Translations under genes and position numbers: made by a program
In this document: positions 1 through 63,177 of the stretch, in pieces
Layout: each line of letters starts with the position of its first letter
Position numbering within the stretch: position 1 is the stretch's first letter
NCBI GenBank assembly: GCA_021829835.1
Contig: JAKBPE010000006.1
Location: 1 to 63,177 of the forward strand
From: a bacterium
Lineage (GTDB): Archaea; Micrarchaeota; Micrarchaeia; Micrarchaeales; CABMGC01
Direction: 5' to 3'
Length of the DNA stretch: 63,177 bases
Notes under the pieces: generated by a model
Database searches by the model: none
Seen by the model: the letters and a program-made list of their open reading frames with translations, nothing else
What the model was told of the DNA's origin: nothing

Positions 1-503
1 GTCATCGCCTTTACGTTCCCTGTTATATTTCTGTGCTGTTCTATCTTCATAGTTCCTATTTTTGATATTCTCAGCCTTCCCTTTTCTATCCTGAACGAAC
101 CGTTGTTTTCTATGTGCGTTATAGAATTGAATTTGTCCTTTGATTTGAAGCGTGGAAATCCTGCCTTTATGTTTGCACCTGACTTCTTTTGCTGGCATCT
201 CCTGAAGAAGTTTTGGTAGGTCTTCAAAAGCCTATTGCGTATGTCTACTCTGACATGTGCGTAGAGTTGCAGATATTCTTTATCCTCCTTTATTATTTCA
301 TTGAGGAATTGGTTTATTGTTCTCTGCGATATTTTTGAATTGGGATTTGATTTGTGTGCTTCTATCGTCTTCTCAAGGAGTTTGTTGTAAAGCCTTTGAG
401 ATATGGAAATAGCGTCGTCTATTGCTATCTGCCTCTTTGTGTCAGGATATATCCTGAACTTGTAGGCACGCGTTGTTTCCATGTTTCCTGTTTTGTTTTC
501 CAT
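1..503 (-). CDS. tnpB: IS200/IS605-type TnpB (OrfB), N-terminal part, runs off the left edge
   Basis: Reading the minus strand from an ATG at 503 gives an open frame of about 167 codons that reaches the window edge. Its N-terminus (RAYKFRIYPDTKRQIAID) is the typical opening of TnpB, the RNA-guided nuclease encoded by IS200/IS605 elements. The rest, ending with an AGFPRFKSKDKF stretch, also fits. The RuvC-like catalytic part and zinc ribbon would lie outside the window. An in-frame stop lies just upstream of 503; an internal ATG at 482 is an alternative start. No TnpA is visible. Family assignment is firm; whether the gene is intact cannot be judged. Confidence 0.85.
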   Translation of the reverse strand, partial: MENKTGNMETTRAYKFRIYPDTKRQIAIDDAISISQRLYNKLLEKTIEAHKSNPNSKISQRTINQFLNEIIKEDKEYLQLYAHVRVDIRNRLLKTYQNFFRRCQQKKSGANIKAGFPRFKSKDKFNSITHIENNGSFRIEKGRLRISKIGTMKIEQHRNITGNVKAM

Positions 504-520
504 TCTTATATACCTTTTCA

Positions 521-560
521 CGCCCCTAACCCACCATTGAAATGATGAGTTTGCGGGGCG
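521..560. repeat. Hairpin-forming repeat upstream of tnpB, possible IS end
   Basis: CGCCCC at 521-526 pairs with GGGGCG at 555-560, and CATT-GA-AATG forms a small inner palindrome. The structure lies about 20 bp upstream of the tnpB start. IS200/IS605 elements end in subterminal hairpins, so this may be the tnpB-proximal end, but it could also be a promoter-region structure. Confidence 0.4.
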
Positions 561-862
561 AATCATTTATCATTTTGTTTTTTCTCAATAATATTTGAGA
601 GAATTTCTTATGATTTTTGATCTGATCATTTTTTGAATGAAGCGAGATCCCTGTACAATACATAGAGCATCCAGAAATTAGTCCCATGGTTAACAAAACT
701 ATAGACTAAGCAATAAATAAAAAGGAATATGGGATACCTTAAGGCTTGTTTGATAGGCATAGATTTAAAATATTTCTTATAGCCGAAATAGATATTGGTA
801 GAGTTGTTAAAACACTCTTGGTTTGCAGGAATTAGAGTATAGTCTTTGTCTAGGTATTTAGG
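561..862. other. Gene-free stretch
   Basis: AT-rich sequence between the tnpB end and the ABC permease. A minus-strand frame at 626-874 has unremarkable composition and overlaps the permease start, so I do not accept it as a gene. No RNA gene or clear repeat is seen. Confidence 0.4.
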
Positions 863-2461
863 ATGCAGTATCAAATAGCAGGCTTATTAAATCTTGCAAT
901 ATCGCTTATAATAGACACTGGCTTTTCCTGGATAAGAATGTTCGCAGCTCTTGGAGTCTCAATAGTAATAAGCATTATACTGGGAATTTACGCGGCCACG
1001 CATAGATTTGCTGAAAGAATTATAATACCAGTTATAGACGTTTTGCAGACAGTGCCGATACTGGCGTTCTTCCCCGTAGTGATATTCTTAATAGTTGGAA
1101 CATTGCCTGGAAGCCTTGGTATAAACATTGCCGTAGTATTTCTGATAATAACAAGCATGGTTTGGAATATAATCCTTGGAGTGTATGAAGCCATGAAATT
1201 ACTTCCTAAAGAATATGGGGAGCTCTCTAAGCTTTATGGGCTCTCTAAGTTGGAAGAATTTAGAAAGGTATATCTGCCTGCTGTGCTGCCTAAAGTTGCT
1301 GAACAATCCACTCTGTCATGGTCGATAGGGCTATTCTATCTTGTGACAAGTGAGATATTTTCTACTGGAAACGCTAATTATGCGGTTAAGACAGGAATAG
1401 GAGCAGCCATAGCTTCTCCTGCGATAACAGGAAGCGTTGTTTCTTATGGAATGGCATTGATCATATTTGTCATGTTTGTGATAGCGACGAGATTTCTTTT
1501 CTTTAAGCCTTTTGAAGACTACGCCAGCAGGTATAACAAGCATTCTGCGAAGCAGAAAACCAGAGCGTTTCCTAAAGCCGTAACATACGCGAAGGTAATG
1601 AAGTCTATAAGCTCTAGGATAATTAAGAGAATAGGGCCTAAGGATAACGTTGCAGGCAGAAGTAAGTCAGCCGGATCTAAGAAATATATGTATGGAAATG
1701 TTGATAAAACAACAACCCTTGACAGGTTCGGATACCTGATAAAATATGCTATGATGCTGATTATAATAGTAGGCGTAGCCGCATTCTTCCTTACTAGCCC
1801 TAAGATGGTAGGCTACGAGTTTGAGGTAATAAAGGCTTTTGTCTACTCATTTACAAGAATATGGCTTGCCTTTGCATTGATGCTGGCAGTTGGAATACCG
1901 ATAAGTGTCTATATAATATTTGTGACAAGGCACAGCTCCAGATATGTGCTCTTCTTCCAGATACTATCTTCAATACCTGCAACAGTTCTTCTGCCTGCTA
2001 TAGTTACCGGGCTTAAAGGCATGCCTTACTATGGGGAATTGGTGGCATTTATAGTATTCTTCCTCTCGGGAATATGGTATATAATATTCAGTACGTTGAG
2101 CATAGCCAAGACGCTGCCGCCGAATATTCTTGAGGTCAAGGATATTTATGGCGTGCGTGGCGGAGAAGCTTGGAAAAAGATATATGTGAAGGCTATCATA
2201 CCAGGGCTGATTACAGGAGCCATAACAGGCATCGCTGCGGAATGGAATGCTGCAATAGTTGCAGAATACTTCAACATAGGGACAAAGGTAGTATCGCAGG
2301 TTAGTATAGGAGTAGGAAAACTTCTTGTCCTTTCTTTGGCTGCAAATAATCTCCCGCTAATGTTACTTACATTGATAAATATGACTGCCATGATTATAAT
2401 TATAAATACATTATTATGGAAGAGGCTCTACAGAAGGCTTGCAAAGATATACGGAGGATGA
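863..2461 (+). CDS. ABC transporter permease, duplicated (two fused permease domains), nitrate/sulfonate/taurine type
   Basis: A 532-residue integral membrane protein made of two tandem binding-protein-dependent permease domains. The first has an EAA-like loop around EYGELSKLYGLSKLEEF, the second around EVKDIYGVRGGEAWKKI, joined by a charged cytoplasmic linker near residues 220-290. This is the archaeal/bacterial fused form of SsuC/TauC-like permeases. The ATG at 863 is the first start after an in-frame TAG. The ATPase follows after 4 bp, so the two are an operon. No substrate-binding protein is encoded nearby, so the substrate is unknown. Confidence 0.85.
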   Translation: MQYQIAGLLNLAISLIIDTGFSWIRMFAALGVSIVISIILGIYAATHRFAERIIIPVIDVLQTVPILAFFPVVIFLIVGTLPGSLGINIAVVFLIITSMVWNIILGVYEAMKLLPKEYGELSKLYGLSKLEEFRKVYLPAVLPKVAEQSTLSWSIGLFYLVTSEIFSTGNANYAVKTGIGAAIASPAITGSVVSYGMALIIFVMFVIATRFLFFKPFEDYASRYNKHSAKQKTRAFPKAVTYAKVMKSISSRIIKRIGPKDNVAGRSKSAGSKKYMYGNVDKTTTLDRFGYLIKYAMMLIIIVGVAAFFLTSPKMVGYEFEVIKAFVYSFTRIWLAFALMLAVGIPISVYIIFVTRHSSRYVLFFQILSSIPATVLLPAIVTGLKGMPYYGELVAFIVFFLSGIWYIIFSTLSIAKTLPPNILEVKDIYGVRGGEAWKKIYVKAIIPGLITGAITGIAAEWNAAIVAEYFNIGTKVVSQVSIGVGKLLVLSLAANNLPLMLLTLINMTAMIIIINTLLWKRLYRRLAKIYGG

Positions 2462-2465
2462 ATAA

Positions 2466-3215
2466 ATGCGCCAGAAGATGATACAGATAAAGGATATTTC
2501 ATATTCGGTAGATGAAGACTCCCCAGTAATAGATGATCTCTCATTTGATTGCGAAAAGGATGAATTCATATCCATAATAGGGCCGAGCGGCTGTGGGAAG
2601 AGCACCCTTCTTAGAATAATAGCAGGGCTCATGAAACCTGATAAAGGAAAGGTCATGTATCTTGGGAAAGAGGTGAGAGGGCCATCGATAGGAATAGGAT
2701 TCGTTTTTCAGGATTTTGCACTTCTTCCATGGTTGACAAATCTTGAGAATGTAAAGATAGGCTGTTCAAGAATGAATCTAAGCGATTCTGAGAAGGAGAC
2801 CAAATCAGAGATAATGCTGGATAAGCTTGGGCTTGGAGGATTTGAAAAGTCATATCCTAATGTTCTTAGCGGAGGAATGAAACAGAGGGTTGGAATAGCT
2901 AGGGCGCTTGTCTCAGATCCTAAAATACTGCTTATGGACGAGCCTTTCAGTTCTCTTGACCAGCTTACCGCAGATACCTTAAGATCAGATATAATAGAGC
3001 ATCTTAAAAATAAGAATCTGCCAGTGAATTCTGTAATAATGGTTACCCACAATGTGGAAGAGGCAGTTTGGCTCTCAGACAAGATAGTCATACTTTCTAA
3101 GAAGCCTTCGCACGTGAGTGCTATAAGGCATATAGATCTGAAAAGGCCAAGAAACAAGAGAAGCGGTGAATTCCTGGATATAATGGATTTCATATACGCT
3201 ACGCTTGCGAAATAA
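2466..3215 (+). CDS. ABC transporter ATP-binding protein (SsuB/TauB-like)
   Basis: A 249-residue ATPase that powers the adjacent permease. Visible motifs in order: Walker [10 protein letters not shown] (about residue 39), Q-loop [10 protein letters not shown], signature LSGGMKQR, Walker [13 protein letters not shown] with its catalytic Glu, and the switch His in MVTHN. The Q-loop and signature are closest to the nitrate/sulfonate/taurine importer ATPases. In many relatives a C-terminal AAA-associated domain (PF09821) is fused here; in this genome it appears as the separate convergent gene at 3278-3721. Confidence 0.9.
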
Positions 3216-3277
3216 AGCATTTTTTATTTGGTTTGTAACGGTTGTAGAATTCGGAAAAAAGGATTGCCTTCTTTGTA

Positions 3278-3721
3278 TCAGCCTACCAGCATCCATCTCT
3301 CATTTTCTTCATCATAGCTTAGTAGCTTTGACCTCACCCCCCAGGTGAGAAGCATTGTCACGAGCTTTTCATTCTCAGTCTCGGTCTTTTCTGTCAGCAA
3401 TTCTTTTTCCTTAAGATACTCTAGCAGTTCTGAAGTGGATCTGCTTCCTCCTTGCAGGGCTTTTATTACGCTCTTGAAGGGCTCTATTCCTGGAAGAGTT
3501 TGGCGTATTATTGCCCTTGTACTGCCTTTTATAATTGTCTCTCCTTTTTCTGTTAGCTTAAGCCTGGATCTTGTTACCTTTACAAGACCGAGAAGCCTGC
3601 ATGCGTCTATCAGAGGCAGCAGATCGTCGACATCTTCTTCTGATTCTTCAGCAAGCTTTGATATCGAGATGTTGCCCTTGTTTTCCTTTATTATTTTCAC
3701 GACCCCACGGACGTGACTCAT
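3278..3721 (-). CDS. Stand-alone PF09821-like domain protein (AAA-associated C-terminal domain)
   Basis: A winged-helix-like protein of about 147 residues. The N-terminal half has the pattern SISKLAEESEEDVDDLLPLI...ACRLLGLV and the C-terminus has LLTWGVRSKLLSYDEE, as I recall for the AAA-associated domain normally fused to nitrate/sulfonate ABC ATPases. I place the start at ATG 3721 (MSHVRG); the frame is open to 3757. It converges on the ATPase gene, which supports a regulatory role for that importer. DNA binding is inference. Confidence 0.65.
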   Translation of the reverse strand: MSHVRGVVKIIKENKGNISISKLAEESEEDVDDLLPLIDACRLLGLVKVTRSRLKLTEKGETIIKGSTRAIIRQTLPGIEPFKSVIKALQGGSRSTSELLEYLKEKELLTEKTETENEKLVTMLLTWGVRSKLLSYDEENERWMLVG

Positions 3722-3881
3722 GCCTACATCGGAAGGAAAGAGGCTATTCATAAACATCTATTGCATACTTAATGTACAATTATGCTTATAAATATTACCA
3801 GAGACGGCAGTTTGTGCGTTATTGGGATAATTTATAGCTTTCTATTGAATTAGGTTTGTGGATTTGAATTAAGATGGTAAA

Positions 3882-4286
3882 ATGGCAAATGGAAATAGAC
3901 CAATTGGAATAAGTATTCTTGGAATACTGATGATCCTGGGTGGTTTGGGGTTTATATTTTTAGGATTGCTAGTAATAGCACTTGGGGCAGGCGGAAGTGC
4001 TCTGCTTGGTCCCCCTTTTAGTTCACTCGGATCTCTAGCAAAACTTGGAAGCGCTTTAGGTGTGATTGTAATTGTGGTTGGCTTGGTAGATTTAGCAACA
4101 GGATATGGCTTCATGAAAGGAGGAATGAGGTGGAGCTGGTGGGTTGCGGTGGTATTGTACATACTAGGGATGGTGTTAGGGATAGCGACGCTCTTGGTAT
4201 CTATCGGCATAATTTATATAATAGTAGAAGGATTGCTGCTCTACTACATAACAAGGCCAGGAGTCAAGTCATGGTTTGGATTATAG
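3882..4286 (+). CDS. Small four-helix membrane protein, uncharacterised
   Basis: A 134-residue protein with a short polar N-terminus followed by an RPIGISILGIL motif and four hydrophobic helices (about 10-35, 55-80, 88-108, 108-128). The RPxGI start recalls small DUF2127-like membrane proteins, but I cannot name the family. It is monocistronic, preceded by a TATA-like stretch and followed by a clear hairpin/T-run at 4319-4354. Confidence 0.7.
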   Translation: MANGNRPIGISILGILMILGGLGFIFLGLLVIALGAGGSALLGPPFSSLGSLAKLGSALGVIVIVVGLVDLATGYGFMKGGMRWSWWVAVVLYILGMVLGIATLLVSIGIIYIIVEGLLLYYITRPGVKSWFGL

Positions 4287-4318
4287 AAGAGTGTTATTAA
4301 AATTCAAGCACATGATAT

Positions 4319-4354
4319 GCCGCCTTGATATGTTGGGCGGCTTTTCTTTTTTTT
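4319..4354 (+). terminator. Hairpin plus T-run terminator
   Basis: GCCGCC (4319-4324) pairs with GGCGGC (4336-4341) across an 11-nt loop and is followed by a T-rich run to 4354. It lies about 30 bp after the membrane protein gene. Confidence 0.7.
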
Positions 4355-4409
4355 GTAACATGTGTTTGGTAGGTTGTTTTGCCTTTTTTTAATTATTTGT
4401 ATTAGAGCT

Positions 4410-4850
4410 TTAGGTATTTTTTGGGTTTAATTTCTTCCTTGCTATTGAACTTTTATATTTTCCGGGATCTGCGCGCTTTGTTATTCTTACCACTTCGGCT
4501 TTTATGCCGTTTTTGAGCAGCCACTCTTTTGTCTTTTTTGTATTTATCTTCTGGTCGTATCCGAACGCTATGATGTCAGGCTTGTATCGCTTTATTATGC
4601 GGAGTCGGTCTGCTTCTGAATTTATCCTGTTGCCCAGTATTGTATTGTCTACTGCCTTCAGCGCACCTACAACTGCAATCCTGTCCTTTTCTCCAAAGAC
4701 CGGATCCCTTCCCTTCATCAGCCGTATGCTCTCGTCTCTTGCTACAACGACGTAGAGTTTGTCGCCGAGTTTTTTTGACTCGTTTAGATACAGGAGATGG
4801 CCCCTGTGCAGTATGTCGAAAGAACCAAACGCCATTACCAGCTTTGACAT
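4410..4850 (-). CDS. ribL: FAD synthetase RibL-type cytidylyl/adenylyltransferase
   Basis: A nucleotidyltransferase of the HxGH superfamily. The start MSKLVMAFGSFDILHRGH carries the catalytic HRGH, and ARDESIRLMKGRDP plus the VGALKAVDNTILG region match archaeal FMN adenylyltransferase (RibL). About 146 residues, the usual length. The frame is open to 4961, but ATG 4850 is the start that fits the family. A TATA-like element at 4863-4877 lies only about 20-25 nt upstream, so the mRNA is probably leaderless. It is divergent from rpl1. Another small cytidylyltransferase function is the main alternative. Confidence 0.75.
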   Translation of the reverse strand: MSKLVMAFGSFDILHRGHLLYLNESKKLGDKLYVVVARDESIRLMKGRDPVFGEKDRIAVVGALKAVDNTILGNRINSEADRLRIIKRYKPDIIAFGYDQKINTKKTKEWLLKNGIKAEVVRITKRADPGKYKSSIARKKLNPKNT

Positions 4851-4929
4851 GCAACCAACAGTATACTTATATAAATATTCCTTCACTAATATAAACACAG
4901 GCATTAATTTGCTTATTTTCCCGAGACTA

Positions 4930-4947
4930 CTGCATATATGCAGGAGG
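4930..4947 (+). promoter_or_regulatory. L1-operon leader hairpin overlapping the ribosome binding site
   Basis: A perfect 14-bp palindrome CTGCATATATGCAG (4930-4943) can fold as a 5-bp stem with a TATA loop. Its 3' arm runs into the strong ribosome binding site AGGAGG (4942-4947) that precedes the rpl1 ATG at 4955. Confidence 0.45.
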
Positions 4948-4954
4948 GATACAC

Positions 4955-5587
4955 ATGCCAATTAGCTTAGAAGAATTTACAAAGTTTCTGGATGCGAACA
5001 AAGGTAAAAGAAAGTTTAAGCAGACAGTAGAAGTAGCCATAAATTTCAAGGATATTGATTTTTCCAAACAAGACAATAGGTTGAACCTTGAGGTAAGGCT
5101 TCCGAACGGAAAAGGTAAAATTAGAAAGGTAGCGATATTTTCTAATGATAAGTCAGTTTCAGAAGCTGCTTCAAAGCTTGGTGTTGAAGTGATAGATTCT
5201 TCACAGCTTGAAGCAATATCTAAAGATGCTAAGAGACAGAACAGCCTTCTTAATTATGATCTGCTTGCTCAGGCAAATATGATGCCGCAGGTAGCAAGAT
5301 ATCTTGGGCAGTTTTTAGGACCTAGGAACAGGATGCCAAAGCCTGTAATGCCTAATATGAAGATTGATGATGTTGTCAAAGGAACAGAGAGCACAGTTAC
5401 TATAAGAAGCAAAGGCAAATATCTTCCTACAGTGCATTCAATAGTAGGGATAGAGGACATGGAGCCTTCAAAGATATACAACAATATAATTGAAGTAGTC
5501 AATGGCGTCGGCGCAAAGGTAGGGCAGAACAATGTAAAATCAGTGTATGTGAAGCTGACCATGTCAGAAGCGGTGAAGTTTTCGTAG
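4955..5587 (+). CDS. rpl1: Large subunit ribosomal protein L1 (uL1)
   Basis: A 210-residue uL1, close to the usual archaeal length. It forms the L1 stalk and binds 23S rRNA. The characteristic QFLGPRNRMPKPV segment is near residue 120. It heads the stalk operon with P0 and P1, but L11, often first in this archaeal operon, is absent; ribL lies upstream and divergent. The start is fixed by the strong ribosome binding site at 4942-4947. Confidence 0.97.
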   Translation: MPISLEEFTKFLDANKGKRKFKQTVEVAINFKDIDFSKQDNRLNLEVRLPNGKGKIRKVAIFSNDKSVSEAASKLGVEVIDSSQLEAISKDAKRQNSLLNYDLLAQANMMPQVARYLGQFLGPRNRMPKPVMPNMKIDDVVKGTESTVTIRSKGKYLPTVHSIVGIEDMEPSKIYNNIIEVVNGVGAKVGQNNVKSVYVKLTMSEAVKFS

Positions 5588-5598
5588 AGTGTGAGTGA

Positions 5599-6435
5599 AT
5601 GATGCTTAAAGCTGAAAAGATAGCGTTTGTAAAGAAGACACAGGATGAGCTTAAGCAGTATAAAACATTTGCGATTATGCCTATAGAGGCAATACCGGAC
5701 AGGCTTGTCCAGAAGATAAGGAATGAGATGAAGCCTGAGGGAAAGTTTGTAATTGCCAGGAAGAACCTTATGCTGAAGATACTTGAGGGCAACAGCAGCG
5801 TGAAGAAGCTTGAGCCTTATGTGAAAGGAAATATAGCACTTATAATGACAAATGAAGATCCTAACACGCTTTACAATATAATAAGTTCAAGAGTTATGAA
5901 GCTTGGAGCCAAGCCTAACCAGATATCTCCGGATGACATACTCATAGAATCGGGAGAGACAAGCATAGCTCCAGGACAGGCTGTAACAGACCTTAAATCT
6001 GCAGGAATTGACGTCAAAATAGACAAAGGAAAGGTAGTGATATCAAAGAGTAAGGTATTGGTGGCTAAAGGCGTGAAGATAACTACGCCTGTGGCAAAGG
6101 CGCTCAAGATGCTTGATGTGATGCCTTTCCAGGTATCGGGAAGGCTCAGCGCTGCCCTCCAAGGAGATCTTCTCTTCAGGGAAGAAGTGCTTAAGATAAA
6201 TGAAAACGTAGTCAGGGAAGAACTTGCAGTATCGTTCAGCAGGGCTAATGCGCTTACCATGGAGATAAAGTTTGTGACTCCTTACAACGTCAATATATTC
6301 CTTGGAAGGGCCTTCAATGAGGCCATGACCCTTGGAGTAGAGGCCAAAGTATACGAGAAAGGAGTCATAGAGAAACTTCTGGGAATTGCGTCAATGCAGG
6401 CCTCCGGAATAGACTCAATAGTCAAGAAAGAGTAA
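5599..6435 (+). CDS. rplP0: Large subunit stalk protein P0/L10 (uL10), without the acidic C-terminal tail
   Basis: A 278-residue uL10 that anchors the P1 dimers to the ribosome. The N-terminal rRNA-binding domain (ELKQYKTFAIMPIEAIP, GNIALIMT) and the P1-binding helices near the C-terminus are recognisable. Archaeal P0 usually ends in a flexible acidic tail closing with a GFGLFD-type motif; this protein stops at SGIDSIVKKE and has no such tail. Twelve bp separate it from rpl1. ATG 5602 is an alternative start. Confidence 0.95.
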   Translation: MMLKAEKIAFVKKTQDELKQYKTFAIMPIEAIPDRLVQKIRNEMKPEGKFVIARKNLMLKILEGNSSVKKLEPYVKGNIALIMTNEDPNTLYNIISSRVMKLGAKPNQISPDDILIESGETSIAPGQAVTDLKSAGIDVKIDKGKVVISKSKVLVAKGVKITTPVAKALKMLDVMPFQVSGRLSAALQGDLLFREEVLKINENVVREELAVSFSRANALTMEIKFVTPYNVNIFLGRAFNEAMTLGVEAKVYEKGVIEKLLGIASMQASGIDSIVKKE

Positions 6436-6470
6436 GAAATTATTAAAGATCATGCTAAGGTGTAAAAAAT

Positions 6471-6773
6471 ATGGAGTACATATACGCTGCCCTTCTTTTG
6501 GATGCGGCAGGCAAAGAGATAAATGAGAAGAGCCTTGAGGAAGTAGTCAAAGCTGCAGGATTGAGCCCTGATGAGGCAATGGCCAAATCGGTTGCAAAAT
6601 CATTGGATGGAGTAAACATAAAGGATGTAATAAAGAACGCCCAGACAGTAAGCGTTGCTGCCGCTCCAGCTGGAGGCGCACCTCAAGCTGCTGAAAAGAA
6701 GAAGGAAGAGAAGGCTGAAGAAAAGGTAAGCGAAGAAGAAGCTGCAGGAGGACTTGCAAGTCTCTTCGGCTGA
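6471..6773 (+). CDS. rpl12: Large subunit stalk protein P1/L12
   Basis: A 100-residue archaeal P1. It has an N-terminal dimerisation domain ([17 protein letters not shown]), an Ala/Gly hinge, a Lys/Glu-rich segment and the C-terminal GGLASLFG that contacts elongation factors. It ends the L1-P0-P1 operon, followed by a hairpin at 6815-6866. Because P0 lacks its own tail, P1 would supply all factor-binding tails of this stalk. Confidence 0.97.
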
Positions 6774-6814
6774 ATAGGATGCGAGACTCAACCTTTGGAT
6801 TTTGTCTCCATTAA

Positions 6815-6866
6815 CCCAATGCTAGCTGTGCTTTTGTAATATGCTTGCATTGGGGCACCTCTTTCT
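6815..6866 (+). terminator. Hairpin and pyrimidine-rich run after the stalk operon
   Basis: CCCAATGC (6815-6822) pairs with GCATTGGG (6847-6854), followed by a T/C-rich run. The loop is long (24 nt), so termination is probable rather than certain. Confidence 0.5.
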
Positions 6867-6995
6867 TTTGTTCCATGTAATTTTTGTTTGTATTTCTTTG
6901 TATTTCATTACATTCTATTTGAATTCGTAATCCTTTTTTGCAACATGTATAGAGAAAGAATTAAATTTTATGAAGTCTTAAATAGATAGGATTCT

Positions 6996-9041
6996 ATGAA
7001 TTTCAGTAAGATAATTCTCTCTTTACTTTTCCTAAGCGCATTTGTTTTCGGGATTACATACGGAAATTACTGGTTTCAGTTTGGCGCCAGGGGAGGTATA
7101 AGCTCCGAATTCAACAATGGAACAATAGCATCAATAGAAACAGTATCACCACAGAATTATTCGGAAGGATCTCCTGCTTTCTGGGTAGGCGAGGATCTTG
7201 CAAATGGAGCTTTTATACAGATGGGATATCTGATTGCAAATCAGACAGGCTCTTATCCAAGTTACTGCAGTGAACAGTTTGGCTGCAGCAAATACCAAGA
7301 TATAAAAGCAGGCCAGGAAGAGTGGTTTTACGAATACTTCCCAGAAAATTATAACGGCGGAGGGTTTTTAGGAGGGATAGGAAGTCCGGGATCCGCTGGT
7401 GCGAATGGAACCTACAATAGATATGGCTTCTACTATAACCAGAGTTCAGGCTATTGGGATTTCCTGTTTAATGGAAATGTGGTAGGCAATGTCAGCCTTG
7501 GAAGCCCTGGATCAGGAGTGCATAGCCCTGTGGCTTTTGGCGAAGTTGCAAATGCAACAGCTAATGGAACTTTCATAAATCCAGTAAACATCAAAAATCT
7601 TTCAGTATATATAAACGGTGGATTTACTCCTGTGCCGCAAGGATATGCGTATGTAGGATATGGGAGTGGTAGCCTGGAAAATGTACCTGTCCCATATGGA
7701 GTCGAAGAGATAGGCAATAGGGTAAATTATTTTAAGATAGGATCAGACCTTCCGAGACCTTTAAACGGAACATCTCTCTGGAACCAGGGATATGTTCTCA
7801 GCATAAATTCAAAATATGCAAATATCACTAATTTTGGGGAGTATCTCGGTTATTCCAGGGTAGAGCTATATGCGCCAAGGATAGTGAATATAAGCAATGG
7901 TGTGACTGCCGTCTTTACAGGATGGGTGGGAAGGGGTTATGGCTCTTATACCGGGCCTGCAAATACAACCGCAATAGTAATGGAGAGCAATATCACAGAA
8001 ACTGCGGAATGGCAGATCAAGTATTATCTTAATGTATCTACAGATTATGGGGTAGCCTACGGAGACGGATGGTATAATGCAAATTCGACAGTACCTTACG
8101 GAATAAGTTCAAATATAATATATCTTGGAAATGAATCGAGAGAGGTCTTCCTTGCTTGGAGTGACGGAGCCAACACCACAAAAGGATATATCATTATGAA
8201 TTCGCCGCACAACGTCAATGCATTATGGAGAAGCCAGTATTACGTCAATGTGTCTTCACAATATGGCAACGCATCAGGCAGTGGGTGGGTATTTGCAGGA
8301 AGGCAGGATATGATATCAGTAACTCCGGAGAACATGAGCCCGGAGAATAGGAGCAGGTATGCCTTCTACGCTTGGAGCAACGGAAACCAGAATGCCTCTT
8401 TTAATGCATTAGTTACAGGTCCTGAGAGTCTAGTTGCAATTTACAGGAAAGAGCATCTGCATTCCTTGAAAGCTAGAGATGCGTACGGAAATTATATACA
8501 TGCCGATTATTTTGAAGTTGGGGGGAAAAAAGTAAATGACACAGGATGGTTTTTCTCGGGAAAACAATACAACATAACAAAAGCATATTACATGGGAAGC
8601 TGGCTTCCCGTTGACCAGAATTTTACAATGGGAGAAAGCAATTACACATATGTTCAGCTTCCAGTGTATAACCTTGAGGTATTTACAAAGGACATATTCG
8701 GAAATCCAGTTAATGCCTCAGTAAGCATCTTGTTTTACAACGGCAGCGCAAGAAGCGTAAATTCAGGGCCTAACGGTGAAATAGACCTAAAGGACATACC
8801 TTATGGAGAGGCACATGGGCAGATTAACGGTTTTCTTATTCCATATTCTTTAAATGCAGGATACGGCAATCCTGTTTACATAGACATGGTAACTTTTGAG
8901 GATATGTCTGTCTTTGCACTGATTATAATTTTGGCAGCGGTGATGTATCTGGCATTCAGCAGAAAGATGCATCATAAAAAGGATTATGCTTTAGTATCTG
9001 AACAAATAAAAGACCAAGGAACAGAGGAAGGTTTGAAATAA
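6996..9041 (+). CDS. Large secreted or membrane-anchored surface glycoprotein with InlB-B-like repeats
   Basis: A 681-residue protein with an N-terminal signal peptide (about 1-22), more than twenty N-x-S/T sequons and one C-terminal transmembrane helix (about 638-655) followed by a basic cytoplasmic tail. Residues about 350-490 hold at least two copies of a repeat with the pattern YYxNVS..YG.A.G.GW...F.AWS.G, resembling divergent InlB B-repeat / bacterial repeat domains. The N-terminal third, with many Tyr, Asn and Gly, is not recognised. Probably an envelope adhesin or S-layer-associated protein. Confidence 0.8.
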   Translation: MNFSKIILSLLFLSAFVFGITYGNYWFQFGARGGISSEFNNGTIASIETVSPQNYSEGSPAFWVGEDLANGAFIQMGYLIANQTGSYPSYCSEQFGCSKYQDIKAGQEEWFYEYFPENYNGGGFLGGIGSPGSAGANGTYNRYGFYYNQSSGYWDFLFNGNVVGNVSLGSPGSGVHSPVAFGEVANATANGTFINPVNIKNLSVYINGGFTPVPQGYAYVGYGSGSLENVPVPYGVEEIGNRVNYFKIGSDLPRPLNGTSLWNQGYVLSINSKYANITNFGEYLGYSRVELYAPRIVNISNGVTAVFTGWVGRGYGSYTGPANTTAIVMESNITETAEWQIKYYLNVSTDYGVAYGDGWYNANSTVPYGISSNIIYLGNESREVFLAWSDGANTTKGYIIMNSPHNVNALWRSQYYVNVSSQYGNASGSGWVFAGRQDMISVTPENMSPENRSRYAFYAWSNGNQNASFNALVTGPESLVAIYRKEHLHSLKARDAYGNYIHADYFEVGGKKVNDTGWFFSGKQYNITKAYYMGSWLPVDQNFTMGESNYTYVQLPVYNLEVFTKDIFGNPVNASVSILFYNGSARSVNSGPNGEIDLKDIPYGEAHGQINGFLIPYSLNAGYGNPVYIDMVTFEDMSVFALIIILAAVMYLAFSRKMHHKKDYALVSEQIKDQGTEEGLK

Positions 9042-9072
9042 TTTGCTTGTGGATAAATGACTGGGAATTGGA

Positions 9073-9597
9073 ATGAATGTTGCACTTGTAATAGCTCCTG
9101 CGGATTTTAGGGATGAGACTGTAGCGAAGGCAAAAGGAATGTTTGAGAGATGGAACGTTAGATGTAGCATAATGGGCTTTGTTGACAGGGAATGCAAGGG
9201 AAGCCATGGTGCAGTATATATGCCAAATGCGAATATAAACAATGCAGATCCCGGGAATTTTGATGCGGTGCTTATAGCAGATGGCACAGGCATTGAGAGA
9301 TATAGGCTCTATGAAGTGATGCCTGCCCTGGATTTTATAAGAAATATAGCAGGCAGGAATAAAATTGTTGCCGGAGTGGGCAATGCAGTCAAGTTTCTTG
9401 CAAAAGCCAATCTGGTATCTGAACGCAAGGTTGCGGTGCCTAAAGATGCGTCCGAGCTTGTGTATATGATAAAGCTTTACAGGGGCATAATCTCAGATAG
9501 CGATATGGAGTGCGATACAGATATAATGAGCCTAAAAGATTACAGAAAGACGGAAGAGTTTGTAGGTAGGATGCTTGACAGGGCAGGTGTCAGATGA
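9073..9597 (+). CDS. DJ-1/PfpI-like protein lacking the catalytic cysteine
   Basis: A 174-residue flavodoxin-like protein: MNVALVIAPADFRDETV at the start and a nucleophile-elbow region IVAGVGNAVKFLAKA near residue 100. DJ-1/PfpI members normally carry a cysteine at this elbow; here the position appears to be valine, so peptidase, glyoxalase or deglycase activity is not expected. It is isolated, between a surface protein and convergent rnp4. Family call is moderate and rests on the overall pattern. Confidence 0.6.
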   Translation: MNVALVIAPADFRDETVAKAKGMFERWNVRCSIMGFVDRECKGSHGAVYMPNANINNADPGNFDAVLIADGTGIERYRLYEVMPALDFIRNIAGRNKIVAGVGNAVKFLAKANLVSERKVAVPKDASELVYMIKLYRGIISDSDMECDTDIMSLKDYRKTEEFVGRMLDRAGVR

Positions 9598-9639
9598 GAG
9601 ATTCCTGAAGATTGAAGGCCATGCTTATTCTCCTATCTC

Positions 9640-9975
9640 TTATTTTGCAGATGGCTTCGTATCTTTTTTAGTTATATACTCTTTTTTCTCAGAGCCGCAA
9701 TTACATATGTAAATGATTAGCGGGCCTTTCGTTATCCTTACCCTGCAGTTTACTCCGGGTATGAGGACGGCATTGCAGGACTTGCATATTCTTGTTTTCA
9801 TCTCTTTTGGGATTTTTACCTTATAATGAGCGCTTATTTTTTTTGCCAGGTAGATATACCTTTTTGCAAGAGTTTCTGATCCTGCAGGGTCTTTTCGAGT
9901 ATCTTCCTCGGCTAGCTCGAAAAGTCTGGATATTCTCCATATTGCTACTCCTTTTATGAGCTTTTCGTCCTTCAT
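9640..9975 (-). CDS. rnp4: Ribonuclease P protein component 4 (Rpp21/Rpr2)
   Basis: A 111-residue zinc-ribbon subunit of archaeal RNase P, which matures tRNA 5' ends. Two N-terminal helices (residues 5-50) precede the zinc ribbon RICKSCNAVLIPGVNCRVR...YICNCGSEKK. The first knuckle is C-x2-C as usual. The second reads C-x-C-G instead of the family's C-x2-C-G. It is divergent from the HAD gene across an AT-rich promoter region. Confidence 0.85.
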   Translation of the reverse strand: MKDEKLIKGVAIWRISRLFELAEEDTRKDPAGSETLAKRYIYLAKKISAHYKVKIPKEMKTRICKSCNAVLIPGVNCRVRITKGPLIIYICNCGSEKKEYITKKDTKPSAK

Positions 9976-10115
9976 AAGAACCCTTTTAAATATTAAATAG
10001 TATAATTTAGTAATATTTAATTAGTGGTATTACGGAAGGGTTTGCAATTTTCGATACGCACGATACTGTAGCTAGAAATGCCAAGGATGTCTCAGCATAT
10101 GTCAGGGAATCGATA

Positions 10116-10706
10116 ATGAACATCTATGGGGTAATAGTAGATGTCGACCTTAAAAAGTATCCTGGGCTTACATCGAAACAGATAGCCAGATCAGTCTTGC
10201 TTGAAAATGGATTCAGTGATGAGGAGATTAATCCCAGGCTTGATAGATACATGGAGGATCTCCCCTATTCTTATTATAATGTAGCTTGGAGCGACAAGAT
10301 CATAGTCACTGATGGAGCCAAAGAATTGCTTGACGAGCTTACAAAGAGGAGCATATTCATAGGAATTGCTACAGGCGAAGCCCAGAGAGTAGCCAAAATG
10401 AGGCTTGGAAAGGTAAAGATAGACAATTATTTCAAGTTTGGGGCCTACGGAGAAGACGGAATGATATTCAACGAGATCCTTGCCAAGAGCATTAAGATAG
10501 CCAGGGATAACGGCTTGCAGGAAGATGAAGGAATTGTAGTTGTAGCAAATCCGGTCTCAGTAAGCATAGCAAAGATTCTTGGAATGAAGGTGGTCGCCCT
10601 TGAGACTTCAGAGGCATCAAGGAAAGAACTTGCAGCTGCCGGTGCAGATCTCATAATAAAGAATTTCAGGGAGATAGACAAGATAATCAGGGAAATTAAG
10701 AATTAG
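10116..10706 (+). CDS. HAD-superfamily protein with degenerate active site; frame extends upstream to about 10029
   Basis: 196 residues from the first canonical ATG, but the same frame is open upstream to 10014. Between 10029 and 10116 it encodes GFAIFDTHDTVARN, the HAD motif I strand (normally FDxDGT), with Asp-to-His at the general-acid position. Motif II is present (GIATGEA). Motif IV, usually GD(x)3-4D, reads VVVANPVSVS, losing both acidic residues. The fold is that of phosphoglycolate-phosphatase-like HADs, but catalysis looks lost. No ATG, GTG or TTG exists upstream in frame; an ATT at 10029 just downstream of a TATA-like region is the best candidate start. Confidence 0.75.
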   Translation: MNIYGVIVDVDLKKYPGLTSKQIARSVLLENGFSDEEINPRLDRYMEDLPYSYYNVAWSDKIIVTDGAKELLDELTKRSIFIGIATGEAQRVAKMRLGKVKIDNYFKFGAYGEDGMIFNEILAKSIKIARDNGLQEDEGIVVVANPVSVSIAKILGMKVVALETSEASRKELAAAGADLIIKNFREIDKIIREIKN

Positions 10707-10771
10707 GAATTTGGCTATTCGCAGATGGAAAGTTTCAGGTGTTTCGGAAAGATTGCCTTTTATCCTTTAAT

Positions 10772-11527
10772 TTAGATAAGATTTACAAGAAAGCCGACCA
10801 AGAATCCCAAGAATATCCCAGCATATACAAGCTTCTGCTTTGTTGGGTCTATATCCTTAAGCTGATGCTTTATCATTGGAAGTATTACATATAGTATCGC
10901 ACCTATTGCAAGTCCGTCTACAAAAATATTGAAGCCTGTTGAGCTGAAATAGAATCCTATTACTCCGCCTATAACAGTAGGGAAACCTCCTACAAAGAGG
11001 AGGATGGCCATTATCCCGATACGCTTGTCTTTATGGTTTAGAAACGGAGCGGCTATAGGGAATCCTTCAGTTATGTTCTGAAGTATGAAGCCTATAAGCA
11101 CAACCAACGCAACTCCAGAAAAGAGCCCTATGCTTTCGGAGAGGGCGCCAAAGACCAAGCCCTCTGTCAGATTTTGCAGGCCCATGCCTGTTGCTATCAT
11201 CAATGCCATACGAGTCGGAGAGAGGCCATTTTTTGACCTGTTTTCAAATAGATAGAGCATTGAGAACCCTATTATGAGTCCTATTGCAAAGAATATGCTC
11301 AGGAGAGGATTTGCTCCGTATCCTGCAAGATTTCCGCCAGAATAAAGGCTTGAGGCAACATCTGAAAATACATCAGCGAGTAGGAAAATAAGTATGCCTA
11401 TTGCTACTGCATTTAGAAGCCTGGTGGTTTTTTCCCCTGTTTTCTTCCTAAGAACTATGGGAAGCGAGAGGAATATGGAGAAGCCCATTATGAGTGAGAA
11501 TAAAACAGTACCTGCAAAGTCAGGCAT
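10772..11527 (-). CDS. ZIP-family divalent metal transporter (ZupT-like)
   Basis: A 251-residue inner-membrane transporter with about eight helices. The two metal-path motifs are recognisable in TM4 (GLQNLTEGL) and TM5 (ILQNITEGFPIA). In typical ZIPs both motifs begin with HN; here each His is Gln while the Asn and Glu remain. It imports metal such as zinc or iron by family analogy. Transcribed alone, convergent with the HAD gene. Confidence 0.8.
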   Translation of the reverse strand: MPDFAGTVLFSLIMGFSIFLSLPIVLRKKTGEKTTRLLNAVAIGILIFLLADVFSDVASSLYSGGNLAGYGANPLLSIFFAIGLIIGFSMLYLFENRSKNGLSPTRMALMIATGMGLQNLTEGLVFGALSESIGLFSGVALVVLIGFILQNITEGFPIAAPFLNHKDKRIGIMAILLFVGGFPTVIGGVIGFYFSSTGFNIFVDGLAIGAILYVILPMIKHQLKDIDPTKQKLVYAGIFLGFLVGFLVNLI

Positions 11528-11653
11528 ATATCCACCATGTGAGAATAGATAGACTAGAGAGCTTTATAATAACCAACGCAATACAAGACTATCCAGATAA
11601 TAGGATTTGAGGCATACTTAAGCATTTATATACTTTGAAGTAAGGATAGATTT

Positions 11654-12337
11654 ATGTTAATTGAAGAGATAAGTGAACAGATAAGAATAATGTTTGATCC
11701 TGAAGGCATGAAGAGAAAAGGGATCAAAAATGCGTTTTTGTATTATTACAAGATATCAATAATCCCTATTGTCATAGGAATAGTACTTGGACTTATAGGA
11801 GTAGCATTCTTCTCACTTCTTTCTAATGGCATCTCTGGCGCATTTGGAGGAACTTCCGCACATCTGAGTCTTGGAGGGCCTTTTGCAATATTTTTGATTC
11901 TTGGAGGAGCGTCTCTTCTCTTAATATGGATAATAGAGCCGATAGCGATAATTATTTCGGCAGCGCTCCTTCAGCTTATAGGAGGCAATCTGTTAGGCAT
12001 CTTTAAAGGAAGCTATGAAGATACCATAACGGCATCGGTATATTCGTCATCAACCGTGATCCTCTTCTCCTGGATAATGATTATACCAGTCATAGGATGG
12101 ATAATCTCATGCATTATATCAATATGGGCTTTTATAATTGAGGTATTGGGACTTGCAAAACTGCATAAGACAGGAGCATGGAAGGTCTTTGGAACCATGA
12201 TACTTACCTGTATAATAGTAGGCGTTATCTTATTCCTGATAGTGCTTCTCGTGATACTGCCATTAATAGTTGCTTCAGGGCTTGGCGGGGCTTTTTCACA
12301 TTTTGCCAGGTTTCCTATAGCTAACAAAACCGTATGA
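11654..12337 (+). CDS. Yip1-domain membrane protein
   Basis: A 227-residue protein with an N-terminal amphipathic segment (EEISEQIRIMFDPEGMKRKG) and five hydrophobic helices, with the layout of Yip1-domain (PF04893) membrane proteins. Its function in archaea is unknown. The MFS gene follows after 16 bp and is probably co-transcribed. Confidence 0.65.
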   Translation: MLIEEISEQIRIMFDPEGMKRKGIKNAFLYYYKISIIPIVIGIVLGLIGVAFFSLLSNGISGAFGGTSAHLSLGGPFAIFLILGGASLLLIWIIEPIAIIISAALLQLIGGNLLGIFKGSYEDTITASVYSSSTVILFSWIMIIPVIGWIISCIISIWAFIIEVLGLAKLHKTGAWKVFGTMILTCIIVGVILFLIVLLVILPLIVASGLGGAFSHFARFPIANKTV

Positions 12338-12353
12338 TAAAATAGTGTAGGGA

Positions 12354-13523
12354 ATGCCTGAGAAGAAGCATCGAATAATAAGGAAGGGAACAATACTAAT
12401 CATTATAATAGGCATAGTCAGCCTCTTCGGCGATTTTACATACGAAGGAGCCAGAAGCATTATACCACAGTATTTTGCAGCGTTGGGAGGCTCGGCCCTT
12501 CTGCTGGGAGTGGTTCTGGGCGGCAGCGAATTTGCTGGCTATGCGGTAAGAATATTCAGCGGAAGGATTGCCGATAAGACAAAACATTACTGGAGCTTGG
12601 TCTTTTTCGGCTACGCTGTAAACTTGTTTGCAGTTCCGCTTCTCGCTTTTACAGGCAATTATCTTGAAGCTGCTCTGCTCATCTTCATGGAGAGAATTGG
12701 CCGTGGAATAAGAGTTCCCCCTAGGGATTATATACTCTCTAATGCTGCCTCAAAAGGAAAAGTTGGAAAGGCTTTTGCGATAGAGGAAGGGCTTGACCAG
12801 ACAGGCGCAATAATAGGACCTCTTATCATGGCAGTAGTGCTTTTCTATAAAAGCGGAGCTTACAGGTTTGCATTCTCAGTTCTGGCCCTGCCTGCTGTTA
12901 CGGCATTTATTGTCCTTATAGCCGCTTATGCATATTATGGAAGCAGAAAACTTGATCTCAAGGTAAATGCCCCAGCTAAAGTGATGTCATCAAGGAATTT
13001 CATGCTTTATTCCATAGCAATAGCCATAAGCGCCGCAGGATTATACCAGGCGGCATTCGTCCTCTATGGAGCCGGAGTTAATGGAATCACATCCTATGTG
13101 ATACCGATAATATTCCTGGTAGCTATGGCAAGCGAGGGCGTGTTTGGTTTTGTTTTCGGAATGCTTTACGACAGGATTGGTAGAAATCTGGTTTATTCCG
13201 GAATCCTGCTTGCTGTATTTATACCTATCTTCCTTCTTGGAGGTAGTCTTGCATTTCTTTTCATCGCTGCGTTGTTGTTTGGCGCAGTTACAGGAATACA
13301 GGATACGGTTATGCGTTCCGTTGTCGGTTCTATGATTCCTTCAGAGAAGAGAGGCTCTGCCTTTGGCGTATTCAATATGTTCTACGGCTTCGGCCTTCTT
13401 GTTTCTGGTGTTGTTGTAGGATATCTTTTTTATTCAGCATATTACATAATCGCTTATGTCTTCATCATGCAGATGCTAAGCATGATAATGCTTAACAGGT
13501 CTTTCAGGGATGAGAGCATTTGA
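12354..13523 (+). CDS. Major facilitator superfamily transporter
   Basis: A 389-residue, roughly twelve-helix permease. The region around SGRIADKTKHYWSLVFFGY (residue about 65) is the conserved loop 2-3 motif A, and ERIGRGIRVPPRDYILS is the helix 4 region typical of a subgroup of archaeal and bacterial MFS proteins. Substrate cannot be deduced. Confidence 0.85.
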   Translation: MPEKKHRIIRKGTILIIIIGIVSLFGDFTYEGARSIIPQYFAALGGSALLLGVVLGGSEFAGYAVRIFSGRIADKTKHYWSLVFFGYAVNLFAVPLLAFTGNYLEAALLIFMERIGRGIRVPPRDYILSNAASKGKVGKAFAIEEGLDQTGAIIGPLIMAVVLFYKSGAYRFAFSVLALPAVTAFIVLIAAYAYYGSRKLDLKVNAPAKVMSSRNFMLYSIAIAISAAGLYQAAFVLYGAGVNGITSYVIPIIFLVAMASEGVFGFVFGMLYDRIGRNLVYSGILLAVFIPIFLLGGSLAFLFIAALLFGAVTGIQDTVMRSVVGSMIPSEKRGSAFGVFNMFYGFGLLVSGVVVGYLFYSAYYIIAYVFIMQMLSMIMLNRSFRDESI

Positions 13524-13600
13524 ACAAAGCTTGAAGAATTTTGAAGTAAGTCCTTAATATGCATTTATAAGATATTTTGTCTTATTTAAAATGTGAATCA

Positions 13601-14428
13601 ATGAAAATTGCTATCATAGGTGGAACGGGACAGATGGGAGAATGGTTCTCTCGCTTCTTTAAAAATTCAGGATATGATGTCACCATATCAGGAAGGAAAT
13701 ATAAAAAATCCATTGAAGTCTCTAGAAAATTAGGAGTAAAAGCAGTCAGAGGCAATGTAGAGGCTGTGAAAAACGCGGATGTTATCCTTATATCAGTGTT
13801 GCCGCAGCACATGGAAGATGTGCTTAAGGAAATATCACCGCACATCAGGGAAAACCAGAAGGTTATAGATATAGCTTCGGTTAAAGAGGTTCCGGTTAAG
13901 CTTATGCATAGCTACATAAAAAATGCAGTAGTGCTCGGTACACATCCCATGTTTGGGCCAAGCGCCAAGAAGGAGAACCAGAATTTCATATTGACACCTA
14001 CCAATTCAAAGGAGAGAAAGTATGCTTCTGAATTTGGAAGCTTTTTGAAGAAGCAGGGTTTCAGCGTGAGGGTAATGTCTCCTGAAGAACATGATGCAAT
14101 GATAGGCGAAGTCTTGTCACTGACTCATTTCATAGGATTGGTTACAGCAGATGCATGGAAGAGAATGGGAGTAGACAAGCATATGAAGACAAGCAGTACA
14201 AGCTTCAGGTTTCTTTCTGATTTTGTAAAGAGCGTTGTGGATTCTAACCCCGGACTTTATTCTTATCTGCAGATGGATGTGAAAGATGCGGAAAAGGCTG
14301 AAAGGCTTTTCATAGACTCTGCAAATCAGTGGGTGGAAATGGTAAGGAAAAAGAGAAGGGAAGAGTTCTCTTCGAGAATGACAGATCTAAGCAGATATGT
14401 GGAAAGAATACAGAAGAATTGGAAGTAG
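13601..14428 (+). CDS. tyrA: Prephenate dehydrogenase (TyrA family)
   Basis: A 275-residue enzyme of tyrosine biosynthesis, oxidatively decarboxylating prephenate. It has a Rossmann start MKIAIIGGTGQMGEWF, VILISVLPQHMEDVL, and the TyrA motif GTHPMFGPS near residue 115. The helical dimerisation domain follows, with SLTHFIG. The frame is open from 13577, but ATG 13601 puts the dinucleotide fold at residue 1 and clears the TATA-like stretch at about 13560. No other aromatic-pathway gene is adjacent. Confidence 0.85.
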   Translation: MKIAIIGGTGQMGEWFSRFFKNSGYDVTISGRKYKKSIEVSRKLGVKAVRGNVEAVKNADVILISVLPQHMEDVLKEISPHIRENQKVIDIASVKEVPVKLMHSYIKNAVVLGTHPMFGPSAKKENQNFILTPTNSKERKYASEFGSFLKKQGFSVRVMSPEEHDAMIGEVLSLTHFIGLVTADAWKRMGVDKHMKTSSTSFRFLSDFVKSVVDSNPGLYSYLQMDVKDAEKAERLFIDSANQWVEMVRKKRREEFSSRMTDLSRYVERIQKNWK

Positions 14429-14492
14429 AAGTATTGAATTTGTCTTGTTGGAAAATGAGGATAAATTGGAAGTTGAAGAATACTCGAAAGCC

Positions 14493-15641
14493 TCAGCTTA
14501 GAGCTCCTTTATCTGTGATATTTATTTTGAGTATTTGAATTCCTCTTTTCGACTTCCAGAAATTTTCCAGCTCCTTCTTTCTTCCATGTATTGATAATGC
14601 AGCAATGGAATCCCTTCCGCCTGCACCGGGAAGCTTTGCTACGAATGCGCCATTCATCATGCTATCTTCTATCAATTTTGTTAGATCGTCGTCTTCTATG
14701 CTTACGTTGCTTAATATGCCTAGCTGTTTTGTAAGAAGCCTTCCTTTGTTAAATGCCTCACGAAAAAGATCCAATTTATTCTCAGATAAACCTTCCTTGC
14801 TAATTGCCAAAAGTGCATCTATTGCCTTTTGGTTCTCCCTGTTTATTTTCTGAATTAGTTCATTGTATTCTGAATGGTTCTTTTTCTTGAATTCTGAAAC
14901 ACTACCCAGTGCTGAAGCAGTAACCATCCCTTCACCTAGGAAATTGCCAAAGGTAAGTTTGAACTCTGATGGAAGGGTGAATTTTATTATGTTATAATCC
15001 CATTCTTTCTTTATGAGATTCTGGAGATCTTCATTGTGATATGATTCCGGAAGCTTGTTTATTATCTCTGGGGAGTATCTAACGTATATTATTGAACCAT
15101 GGGTTGCTGCTGCTATATCGAAGCCGCTTCCGACTTTGCCTGTAGCCATGCTGTGCGCTATCTGTGCAAGCTTGTGAAGGGCATCATTTTCACTAGGATC
15201 TACTCCGTATGCACGCAAGATAGCGGCAATGCTTGCAACGGTTACTGCTGCGCTGCTTCCCAAGCCGCTCTTGGTTACTTTGTTCTTTGCCGCAGTATAG
15301 TAAAATTCGGGATCGTTTTCAGTAGTTATCTCCATTCCTTTAAGGCTCACTCCTTTTCCCAATATGTACCTAGAGGCTATCTCCACTGAAGTCTTGAGAA
15401 GAAGTAATTCTTTTTTGGAATCTATTGATATCTTCCCAGTATCAGGATCTATGCTGCCTTCAATGTGCAGTTTCATCTGAGGAACCGATAGAATTATTCT
15501 ATTCCCTTCTATGGATCTTACACGCGCATGTACGTATGCGTCTACAGTAGTTACCATGCTTATATTAGGCCTTTCTATTACCGAATAGCCGCCAATCCAG
15601 AGTATCTTTCCTGGAGCTTTGGCCTGCGCACCAAATGACAT
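14493..15641 (-). CDS. Phosphomevalonate kinase (GHMP family)
   Basis: A 382-residue GHMP kinase: N-terminal APGKILWIGGYSV, ATP-binding KSGLGSSAAVTVAS near residue 125, KVGSGFDIAAATHGS, and C-terminal AKLPGAGGRDSIAAL. This arrangement is that of the eukaryote-type phosphomevalonate kinase also found in Sulfolobales. It sits 8 bp downstream of diphosphomevalonate decarboxylase, so the pair forms a mevalonate to isopentenyl diphosphate operon. Confidence 0.85.
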   Translation of the reverse strand: MSFGAQAKAPGKILWIGGYSVIERPNISMVTTVDAYVHARVRSIEGNRIILSVPQMKLHIEGSIDPDTGKISIDSKKELLLLKTSVEIASRYILGKGVSLKGMEITTENDPEFYYTAAKNKVTKSGLGSSAAVTVASIAAILRAYGVDPSENDALHKLAQIAHSMATGKVGSGFDIAAATHGSIIYVRYSPEIINKLPESYHNEDLQNLIKKEWDYNIIKFTLPSEFKLTFGNFLGEGMVTASALGSVSEFKKKNHSEYNELIQKINRENQKAIDALLAISKEGLSENKLDLFREAFNKGRLLTKQLGILSNVSIEDDDLTKLIEDSMMNGAFVAKLPGAGGRDSIAALSIHGRKKELENFWKSKRGIQILKINITDKGALS

Positions 15642-15649
15642 TATATCTA

Positions 15650-16735
15650 CTATTTTTTATTTTGAAGCGGAGTCAGGTTCTTCAGATCTATGAGGGATTC
15701 AGATTCGTTTAGCAATTTAGGTCCTGAGCCCACCTTGGCTTCTATTATCCTTTCTATTCCCTTTATTTCGTTTATCTTAGACAGGATTTTTGCCTTGTCT
15801 GATTTCATGCATATTATGCATGCATTCGGGCCCGCGTCGAAAGTATAAGCGCCAACAATTCTTTTTTCTGATTCGTTAAGATCCTCTATCGCATATATTA
15901 TCTCCTTGGATATGTCATTTAAGTAGATAATTGGAGGCATTGTATCTAGCATTGTTGAGTGCATGTTCATTGCATCTTTCATAATTATTCTTCCCATAGC
16001 GGAAAAATCCTTTTTCTTTATTGCCTCTGTTATCTGTTTGAGGTGGGCTTCGGCTATTTTAGGCCTGAGCTTGAAGAATTCGCTTGACTCCACTGTGTTT
16101 TTCATTCCAAGCCTGCTTGATATCTTCTTCTTTTTTGGAGTTGTTATGCATATGAGTATAGTAATCTCATGCCAGTAATCCTCATTAAAGAGCTGCCATG
16201 CGATAGAATCGCTTCCATCCGGCTTCCTGCCACGGTCCCATACTACAAATCCTCCGAATAGGCTTCTGCATGCGCTGCCGCTCCCTATGCGTGTTATCTC
16301 AGAGAGCCGTTCGCTGCCTATATCAAGGCCTAAGGCCTTGGAAGCAGCAAATGTTAATGCTGCAAGGCCTGAAGCGCTTGATGCAAGTCCGCTTGCTGTG
16401 GGAAACGTATTATAAGATACAACAAGTGCTTTTGTATTTACACCTGCAAGCTCTCTGAGTTTTTTTATAGCCAAAAATCTTTCCTGGAGCTCCTTGTCTT
16501 CAAGATCTTGTTTTTTGCCATCAAGATAAAACTCATCTTTTGATAATTTTCCTGAGAAAACAACGCTTGTTTTTGTAAGAAGGTCTTTTCCTGATTCAAG
16601 AGTTATGCTGAGCGATGAATTTTGAGGCAGATTTAAGAATGGATCTTCGCATTCTTCCCCTTTTCGTCTTTTGCCCCAATATTTGACAAGGGCTAGGTTT
16701 GGCCTTGTAGATACGGTGACTATTTTATCTTCCAT
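15650..16735 (-). CDS. mvaD: Diphosphomevalonate decarboxylase
   Basis: A 361-residue GHMP enzyme that converts mevalonate diphosphate to isopentenyl diphosphate. Diagnostic motifs: NLALVKYWGKR near the N-terminus, FPTASGLASSASGLAAL, GSGSACRSLFGGF and TFDAGPNAC with the catalytic Asp. These are the bona fide decarboxylase signatures rather than those of the phosphomevalonate decarboxylase or mevalonate-3-kinase variants found in many archaea. First gene of the two-gene operon. Confidence 0.9.
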   Translation of the reverse strand: MEDKIVTVSTRPNLALVKYWGKRRKGEECEDPFLNLPQNSSLSITLESGKDLLTKTSVVFSGKLSKDEFYLDGKKQDLEDKELQERFLAIKKLRELAGVNTKALVVSYNTFPTASGLASSASGLAALTFAASKALGLDIGSERLSEITRIGSGSACRSLFGGFVVWDRGRKPDGSDSIAWQLFNEDYWHEITILICITTPKKKKISSRLGMKNTVESSEFFKLRPKIAEAHLKQITEAIKKKDFSAMGRIIMKDAMNMHSTMLDTMPPIIYLNDISKEIIYAIEDLNESEKRIVGAYTFDAGPNACIICMKSDKAKILSKINEIKGIERIIEAKVGSGPKLLNESESLIDLKNLTPLQNKK

Positions 16736-16914
16736 TATATCAGTATTAGCATATTATGATAGAGTATAGTTTAAAGTTTTTTGGTCTCTGTTCCATATTT
16801 GGGAATTGTGGAATTACTACATATTTCGGATAAGGAGAGTCTTATTTCGCTTGCAAGATTTTTGGATCGGAATACGAAACCCTGCTTTAATGACAGACAT
16901 ATGCATCAACTATA

Positions 16915-16951
16915 ACACAGGAGATGAAAAAAGATCGTCGCCTGTGTTTTA
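16915..16951 (+). terminator. Orphan strong hairpin with T-run
   Basis: ACACAGG (16915-16921) pairs with CCTGTGT (16941-16947), continued inside by GATGA with TCGTC (one G-U pair), and is followed by TTTTAG. The T-run is on the plus strand, yet no plus-strand gene lies upstream. It may end an unannotated transcript starting near the TATA-like stretch at about 16770. Confidence 0.4.
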
Positions 16952-16999
16952 GTTTAGATGACTGGAATGCTGCAAATAATAGGAAAATAGGAATATTGC

Positions 17000-17257
17000 T
17001 TATTCCTCCCTGCCTTTACAATTGCATCCTTCTTTTCCACAGCCTCCTTGGCATCCACATCCTGATGATACATTATTGCAGTTGCAGAAACCCGTGCCGC
17101 ATCCATGTTTCATTCTTTTTGAGGCTTTTCTCTCACCCAGCATGTACCCTCTTATAAATGACCTAAGTTCTTTCTCATCCATCGTGTTTAGGAGTTCCTC
17201 CATCTTCTTCCACATCTCCATTCTTCTTTCATGAAATTTTTCTCTTTTGTCTTCCAT
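17000..17257 (-). CDS. Small protein with cysteine-rich, metallothionein-like C-terminus
   Basis: An 85-residue protein. Residues 1-45 are a charged helical segment (Glu, Lys, Arg, Met-rich). The last 35 residues hold eight cysteines in closely spaced pairs (CNC, CGC, CNC) separated by glycines, the pattern of a metal-cluster-binding peptide. No family recognised. It could buffer copper or zinc. It stands alone, upstream of the mevalonate operon on the same strand but about 265 bp away. Confidence 0.6.
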   Translation of the reverse strand: MEDKREKFHERRMEMWKKMEELLNTMDEKELRSFIRGYMLGERKASKRMKHGCGTGFCNCNNVSSGCGCQGGCGKEGCNCKGREE

Positions 17258-17657
17258 TTTATCATCAATTATAATTTGTAGATATAAGTCTATAAATTAC
17301 ATCTTAGGGTTAGGGTGACTTGAATTCTGCGAGACAGTGGGGCGAAGTCAGGCTTCGGCTAAAGATTCGTGGCGTTTCGCTATTTCCTCAAAGATGCAAT
17401 GAGCCACATAGATCATAATTTACATGGTACTTTGGAATTAATAAGTAGTAAATGAAGAAGATTGCGATGGGCATGGCAGGCAGTAGAATAAAAAGAGACG
17501 GATTTTCATTTATATTTTCAAGAAAAAAGAAAACTTTGAAGAAATATTGCAAAAATAAAATCCTCAGTCTATTTGCAATTTTGAGTGATTTGATGTACAA
17601 AAAGTAGACAGCATAAGGGTTAAATATCAGGAAAACTGAGACTAATAATGTAACGAT
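17258..17657. other. Gene-free stretch
   Basis: About 400 bp with no supportable gene. It contains GC-richer patches near 17320-17390 and an AT-rich second half with a TATA-like stretch near 17615 that may serve the gene at 17658. A minus-strand frame at 17388-17600 has no recognisable features. Confidence 0.4.
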
Positions 17658-17861
17658 ATGGTTTCAATTAATTGTAATTTTGAACCTAGCCGATCGAGGC
17701 GAATGATATCTTTAGCATGCCGAAGAATGGATTATGTTGGAGCTCTGGGTTTATCTGAGGATATGGTAAATTTTCCTGCAGGTAGATATATAGACAGCGT
17801 TTTAATAAAATTTAAGCTGAAAAAAGATTTTGAAGTTATTAATGGAGTACCTATTGAATAA
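17658..17861 (+). CDS. Small hypothetical protein
   Basis: A 67-residue protein of unknown family, basic at the N-terminus (SRSRRMISLACRRM). It is the first gene of an accessory block whose codon use (many TTA, GTA, AGA) differs from neighbouring core genes. The next gene starts about 20 bp downstream in a different frame, so the pair may also be one gene broken by a frameshift. Confidence 0.45.
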   Translation: MVSINCNFEPSRSRRMISLACRRMDYVGALGLSEDMVNFPAGRYIDSVLIKFKLKKDFEVINGVPIE

Positions 17862-17884
17862 ATATACATTTGATACTTGATACA

Positions 17885-18640
17885 ATGTCTTTAACCGTAA
17901 ATCATAGAATTAAGTCGCCGATAGAGGAGATAGTGCCAATAAGTAGGCAGTTAGGCTATGCGGAGGCATTTAATTTATTAAGAGGTGAAAGAGAGCTTCC
18001 TTCTAATTTGTTGCTTGATAGAATATTAGCAAGACCAGGATATCAGAATAGGGAAGAATGGAAGAGATTGGCAAATCGTTATCCTATATGGTGGACCAGA
18101 GATCTCGTTGTATATCCTGAATCTGATGGAGTATTTAGAAAAGGAAAGGATGTAGTGGATTCCTATAAAGACAGAGCAAGAAGAACATGGTTATTTTCAT
18201 TATCTTCTATGCCTCAGGAGGCTTTAGATAGAAAGAGTATTGGATTACTAGTGTGTCCGGAAGAGATTAAGACGTATAAAGATAGAGTGGTAGTAGAAGC
18301 TGGTCAGAAAAATGTTATTATATTGGAAAATTTTTTGCAGAAGAATGGGTGGGGAATGGTAGATAAAGAAACAGGAATTCCTTTAAGTTTGGGTTTTGGG
18401 CAAGACGCACTTTATCCAGAAAGATATCTGAGGAGAACAGAAGGAGTAGGAGTTCGCCCGATCGTTAGAAGTTTGAATAATGATAGTAGGTTGATAATTA
18501 ATGCAAGCGAGACTCCAGACATGAGATTTGGAGTAGGATTTGTTGATCGTGGGGAGCAGCATCAGTATAAGACTGAAACGGTTGCCACAGGAATAATGGA
18601 AAGATTTAGAAGGTTTATTTCAGAGTTAGGAGGCTTTTAA
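17885..18640 (+). CDS. Hypothetical protein of accessory block
   Basis: About 251 residues from ATG 17885 (an upstream TTG at 17870 is possible). Soluble, no signal peptide, rich in Arg, Glu and aromatic residues (RYPIWWTRDLVVYPE). I do not recognise the family. It is followed after 270 bp by a nucleotidyltransferase and an EEP-fold nuclease on the same strand. Confidence 0.6.
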   Translation: MSLTVNHRIKSPIEEIVPISRQLGYAEAFNLLRGERELPSNLLLDRILARPGYQNREEWKRLANRYPIWWTRDLVVYPESDGVFRKGKDVVDSYKDRARRTWLFSLSSMPQEALDRKSIGLLVCPEEIKTYKDRVVVEAGQKNVIILENFLQKNGWGMVDKETGIPLSLGFGQDALYPERYLRRTEGVGVRPIVRSLNNDSRLIINASETPDMRFGVGFVDRGEQHQYKTETVATGIMERFRRFISELGGF

Positions 18641-18911
18641 AGCATTGAATAGGATATGGAATGATAAGAATATTGAAACTGTTATGATAAATTGGAAGAG
18701 GCGAATATAATTAAAAACATGATTAGTAAAAAATGCATTTTAAAGATATGGGTTGTTGGATATAAAATTTAACAGAAAGGTTTTTAATTTGCAAATGCCA
18801 TGATAGATTAATTATTACTGGTAGGTTCAATTTAATTTATAAAAATCCCATATACATTTCAGATTTGTACTGAATATATCAGATATTGAATATTAATTGG
18901 TAATATATTAT

Positions 18912-19697
18912 ATGGAATCTTATAGGACTAAAGTTAGTTCTCATATAGGACCTGTGACTGGTCGTCATAGAGAGTTTACTGGGTTGTTGAGAGAGAAAGG
19001 GGAGTTAATACTTTCTAAAGAACAGCAACTATTCATAGAAGGCATAAACGAGATAGCTAAAGTACTTGATTCAAAAAAATTGGAGAGAAATTCCTGGATG
19101 ATTATAGCAGGAGGAGGCGTATTTCTTTATCAATTGAGACATCATGGAGACTCTAAACCAGAGTATATTGATAGGAATCCTACAGATTTAGACATAGTTG
19201 TGAATAATACTGCCACAGGTGGCCTTATACTTGATTTAATAAAAGACGCATTTGCTGTACCCGCTGTTGTAAATAAAGAACCGGTTATGCATTATGGGCA
19301 TGTGTTGGAGGGACCTACACTCAGCACCAAAACCACTAATGGCCTTGATGTAGATATAATTACTGAATTGTCACAAATATACCCGAAAGACCATAGATTT
19401 GCACCTTCTGTAAGGTACAAATATCCTTCTGCTGATACCATGCTCTACCAGGCAAAGACATATGAACATCCATTAATACAAGGCAAAACGAAAGTTGCCC
19501 ATCCGGGTTTCATAGCTTTCTACAAATTAATGCTATACAGGGATTTGAATGGAAAACAGGATACAGAAGATGTAAGGAGACTGAAGGCTCTCGGACTTCT
19601 TAATAGTTCTGATGAACTTCATGAAGTATTGGAGACGATGTGTCATAAAGATAGAACTATATTTAACGCTTTGAGGAAGGCAATAGACGAAATCTAA
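18912..19697 (+). CDS. Nucleotidyltransferase-fold protein, AbiEii-like
   Basis: About 261 residues from ATG 18912 (TTG 18897 possible). The motif pattern IIAGGGVFLYQL, then NPTDLDIVVNN, then a third acidic position in LDVDIITELS, is the minimal nucleotidyltransferase fold: a Gly-rich helix start, D-x-D, and a third Asp. The layout resembles AbiEii/AbiGii-type toxins. No AbiEi antitoxin-like gene is adjacent; the neighbour is a putative EEP-fold nuclease 10 bp downstream. Confidence 0.6.
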   Translation: MESYRTKVSSHIGPVTGRHREFTGLLREKGELILSKEQQLFIEGINEIAKVLDSKKLERNSWMIIAGGGVFLYQLRHHGDSKPEYIDRNPTDLDIVVNNTATGGLILDLIKDAFAVPAVVNKEPVMHYGHVLEGPTLSTKTTNGLDVDIITELSQIYPKDHRFAPSVRYKYPSADTMLYQAKTYEHPLIQGKTKVAHPGFIAFYKLMLYRDLNGKQDTEDVRRLKALGLLNSSDELHEVLETMCHKDRTIFNALRKAIDEI

Positions 19698-19707
19698 TTA
19701 TTATAAA

Positions 19708-20457
19708 GTGTTGAATTTGAAACTCATAACATTGAATATATGGTGTGGGAAACTTTTTGATAAATTAGAGCCATTTATAGAAAAAAATAGGAATGCTACT
19801 GATGTCTTTTGTTTTCAGGAGGTTCTTGACAATAAGCCAGGAGTCAAAAGTGCTGTTTTTAAGGATGGCACTGAAGATTCATTTAGCAGGATAGGTAGAA
19901 TTCTCGGAGAGGACTTTGAAGGATATAGTGCTCTTCCGCATCCTGGCGAGAGAGGGCTCGCTACTTTTGTAAACAAAAGATGGGAAATCCTTGATAAAAA
20001 AGAAGAATATGTTTTAGGAAAGAAAAATTCAATGGTAGATAATAAGTGGTCTACACTTGGAATAAATGTGTTATATTCGAAGATAGGCAGGGGAGATCAA
20101 GAATACAATATATGGACAACTCATGGCATATTTATAGACATGGAAAAAAATGATACCAAGGAAACAATAGAACAGTCAGTTAATTTGAAATCCATGATAG
20201 AGAAGACTGAGGGAAAGAGGATATTATGCGGTGATTTAAATCTTCATCCTAATACTGAGAGCATAAAGATACTTGAAGGCATACCCATGAGAAATCTGGT
20301 AAAAGATTATGGGATTAAGTCAACGAGAACCACTTATTATGGATTCCCACAACCTTATGCTGACTACATACTTACCTCATATGACATAGATGTGAAAGAG
20401 TTTGCCGCAATGCCGGATGTGGTATCTGACCACCTCCCGCTTTCAGTTGTGTGCTAG
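19708..20457 (+). CDS. Endonuclease/exonuclease/phosphatase (EEP) family hydrolase
   Basis: A 249-residue metal-dependent hydrolase. EEP motifs are present in order: TLNIWCGK (Asn), CFQEV (metal-binding Glu), THGIF (His), CGDLNLHPNT (Asp/Asn), ADYILTS and the final SDHLPLS catalytic His. Members cleave nucleic acids or phosphodiesters; the substrate is not deducible. It starts with GTG 19708, 10 bp after the nucleotidyltransferase, so the two are probably co-transcribed. Confidence 0.8.
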   Translation: MLNLKLITLNIWCGKLFDKLEPFIEKNRNATDVFCFQEVLDNKPGVKSAVFKDGTEDSFSRIGRILGEDFEGYSALPHPGERGLATFVNKRWEILDKKEEYVLGKKNSMVDNKWSTLGINVLYSKIGRGDQEYNIWTTHGIFIDMEKNDTKETIEQSVNLKSMIEKTEGKRILCGDLNLHPNTESIKILEGIPMRNLVKDYGIKSTRTTYYGFPQPYADYILTSYDIDVKEFAAMPDVVSDHLPLSVVC

Positions 20458-20509
20458 CTTAGAGCTTAGCATTGCATTGATTCTGAAATTTTGTAATTAG
20501 TACATGTTT

Positions 20510-22000
20510 TTAGAGGCTTGGCTTAATAGGATTTTTCCTATGCTTTGCATAAATAAATGCAATGATTAAGAGTATTAAGATGATGACTACAACTGCAATC
20601 AGACTAATGCTTATATTATTTATTTCTGGAATGTTCTGACCTGATGGAATTTTGTTTACTGTCTCATTATCTGGAATGTTTTGACCTGATGGAATTTTGT
20701 TTATTGTCTCATTATAACCATAATTAACTACATATAACAAAGTTCCTAGTGGATTAATGGCTAATGCCTGAACGCCTGGGCCTGTCGATGTCTCATTTGT
20801 CACTTTTTGTGTTTTTGTATTTATAAATAAAACATCAGAACCTGGCATGCAGTCAGAAGCTCCATTACAGTCACTATCGTTGTATATTGTTAGATAGGCC
20901 AAGGATCCAGTTTTATCAAAGCCGATCGAGTATGGATATGAGCTATAAGGAATGGATCCCGTAATGTTGTTCATAGTGGTGTTGATTATCAAAATTGAAT
21001 TTGCTAAAACATATATTTCAGGATTTGAAGGATTTGCTGCGATGTCTTCCGTATAGATAGGTATTTTTTTAACAGGTTTATCTGTTTGTGTACTTATGAC
21101 CATTATCGTATTGTTTTGAACTTGGAATATTCCTTCAGTATTATTTGAATAATAAGCAGTGACATAAATATTGTTAGGAGTATTTCCTATCGGTTCTCCT
21201 GTGGAACTGTTTATAGAGTAGTTTTCATAGGCATAGTTAGAACTTATAACATACAGATATGTGCCTGCAGAATTTATTACAAGATGGTCTGGATACTCTT
21301 GATTTTCGTTAATATTGCCGATTGGGTTATCTGTTTTCGTGTTTATCATAATTATTGAGTTGTTATATGCGGAACCGTCTGATGAAATGGACTTTCTGTT
21401 TGAAGCGCTGGAATTGAAGAAGTTCCATGTGAAAGGTTGCTTGACTTGGCCTTCGTTTTTTATTGCGTATATTATAGTACCGGAAGGATTTATTGCTGGT
21501 GAAGAAATAAAGTAAGGATATTGTGATTGGCTTATTATCTTGTTTGTTGAGAGATCTATTGTTGTTATCATGCTCATATTGAAAGGTGCACATTTCTGCA
21601 GGGCAAAATTGCAAGGTAAGGAATAATTGGAAGGATATTGATACCAGTCATCAATAATGTAGAGATATTCACCAGAAGGCGAAGGGATTAGTATGGTGGT
21701 GGGAGTGGTACTATACCCTGTGCTTATATTTGAACGAAATTCCATTGGAATTTTGCTTAGTATGCTTCCGGTTTGGGCATTCTCTATCATCAATCCTGAA
21801 CCGTTTATCATTCCTGACTGGTTGTTTGTATAATAAGATGCATATAGGTATTTTCCGTTTATGCTTGTTGTTATATTGGATATGCCAAAATTTACAGCAA
21901 CTACTTGTGCGCTTACTACACCTATCGATTGCCCAACTAAGAAAATTATGCTTATTAAGGATAGGATCTTTGCAAATTTTAAGTAGGTCTTGGTTTGCAT
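20510..22000 (-). CDS. Surface-anchored beta-propeller (YVTN-like) protein
   Basis: A 496-residue protein with a signal peptide (residues about 10-31), repeated SxxGxYLYV / NPxGTxLYVV blades typical of YVTN-type beta-propellers, many N-glycosylation sequons and a C-terminal transmembrane helix followed by a basic tail. Just before the anchor is a 15-residue unit (NKIPSGQNIP) repeated twice. Probably an envelope protein displayed outside the cell. Confidence 0.75.
   Translation of the reverse strand: MQTKTYLKFAKILSLISIIFLVGQSIGVVSAQVVAVNFGISNITTSINGKYLYASYYTNNQSGMINGSGLMIENAQTGSILSKIPMEFRSNISTGYSTTPTTILIPSPSGEYLYIIDDWYQYPSNYSLPCNFALQKCAPFNMSMITTIDLSTNKIISQSQYPYFISSPAINPSGTIIYAIKNEGQVKQPFTWNFFNSSASNRKSISSDGSAYNNSIIMINTKTDNPIGNINENQEYPDHLVINSAGTYLYVISSNYAYENYSINSSTGEPIGNTPNNIYVTAYYSNNTEGIFQVQNNTIMVISTQTDKPVKKIPIYTEDIAANPSNPEIYVLANSILIINTTMNNITGSIPYSSYPYSIGFDKTGSLAYLTIYNDSDCNGASDCMPGSDVLFINTKTQKVTNETSTGPGVQALAINPLGTLLYVVNYGYNETINKIPSGQNIPDNETVNKIPSGQNIPEINNISISLIAVVVIILILLIIAFIYAKHRKNPIKPSL
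20626..20715. repeat. 45-bp tandem repeat, two copies, inside the propeller gene
   Basis: 20626-20670 and 20671-20715 are almost identical (two substitutions) and encode a stalk repeat containing NKIPSGQNIP ahead of the membrane anchor. Confidence 0.85.
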
Positions 22001-22126
22001 GTTGACTTTTATCTATTTTATGTTAGCTTTAATAAATGTTGTTACAAGGGCTTTTGGGCTCTGAAGATCTTGTGACATGATTAGACTACTAATAAATCGA
22101 AGTCCTAAATAACCCCATTGCAGTAG

Positions 22127-22201
22127 CGGGCATGACGGGATTTGAACCCGCAACCATCTGGTCCGAAGCCAGATGCGCTATCCAAGTTGCGCCACATGCC
22201 C
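22127..22201 (-). tRNA. tRNA-Arg (anticodon TCG)
   Basis: The minus strand folds into a full cloverleaf: acceptor GGGCATG/CATGCCC, D-arm GCGC/GCGC, anticodon arm TCTGG-CTTCGGA-CCAGA and T-arm with TTCAAAT loop. No intron. A TATA-like stretch lies at about 22236-22246 upstream. Confidence 0.95.
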
Positions 22202-22254
22202 ATTCGCAACTGCAGATAGAAGTTACGCAGTTTAGGATTATAACGTTATCTGGA

Positions 22255-22275
22255 TGGCGAGGCTTGCTTGGCTTG
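22255..22275. repeat. Short motif shared with the tRNA-Val flanking repeats
   Basis: TGGCGAGGCTTGCTTGG occurs here about 55 bp upstream of tRNA-Arg and again inside both 139-bp repeats (about 44298 and 53624). Its role is unknown. Confidence 0.5.
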
Positions 22276-22292
22276 TAAGAATTAGAAGAGAC

Positions 22293-22742
22293 TCAGACCC
22301 GCTTTTCCATTGGTTCTAGGCCGTATGCGAATTCTTTTTTCATCTTGTTGAATGTCGCGGAGTATTCGGGCCTTGTCTTCTCGTCCATGACATGGTAGAA
22401 CCACATTGATAGTGCAAACTGGTTGAAGGAGCCGTTCTTGTCTGCACAGTTTATCACTTCTTCTATGTCGTTCTCGCTTATGAATTTCCAGTTCTCTCTC
22501 TCGGCCGCTTTGAATTCCTCTAATAGCGATTCTTTATCAAGATCACAATAGCTGTTTAGGTATTTTGATGTCTTCCAGGAGTGGTTAGATGAGAGAGCAG
22601 CTATAAGGACTGCTTTTTTAATAGTATCGTAGTCTTTGCTACAGTAGTTGCCTTTGCAGGAAAGTTTCCTTACTTCGCTTATGAATAATACGCAGTTATT
22701 GAATATTACTCTTCCAGGAATTAAACCAGCCCAACCTGATAT
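22293..22742 (-). CDS. Hypothetical protein; open frame without a canonical start codon
   Basis: The minus strand is open from 22763 to a TGA at 22293 and encodes about 150 residues with protein-like composition. The sequence includes GWAGLIPGRVIFNNC, several cysteines (KLSCKGNYC, NSYCDLD) and NGSFNQFALSMWFYHVMDE. No ATG, GTG or TTG occurs in the first two thirds of the frame. The best candidate is ATA at 22742, about 40 bp downstream of a TATA-like element (22776-22790). No family recognised. It may use a rare start or have lost its start. Confidence 0.5.
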   Translation of the reverse strand: MSGWAGLIPGRVIFNNCVLFISEVRKLSCKGNYCSKDYDTIKKAVLIAALSSNHSWKTSKYLNSYCDLDKESLLEEFKAAERENWKFISENDIEEVINCADKNGSFNQFALSMWFYHVMDEKTRPEYSATFNKMKKEFAYGLEPMEKRV

Positions 22743-22895
22743 TGTATAAAAACTGTGAGGCTTTTAAATCTTACTCTTGCTGTTTATATACTTGCATACA
22801 TAATTTCGATATTTTTACAAGAAATGGAATGCGAGGATGCATGTGTTATTCAGGCAGTTATAGAAGTATTTTTATAGATTAGGTGCGTAATTAAG

Positions 22896-23327
22896 ATGAG
22901 TGATTTTATGATAACAGGGATAGAGATAAGCAAGGTAGAGGCACAAAGAGAGCTCAGCGAAGCAGTATCGAACATGAGGTTCAATATAAACTTCGAAGAA
23001 GTAAAAGTCAACCAGGAAAATGTAAGGATTGCTTTCACATTTTCAACACTCTATGACGGAGGCACACAGGCTAAGGCTACAAAGGTAGGCGAGCTGAAGA
23101 TAGCAGGAGAGGTAATCACCAAAGAATCCAAGAAAGAGGCAGAGGAGATAGAGAATACTTGGAAGAACAAGAAGACACTGCCTCTCAAGATTGCCGAAGA
23201 TGTCATAAATATACTAAATTTTGAGTGCGGGGCCAGAGGAACACTTCTCGCATATGCAATAGGATTTGCTGCGCCTATACCTATAACAAGGGCTAAGCTG
23301 ACAGAGACAGATTCAAGCGCTAAGTGA
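22896..23327 (+). CDS. SecB-like small protein (uncertain)
   Basis: A 143-residue cytosolic protein. The pattern MRFNINFEEV, then alternating beta-strand segments with VRIAFTFSTLYDGG, then a helix ending in ARGTLLAYAIGFAAPIPI, resembles the SecB/SecB-like chaperone fold found sporadically in archaea. Confidence in the name is modest. It precedes polB by 57 bp on the same strand. Confidence 0.5.
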   Translation: MSDFMITGIEISKVEAQRELSEAVSNMRFNINFEEVKVNQENVRIAFTFSTLYDGGTQAKATKVGELKIAGEVITKESKKEAEEIENTWKNKKTLPLKIAEDVINILNFECGARGTLLAYAIGFAAPIPITRAKLTETDSSAK

Positions 23328-23384
23328 TAGAAGTATCAGATACTGCTAAATTATTCTCTGTCCAATTCTAATAAGGAGAAGCGA

Positions 23385-25787
23385 ATGGAGTTGGAAGGAG
23401 TAATAATAGATGCAGACTATGTCCTTGAAGATGAAAGGAGCATAATCAGGCTTACGGTCAGGCAAAACGAGAAAATATATCCAATTTATGATATGCTCTT
23501 TTATCCCTATTTTTACCTTATGCCTGAGAATGAGGATATAAGCAGGGAGGAGCTTGAGAAGATAGAGACAGTATTCAACGGGGAGAGGATAACAGTACAC
23601 TCGATTGAAGAGAAGAGAATGAATGTGCGGGGCATAACAAAAAAAATCTTTAAGATAAGCACGAACCAATCAAAAAACGTGCCAAAGCTTGGGGATGCAT
23701 TCAAGAGATTTGGAAAGGTCTATGAGCACGACATAGTTTTTTGGAAGAGATACCTGATAGACAAGCAGATCTCTCCGATGGCCGGAATCCGCGCTGAGAT
23801 CTCCGAAGAGAATGGAAGGATGCATATAAAGGAAATAGAAGGAGCCAGAGTAAGCAAGACGGAGTTAAAATCGCTCTGTTTTGATATTGAGACCTACAAT
23901 CCAGTAGAAGTTCCTAGGCCTGAGATCGATCCAATACTCATGATAAGTTACGCTTACGGTGAAGAAAAAGGCGTCCTTACTACAAAAAAGATAAATAGGG
24001 ATTTCGTAAGATATTTTGAAAGCGAGAAGGAGATGATAGAGGAATTCAGCAGAATAATACGCGATAATGAGATAGATGCGATAGTAGGATATAACTCTTC
24101 GAATTTTGATATGCCCTATCTTATAAAAAGATCGGAGAAATTAAAGGCAGATTTCAACATCAGCAGGTATGGAAGCATGCCTAAGCAGGAGCACCATGGC
24201 CTTCTTGAAACCATTAAGATACCCGGAAGGATAAATGTAGATGCTTATCATATAGCCAAATTCGTCTCGACAGTTGGAGCTTCTGAGAAGCTTCAGAGAG
24301 CCAATAGATTTACTCTCTCGGAAGTATATGCGGCAATATCCGGAAGCCAGAAGAAGATGGTTGACAGGAAGAATATATGGCAGATATGGGATGGGAGCGA
24401 AGCTGACAGAGAGGAGCTTGCAGATTACTCGCTTGGGGATGCTGTCTCATTGAAAGCAGTCTATGATTTCTTCATGCCTCTCGAGATGGAGATATCAAGG
24501 GTTACTGGAACTACTCTCGGGGAAGCCTGCATATCCACAACAGGGCAGCTGGTTGAGTACTTCCTGATGAGATATGCATTTAATAACAATGAGATAGTTC
24601 CTGAAAAGCCTTCCGAGTATGAAATAGGCATAAGAAATGCTAATCCCATAGAGGGCGCTTATGTCAAGGCTCCGGAAGCAGGCATATACAAAAGGATTGC
24701 AGTTTTTGATTTCAGGAGCTTATACCCTTCCATAATCATAGCTTACAATATAGATCCGTCAACACTATACAAAAACGAAGGGGAGTATAATGAGGCGCCT
24801 AACGGAGTCAGATTTATTAAAAGTCCTGAAGGTATTGTTCCCAAGGCATTGAGGATACTTCTTAAAGAGAGAGGCCAGGTAAAGGATGCCTACAAAAAGA
24901 ACCCTAATGATGTCTTCCTCGGTGCCAGGTCGCAGGCTCTGAAGATAATAGCCAATTCATTCTATGGCTATTTGGGCTATGCCAGGTCTAGATGGTACTC
25001 CAGAGATTGTGCAGGAAGCGTTACAGCTCTTGGGAGAGCTTACATAGCCAAGACCATAGAAGCTGCGGAAAGTGCAGGCTTCAAGGTTTTGTATGCAGAT
25101 ACCGATTCATGCTTCCTGCTTCTTGGAGATAGGCCAAACCAAGATGCGCTTGAATTCGTGAAAGGCTACAACAAGACACTGCCTGATACGATGGAGCTTG
25201 AGCTTGAAGATTTTTATGTAAGCGGAGTCTTTGTAGGAAAGAAGGGAGTCGACAAAGGAGGAGCTAAGAAGAAGTATGCTCTTCTTTCCGAATCGGGAAG
25301 GATAAAGATCAAGGGATTCGAGCTTGTGAGAAGGGATTGGTCTAACATATCTAGAGAGACACAGAAGAAGGTTCTGGACACCATACTGAAAGATGGAAGC
25401 AAGGAGAAGGCCATAGCTATAGTCAAGGATGTGGTGAAGAGGCTTAGGGAAGGCGATGTAGACATCGGCGATCTTGTAATAAGGACACAGCTTAGGAGGA
25501 AGATAGACAGCTATGATGGAAAATCCCCTGAACTCTCTGCAGCTATGAAGGCCATAAAAGCAGGGTTTAAGACAAAGGAGGAAATGGAGGGCTCTACGAT
25601 AGGATATGTAGTCACCAGAAGCGGGAGCTCTGTTTCAGACAAGGCCATGCTTGCTGAGCTTGCAGAGGATTATGATCCCGATTATTACATAAACCACCAG
25701 ATAATACCATCTACGCTCAAGATACTGAAAGAGCTAGGCATCAGCGAAGATGAGCTGAAAGGTCTGGGAAAACAGAGAAAACTTTAG
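23385..25787 (+). CDS. polB: Family B replicative DNA polymerase with proofreading exonuclease
   Basis: An 800-residue PolB. Exo I is FDIET (residues 166-170), Exo II around YNSSNFDMPY and Exo III in YSLGDAVSL. Polymerase motif A is DFRSLYPSII (about 442), motif B ANSFYGYLGYA and motif C YADTDS. All catalytic acids are present, so both polymerase and 3'-5' exonuclease should be active. Length is typical and no intein is present. ATG 23385 follows an AAGGAG ribosome binding site. adh follows after 8 bp. Confidence 0.97.
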   Translation: MELEGVIIDADYVLEDERSIIRLTVRQNEKIYPIYDMLFYPYFYLMPENEDISREELEKIETVFNGERITVHSIEEKRMNVRGITKKIFKISTNQSKNVPKLGDAFKRFGKVYEHDIVFWKRYLIDKQISPMAGIRAEISEENGRMHIKEIEGARVSKTELKSLCFDIETYNPVEVPRPEIDPILMISYAYGEEKGVLTTKKINRDFVRYFESEKEMIEEFSRIIRDNEIDAIVGYNSSNFDMPYLIKRSEKLKADFNISRYGSMPKQEHHGLLETIKIPGRINVDAYHIAKFVSTVGASEKLQRANRFTLSEVYAAISGSQKKMVDRKNIWQIWDGSEADREELADYSLGDAVSLKAVYDFFMPLEMEISRVTGTTLGEACISTTGQLVEYFLMRYAFNNNEIVPEKPSEYEIGIRNANPIEGAYVKAPEAGIYKRIAVFDFRSLYPSIIIAYNIDPSTLYKNEGEYNEAPNGVRFIKSPEGIVPKALRILLKERGQVKDAYKKNPNDVFLGARSQALKIIANSFYGYLGYARSRWYSRDCAGSVTALGRAYIAKTIEAAESAGFKVLYADTDSCFLLLGDRPNQDALEFVKGYNKTLPDTMELELEDFYVSGVFVGKKGVDKGGAKKKYALLSESGRIKIKGFELVRRDWSNISRETQKKVLDTILKDGSKEKAIAIVKDVVKRLREGDVDIGDLVIRTQLRRKIDSYDGKSPELSAAMKAIKAGFKTKEEMEGSTIGYVVTRSGSSVSDKAMLAELAEDYDPDYYINHQIIPSTLKILKELGISEDELKGLGKQRKL

Positions 25788-25795
25788 GTGATGAA

Positions 25796-26800
25796 ATGAA
25801 GGCAATGTTATTGAAAAAAACAGCAGATATAGGCAGCAGGCCTCTCTCTTTTGAAGAGGTAGATACTCCGAAGCCCGGATACGGAGAGATATTGATCAAG
25901 GTAAAGGCCTGCGGAGTCTGCCGCTCTAACCTGCAGGTTATAGAGGGCGAAAGGGGAACTCCTCCAAAGCTTCCGCTTATACCAGGACATGAAGTGGTAG
26001 GAGTGGTAAGCGAGCTAGGTCCTGGAGTAAGCTCGCTTGCTGTTGGAGATAGAGTTGGAGCACAGCCCCAATTCAGGGTTGATAATACCTGCGAGTACTG
26101 CGTTTCAGGCAGGGAGAATCTATGTATAAACTCCAAGAGGCTGGGATGGAGCATTGATGGAGGCTATGCTGAATACATGATAGGATATGCAGAGCATCTG
26201 CATAAGATACCTGGAAATATAAGCGATTTGAATGCTGCTCCTTTGTTCTGCCCTGGAGCAACAGCATATGGGGCAGTGAAAAATGCCGAACCGTTTCCGG
26301 GAAAGAAGATAGCGGTTTTTGGAATAGGAGGAGTAGGCCATCTTGCAATAGAGTTTGCTAAAATAGCCGGAGCCAGAGTCACAGCAGTCAGCAGAAATGC
26401 CCTGCATACTGAACTGGCTGAAAGAGTTGGAGCTGACCGCACAATAATTTCTTCTGAAGAAGATCCTGTAGCTGCAATCTCCGGGAGCGGAGGCGTGGAT
26501 TCATCGATAGTTTTTGCTCCTTCTGATGAGGCGGTTTCACAGGCTATAAGGTCTACAAAGAAAGGAGGCATAGTAGTCATAGGAGTGGACTGCAATATAA
26601 AGGATTTCAGGTTCATGAACGGCCAGATTATAAAAAGCACAGTTGTAGGCACCAGAAACGATATTAATAGAGTATTGGAACTTGCATCACAAGGCCTTGT
26701 AAAAATATCCGCTAAGGAGTACAAGCTGAAGGATGCCAATGAGGCCCTTCAGCTTCTAAAGAATAACAAGGTAGAAGGAAGAATAGTATTGACAACGTGA
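25796..26800 (+). CDS. Zinc-dependent alcohol dehydrogenase family oxidoreductase
   Basis: A 334-residue MDR-superfamily enzyme. Catalytic zinc ligands are in ACGVCRSN and LIPGHEVVG. The structural-zinc lobe reads DNTCEYCVSGRENLC, with Asp where the first Cys is usual. An acidic first ligand is known in thermophilic archaeal ADHs, so zinc is probably retained. NAD(P)-binding motif GIGGVG is near residue 180. Substrate unknown. It lies between polB and map in one operon. Confidence 0.85.
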   Translation: MKAMLLKKTADIGSRPLSFEEVDTPKPGYGEILIKVKACGVCRSNLQVIEGERGTPPKLPLIPGHEVVGVVSELGPGVSSLAVGDRVGAQPQFRVDNTCEYCVSGRENLCINSKRLGWSIDGGYAEYMIGYAEHLHKIPGNISDLNAAPLFCPGATAYGAVKNAEPFPGKKIAVFGIGGVGHLAIEFAKIAGARVTAVSRNALHTELAERVGADRTIISSEEDPVAAISGSGGVDSSIVFAPSDEAVSQAIRSTKKGGIVVIGVDCNIKDFRFMNGQIIKSTVVGTRNDINRVLELASQGLVKISAKEYKLKDANEALQLLKNNKVEGRIVLTT

Positions 26801-26804
26801 TTGA

Positions 26805-27707
26805 ATGGAAGACGAATATGATTATAATACATTGAGAGAGGTAGGCAGAGTCTCTGCAGAAGCATTGGATTACTCTAGGAAGGTTGTGAAGGAAGGCGCC
26901 AGATTTCTTGAGATTGCTGAAGGCATAGAAGAATTCATAAGAAGCAGGGGAATGGAGCTTGCATTTCCTGTAAACATATCGGTCGACAGCAATGCTGCCC
27001 ATTATACTCCTGAGCCAGATGACAAGGCAGTGCTCTCAGGCAGTGAGACAGTGAAGATAGATTTGGGAGCCAGAAAAGGAGAATACCTTGGAGACTGCGC
27101 AATTACAATAGATCTTTCCGGGGAGAACGCAAAGCTTGTTGAAGCCGCAGATCAGGCGCTTGAAAATGCTATAAGCATGGTCAAGGCAGGCAGGGCAGTC
27201 AATGAGATAGGAAGAGAGATAGCCAATACAGCATCTTCCAAAGGCTTCAATACCATAAGGAATCTTGGAGGCCATGGAATAAGCAGGCTTGACCTGCATG
27301 CGGATATATTCATACCCAATTTTGATAACGGAGATACTACAGTGCTTGAGGAAGATCAGGTCATAGCGATAGAGCCTTTCCTTACAGATGGGGAAGGCTT
27401 TGTTATAGAGGGAGAACATCTCCAGATATTCCAGAAAACCAAAGAAGCCACCACCAGATCGAACGACCTTAGGCCAATTTCTGACTTCATAAGCAACAAT
27501 TATATGACTTATCCTTTTGCCTTGAGATGGCTTAAGAAGGGTCCTGTCAACGATGAATTCAGGATAAGGAGGGCTTTGAATGAGCTTGCAAGGCAGGATG
27601 CAATTGAAGGCTTCCCTGTACTTGTAGAAAGAAAGAAAGGCATGGTTGCACAATCAGAAAAAGAGATGATAGTACAGAAGGAAGGCTGTGAGATAGTGAC
27701 TAAATGA
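26805..27707 (+). CDS. map: Methionine aminopeptidase, type II
   Basis: A 300-residue peptidase that removes the initiator methionine. The five metal ligands are visible: Asp in KIDLGA, Asp in LGDCAI, His in GGHGIS, Glu in AIEPF and Glu in VAQSEKEMIV. The insert between the last two ligands marks the archaeal/eukaryotic type II form. It starts 4 bp after the dehydrogenase. Confidence 0.95.
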   Translation: MEDEYDYNTLREVGRVSAEALDYSRKVVKEGARFLEIAEGIEEFIRSRGMELAFPVNISVDSNAAHYTPEPDDKAVLSGSETVKIDLGARKGEYLGDCAITIDLSGENAKLVEAADQALENAISMVKAGRAVNEIGREIANTASSKGFNTIRNLGGHGISRLDLHADIFIPNFDNGDTTVLEEDQVIAIEPFLTDGEGFVIEGEHLQIFQKTKEATTRSNDLRPISDFISNNYMTYPFALRWLKKGPVNDEFRIRRALNELARQDAIEGFPVLVERKKGMVAQSEKEMIVQKEGCEIVTK

Positions 27708-27757
27708 GCGTCTGCGCCGCGCCTGGAGATCTCAAAAGAAGAAGACTCTCTGGCATT

Positions 27758-28666
27758 TTAGACAATCGTAAGCCAGTCGTTGAAGCCGTCATCGCTGCCT
27801 TCCACTATCTTGGTGAACGCGTCTGAAAGCAGCTTTGTTATAGGCCCCATTCTTCCTGAACCTATCTTCTTTCCGTCTACTTTTATTATAGGAGTAAGCT
27901 CTGCAGCTGTTCCAGTGAAGAAGATCTCTTCTGCAATATAGAGCTCCTCTCTGTGCACATCGCGCTCCTCTATAACTAATCCCTTCTCTTCTGCCAATTT
28001 TATTATAGAATCTCTGGTTATTCCCATGAGTATATCAGATCTCGGAGAAGGCGTTACGAGATTCCCTTTCATTACAAGAAAGATGTTCTCTCCGGGGCCT
28101 TCGGCAACATAGCCGCCCGATGTCAGCATTATAGCTTCATCTGCGCCTACAGCTTTTGCCTCTGAGGAAGCGAGTATCGAGTTGCGGTAATTTCCGCTTG
28201 CCTTTGCGTGTGGGGGCATTATCTCCGAATTGATTCTCTTCCATGAAGAGACCTTGCAGCTTATCCCTTTTGCCTTGTTATCAAAATAGTTGCCGAAAGG
28301 TATTGCGGCTATTGCAACGCTTACCTTCTTGCCTTCTACTGAAAGGCCTATCCTGGAATCGTTGTAATATGCAAAAGGCCGTATATAGCATTGTTGCAGC
28401 CTGTTTTTCTTTACAAGAGTTATGATTGCTTCTGATAGTTCTTCTTCGCTATATCCGAGATCCATCGAGTATATCTTAGCCGTTTCTACAAATCTTCTTA
28501 CATGTTCTTTCAGCCGGAATATGGCTGCCCTGTTTCCATGGGAGTATGCCCTTATTCCTTCAAAGATTCCACTCCCATATTGGAGAGAGTGAGTCAGTAT
28601 ATGCACTTTTGCATTATTAAAATCGATAAATTTTCCATCCTGCCAGATGTACTGTTTTGTTGCCAT
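27758..28666 (-). CDS. ilvE: Branched-chain amino acid aminotransferase
   Basis: A 302-residue class IV PLP enzyme. The N-terminal HILTHSLQYGSGIFEGIRAY, the catalytic Lys region ASGNYRNSILASSEAKA and the C-terminal EIFFTGTAAELTPI are diagnostic of IlvE. It transfers amino groups between branched-chain keto acids and glutamate. Convergent with map; other branched-chain pathway genes are not in the window. Confidence 0.93.
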   Translation of the reverse strand: MATKQYIWQDGKFIDFNNAKVHILTHSLQYGSGIFEGIRAYSHGNRAAIFRLKEHVRRFVETAKIYSMDLGYSEEELSEAIITLVKKNRLQQCYIRPFAYYNDSRIGLSVEGKKVSVAIAAIPFGNYFDNKAKGISCKVSSWKRINSEIMPPHAKASGNYRNSILASSEAKAVGADEAIMLTSGGYVAEGPGENIFLVMKGNLVTPSPRSDILMGITRDSIIKLAEEKGLVIEERDVHREELYIAEEIFFTGTAAELTPIIKVDGKKIGSGRMGPITKLLSDAFTKIVEGSDDGFNDWLTIV

Positions 28667-28851
28667 GATTTTTATAAGGTATAAACTAATTTAAATATAT
28701 GGAAAGGATCCGGACAGAAATCTCAAGACAGACAACAGATTGAATTGGAGACTTTGCGTGATTGCATGGCGTATTTATGGCATACCTTGATTTGCGTGGG
28801 TTTTCTTATATAAGACATTATGAGGGAAGAATTCGGTTACATAGTAAGTGA

Positions 28852-29138
28852 ATGGTTTTCAAGAGATCTGCAGAAACGGCAGAAAGGGAAGTGAAGGTGG
28901 ACTTAAGCGCGGACAGAATAATAACAATAGCCAGTGTGAGATGTGCAGGTAAACCCTATCTGGTCTTTGATATAATCAAGAAGCATGTTGCAGTCCGTAC
29001 CCCTAGAAAAATATCCTCTACGTAAATTTCGACGATGGTAGACTAATAAACCTAACAAGTAGCGACCTTAATAATATGATCAGCGTTTACTTCGAAATCT
29101 CAGAATCCGAGAAAAAAGACATTTTCTTGAGGATGTAA
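28852..29138 (+). pseudogene. Frameshifted small gene of unknown family
   Basis: Frame one (28852-29025) encodes MVFKRSAETAEREVKVDLSA and onwards. The sequence then continues in another frame (KNILYVNFDDGRLINLTSSD and onwards) to a stop at 29136-29138. The two halves abut with a TAG and a frame change between them, so this looks like one broken gene in decaying DNA at the border of the island. Confidence 0.4.
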
Positions 29139-29677
29139 ACAGGAACCATTCGGACAACATTGAACGAATCGTTGTTCACATTGAGGTTGAAGCGCATCTC
29201 GTTGTTGTGGGTATTGTTGTCCGTAAGCACTTCGAGCGACAGTTGCACAATGTTAACCCATCTACTATAATGCCATTTCTGATGACACCACAGCTTTACA
29301 TTTTCAGCATATGCTTACTCAGTATCGCTGTTGAACTTTGTGTCTTACGAGTTTTGAATTATCAGCACCGTAGATGAGTGTGTGATTCCTAGACTTACAT
29401 CCATGAACAAGAGGTTAGCGGTTCATAGTCTTGGCGGCAATGGTTATCCACCTTGACATAAACAGGATATAGTAGTAAGTGTCTTAATGCTTTTATTCCA
29501 TCGTACGAAGGACTTCCTTGAAAACACCAGTTATCTCAGAATCGAGTACACCTTCGGCTTTGGCGACTGCAGTTCTGAACTTTTCCTTTAGACCGACATA
29601 ATTGATTTCTCCTCCTAGCACCTGACGCCGCAACAAGTCAGATAATGTTGCGGCGTGATGTATAAACAGGTGTAAAC
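29139..29677. other. Decayed non-coding stretch
   Basis: Both strands carry short open pieces interrupted by stops, for example a minus-strand piece ending at about 29088 and one at 29493-29690. I see no intact gene. Composition and position next to an IS110 fragment suggest eroded mobile DNA. Confidence 0.4.
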
Positions 29678-29791
29678 ATTGAAATAACAATAGATCTGGG
29701 AAAACGGAAGAGTTACGTTGTCATGGAAGACAACGGTAAGATAGTTAAGAAAGGATACACGGAGACGACAGAAGATGGAAGGGTACTGTAA
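29678..29791 (+). pseudogene. IS110-family transposase, N-terminal remnant
   Basis: 37 residues containing IEITIDLGKRKSYVV and DNGKIVKKGYTETTEDG, the first Asp strand and following hairpin of the IS110 (DEDD) transposase. It lacks a proper start codon and stops after the first motif; the rest of the enzyme is missing. Confidence 0.6.
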
Positions 29792-29814
29792 AACCCTAAA
29801 CTGTTACGAAATAG

Positions 29815-30762
29815 TCACCAATTATGAATTTGTTCTGATAAACGCATATCAAACTTGTCTTTTTTATTTTGCATAAAAATAATAAGATTATTAATCTGTC
29901 TATTGCTCCAAGTAGGATTCTCCCCATATATTGCCCATAATGTATTTTTAAATACTCCAAAGCTAAATGCTTCATATAAATAACGTATTTCTAAGTTACT
30001 AAGAGGTCTTTCGGAATTATAACCATCTAGGATCTTTCCAAGCACTTTGTAATTCAATGTTCTATCTATCGCAATTGTCATTGTGGTACCCAAATCATTT
30101 AGCATATAATCCTTACTTATTATGTCCCAATCCAATATTTTATGCAGTTTATTTCCGTCAAATATTAAGTGACGTTTTAAAAATTCAACATGACATATTG
30201 ATTTTGGCATATCTGCTGGCAATTTTGTATCTGCCATGCGTTCATGTATAAAATCAAGCGCTTTTTGTATCTCTTTTGGTATATTTGTTGTTTTAGAATA
30301 TCTCTCAATTAACAGATGATTAAAATAGTCATAATTTACATAGACGTCTTCGTATGGGTAACTAAAGCCCAAGATATGTAATTTAGCCAGATACTTCCCT
30401 ATTTCCAATGCCCGCGCCGAAGTTATTTTCCATTCCTTATTTGAATTTGCTATATATTCAAACATTCCAAAAACATGATTATGATACCGAAGTGAAGCTT
30501 CCCCTAAACTGGTATCAAAAAGTCGAACAGAAGGATAGTTATGTCTTAATAAGAATTTAAGGAAAATAAAACTTTCATTTAAGTACCTTCCCTCCTGATA
30601 TTGCTTAAGAAAATATCTACCTGTTGTGGTTTTTATCTGATAGTGTACAGGTGCTGCACCTCTTTTCAGTTCCTTAACGTCCTCTAAGTTGCCTATATTA
30701 TAACTTCTCAAGATGTTTCTAATATCCTCATTTTTAAGAGCCAGTCCTTTTGTTTCTGACAT
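29815..30762 (-). CDS. APH/homoserine-kinase-II-fold protein with altered catalytic loop
   Basis: About 315 residues from ATG 30762 (the frame is open to 30846 but would overlap the upstream gene). The N-lobe has YQIKTTTGRYFLKQYQ with the ATP-binding Lys. The expected catalytic loop (H-x-D...N) reads CHVEFLKRHLIFDG, so Asp is Glu and Asn is His. The metal-binding ILDWD is intact. Either a pseudokinase or a kinase with modified chemistry. Last gene of the six-gene operon. Confidence 0.7.
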   Translation of the reverse strand: MSETKGLALKNEDIRNILRSYNIGNLEDVKELKRGAAPVHYQIKTTTGRYFLKQYQEGRYLNESFIFLKFLLRHNYPSVRLFDTSLGEASLRYHNHVFGMFEYIANSNKEWKITSARALEIGKYLAKLHILGFSYPYEDVYVNYDYFNHLLIERYSKTTNIPKEIQKALDFIHERMADTKLPADMPKSICHVEFLKRHLIFDGNKLHKILDWDIISKDYMLNDLGTTMTIAIDRTLNYKVLGKILDGYNSERPLSNLEIRYLYEAFSFGVFKNTLWAIYGENPTWSNRQINNLIIFMQNKKDKFDMRLSEQIHNW

Positions 30763-30793
30763 AATACCACATTTAAATGAACTTGCTTTTTTA

Positions 30794-31558
30794 TTAAAGT
30801 ACAGGCAATTTAGATGACAGGATATATTCTGGTATTTTAACACCATTTTCTGTTGCCAATTCAGTTGTGTTCTTTATGAGTTCAGTTACAGCATTGGCTA
30901 TTTCAGTAGAGTCCCCACTTTCCCATATTATTGTACTTAATTTAATGTAATCTTTTGGAATTTTCTTATATTTTGCAATAAACTTGAAATTGGGAGAACC
31001 ATAACCTCCACCGGATAATAATCCCTTATTTAAAAATGCTACTACCTCATCTAGCGAGTTGGCGGCTAATGTAGCCCCGCTTCGGGTACCTGCCAGATCT
31101 TTTAATTTTACACTTCTTCTAATTCCACTGATGCACGATGCGGCAGCTACAAGTTGTTCGGCCGCAGCAAGTTTAAACGCAGTATTCTTAATCTTCTTTA
31201 TTTTCTTTTTATATTGGCCGACTAAATCGAATTTTTCATATAAAGATAGACTGTTTATTATACGAAAAACCCTATGGGGCCATTTTTGGTTGGGATTCAG
31301 AATAATTTTATCAATTTCGGCTAGGGTATAGTAACCTATACTAACTGCTATTCCCTTGAACATAAAATGAGTCCAGCCTAGACCGGATTTATGGTTTTTA
31401 TCATTTATTACTACATAAGCATCTATGTCAGAATCATCTTTGTCTTCATTTCTATATGTGGAACCAGTGATACCAAAATAAATAAGATTCTCCTTATATT
31501 TGGCAAGCAGACTTTTAACATACATCTTTCCAAATTCTATTCGTTCTTTGTGTTCCAT
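30794..31558 (-). CDS. Nucleotidyltransferase of the kanamycin/lincosamide-transferase type
   Basis: A 254-residue protein with the minimal nucleotidyltransferase motif ITGSTYRNEDKDDSDIDAYVV (GS...D-x-D) at residues 30-50. A helical C-terminal domain follows, as in aminoglycoside nucleotidyltransferases and their HEPN-like partners. It lies 31 bp upstream of the APH-like gene. By family it would transfer a nucleotide to a hydroxyl; the acceptor is unknown. Confidence 0.7.
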   Translation of the reverse strand: MEHKERIEFGKMYVKSLLAKYKENLIYFGITGSTYRNEDKDDSDIDAYVVINDKNHKSGLGWTHFMFKGIAVSIGYYTLAEIDKIILNPNQKWPHRVFRIINSLSLYEKFDLVGQYKKKIKKIKNTAFKLAAAEQLVAAASCISGIRRSVKLKDLAGTRSGATLAANSLDEVVAFLNKGLLSGGGYGSPNFKFIAKYKKIPKDYIKLSTIIWESGDSTEIANAVTELIKNTTELATENGVKIPEYILSSKLPVL

Positions 31559-31581
31559 ATGACCACTTTATAATTCCATGT

Positions 31582-32781
31582 TTATCTTTTAAACAGTATG
31601 TATGTTTTGTTTTCATGATATTTAGCTATTATAAATCCATATATAGAAGCTATAATCCCAAGCGACTGGATAATTGATGCCACAAGCCAAAAAAGGATGC
31701 AATAAGATATTCCATATTTTCGTGCATCTGATAACGTCAACAAAATAATAGTAATTACTAGATAAACCATTACATAAGCCATAAAAAACTTCAAGCCTAA
31801 AAGAAATCCTATGACAGATAAGATAAACCCAATAAAAATTGCGACTGGTAAGATATTCCACACAAGTATCAACCCTATGGTACCTATTACTATGCTCTTT
31901 TTTGCTTTCGTTAGCACTTCTAATTCTACTGATATTAGACCTAGAGAACCCATAAACCATCTTGCATGTTGTAGTATCCATCCACTAAACGTGCTTTTTT
32001 CTAGTTCAGTACCTATTTTTTTTGGAATGAAATACGGTTCAGTATCATCATGCGCGTAAAGGTTCATTGTTAATCCGAGATCGTGCATAACAAAATCGTT
32101 TTTCATTAAAGATTTTAACTCCGCTTTTATGAATCTTGTCCTATAAACCGCAAAGGCTCCAGGTATATATGAACCGAGCCCTAATGCTTCTCTACCTTTT
32201 AGTGTTATATTCTGTCTAAATATTTTTGCTATGGCCGTAAATTTCCCGGCTTTTGTATTCTTTATCTTCGGATAAAGCAATCCAAATGCAACATTCTTGT
32301 GTGTCTTTTCCAATCCATCAAGCATCCTAACTAAATAGTCTTCTTTTATTTCTGTATCTGATGCCAAAATACAAGTGTATTTTGTATCTAGTTCCCTCAA
32401 ACCGAGCATATATGCTTCATTTTGTGAAGATTTTCCCTTTTGAATAATGATTTTTAAGCTATGAAATTTTTTACCGTAAGTCGTTATCATATTAATTTGT
32501 CTTGGGTTTGGCGATTTTATTACTGTTATAAGATTTATAATAACAGAATTCTGTTTTAGAAGGGCAGTAAGCGTCGCTTTTATCATGTCTGTGTTCTCAT
32601 TATAAATAGGTATAATCACACTTACTTCTAGTGACTTTGAAATAGTTGTCTTTTGCGTATTTGGACGTTTTTTAGAATAGCCTATTCTAAAAACAAAAAG
32701 ATATAAGATACTAGTTATATAGATCGTTAGGAGTAATGCTGATAAAAGTTCGTACGCACCATACCAATATTGGATACCCAT
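31582..32781 (-). CDS. Processive family 2 glycosyltransferase, membrane-bound
   Basis: A 399-residue protein: one N-terminal helix, a GT-A domain (VSVIIPIYNENTDMI; ILASDTEIKED with the D-x-D equivalent; FVMHDLGLTMN), then QHARW, the Q-x-x-R-W motif of processive synthases such as cellulose and hyaluronan synthase, and several C-terminal helices. It would polymerise or export a polysaccharide at the cytoplasmic membrane. Middle of the six-gene operon. Confidence 0.85.
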   Translation of the reverse strand: MGIQYWYGAYELLSALLLTIYITSILYLFVFRIGYSKKRPNTQKTTISKSLEVSVIIPIYNENTDMIKATLTALLKQNSVIINLITVIKSPNPRQINMITTYGKKFHSLKIIIQKGKSSQNEAYMLGLRELDTKYTCILASDTEIKEDYLVRMLDGLEKTHKNVAFGLLYPKIKNTKAGKFTAIAKIFRQNITLKGREALGLGSYIPGAFAVYRTRFIKAELKSLMKNDFVMHDLGLTMNLYAHDDTEPYFIPKKIGTELEKSTFSGWILQHARWFMGSLGLISVELEVLTKAKKSIVIGTIGLILVWNILPVAIFIGFILSVIGFLLGLKFFMAYVMVYLVITIILLTLSDARKYGISYCILFWLVASIIQSLGIIASIYGFIIAKYHENKTYILFKR

Positions 32782-32798
32782 AATATGTACCGCAGTTA

Positions 32799-33812
32799 TT
32801 ATGCTTTAGTCTTAGAACTCTCCTCTAACAAAGCTTTATACACATAATCGTACATTCTTTTCATCCCTTCTTCTAATGTGATATTTGGTTCCCAATTTAA
32901 TTTATTTTTTGCTAGTTCCCTATCTGCACTTCTGCAATTAACACCACGTGGCATATTTAAGTTATACCATCTACCAAGATTTTTACCACTCAATCTAATT
33001 GCAATATCTGCTACTTCATCAATACTATTAACTTCTTTTGTACCAAGATTAAATGGGTGATGGTAATCACTTTCCATTATCTTAACAATTCCATCGATAC
33101 AATCATCGATATAAAGGAATGTACGTTGTTGTTTCCCATTCCCCCATATCTCTATTTTGTCTCCATTTTTAGCCTCAATACATTTACGTATTAGAGCTGC
33201 AGGGGCTTTTCCACGTTGTGCAGTATAATCACAACCAGGACCATAGACACTATGAAACCTAGCTACACGTGTCTTAAGTCCCCTGTCTAACGCATATGCT
33301 TCTAAAACCTTTTCCGTAAATAACTTTTCCCAACCATAATATGCCTCCGGATTTGCAGGGAGGACATCACTTTCCTTTAAAGGTGGACTGTTTAATTCCT
33401 CTTGCAGTGTATATGGATAAACACACGCACTAGATGAAAAAAATAATCTTTCTACGTTATAGAAAGAAGAGGCCCATATAATATTAAGGTTTATTAACGC
33501 ATTATTGTCAATTAGATCTGCCCTGTGATTAGTAATCCAAAACATGCCCCCAATATCTGCTGCAAGGTTAAATACGTATTGTGGGCTTTCGTCTTCAAAC
33601 AATTTTTTACATACATTACGATTTGTTAAATCATAATTTGAATACTGATAAGGAATAATGTTGCTTTGTACCCATTGCTTTAGCGGCTTAATATCTGTGG
33701 CAATTACTGTATTATTTCTTGCAAGGCGTCGAACCAGATGCCCACCAATAAAACCACCTGCTCCCGTAACTAGTATCTTTTTTCCCTGAATTTCATTTAT
33801 TTGGATAGTCAT
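32799..33812 (-). CDS. GDP-mannose 3,5-epimerase-like extended SDR
   Basis: A 337-residue nucleotide-sugar enzyme. NAD-binding VTGAGGFIGGHLVRRL, then NLAADIGGM, FFSSSACVYP, YGWEKL (the catalytic YxxxK) and RFHSVYGP. The order and wording of these segments closely follow plant GDP-mannose 3,5-epimerase, including LAAD(I/M)GGM, SSACVYP and EKAPAA-like GKAPAA. It supplies an epimerised nucleotide sugar, plausibly to the adjacent glycosyltransferase. Confidence 0.8.
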   Translation of the reverse strand: MTIQINEIQGKKILVTGAGGFIGGHLVRRLARNNTVIATDIKPLKQWVQSNIIPYQYSNYDLTNRNVCKKLFEDESPQYVFNLAADIGGMFWITNHRADLIDNNALINLNIIWASSFYNVERLFFSSSACVYPYTLQEELNSPPLKESDVLPANPEAYYGWEKLFTEKVLEAYALDRGLKTRVARFHSVYGPGCDYTAQRGKAPAALIRKCIEAKNGDKIEIWGNGKQQRTFLYIDDCIDGIVKIMESDYHHPFNLGTKEVNSIDEVADIAIRLSGKNLGRWYNLNMPRGVNCRSADRELAKNKLNWEPNITLEEGMKRMYDYVYKALLEESSKTKA

Positions 33813-33849
33813 TTCCGCGCCTCTTTAAACAAATATCAATAATCTAGTT

Positions 33850-34383
33850 TTATTGCAGATGATTTATTACATCTGTTATTTTGTATATCCTGTGTTTAGC
33901 TTTCCTTATCTGCCAGGCCCTTGAGTTTTGATACGGTGAATTTACTAAAAGCGCAGATATGCCCATTTTCTTAACAAATTTATAATCCTGCCAATATCCG
34001 TCTCCTACCATTAGCGCATCCTTTTTCTTAACTTTTTGCTTCTTTAGAATCTTTGTAATAGTCTTTGCCTTCGCACTACCATCGACCATATTAACTACAC
34101 AACATTCATATATTAAAGTCTCGAGTCCAAAATGTTTTACTGTCTTTTTCAGTTGGAGCATAGACTTATATAATGGATATGTAACCGCAGATACAATAAT
34201 GCATTTTATACCCATTTTATTGAGGCGTTTCAATGTTGCCTTCGCGCCAACTGACATAATAAGATGTTTATTAACATTCTTTCTTGTTCGTTCATTTTTG
34301 TAGACCCATCCAGGATCAATATCATTTTTTGTATTAGGGTACCATAACGTACCTGTTGCATCAAAAAACACTATTTTCTTCAT
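33850..34383 (-). CDS. HAD-superfamily phosphatase
   Basis: A 177-residue HAD protein with motif I FFDATGTLW (nucleophile Asp; D-x-T-G-T variant), motif II CIIVSAVT, and motif IV LMVGDGYWQD, so the active site is intact. No large cap domain. The ATG overlaps the radical SAM stop codon (ATGA, 34380-34383), implying translational coupling and a shared pathway. Confidence 0.8.
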   Translation of the reverse strand: MKKIVFFDATGTLWYPNTKNDIDPGWVYKNERTRKNVNKHLIMSVGAKATLKRLNKMGIKCIIVSAVTYPLYKSMLQLKKTVKHFGLETLIYECCVVNMVDGSAKAKTITKILKKQKVKKKDALMVGDGYWQDYKFVKKMGISALLVNSPYQNSRAWQIRKAKHRIYKITDVINHLQ

Positions 34384-36197
34384 AAAATCCTTCTCAGATC
34401 ATAATTTTGTCCAGGTATAATATATCTGTTTTTGTTTATCTCCGTCTTAAAATCTAAACGTTCTATTCCTTTAAAAGGTATAACATATTTATCAATTATG
34501 CCCTTATTTGTATCTGTACGTTTATACAGATTCTGTGCTTCTACGAGAAGAACTGGCGAACTGTTCAAGTGCATGGGTGCAATTCTCCATATTTTTCCTT
34601 CCTCTGCAAAGAAACTGTTCCTTCCGTATCTACTTTCATGTTCAGACGTAACTACCATTTCAGGTTTAGACGCCAACAATTTATATTCGAAGAATGCCCT
34701 ACCTAGGTTCCTAATACTACCTGCGTTAATAGTGAAGTACGGATTAAAGAAGTATCTTGCTTCATACCCTGCCGTACGTAATGCTATTACATATCCTTCA
34801 ACAAGAGGTAAAATTTCTGTTTTAATGTAGTTTGATGCGGTCACATCAAACTTATTCCGATATTCCGCTTCTTTTCTAAGAAGAATTACAACTTTATCTA
34901 CATCTGAAAAACTAGCTTGTTCAAATAGTTCCATCTTTTTGATATTTTTTTGTTTTTTATATGCCAATAGTATGTTCAAAAAATATCTTTCCGAATCTAT
35001 GTATCCTGAACAAGGCCTCCTTTCTGTCTTCGGATAGAAATGTTTTGCAAATAGTCCGTCTTCGTCCATTATTGGATTAGCACTATAATAAATCCCATCA
35101 TAATTTTCAAACATGAAGAGATTAATCTCTTTTATTTCAAATTCCTTCTCCATTTTCTTGCCAAAGTCAAAGTTAGAATCTATTAATTTTTTAGTAATAT
35201 CTAACCAAACGTTTCCATCCGATATAGAATCAGAAATAAACATAAAATACCTTCTTGATTTACCATCAATTTTAATTGAATGTCTTGTTTTACCATCTAT
35301 TACTGATTTTGTAAATGGACTATGATCCGAAATACTTATTAATAAATAAGGACCTACATGAATTACGTGTTTTTTTGATATGATCCTTTCTATTAGTTCA
35401 ACATTCCCGCAAATTAATGATCGGAATCTAAATTCCAGTGAAGCTTCGGAGCCGTTATTTAAAAGATAGTTAACCATAGGCTTGTATGTCTTTAATGTGT
35501 TAGCGAGATCTTCAATAAAATTCGCTCTTGAAGCTATCTTATTATTTTCTGTAATCCAACCGAAGGTATAAGGTGTAAAAGAAAAGCGTAAGGCTTCAAT
35601 ATGGTTTAAATGTGATCTGTTAAGATTCTCATTCATTTTCTGAAGTTCTTCATTTGCCCTACTGTATCCTACTGTTGTTATTCGCGTTTTTACGCCTAAG
35701 TCCTCAAATGCAAATTTTACGTATTGATCCAGGAAGGGATAAGAAGTTACATCATTATCCTCATATGGGTAAATTGCTCCTACTCTCCGTTTTTTTGAGC
35801 CATAACCAACAAGCCCTACTTTCGGCATTTTGAATTCATCAGACAAAACTCCATCCTCAGATAAGCTGTCATCAAGTTCAGCAATTTGTAGTGCTACAAA
35901 CTTTACTCCGGCGAATAAGTTTGCTAACGCGTTTTTATTGAGTCTAAAAACGATTTTACCTGCACTTACTCCACAAAAACTACATTGGTTAAAACAACCA
36001 CTTTCCACTTGCAGTTCTCTTAAATTTATTATTATCTCTTTAGGTAAGTTTTTAAGGTCTTTTATGAACTGATCCCTAATTATGCGATCATCCTCTGAAA
36101 CATTGTCAACCGTCCCTTCAGATTTTAGTGCAATATTATACATATGTGTACCTATGTTTCGGAACTCATTTAAGGCTTGTTGTATAAATAGGCACAT
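34380..36197 (-). CDS. Radical SAM enzyme, uncharacterised large subfamily
   Basis: About 605 residues from ATG 36197 (the frame opens at 36227 with a GTG). The cluster motif ESGCFNQCSFCGVSAG gives C-x3-C-x2-C at residues 68, 72 and 75, so a 4Fe-4S radical SAM core is expected. About 350 further residues follow that I cannot assign; they include a possible accessory Cys (RRPCSGY). First gene of the operon with HAD, epimerase and glycosyltransferase, so a sugar-derived substrate is the leading guess. Confidence 0.75.
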   Translation of the reverse strand: MCLFIQQALNEFRNIGTHMYNIALKSEGTVDNVSEDDRIIRDQFIKDLKNLPKEIIINLRELQVESGCFNQCSFCGVSAGKIVFRLNKNALANLFAGVKFVALQIAELDDSLSEDGVLSDEFKMPKVGLVGYGSKKRRVGAIYPYEDNDVTSYPFLDQYVKFAFEDLGVKTRITTVGYSRANEELQKMNENLNRSHLNHIEALRFSFTPYTFGWITENNKIASRANFIEDLANTLKTYKPMVNYLLNNGSEASLEFRFRSLICGNVELIERIISKKHVIHVGPYLLISISDHSPFTKSVIDGKTRHSIKIDGKSRRYFMFISDSISDGNVWLDITKKLIDSNFDFGKKMEKEFEIKEINLFMFENYDGIYYSANPIMDEDGLFAKHFYPKTERRPCSGYIDSERYFLNILLAYKKQKNIKKMELFEQASFSDVDKVVILLRKEAEYRNKFDVTASNYIKTEILPLVEGYVIALRTAGYEARYFFNPYFTINAGSIRNLGRAFFEYKLLASKPEMVVTSEHESRYGRNSFFAEEGKIWRIAPMHLNSSPVLLVEAQNLYKRTDTNKGIIDKYVIPFKGIERLDFKTEINKNRYIIPGQNYDLRRIL

Positions 36198-36293
36198 AAC
36201 AGTATAGATCGAATTTGCTGACGACACTTCTCCGGAATTCGTTATTCGAGATTATCTGGAATTTGCTTTTCCTATCGCGGAGTTTGTACTCGA

Positions 36294-36797
36294 TTAGTCA
36301 GATGTTTGCGCTTTCCGACGATAAACCACCCCAGGTTTTATCGATTTTTTCCGCTGTGCAAGATGTTCTACCACTCGCATCAAGAGCAGCACAAGGTGGC
36401 TGATAAAGACATCGACAATCACATGATCCGTCAGCCTTTTGTATATAGGCCACATACTGCCGCACTGCTTCATGTCCCTGAATCCCTTCTCTATCTTGTC
36501 CTTTGAAAAGTAAAGGCTGAAGGCGTCTTTGGGTTTTATGTCTTTGTTTGTCATCAGGCAGAATTTTCCGTAGTCACGTTAAGCCTTGTTGATTTGGATC
36601 TGATTTAGCCGCCAGTGGATTTTCCTGCCTTCTTGCTCTATCACAAAATACTTCTTCAGCCCTCCGACTATCTTTTCCGTTGACTTTAACGTCAACCCGA
36701 GAGCCTGTGCCTTGAGCCTTTTCACTACGTTTTCTATTGCAAGATTTCTGCGCCCTCTCTGCTCTTCAGCCACTTTCTGCGAGTAGTACAGAATCAC
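36294..36797 (-). pseudogene. IS1634/IS4-type DDE transposase, C-terminal remnant with in-frame stop
   Basis: One minus-strand frame carries LKSTEKIVGGLKKYFVIEQEG, then a TAA at 36579-36581. It continues in the same frame with CLMTNKDIKPKDAF and IEKGFRDMKQCGSMWPIYKR, the conserved C-terminal part of IS4-superfamily transposases. The N-terminal half is missing. It marks the right border of the radical-SAM island. Confidence 0.7.
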
Positions 36798-36961
36798 TAT
36801 TCTTCGTTTTCCAAATATGTTTTTATCGTCTTGTGGAGTTTTATCTCGCTACTGTTGATGAAATAACGATAAGAAACGTTTATTTCTGCGTTGGAGGGTT
36901 CAATTCATCTCCGTCCTAAAGAGTGGTCAGGTTTCTTGACCCATCCAAACCACCCACTACG

Positions 36962-37069
36962 CTAAAGAAGGTCTTCGGAACGGCAAAGAACAGATTCGTA
37001 GGCTTGAAAAGGATCTCAATCCATGTCTTTTCCTGCCTTCTTGCCTATGCGATGAGATACGTAATGTGA
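36962..37069 (+). pseudogene. Transposase C-terminal fragment
   Basis: A 35-codon stretch reading LKKVFGTAKNRFVGLKRI and ending RYVM. It resembles the extreme C-terminus of DDE transposases (EKVFGTAKNR-type motif). It lies head to head with the IS1634-type remnant. Confidence 0.5.
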
Positions 37070-37166
37070 GGAGTTTGATTTTGACGAGGTGTTAAAATAT
37101 AAATGTCAACTCCTTGCTTTCCTGCTTTGAGATAATCTTATTAATTTATACAGCATATGGGTTAGT

Positions 37167-38015
37167 ATGAGATTTATACATGTATTCCTGCTCTTTGCTG
37201 GAATTTTTACTCTTTCAGTTGTAAATGCATCTCCGTATCTTCAGATAATCGGTCCGGTAAATAAGACCCTATACAATAACCAGTCAGTATTCCTTGGGAA
37301 GGTAGGCCCTGGAGAGAGCTTCTATGTGCTTGCAAGTCCCAATACCACGGACAACGGCAATTACATAAATCTGGGATGGGACACTCTTGAGACAGTAAAT
37401 CTTTCCGGAGGGTGGTCATCACTGAGATCCCCATTATACCAGAATCCCATGAAAGTCAAGATAACAGTAGCTCCAGATGCACCTGACGGAACTTATAGAA
37501 TAACGCTCAGGTCTGTCAACATACAGAACTACTCAAGAATAGGAAACCTGACATTCTTTGCGTATGTCAATGTGAGCAGAAATATATTCAAAGTAGATGT
37601 TTCCCCTAAGAACTTGAGCTCCGGTCCAGGACAGCCTGCTGATATTCATATATCAATAAACAATACGGGAATTTCTGATGAGCCTTTCTATATCTCTGCA
37701 GGAGGTCTGCCTGCATGGAACGCTACAGATGAAGTAATATCGCTTCATTTTACAAAGGAGTCATATACATATCCTGTATTTGAGAATGAGCCGGGAGTTT
37801 ATGGAATAAATTTTTCGGTAGATTCTGCAACCAGTGCGCTAGTTTCAGACACATTTAATATAAGATTCAAGGTCAAAAACAGCCTACTTAATGATTTCAA
37901 TGCTGTAGGAAATGGAGTGGGGCTCTCGCCTATAATCTTCGAGCCTTCATACGCGTTCATGTCAGGGCTGTATTATATTTATAACAATCTTATAAAAGGA
38001 CCTAAAAGTCATTAA
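37167..38015 (+). CDS. Secreted glycoprotein, hypothetical
   Basis: A 282-residue protein with a signal peptide (residues 1-21), many N-x-S/T sequons and beta-rich segments (GTYRITLRS, VYGINFSVDS) suggesting immunoglobulin-like domains. No C-terminal anchor is obvious apart from a hydrophobic stretch near YAFMSGLYYIY. No family recognised. Confidence 0.7.
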   Translation: MRFIHVFLLFAGIFTLSVVNASPYLQIIGPVNKTLYNNQSVFLGKVGPGESFYVLASPNTTDNGNYINLGWDTLETVNLSGGWSSLRSPLYQNPMKVKITVAPDAPDGTYRITLRSVNIQNYSRIGNLTFFAYVNVSRNIFKVDVSPKNLSSGPGQPADIHISINNTGISDEPFYISAGGLPAWNATDEVISLHFTKESYTYPVFENEPGVYGINFSVDSATSALVSDTFNIRFKVKNSLLNDFNAVGNGVGLSPIIFEPSYAFMSGLYYIYNNLIKGPKSH

Positions 38016-38052
38016 TAAATAGTTTATCTTACCAAAAGACTATGCTTATTCT

Positions 38053-38124
38053 GCCCGAATAGCTCAGTGGTAGAGCGCGTGGCTGTTAACCATGAGGTCG
38101 CAGGTTCAATCCCTGCTTCGGGCG
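38053..38124 (+). tRNA. tRNA-Asn (anticodon GTT), target of an integrated element
   Basis: Complete cloverleaf: acceptor GCCCGAA/TTCGGGC, anticodon loop CTGTTAA, T-loop TTCAATC. A TATA-like sequence lies at about 38013-38028. Its last 13 bases plus two more are repeated at 41922-41936, marking it as an integration site. Confidence 0.96.
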
Positions 38125-38126
38125 AT
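38112..38126 (+). repeat. att-like core at the tRNA-Asn 3' end
   Basis: CCTGCTTCGGGCGAT spans the tRNA-Asn T-arm/acceptor end. The identical 15 bp recur 3810 bp downstream at 41922. Confidence 0.65.
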
Positions 38127-38216
38127 TTGATGCTAGGTTCTGCTCCAGTGCCACACTCTGCTTAAATCTACTACTAACTTGTAATACCTTCTTGGCGTAG
38201 CAACATAACATATTTA

Positions 38217-38239
38217 TATATGTCATAATATGATATATA
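38217..38239. promoter_or_regulatory. Palindromic operator overlapping the padR promoter
   Basis: TATATGTCAT (38217-38226) and ATGATATATA (38230-38239) form an inverted repeat with one mismatch and a 3-bp spacer, just downstream of a TATATTTATA-like box. The position suits autorepression by the adjacent regulator. Confidence 0.5.
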
Positions 38240-38271
38240 GCGATACATTGCCCGATATAGAGATAAAGAAC

Positions 38272-38673
38272 ATGGTGAAACTGTTCACAGTCCTTCTGCT
38301 CAGCGAGAAAGGGCAGCATGGCTATGAGATAATGAAAGAGGTGGAGAAGAAGACAGGCAAGAGGGTCAGTCCAGGGCAAATATATCCATTCCTCAAGCAA
38401 CTGAAAGAGTATCGCTATGTTGAAACAAAAGGTAGGGCGGAGAGGGAGAAACAGGTTTATTATCTGACGCTAGAGGGCAAGAGATTCGTGGCACGGCTCT
38501 CGGGTAAGTTCGAAGATATGTTCGAGATTGCAATAAAACCAAAGCTTACTGTGTGCGACAATTGTAACTGTGAGATATACAAGGGCGGATATAAGGAAAG
38601 GATTAACGGCAAGCTCCTGAGCTTCTGCTGTGAGAACTGCGCTAAGAGCTACAGGACGCTGAATACTCAATAA
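38272..38673 (+). CDS. PadR-type winged-helix regulator with C-terminal TRASH metal-sensing domain
   Basis: About 133 residues. A PadR HTH (KLFTVLLLSEKGQHGYEIMKEV, VSPGQIYPFLKQL) is followed by a TRASH domain with cysteines in CDNCNCEIYKGG and SFCCENCAKSY. TRASH domains bind copper or related metals, so this is the probable copper-responsive regulator of the downstream ATPase. The frame opens at ATG 38230, but that codon lies within the promoter/operator palindrome, so ATG 38272 is preferred. Confidence 0.8.
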   Translation: MVKLFTVLLLSEKGQHGYEIMKEVEKKTGKRVSPGQIYPFLKQLKEYRYVETKGRAEREKQVYYLTLEGKRFVARLSGKFEDMFEIAIKPKLTVCDNCNCEIYKGGYKERINGKLLSFCCENCAKSYRTLNTQ

Positions 38674-38705
38674 TATTGGTGAGAATATGATAAAAGGTGA
38701 AAAAA

Positions 38706-38846
38706 ATGAAAGATCCCGTATGTAAAATGGATGTAGAAGAGACTTCAAAATTCAGGAGCAGCTATAAGGGCAAAACCTATGTCTTTTGCTCCGCTAACTG
38801 CAAGCAGAATTTTGACAAAAAGCCTGAGAGCTATGCGAAGAGTTAG
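38706..38846 (+). CDS. YHS-domain mini-protein
   Basis: 46 residues starting MKDPVCKMDVEE and containing KTYVFCSANCKQNFDK: the complete YHS motif (DPVCxM...FCSxxC). This is the same domain as at the N-terminus of the CopA ATPase three genes on. It is likely a metal-binding chaperone or sensor for copper. Confidence 0.8.
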   Translation: MKDPVCKMDVEETSKFRSSYKGKTYVFCSANCKQNFDKKPESYAKS

Positions 38847-38848
38847 CC

Positions 38849-38992
38849 ATGACAGAGTACAAATGCACCATATGTGGTTTGCATTACGGGAGCGGAAGAT
38901 TGGTGACTGAGTGCCGCAAATGGTGCTCAACGCATGACAGATGCAATCTGAGCATTGCAAGGCACTCTATCGAAGCCAACAAAAAGGGATGA
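38849..38992 (+). CDS. Zinc-knuckle mini-protein
   Basis: 47 residues, starting 2 bp after the YHS gene: [18 protein letters not shown] then [14 protein letters not shown]. The C-x2-C followed by C-x3-C and a further Cys and His suggest a small treble-clef or knuckle. It ends 4 bp before the CopA start, so it belongs to the copper operon. Confidence 0.65.
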
Positions 38993-38996
38993 TACT

Positions 38997-41069
38997 ATGG
39001 CAACAGACCCTGTATGCGGCATGCATGTGGAAGAGGCCGGCACGGCGCTGGTCAGCGAGAATGAGGGAAAGAAGTACTACTTCTGCAGCACTACCTGCAA
39101 GCTCCAGTTTGACAAGCCTGAGCTTGAGATGAAGATACTGAAACAGGCCCTTGCGGTGGCGTGGCCTCTGACAATAATGGTGGCCATACTAACGTACGTT
39201 CTGCACATAGTCTACGGCAACTATGTGATGCTTGTGCTTGCCAGCATAGTCCAGTTCTATGCCGGACGGAGGTTCTATGCCGGAATAATAGACGCAATAA
39301 AGAACAAATCGGCAAACATGGATACGCTTATAGCAATAGGAACGAGTGCAGCTTGGGTGTATAGCACTGTGGTCGTGTTTTTCCCAGCAATCTTCCCCGC
39401 GAGCGGGATCTATTATGATACATCAACAATCATAATAGCACTGATACTGACCGGAACATATATGCAGAGGCTCGCCGAGTCAATGGCATCCACCGCAGTT
39501 TCGGCGCTCGTGGCACTTCAGCCGAAAATGGCGCATGTGGTAAAGGGGACTGATATAACTGATGTTTCAATAGAGCAGATTAAGAAAGGTGACATACTAC
39601 TTGTCAAACCCGGAGAGAAGATCCCCACGGATTCTGTGGTTCTGGAAGGTGAAAGCTCTGTCGACGAATCCATGATTACTGGGGAGAGCATACCTGTCAC
39701 AAAGAGAAAGGGGGGCAAGGTGACTGGAGGAACCATAAATGCTACCAGTTCGCTGAGGATAAAGGCAGCCAGAGTAGGCGAGGACACTGCGCTGGCGCAG
39801 ATAATAAAAATAGTAGAGGATGCGGCTTCGAGCAAGGTCCCGATTCAAAAGCTTGCTGACAAGGTGTCATCCTATTTCGTTCCAATCGTAGTGCTGATTG
39901 GACTGCTAGCTGCACTCGGGTGGTATTTTGTAGGCGGAGTGGGGCTTAATGTCTCCATACTCATATTCGTCAGCGTACTGATCATAGCCTGCCCGTGCGC
40001 GCTCGGCATCGCAACTCCCGCAGCGCTTCTTGTCTCTTCAGGAAAGGCGGCAAAGGAGGGCATACTGGTCAAGAGCGGGGAGAGCCTGCAGATGGCAAGC
40101 AAGGTCAATGCAGTAGTGCTTGACAAGACCGGCACACTGACCAAAGGCAAACCAGAAGTCACAGATATCATACCGCTTTCCACCTATAGCAAAAAGCAGA
40201 TACTCGGATTCGCGGCGATAGCAGAGATGGATTCAGAGCACATACTTGGCAAGGCGATAGTCACAGAGGCCAATGACGAAAAGATAAAGGCGGAGTTTCC
40301 AAAGAAATTCAACTATAGGCAGGGATTTGGAATAACTGCATTTGACAAGGGAGGCAGGAAGATAATGATAGGCAACAGAGAACTCTTCGGCAAGAACCTT
40401 CCAGAAGAGCCCGAAAGGCAGCTTCAGAAACTGGAGTCTGATGGGAAAACAACGCTAATAGTGGGCGTTGACAACAAGATAATAGGGTTTATAGCTCTTG
40501 CCGATGTGCTGAAAGGCGACAGTAAGAAGGCCATTGGGGCGTTGCAGGGCTCTGGCAGGGAGGTTTGGCTTGTCACCGGGGATAACGAACGTGTTGCAAA
40601 TGCCGTTGCAAAGCAGCTAGACATAAAGAATGTTATAGCCCAGTCTAAACCTGAGCAGAAGATGGAAAAGATTATCGAGCTGCAGAAGTCAGGCAAAGTT
40701 GTGGCGATGGTCGGCGATGGCATAAACGATGCGCCGGCGCTTACGAAGGCAGATCTCGGCATAGCCATAGGCGCAGGAACCGAAGTGGCCGTGCAAGCAG
40801 GCGGCATAATACTGATAAGGAACAGCATCTACGATGCATATGTTGCGCTGGAACTGGGAAAGAGAACAATGTCCAAGATAAGGCAGAATCTTTTCTGGGC
40901 ATTTGGCTACAATATGATACTGATACCCGTAGCTGCCGGGGCGCTCATACCCTTCTTTACGATAAGCATCTACAGTTTCCTGCCTCTGCTTGCCGCTTTT
41001 GCCATGGCGTTCAGCTCTGTTACTGTGGTCTCGAATTCGTTATTGCTGACGAGGTTCAAGGTACAATAA
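38997..41069 (+). CDS. copA: Copper-exporting P1B-type ATPase with N-terminal YHS domain
   Basis: A 690-residue P-type ATPase. The N-terminal YHS domain (DPVCGMHV...[15 protein letters not shown]) replaces the usual heavy-metal-associated domain. Next come the actuator TGES loop (MITGESIPV), the metal-site [10 protein letters not shown], the phosphorylation site DKTGTLTKG and hinge [13 protein letters not shown] marks Cu+ transport. ATG 38997 is preferred over 38955 because the YHS motif begins there and the upstream gene ends at 38992. Confidence 0.93.
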
Positions 41070-41338
41070 TATGTCCGGTAAAGAAAAAAGAGTAGAAGCG
41101 TATAATGTACCAATTAGACTAGCATTAAATGAATGTATATGTAGTAACACACTTATATGCAAAATAGGGCTAAAATCGACGGGGTATTCAAAACTTCCTT
41201 GTCGGAGATATGCCTGTGGCGCATCTTGCGCATTGGACGATAGCCTTCAGGCACTTCTAAGTTATTAGTGATAAATATCTTATTAATCTCAGTCACCCTA
41301 CCCTAACGTTTAAATATCTGTAAGACTATCTTACTAGT

Positions 41339-41614
41339 ATGGAAACTGAAATGGTGGGGATAACAAAAGCCAGCTCAAAAGGGCAGATAGTCATACCTGA
41401 AGATATTAGAAAGCGTCTAAAGATAAACAAAGGAAGTGTCTTTGCCGTAACTTCAAAGAAGGGGATGATAGTGATGAGGAAACTCGACACAAAGATGAGT
41501 AAAGCCGACCTGAAGACACTGAAAGGCCTGGAAGAGGCATGGAAGGATATAAAAAATGGTAAATATAAGGTGCTAAGCCCTGATGAATTTTCAAAAGAGC
41601 TGGCCAAATGGTAA
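41339..41614 (+). CDS. AbrB/SpoVT-domain antitoxin
   Basis: A 91-residue protein with the swapped-hairpin DNA-binding motif ITKASSKGQIVIPEDIRKRLKI and a C-terminal helical toxin-binding tail. The RelE-like toxin gene overlaps its 3' end by 7 bp. A TATA-like box at 41304-41318 suggests a leaderless transcript. Confidence 0.88.
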   Translation: METEMVGITKASSKGQIVIPEDIRKRLKINKGSVFAVTSKKGMIVMRKLDTKMSKADLKTLKGLEEAWKDIKNGKYKVLSPDEFSKELAKW

Positions 41615-41862
41615 TAGAAAAGGTAATACCAACAGATAAATTTGTTAGAGATGTCAAGAAGCTTAGAGATAAGAAGACTAAAGAGCGAATAGACGCAGAA
41701 GTTAAACGAATACGGGAAAACCCTGATGTTGGAAAACCATTAGGCTATGGTCTAAAGGGAGAGAAAACTGTAAGAATACCTCCATACAGGCTAATATATG
41801 CTGTTATAGGCAATAATTTGATATTATTAAGATTTGAGCACAGAGACGAGGTTTACGATTAA
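41608..41862 (+). CDS. RelE/ParE-family toxin
   Basis: 84 residues with the family pattern FVRDVKKLRDKKTKERID, KPLGYGLKGEKTVRIPPYRLIYAV and LLRFEHRDEVYD: basic ribosome- or gyrase-facing sheet and terminal catalytic His/Arg region. Together with the AbrB-type antitoxin this is a type II addiction module at the distal end of the tRNA-Asn element, where it would stabilise the island. Confidence 0.88.
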   Translation: MVIEKVIPTDKFVRDVKKLRDKKTKERIDAEVKRIRENPDVGKPLGYGLKGEKTVRIPPYRLIYAVIGNNLILLRFEHRDEVYD

Positions 41863-41921
41863 CGAAAATATTGTGAAAACTATTCCCAAAACAAACGGGC
41901 GTAGAACCTCAGATCCTAACG

Positions 41922-41936
41922 CCTGCTTCGGGCGAT
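41922..41936 (+). repeat. att-like copy of the tRNA-Asn 3' end
   Basis: Exact 15-bp copy of 38112-38126 lying 60 bp after the RelE gene. It is the presumed distal attachment site of the copper island. Confidence 0.6.
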
Positions 41937-42002
41937 GCGCTTCAGGTTATACCCCCGTGCCACAAGCTATTTATATTCATCTATGGCACAGTGCCACCCC
42001 GA

Positions 42003-42271
42003 TGACAAACAACATCGACTATTGGCAAAGGCAGGCGAACCGCCTCTATGATAGGGTTTTCAAGATAGAGACGCTGCCGGGCTACAAATTTACCCCTCCG
42101 AAAGGCTCATTCAGCAAGACCAAATGCGGCGAATATGTTTTCGAGAGGTATGTGCGCTTCAAGTACGACCACAATGCTCAGCAGCACGATGGAAATTTGC
42201 AGCATATATTTCACCCCGCAACGCTTAAATTGCTTAAAAGACAACATATGCTGTATGGAGCAGTACGATAA
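42003..42271 (+). CDS. Hypothetical protein
   Basis: 89 residues from ATG 42003 (MTNNIDYWQRQANRLYDRVF). Rich in Lys, His and aromatic residues. A TATA-like TATTTATATT lies about 30 bp upstream. The frame is open from 41834 but the earlier part overlaps the RelE gene and the att copy. The 3' end overlaps the hemerythrin start by 17 bp. No family recognised. Confidence 0.4.
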
Positions 42272-42818
42272 AGAGTTCTTGGAATACATGAAGACCAAGT
42301 ATAAACTTACGTTGAATGAAGCAACAAAAGGCACAGAACCGCAGATAATAAAGTTTGCCATCGCATGGGATGTATGGAAGCAGGCAAAGAGTGCTTACTC
42401 TAAGAGGGAGCAAGACATATACGAATTCATGTCCAGGGACCATTCAAGGCTTGACTACATTTTCCAGGAGTTCAGGAAATCGAAAAAAGTGGCAGAAGCA
42501 GAACAACTTTTTCTGGAATTTAGTGCAGGCATTGAGCGCCATATGAGCTGGGAGGAGGATATCCTATTCCCGCTTGTCAAGAAGAAAATGGGCGGTGACT
42601 CACCAATGATAGACGAACTGATAGTGCAGCATAACAGGATTAAAGATGACCTAAGGGGATTGGCCGATAGCTTAAAACCCAGGGATACGGCCCTTGAGGA
42701 CGACCTGGAGCAGTTGCTGGCAGCGCATGATAAGATGGAGGAAGAAGACATGTATCCGTGGATAGATAATTATCTTGATGATACAGCAAAGAAGGAGGCA
42801 TTATCAAGGATGGTATAA
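42255..42818 (+). CDS. Hemerythrin-domain (HHE) protein
   Basis: About 187 residues from ATG 42255. The four-helix HHE domain shows SRDHSRLDYIFQEF, ERHMSWEEDILFP, VQHNRIKDDLR and AAHDKMEEEDMYPW, giving the His/Glu ligands of a di-iron site. Role in oxygen, NO or iron handling by family analogy. The upstream ORF 42135 extension is out of keeping with the family. Confidence 0.88.
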   Translation: MEQYDKEFLEYMKTKYKLTLNEATKGTEPQIIKFAIAWDVWKQAKSAYSKREQDIYEFMSRDHSRLDYIFQEFRKSKKVAEAEQLFLEFSAGIERHMSWEEDILFPLVKKKMGGDSPMIDELIVQHNRIKDDLRGLADSLKPRDTALEDDLEQLLAAHDKMEEEDMYPWIDNYLDDTAKKEALSRMV

Positions 42819-42826
42819 TCCTCACT

Positions 42827-43243
42827 CTATGTCGCATTCCCGCTCTTCCTGCCGATTATTGTATGCCATATGTTGACTGCATGCAACAGAACAGCTACAA
42901 TCATCGCCATCAACCCTCCAAGGATTACTGCGGCGTCCTTCTGTCCTGTGAGTGCAATACCCTCAAATGCAATTATCCCTGCATTTAGGAGAACGTATTC
43001 TACGGCTATGACCTTATAATTTGCTCCACTATGGCGTGAGACTCCAGGCACAAAAATGTACGATATGCCAAAAATCAGCTGTGTGACAAAACCATACAAT
43101 AATAGTATGAATACCGGGTCTCTACTTACAGCGACTGCGCCTGACAGGCTAAAAGCAAGAAGTATCGTACCGATCACGAAATACAAGAACCCCGTAGCTA
43201 TGTAAAGCCTTACCATCTTGCTCGTTGCAACAACATTGTCCAT
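42827..43243 (-). CDS. Four-helix membrane protein, heme-copper-oxidase-subunit-I-like
   Basis: A 138-residue protein with four transmembrane helices. VRLYIATGFLYFVIGTILL, ISYIFVPGVSRHSG and LLHAVNIWHTIIG recall fragments of heme-copper oxidase subunit I or small stand-alone relatives, with His residues at helix ends. Function unassigned. It converges on the hemerythrin gene. Confidence 0.55.
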   Translation of the reverse strand: MDNVVATSKMVRLYIATGFLYFVIGTILLAFSLSGAVAVSRDPVFILLLYGFVTQLIFGISYIFVPGVSRHSGANYKVIAVEYVLLNAGIIAFEGIALTGQKDAAVILGGLMAMIVAVLLHAVNIWHTIIGRKSGNAT

Positions 43244-43272
43244 AAACGCACTGATTATCTCTTGCAGACCAG

Positions 43273-43797
43273 TTATTTATACACTATATTCAGCCTGTTC
43301 ACCCTTGCGCTTTTTGTTAGCTCGTGTGGTTTTGAATTGGTTGGACTGAAGATGTGCCTGACATCCACACCCCTGACCAGAAGTGCATCCGCTATAAGCG
43401 ATCTATGACATCTCCATGGCACTGCCTCTGCACACATTATGGCCGTCTGCCTTTTCTTTGCCAGGCTTATAAGCTCAATGAGACTCTCCTTGAACTCGCT
43501 GGTCTGCATATAGTCTGCGAAGCCTCTGAATGACGCATTGTGCCAGTACGTATTGGCCGAATCCTTCAACGGATGCCTGAGGCCCCCTATACCTTTTATA
43601 TGTCTGTAGTGTATGCGATGTCTCTTTAGGCTAGCAGCAAGTCGTTTCTCGTTGAACTGCGGGTTGGCCCTAGACTTAGGTATGGTACGTATATCTACCA
43701 ATTCCTTTATCTTGTATGCGTCAAGCAACCTCACAAATTCACTAAGCTTATGTGTTGAGTGGCCTATAGTAAAAATCATATGCTTGTTTTTAGCCAT
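43273..43797 (-). CDS. DUF488 family protein
   Basis: A 174-residue protein: FTIGHSTHKLSEFVRLL at the start, VDIRTIPKSRANPQF and the signature MCAEAVPWRCHRSLIADAL. These are the DUF488 hallmarks (Arg, Cys and His around a possible active site). Biochemical role unknown. An internal ATG at 43779 is an alternative start. Confidence 0.88.
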   Translation of the reverse strand: MAKNKHMIFTIGHSTHKLSEFVRLLDAYKIKELVDIRTIPKSRANPQFNEKRLAASLKRHRIHYRHIKGIGGLRHPLKDSANTYWHNASFRGFADYMQTSEFKESLIELISLAKKRQTAIMCAEAVPWRCHRSLIADALLVRGVDVRHIFSPTNSKPHELTKSARVNRLNIVYK

Positions 43798-43898
43798 AAA
43801 TCAGACCATACTAATCCGTTTTAGTATCCTACCTCACTCTGTACATCCCTTATATGTTTAAATAAATTTATACAACTTACAAGATGAATAGCAGAAAG

Positions 43899-44258
43899 CC
43901 CCTAACCTTGAGTTAGGGGATGAATGCGAAATAATTTTATATTTTGTCATCATAATACCATCAATGTCATCTGCATATATCTGAAACACATCCGTGAGGA
44001 GTGTCCAGAGTTGAGTGCAGATTGCGTCAGGTTAATGTCTGTGGCATGAAACCCGCAGTAGGGAATGCGTCTGCTTCCATCCAAAGAAACAGGTCTAACG
44101 ACATATCCCGATTGCATACAGACAGGGATGTATGCAAGGAGAGCACTGATACCTCCAAAGAGGCAACGCAAGGATGCTCTGCGACCTTGAAATTCGTAAG
44201 GTTCTGTAAATGTAGTGGTCATTGAATCACCCAGAACCCCCTATCCTTGAGATAGGGG
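43899..44258 (+). mobile_element. IS200/IS605-like remnant or non-autonomous element with hairpin ends
   Basis: Two hairpins with 8-bp stems and the same CTTGA loop lie at 43899-43919 and 44238-44258 in the same orientation. The stems differ by a compensating pair (CCCCTAAC versus CCCCTATC). The roughly 320 bp between have no intact ORF; interrupted frames recall a decayed tnpB 3' end. This is the layout of an IS605-type end pair with a gutted interior. Confidence 0.5.
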
Positions 44259-44285
44259 AGTATGTCAGTTGTCCTAGCTTATAAG

Positions 44286-44424
44286 CTTGGTTCTGGGTGG
44301 CGAGGCTTGCTTGGGCTTGGTGGGCTAAAAAGACGTTCCGTATATTCGAACCCAACCACTTTAAATAGGGATTTTTGGCTGTATTATAATCAGGTATTTC
44401 AATGGATTCTGTATGGAGGCACAG
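44286..44424. repeat. Left 139-bp flanking repeat of the tRNA-Val element
   Basis: Matches 53612-53750 with two substitutions. It ends with TGGAGGCACAG, the 3' end of tRNA-Val, here without the rest of the tRNA. Confidence 0.9.
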
Positions 44425-44528
44425 ATAATACTCTTTCTAGTCGAATGTAAAACAGTATAAAAAAGGTAAGATTCCAAAGGCAAATAACTATATTCCAGTT
44501 ATTTGAGGCATTTTCAAGTTAGACTATA

Positions 44529-44741
44529 TTATCTTCCCATCGCTAAACTTATTCCGCTGACATTATACAGGCTCTTTTTAGGCATTCTTTTAGAAACATC
44601 AAGAATCTCTATGCTTATTATTTTGCCGTTTTTTGTATAATCTACCACAACACCTTCACCTATCTCTTCACTGACGTGGTACTTGCCCTTTTGGAACACT
44701 ATGTTTGCTGCATCCGCCTTCTTATCATATGTGATTTTCAT
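44529..44741 (-). CDS. DUF2283 family protein (putative antitoxin)
   Basis: 70 residues from ATG 44741. The pattern ITYDKKADAANIVFQKGKY, GEGVVVDYTKNGKIISIEIL is DUF2283. Such genes often lie next to DUF4258 proteins in a presumed toxin-antitoxin pair, as here: the DUF4258 gene ends 5 bp upstream. Confidence 0.85.
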   Translation of the reverse strand: MKITYDKKADAANIVFQKGKYHVSEEIGEGVVVDYTKNGKIISIEILDVSKRMPKKSLYNVSGISLAMGR

Positions 44742-44746
44742 ATCAG

Positions 44747-44981
44747 TCAACCATATCTTTCTGCTTCAGTATAATATGCCGTAATTATTATATAAACTCC
44801 TCCTGCCTCTTCGTATACTACGCGCAATAGTTTATTTCTTACTTTACCTTGAGCTATCTTTCTATCGAATGCAGCTTCAGTAACTCTATCTGGCATTATT
44901 ACAATATGTTCGATCTTCTCCTTGCTTAGCTTTCTCTCCAGAATCTTTTCTTCTGCATGATCGGTGTACTAAAATTTCATA
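44747..44981 (-). pseudogene. DUF4258 family protein (putative toxin) with in-frame TAG at codon 4
   Basis: From ATG 44981 the frame reads MKF, then TAG (44970-44972), then YTDHAEEKILERKLS through VYIIITAYYTEAERYG to a TGA at 44747. Everything after the amber is a complete, undisturbed DUF4258 domain (T-D-H-A-E-E-R, I-MP-D, LRVVY-E). Apart from the single amber, there are no other stops or shifts. Either a recent inactivating mutation of the toxin, or suppression or read-through. Confidence 0.7.
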
Positions 44982-45135
44982 GTACAATTACCACTTAAAA
45001 GTTTATTAGTTTTTTGATAAAACTGAAAAGTAAAAGTAAGGGAACTTGACTAAAAGCGCAATGAACATTTCGGGAACTGAACCTGCTCAGTTTTATGGAA
45101 TTTCTCAGATGACAATGCCCAAAATTAAGGTTCAA

Positions 45136-45150
45136 TGGAGGCACAGGGAA
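45136..45150. repeat. Internal copy of the tRNA-Val 3'-end core
   Basis: TGGAGGCACAGGGAA equals 53740-53754, the 3' end of tRNA-Val. The preceding TTCAATGGA also matches after removal of 11 bp. A probable relic att site between two insertions. Confidence 0.55.
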
Positions 45151-45267
45151 GCAGGTATGTAGTAGACTTTTTAAGATACCTATATCTACATGATGTCATA
45201 GAATTAATAGGTTAGTAACAAAGCACATCATTGTATAATTATTATGGGATTTTGTTGGTCTGAGCGA

Positions 45268-45801
45268 ATGAAAAAGGAAATGGAATATACTATACGTAAT
45301 CTGAGTAATAAAGATCTTGCAAAGTTTGTGAAATATGAGTCTATGCTTTCCAAGGAAAGGAAGGAGTATGCTAATTTCTGGCAGGTTGTAGAAAAAACCC
45401 TTCTTAGTGAGGAAGATTTACACAGATGGTTTCAGAATCTCCGAAAGAGCATATTGAATGGCGATACTGTTGCACGTGTAGTTGAGGTTAATATGGAGAT
45501 TGTTGGTTTATGCACAATAATAAGGCACGGCAAATGGCAAGAAACTTCGCATGTGGGTGAACTTGGAATTGAGATACTTAGTAGTTATAGACATAAAGGT
45601 CTTGGTAGCGCCCTTCTGGCCGAGGTTATCAAAGAGGGCAAGAGAAGATTTGAGATTATTGAATGCAATGTTTTCTCCATAAACAAACATGCAATTAAGC
45701 TCTACAGAAAATTCGGTTTCAAAAAATGTGGCACATGGCCTAAGCACATAAAGAAGAACGGAAAGTATATTGACATCACGTTAATGTGCCTTGAAGTTTA
45801 G
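45268..45801 (+). CDS. GNAT-family N-acetyltransferase
   Basis: About 177 residues from ATG 45268 (the frame opens at 45244; ATG 45280 is also possible). Acetyl-CoA binding motif A is ELGIEILSSYRHKGLGSALL, followed by NVFSINKHAIKLYRKFGF, the terminal GNAT helix/strand. Substrate unknown; RimI- or SpeG-like small acetyltransferase. Confidence 0.85.
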   Translation: MKKEMEYTIRNLSNKDLAKFVKYESMLSKERKEYANFWQVVEKTLLSEEDLHRWFQNLRKSILNGDTVARVVEVNMEIVGLCTIIRHGKWQETSHVGELGIEILSSYRHKGLGSALLAEVIKEGKRRFEIIECNVFSINKHAIKLYRKFGFKKCGTWPKHIKKNGKYIDITLMCLEV

Positions 45802-45890
45802 GATCCCTCTTTTTCTTTCTTCTCCCGGGCTTGATCAGCATCCTAGGCCGCACCAGCAACTATTGGTCGTTCGTTATCCATGCACTTTAC

Positions 45891-46184
45891 CTATTTTGTC
45901 TTTGTAATTTTTTCCCAATAGCCAGATATTAATACAAAGTGCACTTTTATTCCATATTTCTTCTCAATATTCTGGTTCTGGATTTGTTCCAGTTGTGGTT
46001 TATCTTCATAAACATTTATTTTTATTCTGCTTATAATCTCATTTGATTTTGTAGAACTAGCAGCTAAAAAAACCTCTGACACCGGATCCCATATAGAAAA
46101 TGTTAGGTTCTCACCATCTTTATTAATTTTTAGTTCTAATTCTTGCTCTGGTCTTATAAGTAATTCTCTAGATTCCATAGACAC
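45891..46184 (-). CDS. Hypothetical protein
   Basis: A 97-residue soluble protein with alternating charged beta-type segments (QELELKINKDGENLTFSI) and a hydrophobic-aromatic C-terminus. No family recognised. It lies in the tRNA-Val element. Confidence 0.5.
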   Translation of the reverse strand: MSMESRELLIRPEQELELKINKDGENLTFSIWDPVSEVFLAASSTKSNEIISRIKINVYEDKPQLEQIQNQNIEKKYGIKVHFVLISGYWEKITKTK

Positions 46185-46235
46185 ATCAGTTTTCCTTTTT
46201 ATTTGATATTTTTATTCGTTTCTTCCAAGCCTTCA

Positions 46236-46315
46236 AGCCCCCTCCTTTTCTGGACGAACTTCTCGTCCGCCCTGTTCATAGGTTATGTATCGCTGAAAGC
46301 GCTTTTATGGTTTTG
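46236..46315. repeat. About 78-bp repeat with hairpin, copy 1
   Basis: About 90 percent identical by eye to 52681-52757. Contains GGACGA-ACTTC-TCGTCC (46252-46268), a perfect 6-bp stem. It covers the 3' end of the gene at 46283. Confidence 0.8.
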
Positions 46316-46573
46316 CGAATGCCTACTATTTGAGCATAGTAAATTTCGCAAAGTTCTCCAGACATGTGAAAGAGATAAGCTGTAGTAAAGAATAATAACT
46401 TCTCCAACTAAGGCTAATGTAAGAAAGACTACCAAGGCAGGAGAGTTCAAAGATAGTTTTTGTTGCCCTGCGGACACTGCGGCTTGGAATATTGTAAATG
46501 CCAGTATCATAAGCGAAAATCCTATCATAATTTTGCTGCTCTTCCTAGTATCATCTCGTATTTCAGTAAGCAA
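46283..46573 (-). CDS. Small two-helix membrane protein
   Basis: A 96-residue protein with hydrophobic segments at about 15-36 and 46-68 and a short charged N-terminus (LTEIRDDTRKSSK). Its last 10-15 codons fall in the 78-bp repeat, so the natural C-terminus may differ. No family recognised. Confidence 0.5.
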   Translation of the reverse strand: MLTEIRDDTRKSSKIMIGFSLMILAFTIFQAAVSAGQQKLSLNSPALVVFLTLALVGEVIILYYSLSLSHVWRTLRNLLCSNSRHSQNHKSAFSDT

Positions 46574-46611
46574 AACATGGTAATCTCCTTTTTTGGAGTT
46601 GGATTTTGACG

Positions 46612-49389
46612 TTATATCACCTTTTTAAATCGCAGTAAAGCCAACACAATCACAACGATCAATATAATAGCAAAGATATATCCCATCAGCGGCAACCATT
46701 GTTGGTGAACTGAAATTTTTCCAGAAGTTGTTGAATTTGGCAATCCTATCGTTTCGTTAATCTTCGTACTACCAGTAACCGATACATTGGATACGCTATT
46801 ATTTTCCTGAACAAACGCTGGAATTGTCACTATCACGACATTAGATCTTCCACTTATGTTATATTCTGTATCATTCACAATTACATAATATTCGTATGTT
46901 CCTGCTGCGCCAAGTTGTAGTTTTAATATTCTGAAATTAGTTGTATTTATCAGACCGGAATTGCCATACCAATTATACAAATAAGATCCCGAACCATCGG
47001 ATACATTTGCAACTAAGACAACCGATCCTGTTTCATTCTGCGCAGTATGGTTTTGTGTTAAAGTAACGTTAAGTTGAGCCAAATTCGCATTGGTGCGGTT
47101 TGTCATTATACCGATTATCGGATCCGAAGGTATACTAAAAGCAATAGTACATGCACTTTCATTAATTGTAAATAGATTTATTGGTTTCCACGTTCCATTT
47201 TCTAATATATATGGTCTGATACCTTTAGCACTGCAGGGAAACTTTTCAATTATATTTATAATAGAACGGGTAGTGTTATGTGCTGAAACATTAAATATAG
47301 AAAGAGCCACCGTATTGTGGGGTGGGGGTGGTGTAGATAAAATGTTAGATGCCGTCACACTTCCATTTGAGTTTATAGATTTTATGTTAGAGGTGTTGAG
47401 ATTATTCAGAATTGTAAAATTAGTGGATAAAAGACTTGACGTTTCTGGAATTTGAGCATCATCGCTTACTGTTACGTTAGCAGAATAAGTACCTAACCCT
47501 AGTTTGCTACTATTTATTTCAAATCTGAACGAGGGGTTAGGGGTGGTTCTAAAAGCAGTATATACTACTTCACCATTGTTGGCAGAGATTACCCGCAGTA
47601 CATAAGTATATGGTGGAGTTCCCGGAAGTTCTTGTTTATCATTATTGCTATTACAGGTTGGAATACAAAAATTATATGTAGGTATGCTTAAATTTGCGGT
47701 TATAGTAATATTGTGCCCTAATATAATTGTATTGCTACTTACATTTACTATACGCATCTGTAAAAATGGATTTACAATTATTGACGGAGATGGACTAGAA
47801 TTTGTAACCTCCCCAGTGAACAGATACTGTACGCTTAATTTAAATTGATATACTCCAGGCAAAGCCATCGGTAAAGGAGAAAAAATGCATTTAACTTGCT
47901 CTCTCGATGTTAGTAATTGCGGTACTCCATTAATAGGAGTCACATTACTTGAACCGTTTGCGCATAGCGATGGAGCCGAAGTAAATCTTACAGAAGAATA
48001 ATTACCCCCATTATAGGAGTAGAGCCACAAAGGTTGAAAGCCGTTCGGACCCACATTTGTTAATACACTGGGGTTGATAGTATATTCAGGGACGGCGTCA
48101 ATTAACGTCGTTGATTGATATTGATCTATTAAAGTTGGGCCGTTTATTATTGGTGGCGAAGGTGCAGAAGTTTTGGCATAAACGAGTATTTGTGAGCCAA
48201 AAGAGGATATAGACTGCGATTCATTATCTGTCAGTTGAAGATAGAACGTATATACACCTATGGGTGTGGATTGATTGGTAGTGAAAGTGCAGTTAAGCGT
48301 TTCCCCTTGACTTACTTGACCATGTGGTTGTTGACATATATTGACTAACTCTCCTGGAACAGCTCCAAATGAAGGGATGCTACATGTAGATGAATTTGGG
48401 AACTGGCTTAATCCTGATAAATAGCAAGTCAACCATTTATATGTATAAGGGGGATTGCCTCCAAAAGAGCCAGGAAGTTTAATACTAAATTTTGCTGATT
48501 GACCTTGGTATAATATGGAATTGTTCGGTTCTAAATTATAAAGCGCATGCCTTAGTGGACTTGCTGTTATGTTGCCTATATTCATCCCATTAATTGCTGT
48601 TATTATAGCCGCGGATGAATTAACAACCGCATTTGGATCTAATGCGTCTATTACTTGCAACGCTATATGATACTCGCCAGGAGGTTCGGGGCCATTACCA
48701 TATAATGTGCATGATACGGTATGATTTGAGATGCCCCCTGACCCACGACCTCCTAGAATTTGTCCTGTATAACAGTCATTAAATACAGAAGCAACAACGC
48801 TAGAAACGGGCAGCGATCCAACCGGCTCTAGCGTATTTGAACCATAAGACACGAGCCATTGATAATAAAATACACCACTCCCTCCATAAGGCAGAGTATC
48901 GCTTATGATACTTGGCTGCCCTGATCTCGAGTCGACTGTCGCATTGCTTAAGGTTGGCGTATTGGGTTTTTCTATAGCAGGGTATACTACTATGCCAGGA
49001 CTGGATGAATTTGGAGTTTGGAGACTTAAAGTTTTATTAACGACTTTAAGTCCAAAGGAATAACTTCCTAGTTGGGTGGTTGTTTTTGTCAAAAAATAAC
49101 ATTGTACACTTTTGTTCTTATCAGCAGTCCCAAAGGCTGGAGAGCACAATGTATTCGCTGATAACCATCCAGTCATATTCGGATTATTATTTGGTGCGTA
49201 TCTATAAAGCCACTGATAATTGTATGACGATCCATTAGAAGGAAGTATTCCATAAATAATAACATTTGTTCCACGGTCTACTGATGATAAGGTAACTGTA
49301 ATGTTACCAGTATATGTGGCATTGGCTAGAAGGGGGCTTATTAAGATATAAAAAGAGATTATAATTACTATCAAAGTCTTGTTCTGCAT
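46612..49389 (-). CDS. Very large secreted, membrane-anchored surface protein
   Basis: A 925-residue protein with a signal peptide (1-25), dozens of N-x-S/T sequons and a C-terminal transmembrane helix (about 895-915) with a short basic tail. It has repeated Ig-like segments of the form YxYxWLxxY...C.F...G.Y.F.L.V.D, each with a paired cysteine pattern. Probably an adhesin or envelope protein brought in with the element. Confidence 0.75.
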   Translation of the reverse strand: MQNKTLIVIIISFYILISPLLANATYTGNITVTLSSVDRGTNVIIYGILPSNGSSYNYQWLYRYAPNNNPNMTGWLSANTLCSPAFGTADKNKSVQCYFLTKTTTQLGSYSFGLKVVNKTLSLQTPNSSSPGIVVYPAIEKPNTPTLSNATVDSRSGQPSIISDTLPYGGSGVFYYQWLVSYGSNTLEPVGSLPVSSVVASVFNDCYTGQILGGRGSGGISNHTVSCTLYGNGPEPPGEYHIALQVIDALDPNAVVNSSAAIITAINGMNIGNITASPLRHALYNLEPNNSILYQGQSAKFSIKLPGSFGGNPPYTYKWLTCYLSGLSQFPNSSTCSIPSFGAVPGELVNICQQPHGQVSQGETLNCTFTTNQSTPIGVYTFYLQLTDNESQSISSFGSQILVYAKTSAPSPPIINGPTLIDQYQSTTLIDAVPEYTINPSVLTNVGPNGFQPLWLYSYNGGNYSSVRFTSAPSLCANGSSNVTPINGVPQLLTSREQVKCIFSPLPMALPGVYQFKLSVQYLFTGEVTNSSPSPSIIVNPFLQMRIVNVSSNTIILGHNITITANLSIPTYNFCIPTCNSNNDKQELPGTPPYTYVLRVISANNGEVVYTAFRTTPNPSFRFEINSSKLGLGTYSANVTVSDDAQIPETSSLLSTNFTILNNLNTSNIKSINSNGSVTASNILSTPPPPHNTVALSIFNVSAHNTTRSIINIIEKFPCSAKGIRPYILENGTWKPINLFTINESACTIAFSIPSDPIIGIMTNRTNANLAQLNVTLTQNHTAQNETGSVVLVANVSDGSGSYLYNWYGNSGLINTTNFRILKLQLGAAGTYEYYVIVNDTEYNISGRSNVVIVTIPAFVQENNSVSNVSVTGSTKINETIGLPNSTTSGKISVHQQWLPLMGYIFAIILIVVIVLALLRFKKVI

Positions 49390-49669
49390 GAATGTATTAT
49401 TGGTTTGATGTTTTTATACCTTTTCTTTATGACTTAACCTCGCCACTTTGAGTAGCGAAGTCTCTAGTCCTTTGCTCTAAATCAATTCGCCAAATCGACT
49501 TTTACCAGCGCAAATTGAGGTTTTTGACTGTATGATTTTCTGTGTACAGCATAAATCTACCCATAAACTCCATATTCTGTCTAAAAAGTAGGACTTTATC
49601 AACAAGGCTTAGATTCTATAAAAAATGCTTTGGGGTAATTCGTAAGTAATGATATTAGCCAACTCAAGT

Positions 49670-50020
49670 TTAATCTGGCTTTTTTTTATTATGGTTTGAG
49701 CTAGACTTAACCCACATTTCATAGTTATCGGCTTCCACTGCGCTAAGTTCATCTTGATGCTCATCTTTCCATTTTTGATATAATCTGATATCTGGAGTTT
49801 GGCGGTCCAAGCCAAGCTTATGTGCAGTCCATTTCAGCAGGTAATATGCAGTCCACCCCATCCACACAATAAACGGCCAGACAGTTGCCTTTGCGGCTTC
49901 CTGTGGAGTTGAATTCGGAAGTAATGCAACAAATAGACCCACTAACCAAGGCAATGCCGTTAAACCAATATACAAATACAACTCCAAGTTCCTCTTTCTG
50001 GTCGATGTTTTTGGGTTCAT
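49670..50020 (-). CDS. 2TM-domain-like membrane protein
   Basis: A 116-residue protein with two transmembrane helices (about 14-34 and 46-64; WPFIVWMGWTAYYLLKW) and an acidic-aromatic cytoplasmic tail. The layout resembles the 2TM domain, but similarity is weak. It lies 68 bp from the divergent IS481-like insertion. Confidence 0.55.
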   Translation of the reverse strand: MNPKTSTRKRNLELYLYIGLTALPWLVGLFVALLPNSTPQEAAKATVWPFIVWMGWTAYYLLKWTAHKLGLDRQTPDIRLYQKWKDEHQDELSAVEADNYEMWVKSSSNHNKKKPD

Positions 50021-50118
50021 TTACTTCACGGCTTACTTCAAGGTTCCAGCTCCTATCTCATTACCTACTTTAAAAATATATAAAGTTTGGCTTTGATAAG
50101 GCTTTGTGTGGTATCTCC

Positions 50119-51138
50119 AATTATTGACACCTCGACAAAGTTTAAGACACCAGGAGTAGAAGAATTAGATATGAAATACGTGTCAATGAGGAAGATTCGA
50201 TTCGTTGTGAGAAGACATCGAGAGGGTAATCTAAGTAACAGACAGATATGGAAGTTGGAGAATGTAAGTAAATCCTCATTCTACAGGATATTAAGGAAAT
50301 ATGGCGACATTTGGCCAGAATACAAGATAAAGTATCTCCACAAGACATATAGAAAACTAGGCAAGATTCCCGCACCTATATCAAAAGATGTCATAGATGC
50401 AGTAATGGAAGCAAGAAGGGTCTACAAAGTAGGCGCAGTAAGTCTAGAAAGAATCCTAAGACAGAAAGGCATAAGTTTGTCACACAACATTATCAATTCC
50501 ATATTGACAAATAAGAACATGATCAGACTCGTAAAGAAAAGAGGAGACAGAAAGAACTATGTCCGGTGGGAAAGAAGACACCCAATGTCTCTCTGGCAAA
50601 CCGATTGGACAGTTTTGGTAAAGAAATGGTTGATAGTGTTATTGGACGACTCCTCAAGATTGATTGTCGGTTACGGCATATTTGACATGCAACCTCGGAG
50701 AATTAGATAAAGGTCCTCAAAGAGGCAATAGAGAAATACTGCAGGCCGAAGGCACTGCTCAATGGCAAGAATGTTCAATTCTATGCCTCAGGTAAGAAAA
50801 GAGAACCAGGAACTCCAAACATATTTCAACAGTTCCTGAAAGCAAACAAGATAAAACATGTACTTGCGAGGGTAAATCCTCCCCAGACATGCGGAAAAGT
50901 CCAGAGGTTCTTCGGAGAAGTGAAGAATAGGTTAAGATGGAGCGATTTCGGCAACATTGAAGACATAATAAAGTGGCATAATAAGGTAAAACCACATGGA
51001 AGTCTCCGGGAAAACATACTTGAGACACCAATGCAGGACTTCATGAGGAAGGCACATCCGAAGAGAAAGGCAAATAATCTAATTGTTGAGGTATGAATAT
51101 GACAAGACTTTACAAGATTTATCGAGGTCTCAATAATT
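50119..51138 (+). mobile_element. IS481-like insertion sequence with terminal inverted repeats
   Basis: A 21-bp inverted repeat at 50119-50139 and 51118-51138 (two mismatches) encloses about 1 kb with a broken DDE transposase. No target-site duplication is evident at the flanks, consistent with an old insertion. Confidence 0.75.
50171..51096 (+). pseudogene. IS481-like DDE transposase, frameshifted and catalytically dead
   Basis: The first part (50171-50710) has HTH segments and WQTDWT (first catalytic Asp) followed by VLLDDSSRLIVGYGIFDMQ. It then stops at 50708. The second part continues in another frame with VLKEAIEKYCRPKALL to a stop at 51094. The second catalytic Asp (usually tDxGxqF) is lost in NGKNVQFYA and the Glu is Gln in GKVQRFF. 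Both frameshift and active-site loss mark it as dead. Confidence 0.85.
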
Positions 51139-51416
51139 CAGGACTACACGGCAGAAGCCAGAACCAGAACATTACGTATGCGATTACGGCTGCGGAGATG
51201 AAGGCGCTCAGATATTAAGGAAACCAGCTCCCGAATATGTATATCACACCGAAGAATACGCTTAGTATGAGGAAATGCTCGCTAAAGCTCAGTTTGGGGT
51301 GTTTGATGAACGAGGAAGAAGACATATGATGTATAATGAAAGTTCAGATATATAAATATTGTAGTTTGGTATATGATTAGATACTTTTGTATACTCTATT
51401 CGACATTCGTTATCTT

Positions 51417-52157
51417 CTAACTCTCTTTTTCAAAGAATTCCAGGAATTCTTTTACAACGTCCAAATAAACCGAGATCCAATTCTGGAGTGTCGTGCTGTC
51501 CTTCTCAGTTACCTCGGTAGGTAAACTTAACTTCAGTTCATTAAAATCAAAATCCACATAAAATCCCCGTTCCTTTATTCTACTTGGTATTGACTCTATT
51601 ACAAATGAATCTAAAAGTGCCTTTGCTTCGTTAATAATCTCCTTTGCTTTTTCTCCAGTAACGCCTCTTTTCTTTAGATGTTCTGGCATTACTTTATCAT
51701 ACACCTCTTTTCCTATCTCAGAAACTACACCCATGATAACTGGGTCAGAAACCTTGAATTCGTGGCTTAAAAACATACTATTTATCATGTTGATATGCTG
51801 CCCAATAGGTATCTTCTTAATCTTTGTGAAATTCCCCGAATCCTCGAGTTTCGTTAGATTATAAAATCTTATATAAAATATAGACAGCGCAGCAGCTTTG
51901 CAGGCTTCTTCCATAGAAAGTTCTAGTAGTGCAGAATTAGAAGGTTTACTCACCTTTTTTGCGTCTTCCGAAAGCCTCTCACTATTTGCTGCACATGCTT
52001 TTATGCAGTTTAAAATTGCTACTTGTGAACTCTCAGTCTTAAGTTTTACCACTATTTTATCTAATTTCTCCTCTTTTAGTCTGTACAATAACTTTTTGTT
52101 ATGTGCAGATTGTGCTATCCTCTCCATGTCTTTTATTCTGTCATCCATCTTGCTCAT
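51417..52157 (-). CDS. Hypothetical helical protein, weak AbiV/HEPN resemblance
   Basis: A 246-residue, nearly all-alpha soluble protein starting MSKMDDRIKDMERIAQSAHN. The segment LLELSMEEACKAAALSIFYI recalls the helix with E-x-G-K in AbiV-type HEPN proteins, and the C-terminus has strongly charged helices. Too weak for a firm assignment. Located in the tRNA-Val element. Confidence 0.5.
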   Translation of the reverse strand: MSKMDDRIKDMERIAQSAHNKKLLYRLKEEKLDKIVVKLKTESSQVAILNCIKACAANSERLSEDAKKVSKPSNSALLELSMEEACKAAALSIFYIRFYNLTKLEDSGNFTKIKKIPIGQHINMINSMFLSHEFKVSDPVIMGVVSEIGKEVYDKVMPEHLKKRGVTGEKAKEIINEAKALLDSFVIESIPSRIKERGFYVDFDFNELKLSLPTEVTEKDSTTLQNWISVYLDVVKEFLEFFEKES

Positions 52158-52289
52158 TTTTTAACCTCAGATTCTTATTTAGGTTTTTGGTGTTTTTATT
52201 CAGTGACTTCAACCCCTCGTTCTTGGCTCAACGTGTAGAATAGAAAAGGGCACGCTAATTAACATTTGCGTCAGAATTCAATTTGTTAG

Positions 52290-52494
52290 TTAATGAAACC
52301 ATTCTTGGTAGTCTTCTCTGTCGCCCCATGTTAGTTGTGCTCCAAAGCTCATACCAATACCAGTTAGGCCTGCTAGCGTTTTTTTGTATTTTGGTCATCT
52401 GCCAGTGAGTAGGATATTCCACAGATCAAGGCAGAGCCCAACATAATCTATATTCCTGCTTCCCCATGATGTATTCTCCTCTTTCGCTGTTCAT
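52290..52494 (-). pseudogene. Small membrane-protein gene with two frameshifts
   Basis: Pieces in successive frames read MNSERGEYIMGKQEYR, MLGSALICGISYSLADDQN and LAGLTGIGMSFGAQLTWGD, ending DYQEWFH. Together they look like one roughly 67-residue protein with a hydrophobic core. One shift is at an A-run (CAAAAAAAC). Confidence 0.4.
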
Positions 52495-52612
52495 CTATAT
52501 AGGCAGGTTGGAGGTTTGGCAGAGCCCTGTATGTTGAAGTGGAGACCTCTCCTATCTTTCATCCGTATCGTAGTCCTTCCAGGAAATTCGCGAGTTCTTT
52601 ATCCTCTGTCAT
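52448..52612 (-). pseudogene. Small ORF with in-frame TGA
   Basis: From ATG 52612 the frame reads MTEDKELANFLEGLRYG, a TGA (codon 18), then KIGEVSTSTYRALPNLQPA and on to a TAG at 52448. It overlaps the next broken gene by about 46 bp. Probably a nonsense-mutated small gene; family unknown. Confidence 0.4.
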
Positions 52613-52680
52613 AATATCCCATTTATGTCCTATTAAGGTGTTGATCTGTATAAAAACCTATTCTATAAACGACGTTATCC

Positions 52681-52757
52681 AGCCCCTTTTTCCGGACGAA
52701 CTTCTAGTCCGCCCTGTTCATATGTTATGTATCGCTGAATGTGCTTTTATGGTTTTG
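52681..52757. repeat. About 78-bp repeat with hairpin, copy 2
   Basis: Second copy of 46236-46315. Its hairpin carries one mismatch (GGACGA versus TAGTCC). Both copies sit just downstream of minus-strand membrane-protein genes. Confidence 0.8.
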
Positions 52758-53217
52758 GGGATAGCTTTTGGGATTTAGACAACTTCCACCATGTCAGGAC
52801 TCCGTATATAACCACAACAATAGCTAAAACTACGAATATTATGAGAGCGGTGTCAGATTTAAAGAAATTCGAGTAGTTGATCACCCCACTAGGTAAATAT
52901 ACGTCAGGAAAAAATACTAAAATTCCTCCCACAAGGATAGAAATAACGGAAAAAAGAACACTAAATTTAATTGAAGAAATATTTACTCCTAAATAATGCA
53001 AAGCCATAAAGAACCATGTTAGCATAACAAAAATTATAAGGAAAACGAAGAAAGGACTATTGAATAACACAATCCAATATCTCATAGTGGGCCCTGATGA
53101 CACATTGTATGTTACGCCTACAATAAACAATACTATAGCAAATATGAACGGTACAAGAAATGTTGCAGTTAGTTCGGCCGCCTTTTCTATATTTTCTACA
53201 TTTTTTTGCTTGACCAT
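52747..53217 (-). CDS. Four-helix membrane protein, hypothetical
   Basis: A 156-residue protein with four transmembrane helices (about 18-38, 48-68, 78-100, 118-140) and a basic C-terminus. No family recognised. Fifteen bp downstream of the truncated gene at 53233; possibly one transcript. Confidence 0.6.
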   Translation of the reverse strand: MVKQKNVENIEKAAELTATFLVPFIFAIVLFIVGVTYNVSSGPTMRYWIVLFNSPFFVFLIIFVMLTWFFMALHYLGVNISSIKFSVLFSVISILVGGILVFFPDVYLPSGVINYSNFFKSDTALIIFVVLAIVVVIYGVLTWWKLSKSQKLSPKP

Positions 53218-53232
53218 TAATTAACATCTTTA

Positions 53233-53586
53233 TTAATTTTGCAAAGAATCTTTATAAAGCGCAGAACTTATACATGTTGTTAATGATGATGGATAAACAT
53301 AATCAAAATAAAGCACCACAAAATAATATTTTCCTGAATATGGCGTCGTGAAATTTACAGAATAATTGTAATCTATCTGTGGGCAATTCTGATAATTACA
53401 TTCCCCAAAAGTGCCTATCAAATCTGCAATATAACTGGATCCAACATTCCCCTCAATTGAACTCGGATTGCTTGATGCATTAGAAAGGTAGCTCATAAAG
53501 TTGTTAAATTGTTGCTGATTAAATACGTAAAATGTATCATGATAAGGAGAACCAGTAGTCCATGTTATATTCTCTCCGGCATTCAA
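53233..53586 (-). CDS. Fragment of an extracellular protein, 5' end missing
   Basis: 117 residues from a TTG at 53586, ending in a domain with paired Cys (GECNYQNCPQIDYN) and sequons. No signal peptide. The same frame continues upstream without a stop into the 139-bp repeat. So the gene seems to have lost its 5' part at the element boundary, or it starts inside the repeat. Confidence 0.5.
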   Translation of the reverse strand: MNAGENITWTTGSPYHDTFYVFNQQQFNNFMSYLSNASSNPSSIEGNVGSSYIADLIGTFGECNYQNCPQIDYNYSVNFTTPYSGKYYFVVLYFDYVYPSSLTTCISSALYKDSLQN

Positions 53587-53611
53587 AACTGTGCTGAAGT
53601 GAGCTGCTTGA

Positions 53612-53750
53612 CTTGGTTCTGGGTGGCGAGGCTTGCTTGGGCTTGGTGGGCTAAAAAGACGTTCCGTATATTCGAACCCAACCGCTTTAAATAGGGATTT
53701 CTGGCTGTATTATAATCAGGTATTTCAATGGATTCTGTATGGAGGCACAG
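53612..53750. repeat. Right 139-bp flanking repeat of the tRNA-Val element
   Basis: Matches 44286-44424 except at two positions. Its last 11 bases are the 3' end of tRNA-Val (53740-53750). Confidence 0.9.
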
Positions 53751-53810
53751 GGAATCGAACCCAGGCCTACGCCGTGTAAAGGCGCCGTCCTACCATTAGA
53801 CTATGCCTCC
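53740..53810 (-). tRNA. tRNA-Val (anticodon TAC), integration target
   Basis: Minus-strand cloverleaf: acceptor GGAGGCA/TGCCTCC, anticodon stem GCGCC/GGCGT with loop TTTACAC, T-loop TTCGATT. Intact, with a TATA-like stretch near 53841-53853. The 3' end is duplicated at 44414-44424 and 45136-45150. Confidence 0.96.
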
Positions 53811-53930
53811 TTGGTATATCTAGTACTTCATCCATTCAGATTAAATACTGCAATACGCAGAATAATCCTTTTCTTTCCTCTATTTTATTTTGCTGTGTGT
53901 ATTTTTAGTCTTTTCTGATTCAAATAAATC

Positions 53931-54110
53931 ATGGCAATGCAAGAGACCAAATGCAATTCATGCGGGAAGGTAGTTAACGGAAAGGTATCATTCTACTGCG
54001 ATGGCTGTTCAGCATATTACTGTAGTGCGTGCAAACTTCCACTGGAAGGCTCAAGCAGCGGCGGCATCTGCCCAAACTGCAATACCGAACTGCAAATTGC
54101 AAACATTTAA
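53931..54110 (+). CDS. Small zinc-ribbon/RING-like protein
   Basis: 59 residues, too short for most gene callers: CNSCGK, FYCDGCSAYYCSAC and CPNCNTE give four C-x2-C pairs, so two zinc sites are likely. A TATA-like region precedes the ATG. It converges on dnaG (14 bp apart). Function unknown. Confidence 0.75.
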   Translation: MAMQETKCNSCGKVVNGKVSFYCDGCSAYYCSACKLPLEGSSSGGICPNCNTELQIANI

Positions 54111-54123
54111 TCTTGCTGCAAAA

Positions 54124-55587
54124 TTACTCAATCTTTCCGCTTTCCTTAGTGTATAATATTATGTCAGGATGCTTGCGTTGCATCTGGTTTGCCCTGACTC
54201 CATAGATTGCCTTCACTCCTTTCTGCAAAGAGAGATCGACAAGCCTTTGCGTTATGACGCCATCAAGTACAACTGCATAGCAATCGCCTGCTGATTGGAC
54301 TGCCTGCAGGAGCTCTCTTATTGGCATCTCCTTAATCATATTTCCTGACGCATCATACATCCTGCTCCTCAGAGTTCCTGATAACTCCTCAAGGCTCTGT
54401 CCTAATTGATCGTAGAACATGCTTTCAAGTACTGGCTTTGCCTTTGCGTTCTGCGAGCCTGAAAATACTTCTTGTTTGGCTTCAGTCTGAGAAGGAAGGC
54501 TCTGCTTAGGCTCCGCCTCCTGCTGAATCTCCGGCTTAGGCTCTATTCTAGCTTCCTGCATGGCCGCCTGCACCTCCTGCTGCTCGAGAGGAACTCTCTC
54601 CTTCTGCCTCTGCTGTCCAGGATACTGATGTACATTGCGCTCATCCTGCTGAGCATAATTGTTCTGGTAGCGATCCCTGTCACCACGTTGTTCATTTCTC
54701 TGGTTTCCCTGGCTAGATCCTGAAGGGCTTCCCTGCGGCATCTGGAATCTTCCTCTTGAGCTGCCCTGGTATTGATCCAAAGGAACCTTGGCCCTCATGG
54801 ACTTTATGATCTCTTTTCTTGTTAGATCTTCTACTTCTTTGCCATCAGGAGCCCTGCAGACAAAATCCACTTCGGCAACACTGACCAGATTCCTCAATAT
54901 AAGATCTCCTCCCCTGTCTCCGTCAAGGAAAATGGTTGTCTCCTTCTCTCGGCATAGATCTATTATGGTCTTGGAGACCTGTGAAGCTCCTCCAACCGCT
55001 ATGGCATTTGTAATGTCATTCCTAAGCAGGTTTAGGACATCTGCCCTTCCCTCTACTATTATGACTTCTGGGGACTTTCCAACATCAGGTCCTGCAGGAA
55101 GGTTGTCACTACCATAGGTAGATATCTCGCTTACTCGAACTTCAGACTGCACCATTTCAGAGAGCTCCCTGCTGTCAGGTATGTCTGTGTTGAGAAGCAG
55201 CTTGACAAGCTCCTTTGCCCTGTCGAGTATCTTCCTTCTCTTCTCTGACCTGGTGTCCTCTACCTTGTCTACCTTGAAATCTGCTTCATAAGGGCCTACT
55301 CTGTCCACTGACTCTATCGCAGCTGCAAGTATGCATGTCTCTATCCTGTCAAGGGATGCCGGCAGGAGCAGTTTTCCATAGCTTCTCCCCTGATTCTGTG
55401 AGAGTTCTATCTCAATCCTGCCGATCTTTCCTCCTTTCTGGAGTTCCCTAAGGTCCAAATCGTCTCCGAGAAGGCCTTCAGTCTGTCCGAAAACAGCACC
55501 TATTATATCAGGCTTGTCTACCATCCCGTTGATGTTAAACCTTGCCTCTACCATGTATTTTACTATATCTAAATAAGTTTTTGCCAT
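54124..55587 (-). CDS. dnaG: Archaeal DnaG-like primase
   Basis: About 487 residues from ATG 55587 (MAKTYLDIVKYMVEA). The N-terminal archaeal DnaG domain is followed by a TOPRIM domain (VIIVEGRADVLNLL, then FLDGDRGGD). A Gln/Arg-rich low-complexity linker follows (about residues 290-390), then the conserved C-terminal domain (AVVLDGVITQRLVD). Archaeal DnaG works with the exosome and can prime DNA. The long Gln-rich linker is notable but within family variation. Confidence 0.93.
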   Translation of the reverse strand: MAKTYLDIVKYMVEARFNINGMVDKPDIIGAVFGQTEGLLGDDLDLRELQKGGKIGRIEIELSQNQGRSYGKLLLPASLDRIETCILAAAIESVDRVGPYEADFKVDKVEDTRSEKRRKILDRAKELVKLLLNTDIPDSRELSEMVQSEVRVSEISTYGSDNLPAGPDVGKSPEVIIVEGRADVLNLLRNDITNAIAVGGASQVSKTIIDLCREKETTIFLDGDRGGDLILRNLVSVAEVDFVCRAPDGKEVEDLTRKEIIKSMRAKVPLDQYQGSSRGRFQMPQGSPSGSSQGNQRNEQRGDRDRYQNNYAQQDERNVHQYPGQQRQKERVPLEQQEVQAAMQEARIEPKPEIQQEAEPKQSLPSQTEAKQEVFSGSQNAKAKPVLESMFYDQLGQSLEELSGTLRSRMYDASGNMIKEMPIRELLQAVQSAGDCYAVVLDGVITQRLVDLSLQKGVKAIYGVRANQMQRKHPDIILYTKESGKIE

Positions 55588-56185
55588 TATATTCACCTGT
55601 CCTGGAACACATCTCTATTTGAGCTGTGCGATACGGACATCTCTCTACCAGTGGCCTCAATGCAGAAATCTGCAAAGGCATACCAGCATATCTCTCCTTT
55701 TTTTGGAGAACTTTTTAAGAAAAAGCCACATCTACATGCGAGGTCTCTGTATTAGGTACCCCATCACATGAAAATTTATACGAGCGTGAAAAACCATACG
55801 AATACCTTGATGTTAATGCAACTGTTTCTTATGATAATATATTCTAGCTATGTATTTATTAATATATATGTAGATGGGCGTTTCATGCCACATGGAAGAG
55901 TGCAATTCTAAAAGATCGCTATAGAACTACAGATCCTGAAAATGCTGGAGGTAAGACTGGAAATCTGCATCTTAAGCAGTCTTTTTGCTATTCTTCTATA
56001 GGATTGCCTAAAACCTGTGTAATCTGCCTATTTTGGATAATCCCGGTTTACGCATATGGTATGCCGCGATTCCCAAAGTATTTAAATGTTTAATACTATA
56101 AAATATGGCTTATTCGAAGTAACCTAGAGCCCGAATCAAAGGGCATAGGCAATGCTTTCTGAAATATTATAAAGTTGGTCTGACT
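55588..56185. other. 600-bp intergenic region
   Basis: Lies between divergent dnaG and rpoK. It contains the dnaG promoter region and AT-rich stretches. A TATA-like TATTTAAATG (about 56078) lies roughly 100 bp before rpoK. I see no gene or RNA that I can name. Confidence 0.4.
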
Positions 56186-56362
56186 ATGGAATATACACGA
56201 TTTGAGAAGGCAAGGATCATAGGAGCAAGGGCTCTGCAATTGGCTTATGGGGCTCCGCCTCTGGTCAAGGTGCCTGAAGGAATGCATGATCCTATAGCAT
56301 TGGCAGAACTTGAGTTCAGTGAAGATGTCATACCTATAGTGGTAATTAAAAGCGAAAAATAG
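56186..56362 (+). CDS. rpoK: DNA-directed RNA polymerase subunit K (Rpo6)
   Basis: 58 residues, too short for many callers: YTRFEKARIIGARALQLAYG, the universally conserved omega/RPB6/RpoK motif, followed by GAPPLV and a short acidic tail. Complete for an archaeal RpoK. The geranylgeranyl reductase starts 13 bp downstream. Confidence 0.93.
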   Translation: MEYTRFEKARIIGARALQLAYGAPPLVKVPEGMHDPIALAELEFSEDVIPIVVIKSEK

Positions 56363-56375
56363 TCAGGGTTTTTTC

Positions 56376-57815
56376 TTGGAAGAAAAATATGATATTATAG
56401 TTGCAGGAGCAGGGATGTCAGGTGCACTGGCTGCATCTGCGGCGGCGAAGAAAGGCGCCAAGGTAGTCCTTCTAGACAGAAATGACTTTACGGAAGCAGG
56501 CAAAAAGACGAACTGGGGCTGGGTATGCGGAGACGCTGTGGCAAAGAGCCATACTGATTTCATAACTGAGAGAATAGGCCTAAGGTTCGGCGAGCCTGAG
56601 ATAGACTTAAAGGTAGACGGCGTATATGCATTGAGCCCTGACCTTCAGCATAAATTCATCTTTGACGGCGAAGGCTACACTCTTGACAGGCCAAAATTCG
56701 CAAAGAAGCTTGTCGAATACGCAAAAAAGCACGGCGTCGAGTATGTAACAAAGTTTGAGGTTGAAGGTCCTATAATAGAAGACGGCAAGATTGTCGGAAT
56801 ATTTGGAAGGGACGAGAACCATAAGCAGACTCATATAAGGGCAAACATTGTCATAGATGCTCTTGGAGTAGCAAGCACCCTCAGGAGAAAGCTTCCTGAA
56901 AATAATTATATAGGGAAGAGTGTAAGCACTGACGACATTGAATCTACTGGAAGGTACATAATGAAGGTAGAGCTGGATGGCGCAGACCTCAAGTATTATG
57001 ACCCTAAAAACGCACTTATACATCTAAACCAGGAGATGGCTCCAGGAGGCTATGGCTGGGTATTTCCAAAAAAGAATGGAAGGATAAACATAGGTCTAGG
57101 CGTAGAGAAGAAGAGCCTTGAGATAAGGAACGAAAAAACAGGGAAGAAGGATACGCTGCACAGCCTGATAGATGATTATGTAAAATGGAACCCACTGATA
57201 AAATCATGGGATTTAGATACTACTGACAACAACGGCAAAGGATACTGGTCTGTAACCGTAAGAAGGCAGCAGGACAGCCTTGTATATCCGGGCTACATGG
57301 GCGCAGGAGACAGCATGGCAATGCCAAACCCGATAAGCGCAGGAGGTATCGGCCCGGCAATGGTTGCAGGAATACTCGCAGGAGAGGTAGCCGGAGACGC
57401 TGTGGCAGAAAAGAATTTCGGAATGGATTACCTATGGAGATACAATGTCAGCTACAATGAGCTCTATGGAAATAAGACTGCAGGCCTTGAAGTCTTCAGG
57501 ATATACCTTCAGTCATTAAACAACGACCTGATAAACTACGGAATGGCACACTTCATAACAGAGGAGGAAGCTGTAGAGATAAGCTATGGCAGAGTGCCAA
57601 ACCTCACTATAGCGAGCACATTCAACAAGATACTAAGCGGGATATCCAACATAAATGCCTTCAAGAACCTTATCTATACTGTAAACACAATGAAGAAGCT
57701 GAATGGGCATTATGCAAAGTATCCAAAGGATCCAAAAGGCTTTGAGGCATGGAAGGAGATAGTCGAGAAAGAGATACATGCCGCAAAGGAGAGATTCAAG
57801 CCGAACCCTATCTGA
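56376..57815 (+). CDS. Geranylgeranyl reductase family flavoprotein
   Basis: A 479-residue FAD enzyme. The dinucleotide motif DIIVAGAGMSGALAA is at the N-terminus, PFxxC-type region WGWVCGDAVAKSH, GYGWVFPKKNGRINIGLG, and GDSMAMPNPISAGGIGPAM for the FAD ribityl site. It saturates archaeal lipid isoprenoid chains (digeranylgeranylglycerophospholipid reductase type), linking to the mevalonate genes. It starts with TTG 56376; no ATG is available. Confidence 0.88.
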   Translation: MEEKYDIIVAGAGMSGALAASAAAKKGAKVVLLDRNDFTEAGKKTNWGWVCGDAVAKSHTDFITERIGLRFGEPEIDLKVDGVYALSPDLQHKFIFDGEGYTLDRPKFAKKLVEYAKKHGVEYVTKFEVEGPIIEDGKIVGIFGRDENHKQTHIRANIVIDALGVASTLRRKLPENNYIGKSVSTDDIESTGRYIMKVELDGADLKYYDPKNALIHLNQEMAPGGYGWVFPKKNGRINIGLGVEKKSLEIRNEKTGKKDTLHSLIDDYVKWNPLIKSWDLDTTDNNGKGYWSVTVRRQQDSLVYPGYMGAGDSMAMPNPISAGGIGPAMVAGILAGEVAGDAVAEKNFGMDYLWRYNVSYNELYGNKTAGLEVFRIYLQSLNNDLINYGMAHFITEEEAVEISYGRVPNLTIASTFNKILSGISNINAFKNLIYTVNTMKKLNGHYAKYPKDPKGFEAWKEIVEKEIHAAKERFKPNPI

Positions 57816-57857
57816 AGGCTTTACCGGCTCAAAACACAACATAGGCAGAAGCCAAGC

Positions 57858-58580
57858 CTATGGCTTGGTTCTTTTTATGGATTTTCCATCAAGCCCGTAC
57901 AGCTTAGCAGATTCTATATCGAATATCTTATGCTTAAGCATAGGCGAGAAATCCCCTGAAGATATGATATCAGAACCGGTAAGCATGCTGTTGAATGCAG
58001 GAAGTATGACAAGCCTTGAATTCTTCCTGTAAGCCTTGTATTCTTCTGGCATTCCTCTTCCGGGCTTCAAGACTGCATATACCTTTTCAAGCCTTCCCCT
58101 GATCTCGGTTGCAGGGTGCGAATGCCCTGTTATTATGTACTTCTTCATGACTGCCTCATTCGAAGGAAGCGAGTGGCCATGCATCAGGGCAGCATCTTTA
58201 AGCAGTATTTCGCGGCTTATCTCAGCCTCTGCAGCGGAGTTTTTAACTATCTCATCTATCCTCGAATCGTGATTGCCTTTTGCAATGAGAATTCTTATCC
58301 CCCGCATAGCGTAAAAGAATTCCAGGAGCGCTGCATATTCTGCCTTTTCAGGATAGCCTATGCTCTCCTTGATGTCACCAAGAAGTGCAAGGGTATCTGC
58401 TCTGTATTCAGAGCAGAGAGAGAGAAGATCTCTAGACATCTTAGCAGTAGCATCGGGCAGATACACTCCATCTTTCATGAGTTTGAGGTCCCTGCCTATA
58501 TGGAGATCACCAACGGCAATTATCCTCTCCTCTTCCAGAAACACGCCTGCAAGCTTTTTTGTGAAGATCAAGCCTTTCAT
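57858..58580 (-). CDS. Calcineurin-like (Icc-type) metallophosphoesterase
   Basis: A 240-residue protein with the five metallophosphoesterase motifs: VGDLHIG, LLGDIKES, AKGNHDSRI, MHGHSLP and ITGHSHP. All metal ligands are present. This is the archaeal ICC-like phosphoesterase group; the substrate is unknown. Convergent with the reductase. Confidence 0.85.
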   Translation of the reverse strand: MKGLIFTKKLAGVFLEEERIIAVGDLHIGRDLKLMKDGVYLPDATAKMSRDLLSLCSEYRADTLALLGDIKESIGYPEKAEYAALLEFFYAMRGIRILIAKGNHDSRIDEIVKNSAAEAEISREILLKDAALMHGHSLPSNEAVMKKYIITGHSHPATEIRGRLEKVYAVLKPGRGMPEEYKAYRKNSRLVILPAFNSMLTGSDIISSGDFSPMLKHKIFDIESAKLYGLDGKSIKRTKP

Positions 58581-58690
58581 AATACAACTCTGGGATATTA
58601 TTCTGCGTGAAGAGTAAGCCTATGCAGATCCATATGATTCGGTATTAGTTTCTTCACTGCTCAAATCTTTATACCTGATTCAAATTAGGT

Positions 58691-59128
58691 CTAATGCCTT
58701 TTTAGTATGTCTAATTCCATTTTCAGCATATTATCAGCAATCATCATCTCCATTGCTATTATGCCTGTTCCAACTGCAATTGAATACATGCCAAAAGACG
58801 AGCATGTTTTGTTCATCTCATTCATCATTCTAAAAATGGCTTCTAATTCCGGATACCTAAAATTCAAACCTATCTTCCTTGAATCATGGGAGCCATTATC
58901 AATGATTCTGTCCAATCTCTCTACACTTTCTTCGTCTCCAAGATATCCATATCTATCTCTGGCCTGTTTAAGCATAAAGGACTTCAATTCAGGGGCTATA
59001 CCTGGTTTAGCAAGCGCATCATGTTCCAGTTTTCTTGCAAGCCTTAAAATAGATTCATGATTATCCCCAGAATTTCTCCCAGAATCTCTCCTGTTGCCAC
59101 TGTAAAACATCTCTGCATGCATCAACAT
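58691..59128 (-). CDS. Hypothetical protein
   Basis: A 145-residue protein: Arg/Glu-rich N-terminal helices (NHESILRLARKLEHDALAK) and a C-terminal hydrophobic segment (SIAVGTGIIAMEMMIADN) near residues 115-135. No family recognised. Confidence 0.55.
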   Translation of the reverse strand: MLMHAEMFYSGNRRDSGRNSGDNHESILRLARKLEHDALAKPGIAPELKSFMLKQARDRYGYLGDEESVERLDRIIDNGSHDSRKIGLNFRYPELEAIFRMMNEMNKTCSSFGMYSIAVGTGIIAMEMMIADNMLKMELDILKRH

Positions 59129-59361
59129 ACAGCCCCATTCCTACAAATGCACATCCCATCCCCAATCCTTCTAACAAGTAAAAGGTTAAATGGCTTTTGT
59201 ACTGTTCAACATTTCAGTATTGCCCAACATCTACGAAAAGGGCAAGTCAATCTCACCCAATCCAAGACGAATAATGAAATCTAGCAGCGCTTCAATATGT
59301 TTTATCCTGCCTTCAGACAGAAGATGACTCAGATAGAATAATCTTTCCCGCATTCCAACAA

Positions 59362-59964
59362 CTACCAGGAATCTTCCTTTCCAAGCTGTTGTTGGTAATT
59401 TACCGGAGTCTCATTCTTTTTATCTGCAGGCTGCTTTGCGGCATTCTGCATGGTAGTGGCTTTGTGCAGTTCATTCAAGGCCATTTCAGATCTTTTTGTG
59501 TTGGCATCCTCATCCAAGCTTTCCTTTGCATTAGTAGAAGATATGACAGCATCCTGCGCCTTACTCCTCTCTTCTATCAATCTGCCTATTTCTGTTATGA
59601 CTCTCAGTGCATCATTTATCCATATCCCGCTTAGATCCCACTCATAATCTACCTGTGGGGTGGGTTCTACAAAACCCAGCAGCCTGAGCCTCGCAGTTCC
59701 GAATATACGGCCCCTTCCCAGTGCCACGCTCTTAATGTTAACATGTTGTACTACATTTATCTCGGTAGGGCTTATCAGGTTAATGTTTGTGTACAATCCC
59801 CAGAAAGAATGGTGAATAATCACCACCCGCCTATCGGTCAAAACCAAAGCACTAGGAGACAACGAATGCCAAAGGCTCTGTTTTATGATCAGTATAATAG
59901 TCTCGCTAGGGCTGATCACTGTCTTCATTTCTTCCCTTATACGCAGTCTTATGCTGAACATCAT
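59362..59964 (-). CDS. PH-like (bacterial PH domain) protein
   Basis: A 200-residue protein. SPSALVLTDRRVVIIHH then INLISPTEINVVQHVNIKSVALGRGRIFGTARLRL fits the short beta-barrel of bacterial-type PH domains that bind membranes or partners. A charged, Gln/Asn-rich tail follows (150-200). No membrane helix. First of three minus-strand neighbours with membrane themes. Confidence 0.55.
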   Translation of the reverse strand: MMFSIRLRIREEMKTVISPSETIILIIKQSLWHSLSPSALVLTDRRVVIIHHSFWGLYTNINLISPTEINVVQHVNIKSVALGRGRIFGTARLRLLGFVEPTPQVDYEWDLSGIWINDALRVITEIGRLIEERSKAQDAVISSTNAKESLDEDANTKRSEMALNELHKATTMQNAAKQPADKKNETPVNYQQQLGKEDSW

Positions 59965-60070
59965 ATCACTTAACCTATTTCTTAGATGCGAACAACTATG
60001 CCGGATAATATGCAGGGCATCTAACTTCTGTTACAGATGCCTCTGCTTATCTTATCTCTGCCAATCTCAA

Positions 60071-60352
60071 TCAAATCGAAATGCCGAACATCTTCAGAAG
60101 TATTATTACCGCAGCAGCAGGAAGCCCGAATATTGCGATCACAATCCATGTAATCCAATCGTAAGTTATGCCCAGCGCGAAGAGGCTGTTTGCAAGCCAT
60201 ATTGCAATCAAACCCAGTATACTGTTCAATATTAAGCCCAGAATGATGCTTCCGAACTTAAGCACTACAAACAGTATGAGAAAAATCGCAGCCACCATAA
60301 CAATAACTGAGAGTAGCCCTCCTGCAAAAATACCCAATAAAATATCTAACAT
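60071..60352 (-). CDS. BofA-like membrane protein, copy 2
   Basis: A 93-residue protein with three hydrophobic stretches, ending in LIAIWLANSLFALGITYDWITWIVIAIFGLP...LLKMFGI. The N-x-LF-x-LGI-x-Y-x...GLP pattern is that of the BofA family (pro-sigmaK processing inhibitor). Nine bp downstream of a paralogue at 60362, so a tandem duplication. Confidence 0.6.
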   Translation of the reverse strand: MLDILLGIFAGGLLSVIVMVAAIFLILFVVLKFGSIILGLILNSILGLIAIWLANSLFALGITYDWITWIVIAIFGLPAAAVIILLKMFGISI

Positions 60353-60361
60353 GTTATCACA

Positions 60362-60658
60362 TCATCCTCTGCTCCTGTATGCCACTTTCCTGGAATTTAC
60401 ACCCAGCAGATTTAGTATTATCAATATACAGACCGCAAACACTCCAAATATTGCAACAAAGACCAACACCAGCAAGTCGTACTCAATCCCAAGACCGAAA
60501 ACCGCATTTACAACGAATATCAAGATGAATCCTATAACTGTGTTAATCAGAAGGGAATAAATCAGGCTTCCGGTAAGCGGAAGCACAAATGCCAGTATAA
60601 ACAAAATCAGCAATAATGCCAAGAATAATCCTATCCAGTGCCCGTTTCTATTTTTCAT
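60362..60658 (-). CDS. BofA-like membrane protein, copy 1
   Basis: 98 residues: two N-terminal hydrophobic helices, then IFVVNAVFGLGIEYDLLVLVFVAIFGVFAVCILIILNLLGV. The same BofA-like C-terminal pattern as the following gene. In Bacillus BofA restrains an intramembrane protease; its role in archaea is unknown. Confidence 0.6.
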   Translation of the reverse strand: MKNRNGHWIGLFLALLLILFILAFVLPLTGSLIYSLLINTVIGFILIFVVNAVFGLGIEYDLLVLVFVAIFGVFAVCILIILNLLGVNSRKVAYRSRG

Positions 60659-60816
60659 CCAATCACATTTACCAATACGATCTACCGATCTTCCTTAAGT
60701 CCTTCCTTAATCTCTCTCAGGCAAATATCCTTCTGGCTTGGGACTCAAATCCTTCAATAACAAGAATGCTATCCGGATTTCTTCCCAAACCAGTATGTGC
60801 CCCTCCACACAACTAC

Positions 60817-61284
60817 TCACTTGCTGTCTGCCCTGGTATTGTTTCTGCGCTTAGAAGGTATCCTGTTCGCCCCGCTTTGGCTCTGGACTCCGTCTGCCTT
60901 GAACATGCCTCTTTTTGCAGGCTCAAACAGCCCTATGGAATTTCCTTCCGGATCTCTTCCTACAGCAGTAAATCCATGGCCTACTACCTCCTTCTTTCCC
61001 ACTGTTATATATCCTCCATTTTTTTCCACTTCAGCAATCGATTCATCAATGTCCGGGGTACTGATATAATTGACAGGCGTCTGCCTCCTGCTTCCTTTCT
61101 TATACAAGCCGCCATTGACTCCGGGAAGATGCCTTGTTCCGGTGGTTATGTTCCAGTACTGCATATTCTGCTCAGCCGCGTTCTTAAACTTCCATCCAAA
61201 TACATTGGCGTAGAAATTCCTCAGCCTTTCGGGATCCTTTGCAGGAATCTCGAAATGGGATATCTCGTGTGTTGCGTGTTTCAT
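60817..61284 (-). CDS. Glyoxalase/VOC-superfamily protein
   Basis: A 155-residue VOC protein: ISHFEIPAKDPERLRNFYANVFGWKF, TPVNYISTPDIDESIAEVEKNGG and FTAVGRDPEGNSIGLFEP, the paired beta-alpha-beta modules with metal-ligand positions His and Glu. A basic tail follows. Small-molecule substrate unknown. It is divergent from the winged-helix regulator at 61437. Confidence 0.85.
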   Translation of the reverse strand: MKHATHEISHFEIPAKDPERLRNFYANVFGWKFKNAAEQNMQYWNITTGTRHLPGVNGGLYKKGSRRQTPVNYISTPDIDESIAEVEKNGGYITVGKKEVVGHGFTAVGRDPEGNSIGLFEPAKRGMFKADGVQSQSGANRIPSKRRNNTRADSK

Positions 61285-61302
61285 ATTATCAATCCTTTTT
61301 CA

Positions 61303-61360
61303 ATTAGTATATACTTGTTTATTAGTATATATAATACTTTGCTAATTTATATAATACTTT
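61303..61360. promoter_or_regulatory. Repeated AT-rich operator between the VOC gene and its regulator
   Basis: TATATAATACTTT occurs at 61328-61340 and again at 61348-61360 (20 bp apart, two helical turns). ATTAGTATATA occurs at 61303-61313 and 61321-61331. Located in the divergent promoter region. Confidence 0.45.
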
Positions 61361-61436
61361 AGAATCTAAAGTAAAGCATACAAAAGGCTATATATGAGAG
61401 GGTACAACTGGATAATCATAAACCAAGGCGAAACAA

Positions 61437-61721
61437 ATGTTAGTAAGGGGCACTATAGAAATGTTGCAGATGGCAAGCGGCAGCCATCCGAAGTCATTTA
61501 ATGATTTTATCAAAATCTCGATAAGGAAGAAGCGCCTAAGCTCTACAACAGTCTCAAAAAGGCTTAAGGAGCTTATAGCAGCCAACATGCTGGAAGAAGT
61601 CATAACAAGATCAAAGACAGGAAGGCGCGTGATAGCTTACAAGACAACTGAAAAAGGCATTAAAGTAATTGAGCACGCAAAGATAATCCAAGACGCATTA
61701 TCTTCTTCCAAAGCCAAATAA
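61437..61721 (+). CDS. Winged-helix transcriptional regulator (HxlR/MarR-like)
   Basis: A 94-residue protein: RGTIEMLQMASGSHPKSFNDF, the recognition region SSTTVSKRLKELIAANMLEEV and wing RSKTGRRVIAYKTTEKG. The order fits HxlR-type regulators, which often control adjacent oxidoreductase or glyoxalase genes, as here. Confidence 0.8.
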   Translation: MLVRGTIEMLQMASGSHPKSFNDFIKISIRKKRLSSTTVSKRLKELIAANMLEEVITRSKTGRRVIAYKTTEKGIKVIEHAKIIQDALSSSKAK

Positions 61722-61941
61722 TCTATGTAGAATCTTGAACTACCGAGACCTAGATAAATCCTGTAACTTAACAAGTCACCATTAACCCTTCAATGTTGTG
61801 CCGTTTCATCGTAGGCAGTAAAACAGGTACAAAGTAACCCTGCTATCGTGCCGAATGAATTGCTCCTACTCCGCCATTTCAAATCACGTGCAAGCTTTAT
61901 ATGTCTGTTAGTATAAAAACCATACATTCATACGTGTGCAA

Positions 61942-63177
61942 ATGAACAAAACAGCAATTATCCTCGGAATAGTATCTATCTTCTTAATCTGCAATATGAT
62001 TCAGGCCCAAGCAACAGCTACTTTAACTGCCACGGCAGATCCTGCCTCAGGAGGCAACATCATCAACGCATCGGGTTCATACACAATCGGAAGCCAGGTA
62101 ACTCTATCAGAAACTACAAATCCCGGATGGTTTTTTGAAGGATGGTTTGGATTAGGAAAAGGAAGCTATACCGGTGGAAACGCAACAGCAAACATAATTA
62201 TAAACGGCACAATCACCGAGACAGCATTATTTAACAATTTTCAAACAAACAAACCAAAGCTAATAGTGATATCAAATCCTCCTGGCGGCGGAGGAGTGGG
62301 CATGGATCTCTACTGTCCTACTGTATCTGTATACAAGCCTACCTCTTCAAATTACTCGGCATCAGAACCTATCGGTACTTTTCTCTCACTCTGCCAGCAA
62401 AATTTTACAGGTTACATATTTAAAAGCTGGACCTGCTCCGGCCAGGGCTGTTCCAACGGCGGCTACTCCGGAAGCAATCCTTCGCCACAAGTAGTATTAA
62501 ATCAAAACATGACAGAAGTTGCAAATTTCCAATCCCTTAAAACCGCAATAATAAAAGTAACCTCAAACCTGCCAGACCCGCAATTCGGTGCAGGCATAAT
62601 GGTATCAAGTTCTCCTGATACTTCATGTTCTCCTTCAGGAGGGCTTTTCATAAGCAATTTTACATTATGCAATCTAGGTTCAACTGTAAGGACAATTGCC
62701 TATACCAATACAGGCTACATCTTCAAGAACTGGACCTGCTCCGGCCCGGGATGCTATTCAGGAACTAATTATACTACACCGAATATTACCATAGAAAACA
62801 ATATCACCGAAACTGCCAACTTCTACATCACTAATGAGCCCTCCCTGATTATAAAATCGACATTAGGCGGCAGGGCAAATGCTGTTCCAATCAACATGCT
62901 ATCCGGCTGCCTTCTAAATTACTCATCTAGTTATGCAATTCTAATTCCTGTAGGAACCCAATATGGGCTTTGCGAGCAAAATCGTACAGGCTACATCTTC
63001 AAGAACTGGACCTGCACCGGCCCGGGCTGTTCCAACGGCGGCTACTCCGGAAGCAATCCTTCTCCTGAAATAATTATGAATAGCAACATTACTGAGACAG
63101 CAAATTTTGTTACGACATCAGAAGAAAGCACTTACAAACCAACATTGTCCATTTTCGCAGATCCTGGAAAAGGAGGA
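61942..63177 (+). CDS. Secreted repeat protein, runs off the right edge
   Basis: 412 residues are visible, with no stop before the window end. Signal peptide (1-23, ending IQAQA). Then at least four InlB-B-like repeat units, the last ones nearly identical: TGYIFKNWTCSGPGC or similar, with paired cysteines and ITETANF closing each unit. The repeats are also similar at DNA level (about 62380, 62710 and 62990). Related in domain type to the surface protein at 6996. Confidence 0.85.
   Translation, partial: MNKTAIILGIVSIFLICNMIQAQATATLTATADPASGGNIINASGSYTIGSQVTLSETTNPGWFFEGWFGLGKGSYTGGNATANIIINGTITETALFNNFQTNKPKLIVISNPPGGGGVGMDLYCPTVSVYKPTSSNYSASEPIGTFLSLCQQNFTGYIFKSWTCSGQGCSNGGYSGSNPSPQVVLNQNMTEVANFQSLKTAIIKVTSNLPDPQFGAGIMVSSSPDTSCSPSGGLFISNFTLCNLGSTVRTIAYTNTGYIFKNWTCSGPGCYSGTNYTTPNITIENNITETANFYITNEPSLIIKSTLGGRANAVPINMLSGCLLNYSSSYAILIPVGTQYGLCEQNRTGYIFKNWTCTGPGCSNGGYSGSNPSPEIIMNSNITETANFVTTSEESTYKPTLSIFADPGKGG

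Follow-up and report, generated by a model that had tools for sequence, protein, structure and literature searches.

A probable ACG start codon in a family-wide HAD-fold pseudoenzyme gene of Micrarchaeota, with candidate near-cognate starts elsewhere in the order

Introduction

Where does translation begin in an archaeal gene whose reading frame offers no ATG, GTG or TTG codon ahead of its first conserved motif? The question is raised by a HAD-type gene on contig JAKBPE010000006.1 of a Micrarchaeota genome (assembly GCA_021829835.1, here G000; 992,079 bases in 38 contigs), the window analysed here being the whole stretch of 63,177 nucleotides from position 1 of this contig. An earlier note on this DNA had suggested that the gene starts at a non-canonical codon, probably ATT at 10029, and that its product has kept the HAD fold while losing its catalytic acids.

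Archaeal gene finders and annotation assume ATG, GTG or TTG, and in review passages AUG, GUG and UUG alone are named as archaeal starts (PMC7531240). About 5% of the unannotated sORFs of Methanosarcina mazei are reported to start with CTG (PMC11456600), and a reconstruction covering 36 bacterial and archaeal genome groups is reported to have found a shift to CUG or AUU in only 3 of 61,358 ancestral AUG starts, a count limited by its use of annotated starts (PMC5622118). In bacteria, non-AUG starts are described for infC (AUU/AUC) and Streptomyces sigR (GTC), which are intact genes under selection and often misannotated (PMC5472188).

The reading frame and its surroundings

The HAD gene of the window (locus L001) lies in a frame spanning 10014-10706, with the stop codons TAG 10008 and TAA 10011 immediately upstream and TAG 10704-10706 as terminator. 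Up to motif I the codons read TAT TTA ATT AGT GGT ATT ACG GAA GGG TTT GCA ATT TTC GAT ACG CAC GAT. When the whole frame was re-read, its first ATG, GTG or TTG was found to be ATG 10116, and the absence of a canonical codon before motif I was thus as the earlier note had described, as were the sequences of motif I and of the degenerate motif IV. The features discussed below are as follows.

10032..10706, + strand: gene for the HAD-fold pseudoenzyme, with 224 codons counted from ACG and a TAG stop (Pfam HAD_2, AlphaFold2, 2hcf)
10032..10034, + strand: proposed start codon ACG, at the homologue start column and the same in three species
10023..10028, + strand: Shine-Dalgarno-like AGTGGT, the AGTG of which begins at -9 of ACG, the modal position of GGTG in the genome
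10029..10031, + strand: ATT, the start codon according to the earlier note; CTT in L003
10024..10026, + strand: out-of-frame GTG, taken as part of the Shine-Dalgarno-like element and not as a start
9985..9990, + strand: TTTAAA, which lies at -47 of ACG and could be the TATA core if the mRNA is leadered
10001..10009, + strand: TATAATTTA, possible alternative TATA at -31 of ACG and -28 of ATT, which may serve the divergent gene instead
10050..10067, + strand: HAD motif I, FDTHDT, with His in place of the second Asp
10116..10118, + strand: ATG, internal rather than the start although no canonical codon precedes it in frame
10542..10559, + strand: motif IV position, VANPVS, without both acids
9640..9975, - strand: divergent neighbour, RNase P subunit of the Rpr2/Rpp21 type (Pfam PF04032, E = 7.2e-17; synteny)
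9073..9597, + strand: neighbour of the DJ-1/PfpI family (Pfam PF01965, E = 8.9e-12; synteny)

The HAD gene and the divergent Rpr2-type gene share an intergenic region of 56 bp. The neighbourhood of Rpr2-type, DJ-1/PfpI and HAD genes is retained across several genera; that the HAD protein works together with RNase P is a guess.

A HAD-fold pseudoenzyme

The product matches Pfam HAD_2 above the cut-off (E = 1.8e-9), and its AlphaFold2 model, computed with 37 sequences, has a mean pLDDT of 96.5, so that the structural prediction proposed in the earlier note gave a confident HAD fold with a Rossmann-like core and a cap. The known structure compared here is 2hcf, a HAD-like hydrolase from Chlorobium tepidum, which matches with a Foldseek TM score of 0.90, a Z-score of 28.5, an r.m.s.d. 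of 1.9 over 220 residues and a profile E of 4.2e-26; as with HADs of the PGP/β-PGM type, the folds are alike along the whole length. Whereas 2hcf retains FDID and GDTEHD, in the Micrarchaeota family motif I has lost its second Asp and motif IV its two acids. The DxD of motif I is replaced by DTH in the window gene, and its second Asp is missing in 35 of the 37 family members; the acidic pair of motif IV is replaced by Ala and Ser, and across the family Asp is found at neither position (0/37) and Glu at the second position in one member (1/37). The Thr/Ser of motif II is present, as Thr in the window gene and as T in 31 and S in six of the 37 members. The kept fold and degraded acids therefore stand as the earlier note had them, but the loss of the acids is family-wide in the 37 members and not special to this gene. 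Judged by its predicted fold and by these residues, the gene product is a conserved, family-wide HAD pseudoenzyme, and it is likely to act as a binding or scaffold protein.

Coding sequence ahead of ATG 10116

If the gene were translated from its first canonical codon, residues 2-28 counted from ACG would be noncoding. Between L001 and L003 (genome G003), codons 2-28 contain 14 synonymous and three nonsynonymous codon differences (dN = 0.067, with dS saturated), and between L001 and L002 (from genome G002; this locus is the same as JAJZKQ010000023.1) dN is 0.033 and dS is 0.54; both genomes represent congeneric species. These values indicate that the residues ahead of ATG 10116 are evolving under purifying selection. 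In the AlphaFold2 model strand β-1 comprises residues 4-7, upstream of ATG 10116, and belongs to the Rossmann core. At the position of ATG 10116 the relatives read ESI(R/M)NIYG, with Arg in most of them.

These observations bear on a pseudogene reading, in which the gene is decaying and has lost its ATG, and on its variant, in which a truncated protein is expressed from ATG 10116 only. The absence of a canonical start and the loss of catalytic residues would be expected on either account. However, the frame is intact in three species, the low dN against a high or saturated dS is not that of a decaying sequence, a truncated protein would lose β-1 from its core, and most relatives have Arg where the window has ATG 10116. 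We regard both versions of this reading as very improbable. The earlier note placed the start of translation at a non-canonical codon ahead of ATG 10116, and this is supported by the selection on codons 2-28 and by the homologue start column described below.

The homologue start column

Matches to the HAD protein were found in three of six genomes of the genus, 29 of 60 relatives and 44 of 79 genomes of the family, G000 being counted each time; a search of viral contigs found no HAD homologue. A homologous frame was recovered at E = 1e-10 in 52 of 55 loci, giving 42 distinct sequences. Under a start-calling rule that favoured canonical codons, their starts were ATG in 35, ACG in four, TTG in two and GTG in one. 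In 38 of the 42 a canonical start lies at the column of ACG 10032 or at most three codons away, the remaining four being those with ACG, and in no homologue was a start observed where the window has ATG 10116. Near relatives carry ATG in this very column, with N-termini such as MEKFALFD, MEAFALFE, MAKFAIFD and MNRFALFD.

The four ACG homologues, the only ones known, are L001, L002 and L003 from one genus and L008 (genome G011) from another, and in all four the column is six codons ahead of the Phe of motif I. No canonical codon precedes motif I in frame in L001, L003 and L008. L002 has an in-frame GTG two codons ahead of motif I, which was excluded as a start as it sits inside strand β-1. In L002 and L003 a TAA lies five codons ahead of ACG, and few alternative start codons are therefore available there. 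Few fourfold sites are identical across the three species (13 of 65), and ACG and AGTGGT are nonetheless unchanged in all three. Among the G000 frames, ACG accounts for 931 of 9956 Thr codons.

The lack of a canonical start recurs in the three species and, at this very column, in L008 from a different genus, and as judged from the alignment it is more than chance. An assembly error hiding an upstream ATG, named in the earlier note as an alternative, is unlikely, because a canonical start is likewise missing in the two other species of the genus in which the gene occurs; the same error would be needed in all three, one of them with a contig labelled cov_70.65, for 70x coverage (L002; the L003 contig is labelled cov_1.16, for 1.16x). 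In a tree from which the start columns had been left out, the ACG label needs two changes, L008 being separate from the genus clade and falling inside a clade of 13 rows with support of 100/99; a single origin of the label would be compatible with the starred branches of this tree.

Signals around the start

In a survey of 408 putative genes from 454 kb of G000, TATA-like hexamers ahead of ATG genes are most frequent at -28/-29, and a second cluster lies at about -36 to -48. The first peak matches leaderless mRNAs, and by these positions both leadered and leaderless TATA spacings are present in the genome. GGTG is concentrated near starts (34 versus 4.75 expected per 10 nt), most commonly beginning at -9. 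The 16S rRNA 3' end of G000 (L086), GAUCACCUCAA / GATCACCTCAA, fits Shine-Dalgarno elements of the GGTG type; it is unlike the usual 16S 3' end, CACCTCCT. Known archaeal initiation likewise combines Shine-Dalgarno and leaderless modes. At the HAD gene the element is AGTG at -9, one mismatch from GGTG, and near-cognate codons after AGTG at this position are weakly enriched (10/43, p = 0.014). The sequence upstream of ACG in L008 differs, with CGTG after TGAG.

These signals were weighed between ACG 10032 and ATT 10029. The earlier note favoured ATT on account of the TATA spacing, and that part of its argument stood: a TATAAT starting at 10001, 28 nt ahead of ATT, is at the modal leaderless distance and could bring the 5' end of the transcript to ATT or close to it, with this codon then initiating translation of a leaderless mRNA. 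ATT is also common to G000 and G002, and AUU is a start in Escherichia coli infC (PMC5472188). The choice of ATT as the start did not stand. The codon is CTT in L003, on a low-coverage contig, whereas ACG is the same in all three species, and TCT precedes ACG in L008; the spacing from the TATA element moves by 2 nt in L002 and L003; ATT is one codon away from the homologue start column; and the conservation of AGTGGT is left unexplained. A leaderless start at ATT is thus unlikely in our judgement. The DNA containing TATAAT doubles as promoter region for the divergent Rpr2-type gene, so the box is not assigned to either gene here. On the homologue alignment, conservation and the spacing from the Shine-Dalgarno-like AGTGG, ACG 10032 is preferred, and translation of the HAD gene probably starts there rather than at an ATG, GTG or TTG.

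A canonical codon would also be supplied if translation began out of frame at GTG 10024 and the ribosome then slipped by -1 on GGGTTTG (10038-10044) to enter the HAD frame. As read by eye, all three species have this GTG and the heptamer G GGT TTG, and in L002 the GTG frame meets a TGA after the heptamer. However, L008 lacks the heptamer yet shares the lack of a canonical start, homologues begin in frame at the ACG column, the GTG at -8 is in the Shine-Dalgarno register of the genome, and it is not evident what a slip only seven codons into the frame would serve. We hold this reading to be improbable in the extreme.

Candidate near-cognate starts elsewhere in the order

Orthologues were screened between stretches of G000 (716 kb) and G017 (706 kb), giving 338 non-shadow pairs, in which a mechanical rule flagged 19 G000 frames and 17 G017 frames as being without a canonical start. 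After the rows had been read, four were kept in G000 (the HAD gene with ACG, trxB with CTG, an MFS transporter with ATT and rnhB with ATC) and two in G017 (rnhB with ATA and a methyltransferase with CTG); the other flagged frames were dropped, as they looked like antisense shadows, fragments or distant pairs or had a canonical codon just beyond the cut. The four G000 genes among 338 pairs hint at such a start in roughly 1 of every 100 genes. In all of the kept genes apart from the HAD gene, GGTG starts exactly at -9 of the near-cognate codon.

The -9 position was then scanned in frames upstream of their first canonical codon. GGTG at -9 was followed by CTG, ATT, ATC, ATA or ACG at 12 of 26 sites, versus 2.8 expected from a background of 10.8% (p = 5.5e-6), and at 14 other spacings of GGTG there was no near-cognate enrichment and no p below 0.15. 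Four of the 12 sites are backed by homologues, three are free of canonical codons over a run of 12 codons or more, and five are ambiguous, with ATG or TTG 4 to 7 codons downstream. The enrichment is therefore clear at the level of sequence, but not every such site is a start.

The most consistent case is rnhB (G000 copy L158:9152-9853:-), for which the best 30 of 73 matching genomes (among 78) in family f1 and the best 30 of 58 (among 60) in family f2 were aligned (loci L163-L192 and L233-L262). In these 60 loci the start column holds ATA in 26, ATC in 13, ATT in nine, ATG in nine and GTT in three. No canonical codon occurs between the upstream stop and the catalytic motif in 33 of the 60, and 27 of these 33 have GGTG at -9. 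A stop codon lies immediately 5' of ATA in five loci; in about ten others an in-frame GTG three codons upstream is a possible start. Outside the order a canonical start was found in 11 of 12 loci, the exception being L273 (G158, family f11), which lacks one and has ATA with GGTG at -9. From these alignments, translation of RNase HII in the order thus appears to begin at AUA, AUC or AUU; a limited search of the open-access literature found no account of rnhB starts in Micrarchaeota.

The other cases vary between close relatives. In trxB one column holds CTG in G000 (L193), TTG in two congeners (L194, L195) and mostly ATG elsewhere, and no in-frame stops were found within the aligned part at the three loci checked. 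The MFS transporter (G000 L105:15825-17018:+; L264, L265) has ATT in G000 and G002, preceded in both by GGTG at -9, and ATG in the same column in G003. The CTG of the G017 methyltransferase (L110:2466-3080:-) aligns with an ATG in G000 and has GGTG at -9. On these comparisons the near-cognate start of rnhB is widespread and retained, while those of trxB, the MFS transporter and the methyltransferase come and go.

The same set of codons bears on whether C-to-U editing of the mRNA could convert the HAD ACG to AUG. Plant plastids do edit ACG to AUG, in rpl2, psbL and ndhD, and an ACG start has been engineered in petA of Chlamydomonas (PMC9845219); the same codon is at the start position here. Such editing cannot, however, make AUG from AUA, AUC, AUU or CUG, and we consider it highly improbable for the HAD gene.

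Proposed mechanism and its meaning

We consider it likely that the HAD gene is translated from ACG 10032 by means of the Shine-Dalgarno-like AGTGG, as one case of an order-wide habit of near-cognate starts. The mRNA would be leadered, with AGTGG positioning ACG at the spacing that the organism uses for GGTG; the initiator Met-tRNA would pair with ACG with one mismatch, and Met would be the first residue of the protein. Some other leadered genes of the order may similarly initiate at AUA, AUC, AUU, CUG or ACG, rnhB most consistently. A start of this kind would likely give low, fidelity-sensitive expression, and weak initiation may be its purpose. Only tentatively do we suggest that the order uses near-cognate starts as a standing, conserved throttle on translation set by the fidelity of initiation, including the AUH start of rnhB in two families and ACG, CUG and AUU elsewhere, in which case a counterpart of infC and sigR would have evolved without IF3.

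Archaea are not known to possess IF3. The HAD gene resembles infC and sigR in that a non-canonical start is conserved on an intact gene under selection, but those genes are bacterial and regulated by IF3, whereas the HAD gene is archaeal and has ACG. Archaeal aIF1 has been reported to destabilize complexes on non-AUG codons (PMC6237735, PMC8211752). Its loss was excluded as a cause of relaxed start selection, as 69 of 78 family genomes contain aIF1. Autoregulation of aIF1 through a weak start of its own was also set aside: unlike infC, the aIF1 gene has ATG or Met at its start in eight of ten loci, the wrong frame having been picked in the other two. ARAGORN called no Met tRNA on 30 tRNA loci and ten stretches, from which no bearing on the initiator tRNA was drawn.

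A limited search of the open-access literature found no case of an ACG or near-cognate start in archaea. From the cases above, the start-codon rules in this archaeal group look looser than the textbook ones. If Micrarchaeota do initiate at ACG, CUG and AUH at the rate hinted at above, their proteins are being truncated or missed by annotation, start-codon discrimination in these reduced cells is unlike that of model archaea, and the question why a weak start persists can be put to rnhB as a natural experiment spanning the order.

Further candidate sites

Several sites outside the cases above were also observed. An ACG site in G017 (L113) was not counted as a verified start, as an ATG lies seven codons later at the start of the homologue. 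An AbiEii-type gene of G017 (L121:18415-19158:-) has aaggtgatttcATC and is ambiguous, with TTG six codons later. A second ACG candidate in the window, at 46286-46612 on the - strand, has aaaaaggtgatataACG, with TTG 13 codons on as the next canonical codon, and its product had no match in Pfam. Finally, the gene for an ankyrin-repeat protein in G000 (L089:19151-19936:-) has gggtgatgaaATA and runs for more than 40 codons without a canonical codon.
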